Source of the DNA: a virus
DNA: 24,227 nt
Reading direction: 5' to 3' (one strand)
IMG/VR virus record: IMGVR_UViG_3300032299_000968
Span: 1 to 24,227 of that record
The notes beneath the pieces were generated by a model. It was not told where the DNA came from, did not search any database, and was given only the letters and a program-made list of their open reading frames with translations. Below, piece after piece: positions 1 to 24,227 of this stretch (positions are counted from its first letter, which is position 1; the number at the start of each line of letters is the position of its first letter). The translations under genes were made by a program, and so were the position numbers.

Positions 1-96
1 ACCATAAATCTTGATAGATTCTATAATTAAATCTTCAACAAGACTTTGTTCCTGTTTGACAGGAGTATATTGATTAAAAAAACGATTACGTGCCAT
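1..96 (-). CDS. gp14: Neck protein gp14, N-terminal fragment
   Basis: The gene starts at an ATG at 96-94 and runs off the left edge of the window, so only about 32 N-terminal residues are visible. They begin MARNRFFNQYTP and continue with QSLVEDLIIESIKIYG. This acidic, helical opening (LVEDLIIE.IKIYG) is typical of gp14 neck proteins of marine T4-like phages. In T4, gp14 works with gp13 to close the filled head and form the connection to the tail. The start lies 5 bases after the gp13 stop, and gp13-gp14 adjacency is the normal T4-type order, which supports the call. Nothing can be said about the rest of the protein. Confidence 0.82.
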   Translation of the reverse strand, partial: MARNRFFNQYTPVKQEQSLVEDLIIESIKIYG

Positions 97-101
97 TGTA
101 A

Positions 102-851
102 TTAGCCTAGCATGTCAGTAACTGGTAAAGAATATGTGCTGATGACTTCTGCTTCTAATGCTTGAATTTCGTCTGTAGCTTCATCCCAGATTTTCTGTCC
201 GTTGAATGTAATACCACCTGGCATAGAAAGTCCTTCAAACTTTTTAAGGTTTTCACCCCATTGTTTTTTGATTTGTGCAGTACAATACTTTTGTAAGAAT
301 CTATCATTGTACACATCTGTAAATGTTTCAGGATCAATCTTTTGATATGCTTCAATGATGATGAATTCACCAACAGTTACTTTTGTGTCCCAAGACATGT
401 CAATGTAAACTCTGTTGATGTGGCGATTAAATCTGAGAGATTGTTTACCGACAAATAGTTCTTCTGCCATTGCAACGTTTTGAAATGCCATGTAGTATGG
501 TGCAAACGGACCAGTATTGAATGAATATAAATCATTCAAAGAAATCTGATATCTCAAATTGAAAAGATTGTTTGTAGAATAACTGTCACCAATGTCAAAG
601 ATGTTCATCACACCAATGACGGCATCTGGCACTGTAATGTATTTGTTTGTTATGTCAGTCTGCGTGACTGCGTGTGCTAGATAGACTTTTTCTGTTGCGT
701 CATAGTGGTAATCGTAGTAATATTGAAATGCAATCTCAATGCAATCTTCAACTTGTTCGTCGGCTACGTTTATCTCTAAGAGAGGCGCACCTAGTCTTCT
801 AAGGCAGAATTGCTTGAATTCTTCTCTGGTTGCTGGTTTGCTTGTACTCAT
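102..851 (-). CDS. gp13: Neck protein gp13
   Basis: A complete 249-residue protein. It opens with a segment (residues 8-40) of the form REEFKQFCLRRLGAPLLEINV followed by DEQVEDCIEIAFQYYYDYHYD. That pattern is characteristic of gp13 in T4-like marine phages. The rest is mixed alpha/beta with no signal peptide or membrane segment, as expected for a virion protein. In T4, gp13 joins gp14 at the head-tail connector after DNA packaging. The start is supported by an AAGGGG Shine-Dalgarno sequence about 9 bases upstream and by a near-consensus late promoter box (883-890) about 30 bases upstream. It is followed 5 bases later by gp14. It is separated from the rest of the structural genes by the modification cassette and by two genes on the opposite strand. 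Confidence 0.88.
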   Translation of the reverse strand: MSTSKPATREEFKQFCLRRLGAPLLEINVADEQVEDCIEIAFQYYYDYHYDATEKVYLAHAVTQTDITNKYITVPDAVIGVMNIFDIGDSYSTNNLFNLRYQISLNDLYSFNTGPFAPYYMAFQNVAMAEELFVGKQSLRFNRHINRVYIDMSWDTKVTVGEFIIIEAYQKIDPETFTDVYNDRFLQKYCTAQIKKQWGENLKKFEGLSMPGGITFNGQKIWDEATDEIQALEAEVISTYSLPVTDMLG

Positions 852-882
852 TTACTTGTGCCCCTTAATGAATTTCATCTTC

Positions 883-890
883 TATTTATC
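883..890 (-). promoter_or_regulatory. T4-type late promoter box for gp13-gp14 (7 of 8)
   Basis: On the minus strand the bases read GATAAATA, one mismatch from the T4 late box TATAAATA. The transcript would start near 876, giving a leader of about 25 bases that contains the gp13 AAGGGG ribosome site. It sits in the short divergent gap between gp13 and the plus-strand genes. The neck genes would therefore have their own late promoter despite the opposing genes just upstream. Confidence 0.6.
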
Positions 891-916
891 ATTACCAAAA
901 ATTGCACAATTTTCGA

Positions 917-945
917 TTGCTTTTGTCAGCTAAATATCTTATAAT
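917..945 (+). promoter_or_regulatory. Sigma70-like promoter for the plus-strand gene pair
   Basis: A -35-like TTGCTT (917-922) is followed after exactly 17 bases by a perfect -10 box TATAAT (940-945). Transcription would begin near 952. A GGAGG ribosome site follows at 954-958, 4 bases before the ATG at 963. The -35 box matches the consensus at only 3 of 6 bases. This looks like a host-sigma (early-type) promoter, unlike the TATAAATA boxes of the structural genes. A seven-codon ORF (952-975) starts at the predicted transcript start and overlaps the 963 start, and is probably meaningless. Confidence 0.6.
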
Positions 946-962
946 TTAACTATGGAGGATTT

Positions 963-1133
963 ATGGATAATTTAGTAATTAGCGTAGAATTGAGTGTGGA
1001 TGAGGTGAACATGATTCTAACTTTAATGGGTAAAACATTGACAGAGACAGGATATTATCCTATAATGATTAAGATGAAACAACAAGCCCAATCTCAAATT
1101 GACGGGTATAATCAAAGCAAGAAAAATAATTAA
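963..1133 (+). CDS. Small conserved-looking phage protein, 56 residues
   Basis: A 56-residue protein beginning MDNLVISVELSVDEV and ending in a polar, lysine/asparagine-rich tail. The core (VELSVDEVNMILTLMG) followed by an amphipathic segment and KMKQQAQSQI resembles a family of very small proteins in T4-like marine phages, in which a short strand precedes a helix and a terminal QAxxQ helix. I recognise the pattern but know no function. The start is supported by GGAGG 4 bases upstream and by a sigma70-like promoter. It is followed after 20 bases by the HAD phosphatase gene on the same strand, so the two are probably co-transcribed, apart from the late genes. There is no signal peptide, membrane helix or metal site. 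Confidence 0.65.
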   Translation: MDNLVISVELSVDEVNMILTLMGKTLTETGYYPIMIKMKQQAQSQIDGYNQSKKNN

Positions 1134-1153
1134 TTATTAGAAGAGAGAATTTT

Positions 1154-1876
1154 ATGGGAAGATATAATACACAACCATCAAGCACAACGCCACAAATTTC
1201 TACAAGTGAGTTTGCACGATATGATACGCCTGGCGCATTACAATATAATGATACAAATAAAAACGTATCAAATCAGAATCAACAGGATCAACAAGTGGCC
1301 ATGAATAATTGGCCTAAGAAATTTCCTAAACCTATTGTTGGTTTAGATAGAGATGGAACTATCATTGAAGATGTTGGCAATTACATCACCGATTTTAGCC
1401 AAGTTAGATTTATTCCTGGAAGTTTAGAGGCAATCAAAATGATTCGCTTAAAAGGTCATCAATTAATGATTCTTTCTAATCAAGCTGGTATATCAAAAGG
1501 TCTTCAGACTACAGACCAGGTAGATGCAGTACACAATCAAATGATGCAAGCGTTTGGTAATGCAGGAATTTTTTCTATTGATGGATTGTTATACTCTACA
1601 ACAAACCTCAAAGAAGATGTATTTGCGAAACCAAATATTGGAATGTTTGACAAGGCTAGAAAAGAAAATAAGGTAAATTGGAAACAGGGTTGGTATGTTG
1701 GAGATAAAATTAGCGATTTAAAGGCAGCAGACAAAGCTGGATCAAAACCTATTTTAGTGCTGACTGGTCATGGTAAAGAAACTTTAGAAAAACTTGATAC
1801 ATTTGCGAATAGACAATTAAAAGCAAAAACTTTAGTGTTTAATAATTTATTAGAGTTTGCTAGAACATTACCCTAA
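1154..1876 (+). CDS. HAD phosphatase, subclass IIIA (heptose bisphosphate phosphatase-like)
   Basis: A 240-residue HAD-superfamily phosphatase. The nucleophile motif DRDGT gives Asp65 and Asp67, motif II is SNQAGI (Ser108), the KP lysine is Lys159, and the acidic motif is VGDKISD (Asp184, Asp188). The arrangement is that of the GmhB/HisB-N/PNKP subclass, which removes phosphate from sugar bisphosphates, histidinol phosphate or polynucleotide ends. GmhB acts on D-glycero-D-manno-heptose 1,7-bisphosphate in LPS heptose synthesis. That fits the nearby GT9-like and carbamoyltransferase genes but is not proved. The protein has no cysteine, so it lacks the Cys/His zinc loop of classical GmhB. Residues 1-55 are a Gln/Asn/Ser/Thr-rich extension outside the fold. 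An alternative start at Met50 would remove it, but GAAGAGAGAA upstream supports 1154. It ends overlapping the convergent oxygenase stop. Confidence 0.75.
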   Translation: MGRYNTQPSSTTPQISTSEFARYDTPGALQYNDTNKNVSNQNQQDQQVAMNNWPKKFPKPIVGLDRDGTIIEDVGNYITDFSQVRFIPGSLEAIKMIRLKGHQLMILSNQAGISKGLQTTDQVDAVHNQMMQAFGNAGIFSIDGLLYSTTNLKEDVFAKPNIGMFDKARKENKVNWKQGWYVGDKISDLKAADKAGSKPILVLTGHGKETLEKLDTFANRQLKAKTLVFNNLLEFARTLP

Positions 1877-2457
1877 TAATTTCCATATTTTCGTAGCGTA
1901 GAAAGTATATCATCAAATTCTTTACGTGTCACTAAAAACCCATACTGTATTACGCATCTATCTTCAGAGTCTAGTATTATATCTGTTCTATGAGAAGATA
2001 TCGATGCAGGAAAACACCAAGCATCTCCAGTATTGACATTAATTTCTTCATCTTCAATAATTGGATTATACCCCTGTCCCTCACCACGCTTTAACATCAG
2101 ATTAAATCTGAAATTTATAAAGTCATCTACACTTTCGTATGGCCATTTCGTATCTCTATGTACATGAATGTTACCTCCACTCGATATTACACTATATAAA
2201 ATTCCAAGATAATGATCGACTCTAGGCAATTTAATACCTAGAGTCTCTGCAATCTTAAAATAATATTTCAAATGTATATCAGAAAAGTGGTCTGTTTCAT
2301 CTAATCGTAAATATTTTCTATTTACTGTTCCACCTGCAATGTTTTCTGCAAAAAATGAATCTTTATCACGTATATCATTAAGAAAAATGTCAATGTCTTT
2401 TACATCGACAAAATTCTTTATGACTTTATATGACTTATGGTGTTGACTCAACAGCAT
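1873..2457 (-). CDS. 2-oxoglutarate/Fe(II)-dependent oxygenase-like protein
   Basis: A 194-residue protein with the signs of a double-stranded beta-helix dioxygenase. The sequence around residues 97-102 (IHVHRD) supplies the H-x-D iron ligands (His100, Asp102). GDAWCFPASISSHR (144-157) supplies the distal ligand His156. Arg167 in EDRCVIQYGF is placed to bind the 2-oxoglutarate carboxylate. Such enzymes hydroxylate amino acid side chains, sugars, lipids or nucleobases, and nothing here fixes the substrate. It overlaps the carbamoyltransferase by 23 bases, so translation is probably coupled. Only AAGAAAG lies immediately upstream of the ATG. It is the last gene of the minus-strand cassette, and its stop overlaps the stop of the opposing HAD gene. 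A role in modifying the same sugar or adhesin as its neighbours is inference. Confidence 0.72.
   Translation of the reverse strand: MLLSQHHKSYKVIKNFVDVKDIDIFLNDIRDKDSFFAENIAGGTVNRKYLRLDETDHFSDIHLKYYFKIAETLGIKLPRVDHYLGILYSVISSGGNIHVHRDTKWPYESVDDFINFRFNLMLKRGEGQGYNPIIEDEEINVNTGDAWCFPASISSHRTDIILDSEDRCVIQYGFLVTRKEFDDILSTLRKYGNY
2218..2245. repeat. Perfect 9-bp inverted repeat inside the oxygenase gene
   Basis: GACTCTAGG (2218-2226) and CCTAGAGTC (2237-2245) are exact reverse complements around a 10-base AT-only-but-one loop. It is the most stable simple hairpin I noticed in the window. Neither strand has a run of T after it, so it is not a standard intrinsic terminator. It could be an RNA processing or stability element, or chance. 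Confidence 0.5.
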
Positions 2458-4195
2458 CTTTCTTGATAATCAACTTATTCAATTCTGGAACATAAAGATA
2501 TTTCAACTGTGATCGGAGAAGAGTAGTCTTTGCATCTTCTAAAGTATCTACCAATGGATCACCAGCCAAGTTAAAGCTAGTATTGAACAAAATCGGAACA
2601 CCAGTAATGTTATCGAATTCTTTAATCAATTCATAGTAATGTTCATTCTGCTCACTTGTTACTGTCTGAATTCTGCATGTTGCATCGACATGCGTTATCG
2701 ATGGAATAGTACCAAGTTTGTCTGATAGAACATCAACAGCATACATCATGAATGGCGATTCTTCAAGATTTCTCATGTCAAACCATTCATTTGCTTTTTC
2801 TTTCAAACAAGAACCAGCGAAAGGTCTGAACCATTCTCTACCCTTAACTACGTTAACGATATCTTTTCCGTTTTGAACTCTTGGGTCAAATAGGATAGAA
2901 CGATTACCAAGCGCACGTGGACCACCTTCTGCACGACCATTAAACAAACTGACAATGTTCTCTTCTGAAATTAACTTTGCAATATCTTTTTTAGATGCAT
3001 CTGTAATTTCAAATTCATCTTCATCAAAAATACTTAAATCGTAATCTGGTTCAGTTCCCAAATACAATGTAGTTAGTGGATCTTTTTCATAAAAGTCCTC
3101 TACTTCAGTTGAAACTTCTTCATCTACTGGTTTACTTGCATATTGATTCATGTACCACATCATTTTTGCGGCACCAATAGTGCTACCACCATCATGTGAA
3201 ATAGGATCAACAAAAATATTTAAATGCGGAAATCTCTCAAGATAAAAGTAATTCGCAACACAATTTAGTCCATAGCCACCAGAAATAACAATATTCTTGT
3301 TACCAGACAACTCATAGGATTTTTCGATCAAACGTGCAATTGCTTCTTGGGAATCGTTTTGAATTTTCCAAGCAACGTCTTTATCAAACTGCGTTACTTT
3401 TGTAGGATCGTTATGCCAATCATTTGCTGTATCTCGATCTTTAAGAAATTCTTTATTCATAACGGAGTCAATATATGCGCCAGCTGGATAAGAAGGAAGA
3501 AATACTTTTCTATTTCCTCTGTTACTTTCATCGATTAACTCTGGCACAGAGTCATTTTTATTTCCGTAAGAAGAAAGCCCCATAGTTTTGCCAGCTTCAA
3601 TGAATCCAAATCCCAAATAATAAGTCACAGCTTCATATGCTTTTACAACAGTGACTGCATTTGATGTAGTGACCATATTGTTTTTAAATGATATAGCATC
3701 ATTTGTTCCAAAGTTTTTGTGTATGACTTTAAAGTTATTTGGATATGAACATTCGAAAATAGTTTCTGCTTCAAATCCTGATGGCAAACCTTCAATATTA
3801 AAATAAGAACCTGAACCGTCAACGATGAGTGCCGTTGCAGTATCGAAGCCCGAATTGTAAAATGCAGAAGCCGCATGAAGCATATGATGCTGTGATCCAA
3901 GATTCATAGTACTGAATTTCAAATCAGGACCTTGAATTTTTCTCAGATAACATGTGTATGGATCTTCTCCAGTCCATGGCATTTTTTGATTTGCCTCTTG
4001 TGGCTGTGTTCCACAAATAATCAATTCATTGATGATGTACTTTCTTGCAAAATATTCAATTGCACGAAATGGATTACCATCATATTTCATTCTAGTAATT
4101 CGCTCTTCTTCTATGTAACCCACCAACTTGCCGTCTGAAACTAATGCAGCCGCACCGTTGTGTCCTGGATTAATAGCTAAAATATTATATGTCAT
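2435..4195 (-). CDS. O-carbamoyltransferase (NodU/CmcH/TobZ family)
   Basis: A 586-residue, full-length member of the family that activates carbamoyl phosphate to carbamoyl-adenylate and transfers the carbamoyl group to a hydroxyl, usually on a sugar. The N-terminal Kae1/TsaD-like domain has INPGHNGAAAL (8-18, His12), SQHHMLHAASAFY (101-113, the His cluster), VDGSGSY (125-131), GLSSYG (206-211) and SGGYGLNC (305-312). The YrdC-like C-terminal domain has AEGGPRALGNRS (422-433), REWFRPFA (453-460) and LFNTSFNLAGDP (536-547). All motifs I would expect are present, so it should be active. The start has GGAGA about 8 bases upstream. It lies 17 bases after the glycosyltransferase gene and overlaps the oxygenase. 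NodU, CmcH and TobZ act on Nod factor, cephalosporin and tobramycin. The substrate here is unknown, and a heptose or other glycan is the likeliest guess. Confidence 0.9.
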   Translation of the reverse strand: MTYNILAINPGHNGAAALVSDGKLVGYIEEERITRMKYDGNPFRAIEYFARKYIINELIICGTQPQEANQKMPWTGEDPYTCYLRKIQGPDLKFSTMNLGSQHHMLHAASAFYNSGFDTATALIVDGSGSYFNIEGLPSGFEAETIFECSYPNNFKVIHKNFGTNDAISFKNNMVTTSNAVTVVKAYEAVTYYLGFGFIEAGKTMGLSSYGNKNDSVPELIDESNRGNRKVFLPSYPAGAYIDSVMNKEFLKDRDTANDWHNDPTKVTQFDKDVAWKIQNDSQEAIARLIEKSYELSGNKNIVISGGYGLNCVANYFYLERFPHLNIFVDPISHDGGSTIGAAKMMWYMNQYASKPVDEEVSTEVEDFYEKDPLTTLYLGTEPDYDLSIFDEDEFEITDASKKDIAKLISEENIVSLFNGRAEGGPRALGNRSILFDPRVQNGKDIVNVVKGREWFRPFAGSCLKEKANEWFDMRNLEESPFMMYAVDVLSDKLGTIPSITHVDATCRIQTVTSEQNEHYYELIKEFDNITGVPILFNTSFNLAGDPLVDTLEDAKTTLLRSQLKYLYVPELNKLIIKKDAVESTP

Positions 4196-4212
4196 TCAAA
4201 TCTCCAATTAAA

Positions 4213-5142
4213 TTATGTGTTCTTTTCAATATCTTTTTCAATCATTGTATATAGTTCATTAATTTCTTTATCATCTAACTCCATACATCTATCGTTAAGT
4301 CTATCTGCTAAATTGCAATCAAGTCCAGCAATACGAATTGGTGAATATACTTTAGGATAATCTTTTTTCTCAAAGATGTTAAAGAAATCTGGATATGTCG
4401 TGTTCTTTGCAAACGTTGAACCGATTATAACAGTTCCAGGTTTATTGAATGCTCTTGCCATATGTTGACCAACAGAGTCACATCCAATAAAATAATCACT
4501 ATTTTCAATAACGGCAGCCCAACCTCTTAAGTCAGATTCTAATTTAAATGTGTACGTATCTTCAGGTTGTGCCATATGACGCTCACCAAAGAAAATTAAA
4601 TTATATTTTACTGCCAATTTTTTAACTAAAGAAATATATGCCTTAGGCTCTAAACTTCTTGATGAGTCATCAATGATATCAGCTTTATCAAGTCTTGCAG
4701 AACGTCCATAAGGTTGAATAACAATTGTTTTTGTTTTTTGTTGTTGCGCTTTTACATCGGCAACAATATTTGCGCCCATTTTTTCTTCAGCCTTCATCAA
4801 GTAAAGTTTAGGCGCACCCAAATCTGAATGATCGTTAGTTCGATTGATTTCTTCATCGAATGCTTCAGCTAGTGAAATTTCTTGATTGAAGTAGTTAGGC
4901 AGAATATATGGTTCTGGTTTAATAACACGATGTGCATTTTTTACAGTATTCTCAAACACGCCTTTGGTGTCCATATTATATGTAATGTTCTGGAGAACTG
5001 AATTTCCCCAAACTAAATTGTCCCAACCACCAATAAGAATTTTTACATCTTCATCTGGATGTAATCTTATGTATTTTTCTAGTGCGGGGATTGATGCGAT
5101 GATACGGCCTGCTCCGCCGTCAATTAAGAACACAGTTTTCAT
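4213..5142 (-). CDS. Glycosyltransferase family 9-like (heptosyltransferase fold)
   Basis: A 309-residue protein built as a GT-B enzyme. The N-terminus has FLIDGGAGRIIASIPAL (5-21), matching the glycine-rich acceptor-side loop of family 9 enzymes (GxGD...xPAL), though the usual Asp is Arg here. The C-terminal half has DYFIGCDSVGQHMARAF followed by NKPGTVIIGS (216-242), the family signature DSxxxHxAxAxxKPxVxIxG at the nucleotide-sugar site. LIFFGE (182-187) is the strand before it. Family 9 includes the WaaC/WaaF/WaaQ heptosyltransferases. Donor and acceptor cannot be read from sequence. The start is supported by AAAGGG about 8 bases upstream. It follows the cupin gene by 33 bases and precedes the carbamoyltransferase by 17. 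That fits a sugar-decoration cassette acting in the cytoplasm on host LPS precursor or on virion protein. Confidence 0.72.
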   Translation of the reverse strand: MKTVFLIDGGAGRIIASIPALEKYIRLHPDEDVKILIGGWDNLVWGNSVLQNITYNMDTKGVFENTVKNAHRVIKPEPYILPNYFNQEISLAEAFDEEINRTNDHSDLGAPKLYLMKAEEKMGANIVADVKAQQQKTKTIVIQPYGRSARLDKADIIDDSSRSLEPKAYISLVKKLAVKYNLIFFGERHMAQPEDTYTFKLESDLRGWAAVIENSDYFIGCDSVGQHMARAFNKPGTVIIGSTFAKNTTYPDFFNIFEKKDYPKVYSPIRIAGLDCNLADRLNDRCMELDDKEINELYTMIEKDIEKNT

Positions 5143-5167
5143 AATAACCCTTTCAAAGTCTATAATG

Positions 5168-5175
5168 TATATATA
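5168..5175 (-). promoter_or_regulatory. Possible degenerate late promoter box before the glycosyltransferase
   Basis: The minus strand reads TATATATA, 7 of 8 matches to TATAAATA, in the 33-base gap before the glycosyltransferase, 25 bases from its ATG. In AT-rich DNA such a match arises easily by chance. The cassette may instead be read only from upstream late promoters. Confidence 0.3.
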
Positions 5176-5685
5176 TCAGCTATTTTTCGTTTCTAATATA
5201 GTTTTTTCTCTTAACAGTTCTAACATTGCATCAGACGCATCAAACGTTTGTGCGTTAAACTTCTCATGTGATTTATTGCTTGGATCATTCACAGCCCCAA
5301 CAATTTCTTCATCATCAACAACTTCTCCTAACGGATTTCGTATAGCAAAGACACAATACCAAACAGTATCATCTTCTTTAGCTATAACAAGATGTTCAAC
5401 ATCTTTTCTGATAACTATGAAAGTTGGTGCGTGAAAGATTTTTTCTTCTTCTCCAGGTATTTGCACAGAAACAGAGCCACGAACTAACAATGACACATGG
5501 TCAAAGTAATGTTTGTGGCCCTCTATATGGTCACCTGATTTTTCAAAAGAATGTTGTCTAACCCAAATGTTACCAAAATACCCCAACTCTTCTTGCTTTG
5601 CTGTTGTTGTATTTTGGTGCCCTTTGTCTTTCCCATCATCCAAAATCATTGCAATATTTTTCACACTCGACATATTATACATCAT
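5176..5685 (-). CDS. Small single-domain cupin protein
   Basis: A 169-residue beta-barrel protein. Cupin motif 1 is recognisable as GDHIEGHKHYFDHVSLLVRG (51-70), with metal ligands His57 and His59. The usual glutamate is replaced by Asp62 or His63. Motif 2 is FHAPTFIVIRKDVEHLV (84-100), with His98 as the last ligand. Similar short cupins occur beside fibre and sugar genes in T4-like marine phages. Functions of the fold include sugar isomerases and epimerases, dioxygenases and ligand binding, and nothing fixes one here. Start choice is uncertain. AAAGG abuts the first ATG (5685), is 3 bases from a second ATG (5682) and 12 from a third (5673, MSSVKN). One of the later two may be used. It begins 13 bases after the Cys-rich adhesin gene, so it is probably co-expressed with it. 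Confidence 0.7.
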   Translation of the reverse strand: MMYNMSSVKNIAMILDDGKDKGHQNTTTAKQEELGYFGNIWVRQHSFEKSGDHIEGHKHYFDHVSLLVRGSVSVQIPGEEEKIFHAPTFIVIRKDVEHLVIAKEDDTVWYCVFAIRNPLGEVVDDEEIVGAVNDPSNKSHEKFNAQTFDASDAMLELLREKTILETKNS

Positions 5686-5698
5686 CCTTTATTAAAAA

Positions 5699-7594
5699 TC
5701 AATAGTAAACTATAACTAAACCGTCACCGCCAGAAGCATTTGGTGAGCCACCAGACAATGAACCACCGCCACCGTTTCCTGGTCGACCAGAAGTTGATGC
5801 ACCAGCCAAAACTCCGCTTGGTCCACTCAAACCACCAGCACCAGGTCCAGCATCTTCTAAGAAGCAGAAACCGGCGTCAATGAACTGTCTAGCACCAAAT
5901 CCTTTAATTTCTTCTGGGAAGAACCACTGTGTGCTTGATAATGGTCTAGGATTAATTTCCATTTGGTTAAGTGATGATCCGCAGACGCCTGCAGCCGGAT
6001 TCTGCGATCTATAGTGTATAGTATCGCCAATTGTATTGTATCCAGATCGACATCCCTGTGCAACGTTACAAGAACAGTAACAACCATCTGGTATAGAACA
6101 GCTTCCTGGAATTGCAGAACCACCGATATTGACTCCACCTACACCACCGATGCCAGGCCCACCTGTTACACATCCACAGAAACACTGGCAACTAACCGGA
6201 CAACAGTTCATAATTGGTACACAAAAGATACCAACACAAATAGGGCTACACAAGCAACCACAGCCGCCTGCGGAACTGGTTTGTGCGGCTACAGTAGTTG
6301 AAAGTCCATTTCCGTAATAATTTCCTGCACTTGCTCCAGGAACAACGCCAACACTTCCACATGAAATCGAAATACTATTAATAGTACAATAATTAAAACA
6401 ATTTATACAAAAGAAATAATAGTCGTGACACACGGGAAGTGCATTTGACACATGAAATGTACAGCATATACATCCTGAGATAGCAAATTTGCAATAGCTA
6501 AAAGATACATCTGGACCAGTGGGTGGGATTCCACCACAATTGTTAATTGTTCCTCCAATTCCACATCCACCACTGGCTGTCTGTCTTACGAATCCATGTA
6601 TGAATCCTGGAGTATTTTGAGAAAACTGATTCGCACAGGATGCATATCCGTTACAATCGGACGCCGCAACGCCACAGGCAGTAATACATGGTGCACTAAA
6701 ACAACAGCAAATACAAGTACTTCCAGCACCAAAGGTGCTTGATGAAGCGGTTGCCGAAGGGCAACAATATCTAACTTTGTGTGTGCCGAATGAACAGTTA
6801 CATGAATTCGCATTTCTAACACATGCGATACAATCGCCAATAGGAGGATAGAATAAACCATCAATATACCACTTTAAGCATTGAGTCAGTGTAGCTGCCG
6901 ATGCACCGCCTGTTGCTGATATGCAAGAACCAAAAGAAGAAGTGCATCCTTGTGAGCCAACGCAAACAGTATATGCTTGACCTGGAGTTACAGGGAATGA
7001 AGCATCTGCGTATCCTGCGCCTGCGCCGCCCTGGACAAATACTTGAGGACCCATTGACATGCCGCACGTAGTGAAAGTACAGCACTGAGGCACATTCGTA
7101 CAGTTACAGCAATTACTTGCCGCACTACAAGAAAAGTCGCAGTTAGACCATTTAAAACATAAGAACTTACAACCGCAACTATTGTCTTGATACCACTGAA
7201 AGCACAATCCACCGCATCCAAAATATCTGGTACATGCTTGGCAAGCGCAACATCCCTGAACAAAGAGGCCGCAAGCCTTTCCATCAATTATACAACAAGT
7301 TGCGCTTTGTGGACAAATATTCTGTCTTAGCTGAAAACAGCAAGTTGCACATTCAAATGACATAAAGCTAACGGCACAACAATTTGTATGTAAGACGCCT
7401 GAGTCATTTGCTTGAAAGTTTCCAGGAGTAAACCCTCTGCCTATCGCAGGTCCACCGCCTCCGACAACTACAGCACGAACGCACGACACACCAGAAGGCG
7501 TGTTCCACGTATACGCTCCAGTATCTTCATACTGTTGTTTATTTCTAAATGCTATACCTTGTGATTGTATAGGTGATGTTACAAAACGTCCCAT
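5699..7594 (-). CDS. Cysteine- and glycine-rich tail fibre/adhesin-like protein
   Basis: A 631-residue protein with the framework of glycine-rich phage adhesins. The opening is GAYTWNTPSGVSCVRAVVVG followed by GGG (26-47). A second glycine-rich strand is VQGGAGAGYAD...VTPGQAYTVCVG (187-213). The C-terminus is rich in short Gly runs (582-625) and ends SGGDGLVIVYY. Set into this framework is an extreme cysteine content, about 74 by my count (near 12%). Residues 72-177 alone hold about 26, many as CC, CxC or CxxC. No known metal-binding fold repeats regularly enough to name. There is no signal peptide or membrane segment. The start has AAAGGAT just upstream, 14 bases after the preceding small gene. 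Its place after the fibre genes suggests receptor contact or adhesin tip, with the cysteines forming disulfides or holding metal. The molecular role is inferred. Confidence 0.7.
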   Translation of the reverse strand: MGRFVTSPIQSQGIAFRNKQQYEDTGAYTWNTPSGVSCVRAVVVGGGGPAIGRGFTPGNFQANDSGVLHTNCCAVSFMSFECATCCFQLRQNICPQSATCCIIDGKACGLFVQGCCACQACTRYFGCGGLCFQWYQDNSCGCKFLCFKWSNCDFSCSAASNCCNCTNVPQCCTFTTCGMSMGPQVFVQGGAGAGYADASFPVTPGQAYTVCVGSQGCTSSFGSCISATGGASAATLTQCLKWYIDGLFYPPIGDCIACVRNANSCNCSFGTHKVRYCCPSATASSSTFGAGSTCICCCFSAPCITACGVAASDCNGYASCANQFSQNTPGFIHGFVRQTASGGCGIGGTINNCGGIPPTGPDVSFSYCKFAISGCICCTFHVSNALPVCHDYYFFCINCFNYCTINSISISCGSVGVVPGASAGNYYGNGLSTTVAAQTSSAGGCGCLCSPICVGIFCVPIMNCCPVSCQCFCGCVTGGPGIGGVGGVNIGGSAIPGSCSIPDGCYCSCNVAQGCRSGYNTIGDTIHYRSQNPAAGVCGSSLNQMEINPRPLSSTQWFFPEEIKGFGARQFIDAGFCFLEDAGPGAGGLSGPSGVLAGASTSGRPGNGGGGSLSGGSPNASGGDGLVIVYY

Positions 7595-7608
7595 TTTTTA
7601 TCCTTTTA

Positions 7609-7866
7609 TTATGTTGGAGATGAATTTGCCGACTCTGCAGGAGTCTCTTCAGGTTCAGAGACTACTGCAACTGCACTCCAGTATTGATTGACAGCATCAC
7701 TAATTTTTAATCCTGTATCAACATCAACTGTGTCGCCAGTTCTAACAACATCTTCAACGTCTATTAGCGCATTGTATAAGTCTTTGTGTAGCCAGTTCAC
7801 GCAATCATTTTGAAAAACTTCCAAAACAATTCCTGATTCGACTCTTGCTTTTATCATGTTTGCCAT
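7609..7866 (-). CDS. Small protein of the fibre block, 85 residues
   Basis: An 85-residue protein starting MANMIKARVESGIVLEVF and ending in a Pro/Glu/Ser/Thr tail (EPEETPAESANSSP). The middle (WLHKDLYNALIDVEDVVRTGDTVD) looks like a small mixed alpha/beta domain. No named family is recognised. GAGGAG about 10 bases upstream supports the start. It is 6 bases after the 104-residue gene and 14 bases before the Cys-rich adhesin gene, so it belongs to the late fibre transcription unit. Its size and position suit a fibre-tip, connector or fibre-assembly protein, but nothing in the sequence proves that. Confidence 0.65.
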   Translation of the reverse strand: MANMIKARVESGIVLEVFQNDCVNWLHKDLYNALIDVEDVVRTGDTVDVDTGLKISDAVNQYWSAVAVVSEPEETPAESANSSPT

Positions 7867-7872
7867 TTACAA

Positions 7873-8187
7873 TTACTCCTCTATTCCATACACGACAGCA
7901 GAAAGATTGGCTGTCGAACTTGAAACAACTAAAATTGATGCCGCATTAGCTACGATACCTGTTCTTTCGAGTGTCCCGAAAGGCGGAATTGAAGTATTAA
8001 ATTCAATAAAATCTCCAAGCTCCGGTGATGTTGTGTCTGAAATAGCAACTTTTACTTGTGCATCTTGTGTTGCATTTCTATTTGTTAAAGACAGAGTAAA
8101 CGAAGAAACTTTGCCGGCTGGTGTCGTATAAACCGAAACGTTCGCAGTATTAGCTATGTTAGTTCTTGATAGTATTCCTGTTGCCAT
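7873..8187 (-). CDS. Small beta-rich virion-type protein, 104 residues
   Basis: A 104-residue protein, mostly alternating hydrophobic and Thr/Ser residues (FTLSLTNRNATQDAQVKVAI; TLERTGIVANAASILVVSSS), which predicts a beta sandwich. It resembles small structural proteins encoded next to fibres in T4-like marine phages, in which a first-strand motif (YTTPAGK) is followed by a conserved SFTLSLTNRN-like stretch. Specific function is unknown. The start is firmly set by AAAGGA about 8 bases upstream and by an exact late promoter box 30 bases upstream. It opens a compact group with the 85-residue gene and the Cys-rich adhesin. It could be a trimeric fibre cap, a surface-binding module or a minor baseplate protein. 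Confidence 0.68.
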   Translation of the reverse strand: MATGILSRTNIANTANVSVYTTPAGKVSSFTLSLTNRNATQDAQVKVAISDTTSPELGDFIEFNTSIPPFGTLERTGIVANAASILVVSSSTANLSAVVYGIEE

Positions 8188-8217
8188 TTTTTTATTCCTT
8201 TTGCAATTTGTATGATG

Positions 8218-8225
8218 TATTTATA
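8218..8225 (-). promoter_or_regulatory. T4-type late promoter box (exact TATAAATA)
   Basis: The minus strand has a perfect TATAAATA in the 38-base gap between the fibre gene and the 104-residue gene. The predicted start near 8212 leaves a leader of about 25 bases carrying AAAGGA. It probably drives the two small genes, the Cys-rich adhesin and perhaps the whole downstream modification cassette. Confidence 0.75.
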
Positions 8226-9668
8226 TCAGAAATTTGCGTAAAAATATAATTTTGCGGCAGATACGCCACCACCAGCAGATTCCCATCCTGTCGATTTATA
8301 AACTTCAAGTCGTTGTAGCGTTGTGTCGTATCGAATCATACCTACTGTTGCATAGCCAGCACGTTCACCAGTAGTTCCAGCTGGAATCTTCAATGCGCCT
8401 GTGCTTGTGAATGATACGTTTCCGGATGCTGTCAGAGCGCCTGTTGATATAGCAGTTGATGTAATTGTTCCGCTTACATCCAACTTGCTTGATGGCGAAC
8501 TTGTACCAATACCTACATTGCCTGAACCGTCAATGACTAATCTGTCTGATACACCTGCTTCAATAATCTTAAATAAACCTGACGTTCCAGTATTTTCAAT
8601 TGCCCAAGTTCTAACTCCTGTTTGAACTAATTTAATATTTGAAAACCCTGCTGAAGCAGATGTGATGTCCAACTTAGCAGTAGGAGAGTTTGTTCCAATG
8701 CCTAAATTTGTTCCGTCAAAACTTAATACAGAGCCAGTAGCCAATGCACTAGAACTAGATGCGTACACCACACCATTGGCAGTGAAGGAGGTTAAGCCTG
8801 TGCCGCCATAAGCTGTACCGATTGTAGTGCCTTGCCAAACACCTGTTCCGATTGTTCCAACTGAAGTCAATGAAGAATTAGTTACACCTGAACCAAGGGT
8901 TGTAGAAGATAAAACATCGGTAGCATTAATCTTATACGTCTGTCCAGTTCCAATGTTGATACTGTTGGCAGCAGTAAGTCCGCCAATAGCTAAGTTTGCC
9001 CATGCAAATCCGTTAGCCGAAACGTCAATTGTGGTACTTGGTTCAGCACTATAATTCCTAAACAATTTCCACGTATCGTCCGTAGCATCTCTGAAAAGAC
9101 CAGAGTGTACATTTGCACCATTATTATATCCACCGATAAAACCAATGTCAACAAGATCAGATGGATTTAAGTGCGACAACTGTAAAATGTTATCTTCAAT
9201 ATTGAGTACGGTTGTGCTAATTAATGTGTTAGAACCCAAAAACGAAACGTTTCCAGTAAAAACTGAATTGCCAAGAACGTTTAAGTCTGTTCCAACATAT
9301 AGTTTTTTAGCAATACCAACACCACCAGCAACTTTAAATGTGCCTGTAGTAGAAGAACTTGCGTCTGTAATTCCACCAAGCGTCAGAATATCTGTTGCTG
9401 TGTCGTATGTGAGTGCAGAATCATCCGTTAACTGGCCTGAGGTAGTAGCAAGCGTGACTCTACCAGTAGTTAAATTAGTTGCAGTTACTGTATTAGCAGT
9501 TAATGTGTTAGCAGTTACTGTATTAGCAGTTAATGTGTTAGCAGTTACTGTAGTTGCGCTAATAACGCCCGAAGTGCTAACTACCGAATTAACAGCATTT
9601 GCGGTATCATTAAACGCATTTCTGAACTGACCAAACGTGTCGCTTAAGAGTACTTGTGAAATAGGCAT
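8226..9668 (-). CDS. Tail fibre protein with trimeric-fibre repeats
   Basis: A 480-residue fibre-like protein. It begins with a short phage-attachment-type segment (MPISQVLLSDTFGQFRNAFN). Low-complexity repeats TANTLTANTV follow (about residues 39-63). Beta-rich fibre modules come next, including GTFKVAGGVGIAKKLYVG and NVLGNSVFTGNVSF, then an internal domain with LFRDATDDTWKLFRNYS. The last part has two LGIGTNSPTAKLDIT / VGIGTSSPSSKLDVS motifs, common in trimeric shaft proteins. It ends MIRYDTTLQRLEVYKSTGWE plus a short tail, without the S74 endosialidase chaperone domain that often follows such modules. Composition is Thr/Ser/Ala/Gly-rich with no cysteine. AGAGAG lies upstream of the start, 2 bases after the 83-residue gene. 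It should be a structural fibre or fibre-base protein reaching outwards from the baseplate. Confidence 0.8.
   Translation of the reverse strand: MPISQVLLSDTFGQFRNAFNDTANAVNSVVSTSGVISATTVTANTLTANTVTANTLTANTVTATNLTTGRVTLATTSGQLTDDSALTYDTATDILTLGGITDASSSTTGTFKVAGGVGIAKKLYVGTDLNVLGNSVFTGNVSFLGSNTLISTTVLNIEDNILQLSHLNPSDLVDIGFIGGYNNGANVHSGLFRDATDDTWKLFRNYSAEPSTTIDVSANGFAWANLAIGGLTAANSINIGTGQTYKINATDVLSSTTLGSGVTNSSLTSVGTIGTGVWQGTTIGTAYGGTGLTSFTANGVVYASSSSALATGSVLSFDGTNLGIGTNSPTAKLDITSASAGFSNIKLVQTGVRTWAIENTGTSGLFKIIEAGVSDRLVIDGSGNVGIGTSSPSSKLDVSGTITSTAISTGALTASGNVSFTSTGALKIPAGTTGERAGYATVGMIRYDTTLQRLEVYKSTGWESAGGGVSAAKLYFYANF
9481..9552 (-). repeat. In-frame 30-bp tandem repeat in the tail fibre gene
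   Basis: Two exact 30-base copies (9481-9510 and 9511-9540) and a third partial copy (9541-9552). Each copy is made of two near-identical 15-base halves. The unit is 10 codons and encodes a TANTLTANTV repeat, so gain or loss of a unit keeps the frame and would change shaft length. Confidence 0.9.
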
Positions 9669-9670
9669 GA

Positions 9671-9922
9671 TTAGTCTTGTCTCTCTTTAGTTATTTTTAG
9701 TAATAGATGTTTGATTTCGTTAAGGTCTGACTTGATGCTGTCTACTTCTCCACGAATCGCAGTGATTTCATTTCTACTCTTATTTATATCAGACATCCTT
9801 CTTTTTTGAATTTTATATTTCAAAAGTGAATCCATATCTGTATTTAGAATTGCCTTAGAGTTTTTATCTCTCTCTGTGAACCCACGAACAGGATCTGCAA
9901 TTTTAATTTTTTCTACTATCAT
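9671..9922 (-). CDS. Small coiled-coil protein after the giant tail protein
   Basis: An 83-residue, highly charged protein. Residues 1-35 are basic and polar (MIVEKIKIADPVRGFTERD). Residues 45-80 form a heptad-like helix (ITAIRGEVDSIKSDLNEIKH followed by LLLKIT), predicting a short coiled coil. No family is recognised. The start codon overlaps the stop of the 2050-residue gene (ATGA), indicating translational coupling, and GAGGA lies about 12 bases upstream inside that gene. The next gene, the fibre, starts 2 bases after its stop. Position and shape suit a chaperone or trimerisation partner for the giant tail protein or the fibre, but that is inference. Confidence 0.7.
   Translation of the reverse strand: MIVEKIKIADPVRGFTERDKNSKAILNTDMDSLLKYKIQKRRMSDINKSRNEITAIRGEVDSIKSDLNEIKHLLLKITKERQD
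9781..9788 (-). promoter_or_regulatory. T4-type late promoter box inside the 83-residue gene
   Basis: An exact TATAAATA on the minus strand lies in the coding sequence of the small coiled-coil gene, 113 bases upstream of the fibre start. It could give extra fibre-specific late transcripts with a leader of about 105 bases. Being inside a gene in AT-rich DNA, it could also be chance. Confidence 0.5.
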
Positions 9923-12900
9923 GCTAGTGCAATTCCTCTTAAATCTTTAACTTTCGGAGCATAACTTGGGTTGCTAGACAAGAAAACAATCTTAATAGCA
10001 AAGTTTTTGTACCCCTGGAATGTTCTTCCATCGGGTGTTGTATATGCAACTGTGTTATTTAGAACACGGAAAATGTCTTGACTAGAAGCAACTGTAGAGA
10101 ATGCAGATTCAACTGTCAATGATGTATTATTTGCAATCGTAGAAATCACACGCTCTGTTCTAGCAGTACCGACAGCAATTGTGTCACCAATCTTCAAGTC
10201 TTCAATGAAGCGAGTAGATGTGCCGATGACTGTTGTAGACACGTTAGAGATTGCAACTGTACCAGAAAGAAACTCAGAACCACCAGTTTTCACTGTAGAT
10301 GGCACGACATACTTTTCTTCCTTGTATTCATTTTGATTGAGTGTGAAGGTTTCTGTACCATCTAAGTCCATAGGAGTATAAAACTTATCATCAAACGCAT
10401 CTGTGTCGTTTTCGTTCAACAGCTTACAGTAAACTTTAATTGAAGTTCCTGGTGGTCTGTTAACATTCAAATAAGTAACTAAATCTGAGGCTTCAAATCC
10501 ATCATTCAATGTCACAACTTTAGTGATATATCTAGACTGCGATGAATATGGTCCTGTTGGATTTTCTTCATTGCGAATAGTCATTACTTGACTAGCCGCA
10601 TTTGATGTAGTAAAGTTATTCACAACAGTCAAAACTGTGTTACTTGATATTGAAGAGATTCTGCGATATTCGTCACCGAAGTATGCATATTCGCCAGGGA
10701 AAACTTGTGTCGTAAAAGTTGTACCAGTGCCAATGACAATATTATTGCCAGAAGCGTATGTAATCGTTCCAGAAACAGCAGTTTCATCTAAATTGTTGAT
10801 AACATTTTTATCGAAGTTAAATTCAAGTCCTTCGTTATCGATATATGGACTGATATACTTATTTGTCGTAGACAGCGTTGCTTTTACTAATAATGATTTA
10901 ATGCCGGCTGTTGTCTCGGATGCGGTTGTAGAAATCTGTTTTCTAGAACGCAATATCAATCTTTCATATTTTTCTACTGTAGTGAAATCTTCATCAACTG
11001 CTAGACTACTATCAGAAGTTTTAATTTCATACTTAATGTTTGTTCCTGCAAGAACCACATCAGCAAGTATTGGTGTTAGCGCATCATATGTTATAGCAGT
11101 AGTAATTGGAACGTTATTCCAGAAAGCAACTTTAGGAGCAGTCGTATCAAATGTTGCGACTCTCATAGTAAATTTCATATCAGTATTTTGCTTTACAGTC
11201 CAAGTCTTGTCATTAGACGATGAAAATAAAACACCACTATTGTATGCAGATTCAATTCTTGATTGTTTATTTGGCTCTGTGATATCGATTGCACCCAACT
11301 CAGCAACCCAAAGCGCAAAATCAGGATCATTGTTTGATGGTTTAACTGTGAAACAGTAGTCAACGCCAGGACTCAAATAGATAGGATTTTTAAATGTAAA
11401 TTTAGTTGGTTTGGTTGCATCTTCACTTATAGCGATATTTGCATTATTAACAACCGCATTGTCTCCGCTACTAATTAATTCTGGTGATGGAAATCCATTG
11501 TCAAGTTCACGTATTTCAATTGTAACATACGAAGTCTTTGATTGTGACTTTGTTCTAAAGAATAAATCGATAGAAGTTAAATACATGCCTTTTTCAAATG
11601 TATTTGGATCAACAAAGAAACTCTGTGATAATGGATCCCAGTTTTGTGGTGGCGGTGGTGGTGGTATAGTCACTCTTCCAGTTTCAACACGTTCAGACGA
11701 AACAGTTCTTCTACCTATAGATCGCTGTGTGTTAAATGATATGTTGGTGAATGGTCTAGAATTAATTGAGAAAGATGCCGTCTTCTGTATAACACCCTGT
11801 GAAGTGATGATATTTCTTGCACTTGTTAGCGTTGTGCCTTCTGAGTTTGTAGCACTATCTGTAATTTTAAACTCACGTTGACCAGTATAGAATTTTTGTT
11901 TTGGCACTTCAAATAACAAATAGATTTCACCGCCTTTAACGGTTAGTGGATTGTTTGCACCATCAGCAATTGCTTTCCATGTAACGTTCTCATCACTCAA
12001 TTCGATGATTCCACTATTAGCATTTGGAGCAAATTTATTCAACGTCTGGATTGTAGTGTTTGCACCAAGCAATTGAATCTGGAAACAATTTGCGGTGACA
12101 TTAACACCATCAAAGAATGCGTAGACTCTAGCGTTGTCTTTCAGACCTTTAGCATAAATTACAAATTCACGTTGACGCATCCATAGCGCAACTTCTACAT
12201 TCACAACTCTATCAAAAGAAACCTCTTGTTTACTTGCTGTTGATTGATTACCAGTTGCAATTCTATTAAATGCTTCTTGTGTCACCGTGCGTAGTGCTGT
12301 AGTGACAAGTTGATTGCCTTGTTGCGTTGTTTGTTGAGCCGTATCTACTGTTTGCTGTGTGCCGCCAAGCCAACGTTGGTTTAATGGCGCAACCTCTGTG
12401 TTCCATGCATCAACTAATGCTTTCCAGTTATCTGCGCCTTGGTCATCATTATAAACAACCGCTTTAGCAGGATCGTTTTCTGTATCAAAGAATGTATCAC
12501 CAAAAGGCATGACTGATAAGTCGCCAGTCCAGATAAAGTTTAATTCTTCAGCAAGTCTTAGTTGTCTAGATGCGTATTGTTGTTTTAGACCGGGTGCTTC
12601 AACTTCAGTATATGGCAACATAATTTTGTTACCAGGTTGCAATTCCGCTGTTGAAGTTGTTGTTCCCGTAGTCGAGTAACGAAGTCCTACAGTTTTTGTA
12701 TTATCTTTTTTACCTGTTAAAAATTTATTTGATGTATCAATAGCACAATCTTTACCATCGTTAGATGTAGATGCTACTGACCACCCTGTAAATGGATCAA
12801 CAAGAATACCATTCTTGAATCTATCTAAACCATCATTGTCTAACTCTGTTGTGTCTGTTGCTTGTTTTTCCAAGAAACTCAATGCCGTGAAATACTCAAG

Positions 12901-15900
12901 TCTTTCGAGTCTTTCATTCATACGTGCAACTTCACGCATTGTGAAACGCTTGTTCTTCAATAGTTTGATTTGAACATCAATTGGTAGAGATGGGTATGCT
13001 GGAATAACTAATTCTGCAATCTCTAATGTATCAGGCTTTGTTGGTGGCGATTCTGCTCGTTGATTACCAGCTTGTGCGGGAACACCATCGTTGATGCCGA
13101 ACACGCCAGCATTGTTGATGTATACTTTTGAAACTCTACCTTTGTAGTAAATTAAATCTGCTGAAAATTCTGAACCAGATTCTGGAATGCGAAGACCGAA
13201 TGTGGGTATTTGATATGTGCCAACATCAATTGGATTCAAAGATGTATTTGCAGTTTTAATTGGTCTAAAATCAATAGAGTCACGAAGTTTAAAAATTCTT
13301 TTAGTCGTAGGACTTGTAAATATAGGAATGTCGCCAGTTGTAATTGTAGTATTTGATGATACTGTATCGTCAATTGGATATGAATTAACTGACGTATATC
13401 CAACACCTTGAGATGTATCGTGTGTGAAGTTGTCGAAAACTGCTAACAATCTACCTGTTGGAACATAACCAGTAACTGGTCTAATTGTTCCATGTTCATA
13501 TGCATAGTCACGTTGTCCATTATCTAATACATAATTTGTAGTAACGTTTGTGTTTGCTGTAGTAGCGGCTGTACTAAAATCTGTAGATTGATAAACAGCA
13601 TGTAGTCGATATATATCACCAACGCCTAAACCAAACGGTCCAGACAGCCCACTAGGGTGTGTATTTGGATTAATATTTGTTTGTGTTTGAAAATTTAATG
13701 TTTTAATTTTTTCTTTTGCATTTGCTCTATTCATAGAGACAATAACATCAGCAGTAAATGTTGCATTCTCTTTCACATCAATCGCTACTGTTCCCGGAGA
13801 CGTAACATTAACTGTTCGTGTAGCTCCTGAACCACCATTAGCAGAAAGAGACAATACTGTTCCAGATGGAATAATTTTTGTGTGTGCAACACCACTAGCA
13901 CCAGCACCATGCGCTGTTGCTAAAGTTAGTGCCGTAGCACTTGTAATAGATGCAATTCTATGTGTAGTAGTTGATCCGATTTTAATTAAATCGCCAACAT
14001 TGTATTGCGTTGTGAATTGTGTTCCGCTGCCAGTAACAGCAGTATTTGATGCGCCCACAGTAACAGTACCAGTCAACGCAGAAGTCTCTACGTTTGCTCC
14101 AGCATTGTTAACGACAACCATGTAGAAGTCATTTTTCTGCGTTGCATTTAATGCGTCTGTACCAATAAACGTTTCTGTAACAGCGTCAGTTGCAATTGTG
14201 GCTACACCAGTAGAGAATGAAACAGAAAATCTCTTTTTAAATCTAAAAGTGGTGTCAACGTTTTCTGATAAATCACGCACAGTTTTAATTGCGTCATACG
14301 GCAACGGAAAAATCATTGAATCGAAAGACGTTTCTTGTAAAACAGCGCCAGCGGTAGTTGTTACAATATCAGCAAATCGTTTTGGTGTTGCAGAATCATA
14401 AACAGCACGAACGTCAGAGAAGTTCTTACCAGAATTCATTGTGATTTCATACAAGTACAAATAGTATCTTGCATCGGCAGTGCCTTTAGTACCACTCACA
14501 TATTCAATAGAACGAACTCTAGCAGTACCAATCGCACTACCAGTAACTGTTGCAGTTGAATGCGCTAAGTTTGTAATGACTTGCTGTGGTGTATCATACA
14601 AATCAACCGATGTTGATTCCATAATGTCCCATGCACCGACTAACTCTTTAACTTCAATATATTGACCATAGTTAATTTGAGTTGTTGTTCCGTTTACATA
14701 TTGAGTGTCTAGACCCTTCTCGACTTCAATTTGTGTTTTTATAATAATTTGATTTCTATATCCAGACACATATGATGTGAATGGATCAACTTCAACTATA
14801 AGCAAATCTGAGTTGCCGCCTTCAGCAGAAGTATATACACCAGTGTCTGTTCCAGATTTTGTTAAGTGTTCACGAACGTAAACAATAGGATCAGATAATG
14901 TGTAATTGCCAGATTCTTCATTTGTTCGTTTTGCTAAAACATCTTCTAGTTTACTGTCAACAGTAACTGATTTTCTTTTTCTAGCAACGCCATCTTCAAT
15001 TTCGGTGATCGTAGCGAATTCATTTTCATCAGTTGCTTCGCCTAACGCAATCTTAGTGAGTGTCGTATCAATTTTTAATCTGTCTGCACCTGGCGCTTGA
15101 AAGTTTGGTGTGCCCTGTGCATTGTCAACCAATGTTGAGTCTTCAATGTAATCAACAAAAGATTTGTTTGGAACCAATCCAATTTTATAAGAAGGTTTGT
15201 TTGTATACTTGTCAAGAATAATTGTTTGCGTAGAGTGTTTGACAAAATGATCTGCGAGATAAACGATACCTTCCGACACAGTAATCTTAGAACCGTATTC
15301 ATAGATTTCTTCTGTAGCTAGACCTTCATTAACTACATTTCTAACTGCATTTGTTGCCGCAGCCAATGCGTATGTTCTGCCGGTTGTATTTGCAGTGAAG
15401 ATTGTTTCTGAATTTGCAAATTTAGTATTTGCACTTTGATTTGAAACGTTCGTTACATTAATTACTTGAGTAGCACCAGTGCTTAATACTGTGTTTGCGG
15501 TTGTTGCAGTTAATGTTCCAGTTGTGTTTGAAACAAAGATTTTATTTAAACCAGAAATTGGGTCTGTGTAAAATGCTTCAATCGTAGCAGTATTACCTGT
15601 TGAAAAGGTAATTGTATTTCCTGATGTGAGTGTAGACGGCGCAACGTTTACTGTGAGAACTTGTGTTCCATTTGTTGCGTAACTAATAAACAATGTTTTT
15701 GGATCATTACCATCAATATCAGTAACTAGTCCAGAGTATGCTTTGATACCGCTGTTTGCACCATAAACTATTTTACCATCAAAATTTGCAACTGCAACTG
15801 TGTTACTATTATATGTAGGTTGAAGTTTAACGAAACTTAAATTTAAATCTAGATTTTGTTCGCAACCATCGACTAATGCGCCTTGCTTGAAAAAATATTC

Positions 15901-16071
15901 AGCAAAGCGTCTAGTCTGCACTTGTTGAAGAGTCTGTGCTTGAGTAAGTTCTCTAGCTTGAACAGCACGTCCAGGGCGATAAAGAACTCTTACAAACTTT
16001 TTATCTTCATTATAATCATCAAAATATGGACTGGTATTTAAGTCTAGTCCACCAGGATTTGTATTTGCCAT
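9919..16071 (-). CDS. Giant tail/baseplate structural protein (DUF4815 type)
   Basis: A 2050-residue protein, the largest in the window. The N-terminus (SPYFDDYNEDKKFVRVLYRP then GRAVQARELTQAQTLQQVQ) matches the DUF4815 type found in tail regions of T4-like marine phages. Around residue 1040 is MREVARMNERLERLEYFTAL then LSFLEKQ, a helical segment followed by GLDRFKNGILVDPFTGW, also typical. Near 1463 a poly-Pro linker leads into NWDPLSQSFFVD and YLTSIDLFFRTKS, a beta domain usual in these proteins. Three related modules of about 70 residues lie near 664-735, 1764-1832 and 1934-2000. No enzyme motif is seen. It is 27 bases after gp8, with no strong ribosome site. It probably joins the baseplate to fibres, covering roles that T4 divides among smaller proteins; that role is inferred. 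Confidence 0.78.
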   Translation of the reverse strand: MANTNPGGLDLNTSPYFDDYNEDKKFVRVLYRPGRAVQARELTQAQTLQQVQTRRFAEYFFKQGALVDGCEQNLDLNLSFVKLQPTYNSNTVAVANFDGKIVYGANSGIKAYSGLVTDIDGNDPKTLFISYATNGTQVLTVNVAPSTLTSGNTITFSTGNTATIEAFYTDPISGLNKIFVSNTTGTLTATTANTVLSTGATQVINVTNVSNQSANTKFANSETIFTANTTGRTYALAAATNAVRNVVNEGLATEEIYEYGSKITVSEGIVYLADHFVKHSTQTIILDKYTNKPSYKIGLVPNKSFVDYIEDSTLVDNAQGTPNFQAPGADRLKIDTTLTKIALGEATDENEFATITEIEDGVARKRKSVTVDSKLEDVLAKRTNEESGNYTLSDPIVYVREHLTKSGTDTGVYTSAEGGNSDLLIVEVDPFTSYVSGYRNQIIIKTQIEVEKGLDTQYVNGTTTQINYGQYIEVKELVGAWDIMESTSVDLYDTPQQVITNLAHSTATVTGSAIGTARVRSIEYVSGTKGTADARYYLYLYEITMNSGKNFSDVRAVYDSATPKRFADIVTTTAGAVLQETSFDSMIFPLPYDAIKTVRDLSENVDTTFRFKKRFSVSFSTGVATIATDAVTETFIGTDALNATQKNDFYMVVVNNAGANVETSALTGTVTVGASNTAVTGSGTQFTTQYNVGDLIKIGSTTTHRIASITSATALTLATAHGAGASGVAHTKIIPSGTVLSLSANGGSGATRTVNVTSPGTVAIDVKENATFTADVIVSMNRANAKEKIKTLNFQTQTNINPNTHPSGLSGPFGLGVGDIYRLHAVYQSTDFSTAATTANTNVTTNYVLDNGQRDYAYEHGTIRPVTGYVPTGRLLAVFDNFTHDTSQGVGYTSVNSYPIDDTVSSNTTITTGDIPIFTSPTTKRIFKLRDSIDFRPIKTANTSLNPIDVGTYQIPTFGLRIPESGSEFSADLIYYKGRVSKVYINNAGVFGINDGVPAQAGNQRAESPPTKPDTLEIAELVIPAYPSLPIDVQIKLLKNKRFTMREVARMNERLERLEYFTALSFLEKQATDTTELDNDGLDRFKNGILVDPFTGWSVASTSNDGKDCAIDTSNKFLTGKKDNTKTVGLRYSTTGTTTSTAELQPGNKIMLPYTEVEAPGLKQQYASRQLRLAEELNFIWTGDLSVMPFGDTFFDTENDPAKAVVYNDDQGADNWKALVDAWNTEVAPLNQRWLGGTQQTVDTAQQTTQQGNQLVTTALRTVTQEAFNRIATGNQSTASKQEVSFDRVVNVEVALWMRQREFVIYAKGLKDNARVYAFFDGVNVTANCFQIQLLGANTTIQTLNKFAPNANSGIIELSDENVTWKAIADGANNPLTVKGGEIYLLFEVPKQKFYTGQREFKITDSATNSEGTTLTSARNIITSQGVIQKTASFSINSRPFTNISFNTQRSIGRRTVSSERVETGRVTIPPPPPPQNWDPLSQSFFVDPNTFEKGMYLTSIDLFFRTKSQSKTSYVTIEIRELDNGFPSPELISSGDNAVVNNANIAISEDATKPTKFTFKNPIYLSPGVDYCFTVKPSNNDPDFALWVAELGAIDITEPNKQSRIESAYNSGVLFSSSNDKTWTVKQNTDMKFTMRVATFDTTAPKVAFWNNVPITTAITYDALTPILADVVLAGTNIKYEIKTSDSSLAVDEDFTTVEKYERLILRSRKQISTTASETTAGIKSLLVKATLSTTNKYISPYIDNEGLEFNFDKNVINNLDETAVSGTITYASGNNIVIGTGTTFTTQVFPGEYAYFGDEYRRISSISSNTVLTVVNNFTTSNAASQVMTIRNEENPTGPYSSQSRYITKVVTLNDGFEASDLVTYLNVNRPPGTSIKVYCKLLNENDTDAFDDKFYTPMDLDGTETFTLNQNEYKEEKYVVPSTVKTGGSEFLSGTVAISNVSTTVIGTSTRFIEDLKIGDTIAVGTARTERVISTIANNTSLTVESAFSTVASSQDIFRVLNNTVAYTTPDGRTFQGYKNFAIKIVFLSSNPSYAPKVKDLRGIALA

Positions 16072-16098
16072 TTATTTTTCAAGCCTACGTTTTTAAAA

Positions 16099-17379
16099 TT
16101 AGAATTGAATAATTAGTTTAACGTCTTCAATTTGGTCAGCCGCTCTAGAGATTGGCACACGATTTTCGACATAGATAATGTCGCCTGTGTATGGCTGTAA
16201 GCCTGGAGTTGTGATTGCCGCAATTGTGCCCGAAGCGGATGATGTACCACCAGCAACGTTTGCTGTGTTAGCAAACGGACGATTCAATGGTAGTGTAGTG
16301 AACAAGTTTGGTGTTGTAAATTCAACAACGCTTGCTGTGTTAGATCCGCTAGTGACAGTCTCATCTAATGTAAATGTGCCAGAGATGCTGGACAATTGAT
16401 ATTGGAATGACTGTCTGAAAGAAGATGCAACTGCTCTTGTAGTTGTACCATACAAATATGGATCACGAATGATACCAACTTGACGGAACTCATTAGCTGT
16501 AGAGAATGTATTAGATTCTGTGCCATCTAAACGAACGTTGAGCATGATGTACTTACCACCCAGTTCTTCAACTGCGTTAGAACCATGTCCACCTTTTGGT
16601 GAAATTACAGCAGTAGCGGCTGCGGCACCAGAAGCAAATGCAACTTGCGCTCTTGTGTATCCTGTACCGGGATTTGTAATTGTAACTGCGGTAACAACAC
16701 CAGCAGTAATTGTTGAGTTTGCTGTAGCGCCTGTACCATCACCAGTAATAGTAACTGCTGGCGCTGAACCGTATCCAGAACCGCCCGCTGTTACGTTAAC
16801 AACGTGGATGCCACCATCGATTGCGGCCGCTTGCACGTCCCACTGGTCTGAACCATCATCCGAAGCAAGTGTTTGTACTGGAATGTAATCGTTTGTCAAA
16901 AACTTCAACGCTTTAGCTGTTGTGACTGTATACATGTATTTCCAAATGTATCCGTCTGCTGTAGTAAATGGGGATGTGCTTACGCCCGATGGCTTTGTCG
17001 TTGACGCTGTTGCGCCAGCATTACCCAAAACTTTATACACATTATAATCTTCTGTGATAACATAAAAATCGTCAGACTCAATTAAGTTTGTGTCTTGGTC
17101 ATCATATCTGTCATAAACTGTACCAGAAGTCCAATTATATCTCGGAATAGCGTGAGTAACGTCAGAAGTGGTAATACGTTTTGCGGCGTACATATCACGC
17201 CACGGAGTATATTCAACGTTTGCAGTTGAATTTACTGGTGTTGGAGGTGCATTATCGTTTGGAAATGCTGTACTTTTTCCAATAAACAAATACATGATAG
17301 TATTTGACGTTTCAGAAAATGCTTCTGCGAATTGCTCTGCATTGTGTACTCTGAATTTTGTAGTTACAATTGATGCCAT
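16099..17379 (-). CDS. gp8: Baseplate wedge protein gp8
   Basis: A 426-residue protein, longer than T4 gp8 (334). The N-terminus (IVTTKFRVHNAEQFAEAF, then MYLFIGKSTAF), the motif WRDMYAAKRITTSDVTHAIP then RYNW (61-84), DGYIWKYMY (about 140-148) and the C-terminus DIIYVENRVPISRAADQIED then VKLIIQF all parallel T4 gp8, whose end reads YMENRPPIIMAMDQTEE. gp8 dimers form part of each baseplate wedge. Residues about 190-250 (VTAGGSGYGSAPAVTITG to NPGTGYT) are an insert of GSGY-type beta repeats also found in the gp7-like protein. Residues 330-395 add another beta module, which explains the extra length. GGGAG is placed well before the ATG, and an exact late promoter box is 50 bases upstream. Confidence 0.9.
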   Translation of the reverse strand: MASIVTTKFRVHNAEQFAEAFSETSNTIMYLFIGKSTAFPNDNAPPTPVNSTANVEYTPWRDMYAAKRITTSDVTHAIPRYNWTSGTVYDRYDDQDTNLIESDDFYVITEDYNVYKVLGNAGATASTTKPSGVSTSPFTTADGYIWKYMYTVTTAKALKFLTNDYIPVQTLASDDGSDQWDVQAAAIDGGIHVVNVTAGGSGYGSAPAVTITGDGTGATANSTITAGVVTAVTITNPGTGYTRAQVAFASGAAAATAVISPKGGHGSNAVEELGGKYIMLNVRLDGTESNTFSTANEFRQVGIIRDPYLYGTTTRAVASSFRQSFQYQLSSISGTFTLDETVTSGSNTASVVEFTTPNLFTTLPLNRPFANTANVAGGTSSASGTIAAITTPGLQPYTGDIIYVENRVPISRAADQIEDVKLIIQF

Positions 17380-17428
17380 TAGGTGTTCTCCCTTTGAATG
17401 CGATACTTAAAGTTGTTTTTCATTTACT

Positions 17429-17436
17429 TATTTATA
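17429..17436 (-). promoter_or_regulatory. T4-type late promoter box for gp8 (exact)
   Basis: The minus strand reads TATAAATA exactly, in the 115-base gap between the LamG ORF and gp8, the longest intergenic gap in the window. The transcript would start near 17423 with a leader of about 44 bases including GGGAG. I saw no terminator hairpin with a T-run in this gap. Confidence 0.78.
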
Positions 17437-17494
17437 CAAAGTTTTTTGAAATTTTGTGAATTCTATGCTCGACTACCATTATTTAGAAGTCTAT

Positions 17495-18949
17495 TTAATA
17501 CCCGAATCTAGTTTTGTATGTTGCGTGTTCTGCTTGAATTTCTGCTAAAGTTAATTCTTTGTTCCAGACTTTGACAAATCCAATATCTGCATCAACTTGT
17601 TCACTACTAGTAGTTGAATTTACAAATCTACCAAATAATCTCAATCCATTAAATCCATTGTTTGTTGCGCCGGTACCGTATGTTCCGCTTGGGGCTGTGC
17701 TAGTAGCTATATAACTTTTGGCTTTGCTTGCACCAGCAGATCCAGTATTAGTAAACCATATAAAGTGCCAAGCAGTATCTGCGGTATCGGCAGAACTACC
17801 AACAAAAGCATCACCGTAAGCAATATTCATTTTACATCCAGCCGAACCCCATAGACCCATTAAAAAGTCAGGACTTGCTGTATTAGCATTTAACAATCTA
17901 CCGCCAAGAGTTCCATTCCACTTATATGCCATACCCACAGTAAATGCTTGTGCGCTACCGTAGTTTGGACCAAAAGTCAAAAAGTTATCAGTAGATGCTG
18001 TTGTCACTCTAAACACACCACCGTTTACACTATTCCAACTAATTCTAGGTGTAGGATTAATTATGGTTATAGGATAATTTCCAGTTGCATCTGTTATAGC
18101 AGTAAATGGTGTCGCCGCATTATATGTTACAGTACCATTATTTGTAACAGTAAGTGGTGCAGTACTGTAATCAGTTAACAATGTTCCACTATCTTGTGGT
18201 CGTATTAACAATACTGTATTAGTGATTGGGGATAGAGGTTGCGTTGTTGGAGTAAAGTTTGCAGTATAAACTGCTGTTCCTTTAACTATTCTAAAGTTGC
18301 TTATACGACCATTAAAATAATTATTGCCTTGAGCCGCACTATATCCAATATCAAGTGATCTATTTGATGTACTATTAAATCCTATGCCACTTTGAGACAT
18401 TACAGAAACTCCGTTGACATAAAGTGTAATAGTTCCGCTTGCTCTTACTAATGCAATATGATGCCAGGTTCCTACAGTTATTACTGTATTAGTAGCACTA
18501 CTGCTTGTACCGCTCACACCAAAGTAGTAAATACCTCCATTGCCATTAAGATCCACATTGTCAGAGTCGGAACTAAAAAACCACAAACGTCCAGAAAGAC
18601 TATTAGGATATATCCAAGTCTCTATAGTAAAATCGTTTGTTCCGAAAGCAAATGCAGAACTTGAGGCGATTGAAAGATACTGACTGCTACCATTTAAATT
18701 AAAGCTACCATTAATAGTGGGCATTGACGTAAAATTAGCCGCATCAAAGTCTAATACCAAATTTGCTGACGGAACTGACGTATCATTTACTGTAATTGTA
18801 TTGCTAGTAGCAACGATTGGTCCTGCAATAGAACCTGTTCTAATTGAAACAGTAAATGTCTCTGCACCTTCTGTTGTTAAGTCTGCGGTTGGGTTTACAA
18901 CAAATGACCCCGCATTGTTTGTTATTGTGAATGAACCATTGGCTGGCAT
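17495..18949 (-). CDS. LamG/lectin-like baseplate-linked protein with partial Calx-beta domain
   Basis: A 484-residue beta-rich protein. Residues 1-58 (NGSFTITNNAGSFVV, then TTEGAETFTVSIR and ITVNDTS) are the second half of a Calx-beta-like domain. Its first half is at the end of the gene just upstream. Residues about 80-290 form a LamG/concanavalin-type domain: GSSQYLSIASSSAFAFG, DFTIETWIYP, WHHIALVRASGTITLYVNG, ISNFRIVKGTAVYTANFTP. Residues about 300-484 form a second one: FTVGMAYKWNG, AWHFIWFTN, DIGFVKVWNKELTLAEI. Such domains bind glycans and often sit at phage tips. It may be a host-contact module of the gp7-like protein. The ATG overlaps the preceding stop (TAATG) and AGGAG lies 10 bases upstream, so separate translation is possible. 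A frameshifted single gene of about 1500 codons is the alternative. Confidence 0.72.
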   Translation of the reverse strand: MPANGSFTITNNAGSFVVNPTADLTTEGAETFTVSIRTGSIAGPIVATSNTITVNDTSVPSANLVLDFDAANFTSMPTINGSFNLNGSSQYLSIASSSAFAFGTNDFTIETWIYPNSLSGRLWFFSSDSDNVDLNGNGGIYYFGVSGTSSSATNTVITVGTWHHIALVRASGTITLYVNGVSVMSQSGIGFNSTSNRSLDIGYSAAQGNNYFNGRISNFRIVKGTAVYTANFTPTTQPLSPITNTVLLIRPQDSGTLLTDYSTAPLTVTNNGTVTYNAATPFTAITDATGNYPITIINPTPRISWNSVNGGVFRVTTASTDNFLTFGPNYGSAQAFTVGMAYKWNGTLGGRLLNANTASPDFLMGLWGSAGCKMNIAYGDAFVGSSADTADTAWHFIWFTNTGSAGASKAKSYIATSTAPSGTYGTGATNNGFNGLRLFGRFVNSTTSSEQVDADIGFVKVWNKELTLAEIQAEHATYKTRFGY

Positions 18950-21900
18950 TATAAGAAATCTCCTGCGCTAGTTGTTACATTATCTATTGTCCAATATAAT
19001 GTTGTTCCGCTACCGACAAATGTTGTCGCAACATTAAATGTTCCGTTAGCACCTTCATTTATAGAAGTTGGTACCGAACTAAATGCGTATGTTGGCGTTG
19101 CAACTTTATATGCAACAACATTACTGAATGGTGTTTCTGGATTTCTATCGATTACCATGTTTGATGTGCCAAAAACTGCTTGAACTATAAAATATTGATT
19201 ATTGGCAACAAATACATCATCAGTAATGAAATCTGCGGCAAAGTTAGTTCCTACTCCAACAACAACCGGTGCATTTGCGCCAATCACAACACCATCGATT
19301 GCGTCAATAGGAACATCATTAAATGCGTCAAGCGTAAATGCCGCATAATCTTGCACGGATGAAGAAACTGTACCAGATATTTTACCATATGAAACATATG
19401 TCGTATTGGCTATCGATGTTGAATTGTCGATAACATTTTCTAGGTATACAGTATCTATCGAGGTTAAAGATGTTGTAATTACAGATTCTGTTGTATAGTT
19501 CATGAATCCCAATGAAGGAATTACAACAGAGTATTGTTGATCTAAAGATATTTCAAGACTTACAACATTAGGAACTTTATTCGTTATTGAATATACGGAT
19601 TGATACGCTGGACTTTCATCGTATGGATCACTAAACGCAACAGACGCTAATGTTGAAATTGGAGTATTGATCCAATCATCACCGAATACGCCTGTAGAGA
19701 ATAGAGGAATATCTTCATATGTGATACCATATGCTGGTATAGGATTTATGTATGATACAACTAATTTTGTTGTAGGCAACTGTAATGGAGATGAAGTCAC
19801 ATCCAATTCAAATGGAACTTGTATAACAAATGCCCTGTTTTCAATTGAAGCATCTGCGCTATTCTGCGTCAACAATTTTATAGTATATTCCTGAACGTTC
19901 AAATCAGTATTAACAGTAATGAGTGGACTTTCAACACTCAGCGTCATTGATATAAACGAATCTGCGTACTGTCCGCCAACAGAGAATTCACTGAGTATTC
20001 GAACAAGCATTCTCTCAAGATTATCAAGTAAACTTGAAGGAACACTTATGTCATTGAGAATTTGAATCTCACCAAAATATATCAAACCAGCAGGGTGAAT
20101 AATAGATTTTAGTGTATCTGAATATGTTTCAAATGCTAAACCGCTTTTAATAACATATGAGTAGTCTTGATAGTAATAAGAGTCTTGAATAATTTTATAA
20201 TCAATCTTACCATCATCACCCACCCAAACGCCATCTTTGATTCCGAGTCCTGAAATGGTTGCTATCAGATTTGCATTGCCGTCACCAACTGTGTTTGCGA
20301 TTGCATTTGCTGTGCTGTAATTGATACCAAAATTTGTAATTTGAACTGCACGAATCGAACCAATACCCGTGATATTGTTTGATGTGTCAACAGTAACGTT
20401 TGCACTTGTGCCTTGAATGCCTGTTGCAATTAAGTTTGCGCCAGCACCAGTTGTAGATGCAACCGAGATAAGTGGAAGCAAACCCGGTGTGTAGCCATCG
20501 CCAAAATCTGTTAATTCAATACGTTTGATTGGACCTTTTACTAACCAGTCTTCATTTTTAATAATGTCGTAGTAGCTACCATCAGCCTTCATTTGAAATC
20601 CATCTTCAAACAAAAGATCGAATGTTGTGGTTTCTACAACCGATGCAATGATACCTGCACCACTATTGCCTGCATGAAGGCTGGTAATTATAAGTGTATT
20701 GCCAACACCATAATTGGTACCAGCATTTGAAATTGTAATTAGATTGTTAGACAACAATCCCAAAGATGCGATGGTTGTGTCTTGTAGTGTAATAGAAGGC
20801 TTCTTAAAATATCCTTCACCTCTGCTAATAATAGATATCTCAGAAATTTCACCGACAGTATATGTGTTCGCACCAGAAGTTACTGTGTATGTATTTGCTA
20901 ATTCGGTAACTTGTATAGTGAGTCCAGAACCGCCAGTTCCAGAGTTATTGATTGTCGCAGTTGTGTTTAATTGATATCCATGTCCAACTGTATTAATAGA
21001 CAACGCACTAATTGGCGATTCTTTAATTGAAGAAACTCTGGCTTGCGCCTCCGAACCGTTGCCGGTAATTGTAATAATGTCGCCATCTGCGTAACCAGAG
21101 CCACCATCGATAATGTTTACGCCAGACAAAATACCATAAATTGTTGTGATAAGATTGTCATCATCAATGTCAACAATATCTTCACCTGCGGCAAATGTTC
21201 CACTCACAAGTTTCAAAGTCATCTCAGCAATTTCAATTGATCCTATGAAGAATTTTTTAATGTCAACTACGTTAGCAAGAACACCTGAAGTCTGACCACG
21301 AATTGTTTTGTTTAGAAATAAGAATATATCTCTATCGAATGAATTACCAGAAGAATTCACACCAGTCGCTGTTGCTTCTGTTCGAATGATTTGTGTTTTT
21401 TCAAAGTTACCATCAGAGACCCGAAGAATATCTTCTCCTGGATAGTAGAAATCAATGTCTTCATTATATAAAAGTTTGAATAAGAATCTGTAAGATTGCT
21501 CATTACTTTTAGATTCATAAAAATCTTTAAAATATTGTGCAACTAGTTGTTTATCGCCATAATATGTTGCGGGTATGCTAGGATATAATTCTTCTCGAAG
21601 GTAATCAACATACTTGTCAACGGAAATTTCAAGATTTTTATAGTTTAAAATATTTCCTGATGCACGACCAACATTGTCTTTGATTACATTGATTGTTGCA
21701 GTAGCACCAGAAGTCTGACCAGTTAAACTTTCAGCATATGCAAAGACAGTTCTTGATGTTGGTGCAATTACAATAGAGTTTGTTTTAACTTCTTTGATAG
21801 ATCCAATTGCGCCAGAAATTGTGCCGACAATAGTTTCACCAACAACAAACGTTCCAGCTTTATTGGTTAGTGATAATGTTGTAGATTGCATCCATTCATA

Positions 21901-22002
21901 GTATGCTTTCATAAACAGCAAAAATCTTTCCGTATCAACGGAAGAATTTTCACCAATAAATGATTCTACATTTAATGAAGGTTTGAAAAATGCATCATTC
22001 AT
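18949..22002 (-). CDS. gp7: gp7-like baseplate wedge protein, modular
   Basis: A 1017-residue protein with the N-terminal region common to gp7-like wedge proteins of T4-like marine phages: MKAYYEWMQ (31-39), VDKYVDYLREELYPSIP (about 128-145), KDFYESKSNEQSYRFLFKLL (about 159-178), and YYPGEDILRVSDGNFE. Its place after gp6, and a length close to T4 gp7 (1032), agree. From about 290 to 560 it carries several GSGY-type beta repeats (GGSGYADGD, GHGYQLN, RGEGYFKKPS, FGDGYTP). Residues about 900-965 hold a module shared with the 2050-residue protein. The last 45 residues (SINEGANGTFNVATTF, GTTLYWTI, SAGDFL) are the first half of a Calx-beta-like domain cut by a stop codon. It starts 3 bases after gp6. 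The gp7 name rests on the N-terminus and gene order. Confidence 0.75.
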   Translation of the reverse strand: MNDAFFKPSLNVESFIGENSSVDTERFLLFMKAYYEWMQSTTLSLTNKAGTFVVGETIVGTISGAIGSIKEVKTNSIVIAPTSRTVFAYAESLTGQTSGATATINVIKDNVGRASGNILNYKNLEISVDKYVDYLREELYPSIPATYYGDKQLVAQYFKDFYESKSNEQSYRFLFKLLYNEDIDFYYPGEDILRVSDGNFEKTQIIRTEATATGVNSSGNSFDRDIFLFLNKTIRGQTSGVLANVVDIKKFFIGSIEIAEMTLKLVSGTFAAGEDIVDIDDDNLITTIYGILSGVNIIDGGSGYADGDIITITGNGSEAQARVSSIKESPISALSINTVGHGYQLNTTATINNSGTGGSGLTIQVTELANTYTVTSGANTYTVGEISEISIISRGEGYFKKPSITLQDTTIASLGLLSNNLITISNAGTNYGVGNTLIITSLHAGNSGAGIIASVVETTTFDLLFEDGFQMKADGSYYDIIKNEDWLVKGPIKRIELTDFGDGYTPGLLPLISVASTTGAGANLIATGIQGTSANVTVDTSNNITGIGSIRAVQITNFGINYSTANAIANTVGDGNANLIATISGLGIKDGVWVGDDGKIDYKIIQDSYYYQDYSYVIKSGLAFETYSDTLKSIIHPAGLIYFGEIQILNDISVPSSLLDNLERMLVRILSEFSVGGQYADSFISMTLSVESPLITVNTDLNVQEYTIKLLTQNSADASIENRAFVIQVPFELDVTSSPLQLPTTKLVVSYINPIPAYGITYEDIPLFSTGVFGDDWINTPISTLASVAFSDPYDESPAYQSVYSITNKVPNVVSLEISLDQQYSVVIPSLGFMNYTTESVITTSLTSIDTVYLENVIDNSTSIANTTYVSYGKISGTVSSSVQDYAAFTLDAFNDVPIDAIDGVVIGANAPVVVGVGTNFAADFITDDVFVANNQYFIVQAVFGTSNMVIDRNPETPFSNVVAYKVATPTYAFSSVPTSINEGANGTFNVATTFVGSGTTLYWTIDNVTTSAGDFL
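18960..18964 (-). promoter_or_regulatory. Shine-Dalgarno sequence before the LamG ORF start
   Basis: AGGAG on the minus strand lies 10 bases before the ATG at 18949 and inside the last codons of the gp7-like gene. The stop and start overlap as TAATG. The pair would support reinitiation, so the LamG part can be made as a separate polypeptide even though its first domain is incomplete. Confidence 0.55.
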
Positions 22003-22005
22003 TTT

Positions 22006-23823
22006 TTATCTGTTAACTAAACTAATTGATTTATCGTCAATCATTGTGACTGATATGTCAGCATCTCTAATTGTAATAATCTGACCTCTTAATGGAAGAA
22101 TATCTTTGTCTTGTGGCACTGCGGTTATTTTTAATGTTGTTCCACCATCATTAAATGCTGTTGGTGCAAAATTTGTTAGAATAATTTTTCCTGTAGCATA
22201 ATCAATTGTTCCTGCATTATTTGATACTGCTATGTTTTCAATGCCCAATACTCTGTAAATACGAATTATGCCATTGTTGTCTTCTAAAAAACAATTTGAA
22301 AATCCACCAAAAGTAAATGAATTTGATGTGATCTTATTACCCACACCACTTGGATGCGTTGATGGTCTACCATTTGTCGAATTGTCTATTGGATTTGAAA
22401 ACCCAATTTCATACCTTGTGCCAACACCTAATTGAATATCAACTTCTTTTCTCATCTGTGCTGTAGTGACGCTACTTAAAATTGATCTCTCAGTAACATC
22501 AATTAGTCTAGACAATTTAGAGTATCTAAAATATTTGGAGAACTGATTTATTTCGTTCAAATTATATGATTTAATTGTGTCGATTACCAGCTGTTTAACT
22601 TCAGCCGCACTTAAAATTGTTGTGTCCGACTGATACTTTACAGTTGCATTGATAATAATAAATATATACTCGGGGTCAACAATTTCTGTAGAAACAGTTA
22701 AAATCTTTTTGGGTTTAAGTACAGAATTAATTAAATTGAGTTTTTCTGTTGCAGTCAATACATCACCTGTTGTTGGTTTGACTGCAATGAATACTTTTCC
22801 AAATGTTGGTGGATCATTATCTTCACCACCCCACACAACGCAAGAATCTACTGTCGCTTGCTGTAACATTAGCGTTTTATAATCATCGGCTGTTACTACA
22901 CGATTCTGTGCCTCATATGCTTTTGGAGCATTGAATTTAATTTGATTGACTGTTTCTCTGTCAGAACCACCAGCGGCTGGATCAGATGCAACGAATGTAA
23001 TTGAAGTAACATTATTGATTGCATCTGTATATGTTAATGATTCAATGTCATTGGCTGAAGATCCATTAGATACAAGATATTCAAAAACAACAATATTACC
23101 TGCATCTAATGCTACACCAAAAACGCCATCGCCAAATTTAATTTCAAATTGACCATCTTCCACTTCTTCGATGTAATAAACTCTTGTTGTATTTGTAACT
23201 TCAGTTAAATTCGTAACTTTTGAAAATGTTCTTGTTGTACTATCAACTGAAGAATTTAAAACGCTAACAGTCAATGTTGATGTATCTACGTCTTTATTTG
23301 GAATTAAAAATCTTTGATCCGAATCATTCAGATTTACAGAATATCTTCTATTAATATATCTTCCCTCTTTGAGAGACATTGTTGCGCTATAAACTCCAGA
23401 TGTTGGCGTGACAATAACCGAACTTGTATTTAAAAAGTTAAATGCTTTTCCATCTACTAAACCCCTAAAAGAAGTGTATGCAGGAATAGTCACACTTGTT
23501 GGAGAACCAGTGACAGTTAAAGTTGCAGTTCCGCTAATAGATGCAGATGTGACTGAGCGTGGTGTGTAGTTTAAAGACTTTGCTAAGTTGACAACAGAAT
23601 TTCTTTTTTGTGCTGTCGGCAAGAATGCTTCAGCGGCTACCATGTTGAGGTAGAATGAATTATAGTATGTGTTATAAGCTAACAAGTCCAACAAAACATT
23701 GAGTCCAGAACCTTCAAAGTTATAGTCTCTGAATTGATCCTGTGCTTGTAGGTAAGATTTAAAGTTACTTTTTATTCCTTGAAAATCTAACGCATCTAGT
23801 TTTAAATTATTGTCCGATGCCAT
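22006..23823 (-). CDS. gp6: Baseplate wedge protein gp6
   Basis: A 605-residue protein, close in size to T4 gp6 (660). The N-terminal segment DFQGIKSNFKSYLQAQDQFR then YNFEGSGLNVLLDLLAYNTY (13-53) with MVAAEAFLPTAQKR (61-74) and LAKSLNYTPRS is the usual opening of gp6/J-like baseplate proteins. Later landmarks are EDGQFEIKFGDGVFGVALDAG (about 222-242) and the NRVVTADDYKTLMLQQ segment (about 310-325), the most conserved part of the J-like family. gp6 links wedges into the ring of the baseplate. Its ATG overlaps the gp25 stop (TAATG), with GAGGA upstream inside gp25. The gp7-like gene starts 3 bases after its stop, giving the T4-type order 25-6-7. Confidence 0.93.
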   Translation of the reverse strand: MASDNNLKLDALDFQGIKSNFKSYLQAQDQFRDYNFEGSGLNVLLDLLAYNTYYNSFYLNMVAAEAFLPTAQKRNSVVNLAKSLNYTPRSVTSASISGTATLTVTGSPTSVTIPAYTSFRGLVDGKAFNFLNTSSVIVTPTSGVYSATMSLKEGRYINRRYSVNLNDSDQRFLIPNKDVDTSTLTVSVLNSSVDSTTRTFSKVTNLTEVTNTTRVYYIEEVEDGQFEIKFGDGVFGVALDAGNIVVFEYLVSNGSSANDIESLTYTDAINNVTSITFVASDPAAGGSDRETVNQIKFNAPKAYEAQNRVVTADDYKTLMLQQATVDSCVVWGGEDNDPPTFGKVFIAVKPTTGDVLTATEKLNLINSVLKPKKILTVSTEIVDPEYIFIIINATVKYQSDTTILSAAEVKQLVIDTIKSYNLNEINQFSKYFRYSKLSRLIDVTERSILSSVTTAQMRKEVDIQLGVGTRYEIGFSNPIDNSTNGRPSTHPSGVGNKITSNSFTFGGFSNCFLEDNNGIIRIYRVLGIENIAVSNNAGTIDYATGKIILTNFAPTAFNDGGTTLKITAVPQDKDILPLRGQIITIRDADISVTMIDDKSISLVNR

Positions 23824-24206
23824 TATGCTGTCCTCTTGATTGTTGTTTGTAGACCTGAAATACCAGTCGCATTTTTAATAGTGTATTCCAACTTGATATC
23901 AAATCCATCATCCGAGTAGTTAACTTTTATGTCTTTTAAAGTTATACGCTTTTCATATTTTTCAATGTCAATTTTAAGACTATTTCTAAGTTCATATAAT
24001 GTAAATGCGCCATTTCTAGAGAACAGATAATTCTTAACATTACTACCATAGTCAGGCATAAATGGTCGTGTGCCTTTTGGTGTATTAATTAAATTAGACA
24101 AAGCCCTTTTAATCGCAACTTCATTTGTGATGGGACGAACGTCACCAGTCACAGGATGAGGTGTGAAATCTAAAGGTAAATCTTTATAAAAAGTAATATC
24201 TGCCAT
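23823..24206 (-). CDS. gp25: Baseplate wedge protein gp25 (GPW/gp25 family)
   Basis: A 127-residue protein, the usual length for the family (T4 gp25 is 132). The conserved sequence includes LDFTPHPVTGDVRPITNEVA then IKRALSNLI (13-40), RPFMPDYGSNVKNYLF (47-62) and the C-terminal strand segment DGFDIKLEYTIKN. gp25 is a sheath-like wedge protein that helps start sheath assembly on the baseplate, in the complex with gp6 and gp53. The start follows an exact late promoter box by only about 10 bases, with no clear Shine-Dalgarno sequence (AAAGAAAAAA precedes the ATG). The stop overlaps the gp6 start as TAATG, so gp6 translation is probably coupled to it. Confidence 0.93.
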   Translation of the reverse strand: MADITFYKDLPLDFTPHPVTGDVRPITNEVAIKRALSNLINTPKGTRPFMPDYGSNVKNYLFSRNGAFTLYELRNSLKIDIEKYEKRITLKDIKVNYSDDGFDIKLEYTIKNATGISGLQTTIKRTA

Positions 24207-24216
24207 TTTTTTCTTT

Positions 24217-24224
24217 TATTTATA
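24217..24224 (-). promoter_or_regulatory. T4-type late promoter box for gp25 (exact)
   Basis: The minus strand reads TATAAATA exactly, just before gp25. The predicted transcript start near 24211 lies about 5 bases before the ATG, so the leader would be almost absent. It probably opens the baseplate transcription unit, although read-through from genes beyond the right edge cannot be excluded. Confidence 0.65.
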
Positions 24225-24227
24225 TCT

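Follow-up and report, generated by a model that had tools for sequence, protein, structure and literature searches.

Cysteine is normally scarce in the structural proteins of phages, and a gene in a tail fiber region whose product has 74 cysteines in 631 residues (11.7%) raises the question of what such a protein does and why its cysteines are kept. The stretch of DNA analyzed here, referred to as the window, is a complete viral record of 24,227 bases. The cysteine-rich gene occupies positions 5699..7594 on the minus strand, is read from an ATG at 7594 down to 5699 and is preceded, 7 bases upstream of that ATG, by an AAGGA resembling a ribosome-binding site (7601..7605, minus strand; found by inspection of the sequence). 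Its product has 97 glycines (15.4% overall), and all the other main open reading frames (ORFs) of the window have 0–1.2% cysteine. The original prediction had described a gene at 5699-7594 for an adhesin, adjacent to a 480-residue fiber without cysteine, that has about 74 cysteines in 631 residues, with about 26 located from residue 72 to residue 177. The coordinates were correct, with the gene on the minus strand; exactly 74 and 26 cysteines were counted, and the adjacent fiber (8226..9668, minus strand), which lies within the upstream fiber block, has zero. A spurious reading frame was considered and rejected, as the plus strand is full of stops, the homologous frame is kept in relatives (L006, L026, L037, and L184-L187) and dN/dS values were 0.13–0.43.

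The cysteine codons TGT and TGC are used in a ratio of 50:24. The motifs CC, CxC, CxxC, and CxxxC occur 11, 14, 8, and 13 times, respectively, and the first three had been singled out as frequent in the original prediction. They are present, but at spacings of 1–3 there was no excess over the expectation from local cysteine density (z between -1.1 and 1.0), and we rejected a special CC/CxC spacing in this protein; as the local density predicts such spacing, the frequency of these motifs adds no information.

Product names in the window were inferred from comparison with cyanophage gene order and from weak profile matches. On this basis, the window holds a T4-like baseplate and tail fiber block, followed by genes for a cupin, a T4-GC302-like protein, a carbamoyltransferase, an oxygenase-like protein, and a neck-like protein, and a similar gene order was found in cyanophages S-SSM7, S-CAM1, S-CAM3, P-SSM2, and Sf-FS3. 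The T4-GC302/phrog_8954-family neighbor (309 residues; 4213..5142, minus strand) served as the marker of cysteine-rich loci, and the carbamoyltransferase of T4-GC303 type (2435..4195, minus strand), whose sequence was compared with the cyanophage order, is next in the conserved gene order. Directly downstream of the cysteine-rich gene is a gene for a cupin-like protein of 169 residues (5176-5685, minus strand), a name that is unsafe because comparable small cyanophage proteins have been named cysteine dioxygenase, cupin, or nucleotidyltransferase.

The structure model of the cysteine-rich protein was confident only in residues about 18–53, 187–234, and 618–631, which we refer to as framework strands. 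The first set, YTWNTPSGVSCVRAVVVGGGG (7436..7543, minus strand; residues 18–53), has one cysteine and a pLDDT mostly of about 87–96, and aligns with WTVPSGV...WGAGG of proteins of the S-SSM7 type and with TWNKPSGVKYIKVQVCGGGG of Syn9 gp38. The second, GGAGAGYADASFPVTPGQAYTVCVGS (6893..7036, minus strand; residues 187–234), has three cysteines, a pLDDT mostly of 88–95, and a GAGGG(F/Y)xEK motif conserved among the relatives. The C-terminal strand (5702..5743, minus strand; residues 618–631), ending in SGGDGLVIVYY, is kept by all relatives, and the final 10-residue blocks of the model had a pLDDT of 90–92. Between the first two sets is a first loop insert of 133 residues with 26 cysteines (7037..7435, minus strand; residues 54–186), which is far shorter in relatives L006 and L184-L187. 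The remaining loops (5744..6892, minus strand; residues 235–617) hold 44 cysteines and glycine-rich motifs, of which GSGGDINxCG and GGGGAG are conserved in relatives. Structure prediction, to which the original prediction had looked for paired cysteines or metal clusters, thus gave confident framework strands but loops of low confidence (pLDDT mostly 23–45). The framework strands contain 4 cysteines in 99 residues and the remainder contains 70 in 532, which bears out the earlier suggestion that the cysteine-bearing segments are inserted into a conserved framework, between its strands.

A fold search with the protein's own model gave no significant match, and for this reason its fold assignment rests on framework homology. 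We used a sister family of the S-SSM7 type, whose members have about 260 residues and usually lie three in tandem at each locus. Among viral contigs, 245 relatives were confirmed and 80 loci retained. AlphaFold2 on 63 sister-family sequences produced a model with a pLDDT of 76.9 and a pTM of 0.75. Its best match among solved structures was the fiber of cyanophage Pam3 (Foldseek E 7.8e-8; 199 residues aligned with Z 16.6 and rmsd 6.3), with further matches to the tail tip of Bxb1 (Z 12.2) and, in ALK/LTK, to glycine-rich extracellular domains (Z 8–9.7). By hhalign, the window family aligned with the sister family over 76 columns (probability 95%) and with Syn9 gp38 over 122 columns (probability 96.6%), and on these profile alignments the window protein appears to share the TNF-like/glycine-rich framework. 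Sequence searches against solved structures returned nothing useful. The window protein scored 14.4 bits against Pfam Gly_rich_2 (PF21722), and relatives in L004 and S-CAM3 scored 18.8 and 19.3, all below the curated cut-off of 24.3; it matched neither phrog_4205 nor phrog_35878 at E<=1.

The Pam3 tail fiber gp24 (PDB 7ypx/7yfw) shares with the sister family the fold of a TNF-like plus a glycine-rich domain, variable distal loops, and a probable role in the tail fiber. In Pam3 this unit is the distal, host-recognizing end of the fiber, with sequence diversity rising toward the tip (PMC9608196). Compared with the window protein, gp24 differs in its attachment region and in composition: the glycine-rich domain of gp24 is 39% glycine, whereas the window protein is 15% glycine and 12% cysteine. 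Cysteine goes unmentioned in the text of the Pam3 paper (PMC9608196). A reading in which the protein stays out of the virion and acts within the cell, for example as a fiber chaperone or a metal or redox buffer, is in keeping with the annotation of some cysteine-poor Syn9-type relatives as 'tail fiber assembly' and with T4 gp38 and Pam3 gp25 being assembly chaperones not found in virions (PMC9608196). However, the fold matched was that of gp24, which was detected in Pam3 virions, and not that of the chaperone gp25 (PMC9608196), and the loops are hypervariable between phages, as those of adhesins would be; we consider an intracellular role quite unlikely. The tail fiber locus and the framework shared with relatives support the adhesin-type assignment made originally.

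Relatives were sought via the neighboring genes because direct searches had failed: isolated phages gave no tblastn match to the whole adhesin or to its C-terminus, and scanning viral contigs with the single protein was equally fruitless, probably due to the odd composition of the adhesin. For the GC302 neighbor, 80 loci were fetched, of which 57 were distinct and 47 had at least 3 kb upstream. In 33 of these 47, as in the window, a protein of at least 5% cysteine is encoded just upstream of the GC302 gene, an association that is partly built in because sampling began from GC302. In the other 14, most of which are more divergent, the proteins reached at most 0.4–4.8% cysteine. In the isolated and single-cell phage collection, each record with a detectable cysteine-rich relative was also a GC302 record. 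Elsewhere in the GC302 loci, 3 of 354 ORFs reached 5% cysteine; because of this rarity, and because homologues maintain the trait under purifying selection, the cysteine load of the window adhesin exceeds chance.

The cysteine-rich proteins at this locus include glycine-rich adhesins of the window type, long fibers beginning MPVVRGIRVLNA, fibers beginning MAYKINGTTVVDNSRNVCACC, and others. As several architectures carry it, the trait tracks genome position rather than one sequence family; uncorrected blastp similarities among cysteine-rich proteins, which are chance links, were left out as homology evidence. The isolates S-SSM7, S-CAM1/3, P-SSM2, and Sf-FS3 carry relatives with 8–12% cysteine annotated as 'hypothetical', and those of S-SSM7, S-CAM3, and P-SSM2 match phrog_4205 or phrog_35878, both of unknown function. 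The proteins of these two PHROGs resemble the window adhesin in being glycine-rich, in having 8–12% cysteine, in locus order, and in having a related profile, but they are shorter and their cysteines are more regular. We conclude that many aquatic T4-like phages, including that of the window, probably carry a host-recognition protein with variable tip loops full of conserved cysteines, a trait unusual for phage proteins.

The nearest relatives of the window adhesin (L184-L187, L006, L026, and L037) have 356–418 residues and 9–12% cysteine. They share with it the framework YRxKK..., V(V/F)GGGG, GAGGG(F/Y)xEK, GSGGDINxCG, GGGGAG, and a final GGxGLVVVYY. Most of the cysteines are in the segments that separate these motifs and that differ in both length and sequence. 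Cysteine identity to the window adhesin was 35–61%, compared with 23–33% for other residues. In a sister-family alignment of 114 sequences (less than 93% identical), cysteine made up at least 96% of each of 22 of the 31 cysteine columns and was the best-conserved residue type, with a mean majority-residue frequency of 0.89 (30 columns) compared with 0.79 for glycine and 0.47–0.80 for all others. Paralogs share 87–98% of their cysteines versus 50–69% of other residues, and silent TGT/TGC changes are common at the shared cysteine positions. Values of dN/dS were 0.13–0.18 for the sister family and 0.23–0.43 for the other families tested. Judged from these alignments, selection on cysteine is purifying in the sister family. 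The original prediction had reckoned that scattered, non-conserved cysteines in homologues would count against it; the sister family speaks otherwise, but the window's own immediate family retains the positions only partly, which counts against a disulfide reading.

Pairwise covariation of cysteines, also raised in the original prediction, was observed, partly as mutual exclusion. Sister-family columns 216/246 and 258/261 are never both cysteine, at least one of columns 157/229 always is, and columns 145-261 and 142-258 tend to co-occur. In a tree-based test, two pairs had uncorrected p values of 0.0015 and 0.0035; dozens of column pairs were compared, and significance was lost after multiple-test correction, so that the coupling is suggestive only. 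An even-number rule for cysteine was not supported, with 48 even and 66 odd counts among the 114 sequences.

The main rival of a disulfide reading is metal binding, in which the cysteine clusters would hold Zn, Cu, or Fe, either to support the loops or, as has been proposed for histidine-coordinated iron in other fibers, as a lure for the host's receptors for metal uptake. Metal clusters would likewise be compatible with the CCC and dense CxC/CxxC motifs and with near-invariant clusters of cysteines such as ACSCNRC and CWIRCGCW, and HxH iron-binding motifs have been described in marine phage fibers (PMC11705849). On the other hand, lost cysteines are replaced mainly by the non-ligand residues G, N, L, Y, W, or M and less often by His, Asp, or Glu; the window adhesin has just six histidines and no HxH motif was found in its sequence; and its cysteine spacing matches chance at the local density. 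Metal binding seems to us rather unlikely.

The cysteine-poor Syn9 type offered a natural control. Syn9 gp38 and its relatives were found in 20 cyanophage records, and the gp38/gp39 type (annotated 'tail fiber assembly') has the framework of the window adhesin (TWNKPSGV, GGYSEK, GSGGDLN, GIVIV), with tandem copies ending a fiber block in several phages. The versions opened had 0.4–2.2% cysteine and 21–25% glycine, in contrast to 8–12% and 14–18% in the cysteine-rich isolates. Since these versions share the framework, its fold does not need cysteine, and the cysteine load is an added, maintained property. At the sensitivity used, there was no overlap between phages with the two versions. Unlike the window adhesin, the Syn9 type is followed by tryptophan halogenases and 2OG oxygenases and not by GC302 and the carbamoyltransferase; in the four cysteine-poor loci opened besides Syn9, tryptophan halogenases follow, with 2OG oxygenases in two of the four stretches. 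Across the loci, tryptophan halogenases and often 2OG-Fe(II) oxygenases come after the cysteine-poor adhesins (L188 and L192-L195), and GC302, carbamoyltransferase, and heptose genes come after the cysteine-rich ones (L094-L096, L100, and L196). Adhesin type and modifying-enzyme set thus seem to travel together.

The reading that we favor, and to which we give a somewhat better than even chance, is that the gene encodes a tail fiber tip adhesin of a T4-like (Kyanoviridae-like) phage, with hypervariable loops that are held in place by disulfides arising after release. Such an adhesin would be built on the framework known from the Pam3 fiber, the strands of which would carry the cysteine-filled loops that form the distal tip of the virion's fiber and bind the receptor. 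The cysteines would be reduced during synthesis in the host cytoplasm; after lysis, as the virion meets oxic water, many disulfides would form and make a rigid tip of the long variable loops, a task for which other phages rely on more polyglycine. We prefer disulfides formed after release because of the selection on cysteine, the position coupling, the non-ligand replacements, and the location of the cysteines in loops and not framework, and because no DsbA or thioredoxin was matched in the seven phage records searched, which also led us to reject phage-borne oxidative folding by either enzyme. Conservation, mutually exclusive positions, and the missing DsbA and thioredoxin genes fit disulfide formation after release but are not proof of it. 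Glutaredoxins, present in five of the seven records and not tied to the adhesin gene, were the sole thiol enzymes found. Free thiols at the tip could instead react, or undergo disulfide exchange, with proteins of the host surface and so make attachment covalent or redox-triggered; this would agree with the cysteines being mainly in presumed distal loops and with the recurrence of the trait in other fiber architectures at the same locus. Yet dozens of conserved cysteines far exceed the need of such a step, and the glutaredoxins are unlinked to the gene; we regard thiol attachment as very unlikely. None of the tests run here pointed to the redox switch that had originally been offered as an option.

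To our knowledge, very few phages have been described whose virions contain large disulfide networks. The virion of Agrobacterium phage Milano has a functional network of many disulfides, as proposed here, but its structural proteins have 2.1% cysteine and the disulfides secure the sheath and the baseplate instead of adhesin loops (PMC10811340). The T2/S16/PP01 gp38 adhesin (6F45) sits on the fiber tip and, like the window adhesin, alternates glycine motifs with hypervariable loops, but it is a polyglycine sandwich of more than 50% glycine on a beta-helix. It was absent among the fold matches listed, although the two may be related. The adhesin framework is already known; in the public data searched, only hypothetical proteins represent its cysteine-rich version. 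We found no description of cysteine-rich cyanophage adhesins in the open-access literature, to which the search was confined, and the word cysteine is absent from a 16-genome cyanophage comparison. The cysteine-rich version is widespread and apparently undescribed.

We tentatively suggest, as a possibility that falls short of probable, a separate receptor-binding class in aquatic T4-like phages, with about 10% conserved cysteine in host-facing loops, in several fiber architectures at one locus position, and alternating with a cysteine-poor, polyglycine-rich version. It would amount to a disulfide-knob display, put together in the reduced state within the cell and hardening once outside, and the cysteine-rich knobs of ultralong bovine antibody loops are an analogy in principle. 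If true, adhesins of 8–12% cysteine would raise the testable question of how they fold in a reducing cytoplasm and whether release into oxic water belongs to virion maturation, and would offer a way into unnamed proteins, probably receptor-binding ones, of the cultured cyanophages P-SSM2 and S-SSM7.

Several other proteins were observed in these loci. Long fibers of 1,100–1,400 residues without the glycine-rich framework pattern occupy the same locus position and have about 10–13% cysteine (L003:9739-13929, L015:5298-9473, L041:5359-8781, and L067:5026-8454), and CC pairs are in excess in the pooled long fibers (z 4.6). The highest cysteine content seen, 16.5% (43 in 261 residues), was in a truncated ORF, L031:3-785. 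In more distant GC302 loci (L070, L073, L075, and L089-L090) there are fibers with RCC1-like repeats (VWGxNxxGQLG) and a modestly raised cysteine content of about 4–6%. Phages of Vibrio and Aeromonas, about 78 kb in size and far from T4-like phages, have distant homologues of GC302, at about 25% identity. Inside the baseplate block of the window, a 484-residue protein (17495-18949, minus strand) has a laminin-G/ConA-like lectin domain (Pfam E 3e-26) and resembles parts of very large phage structural proteins.
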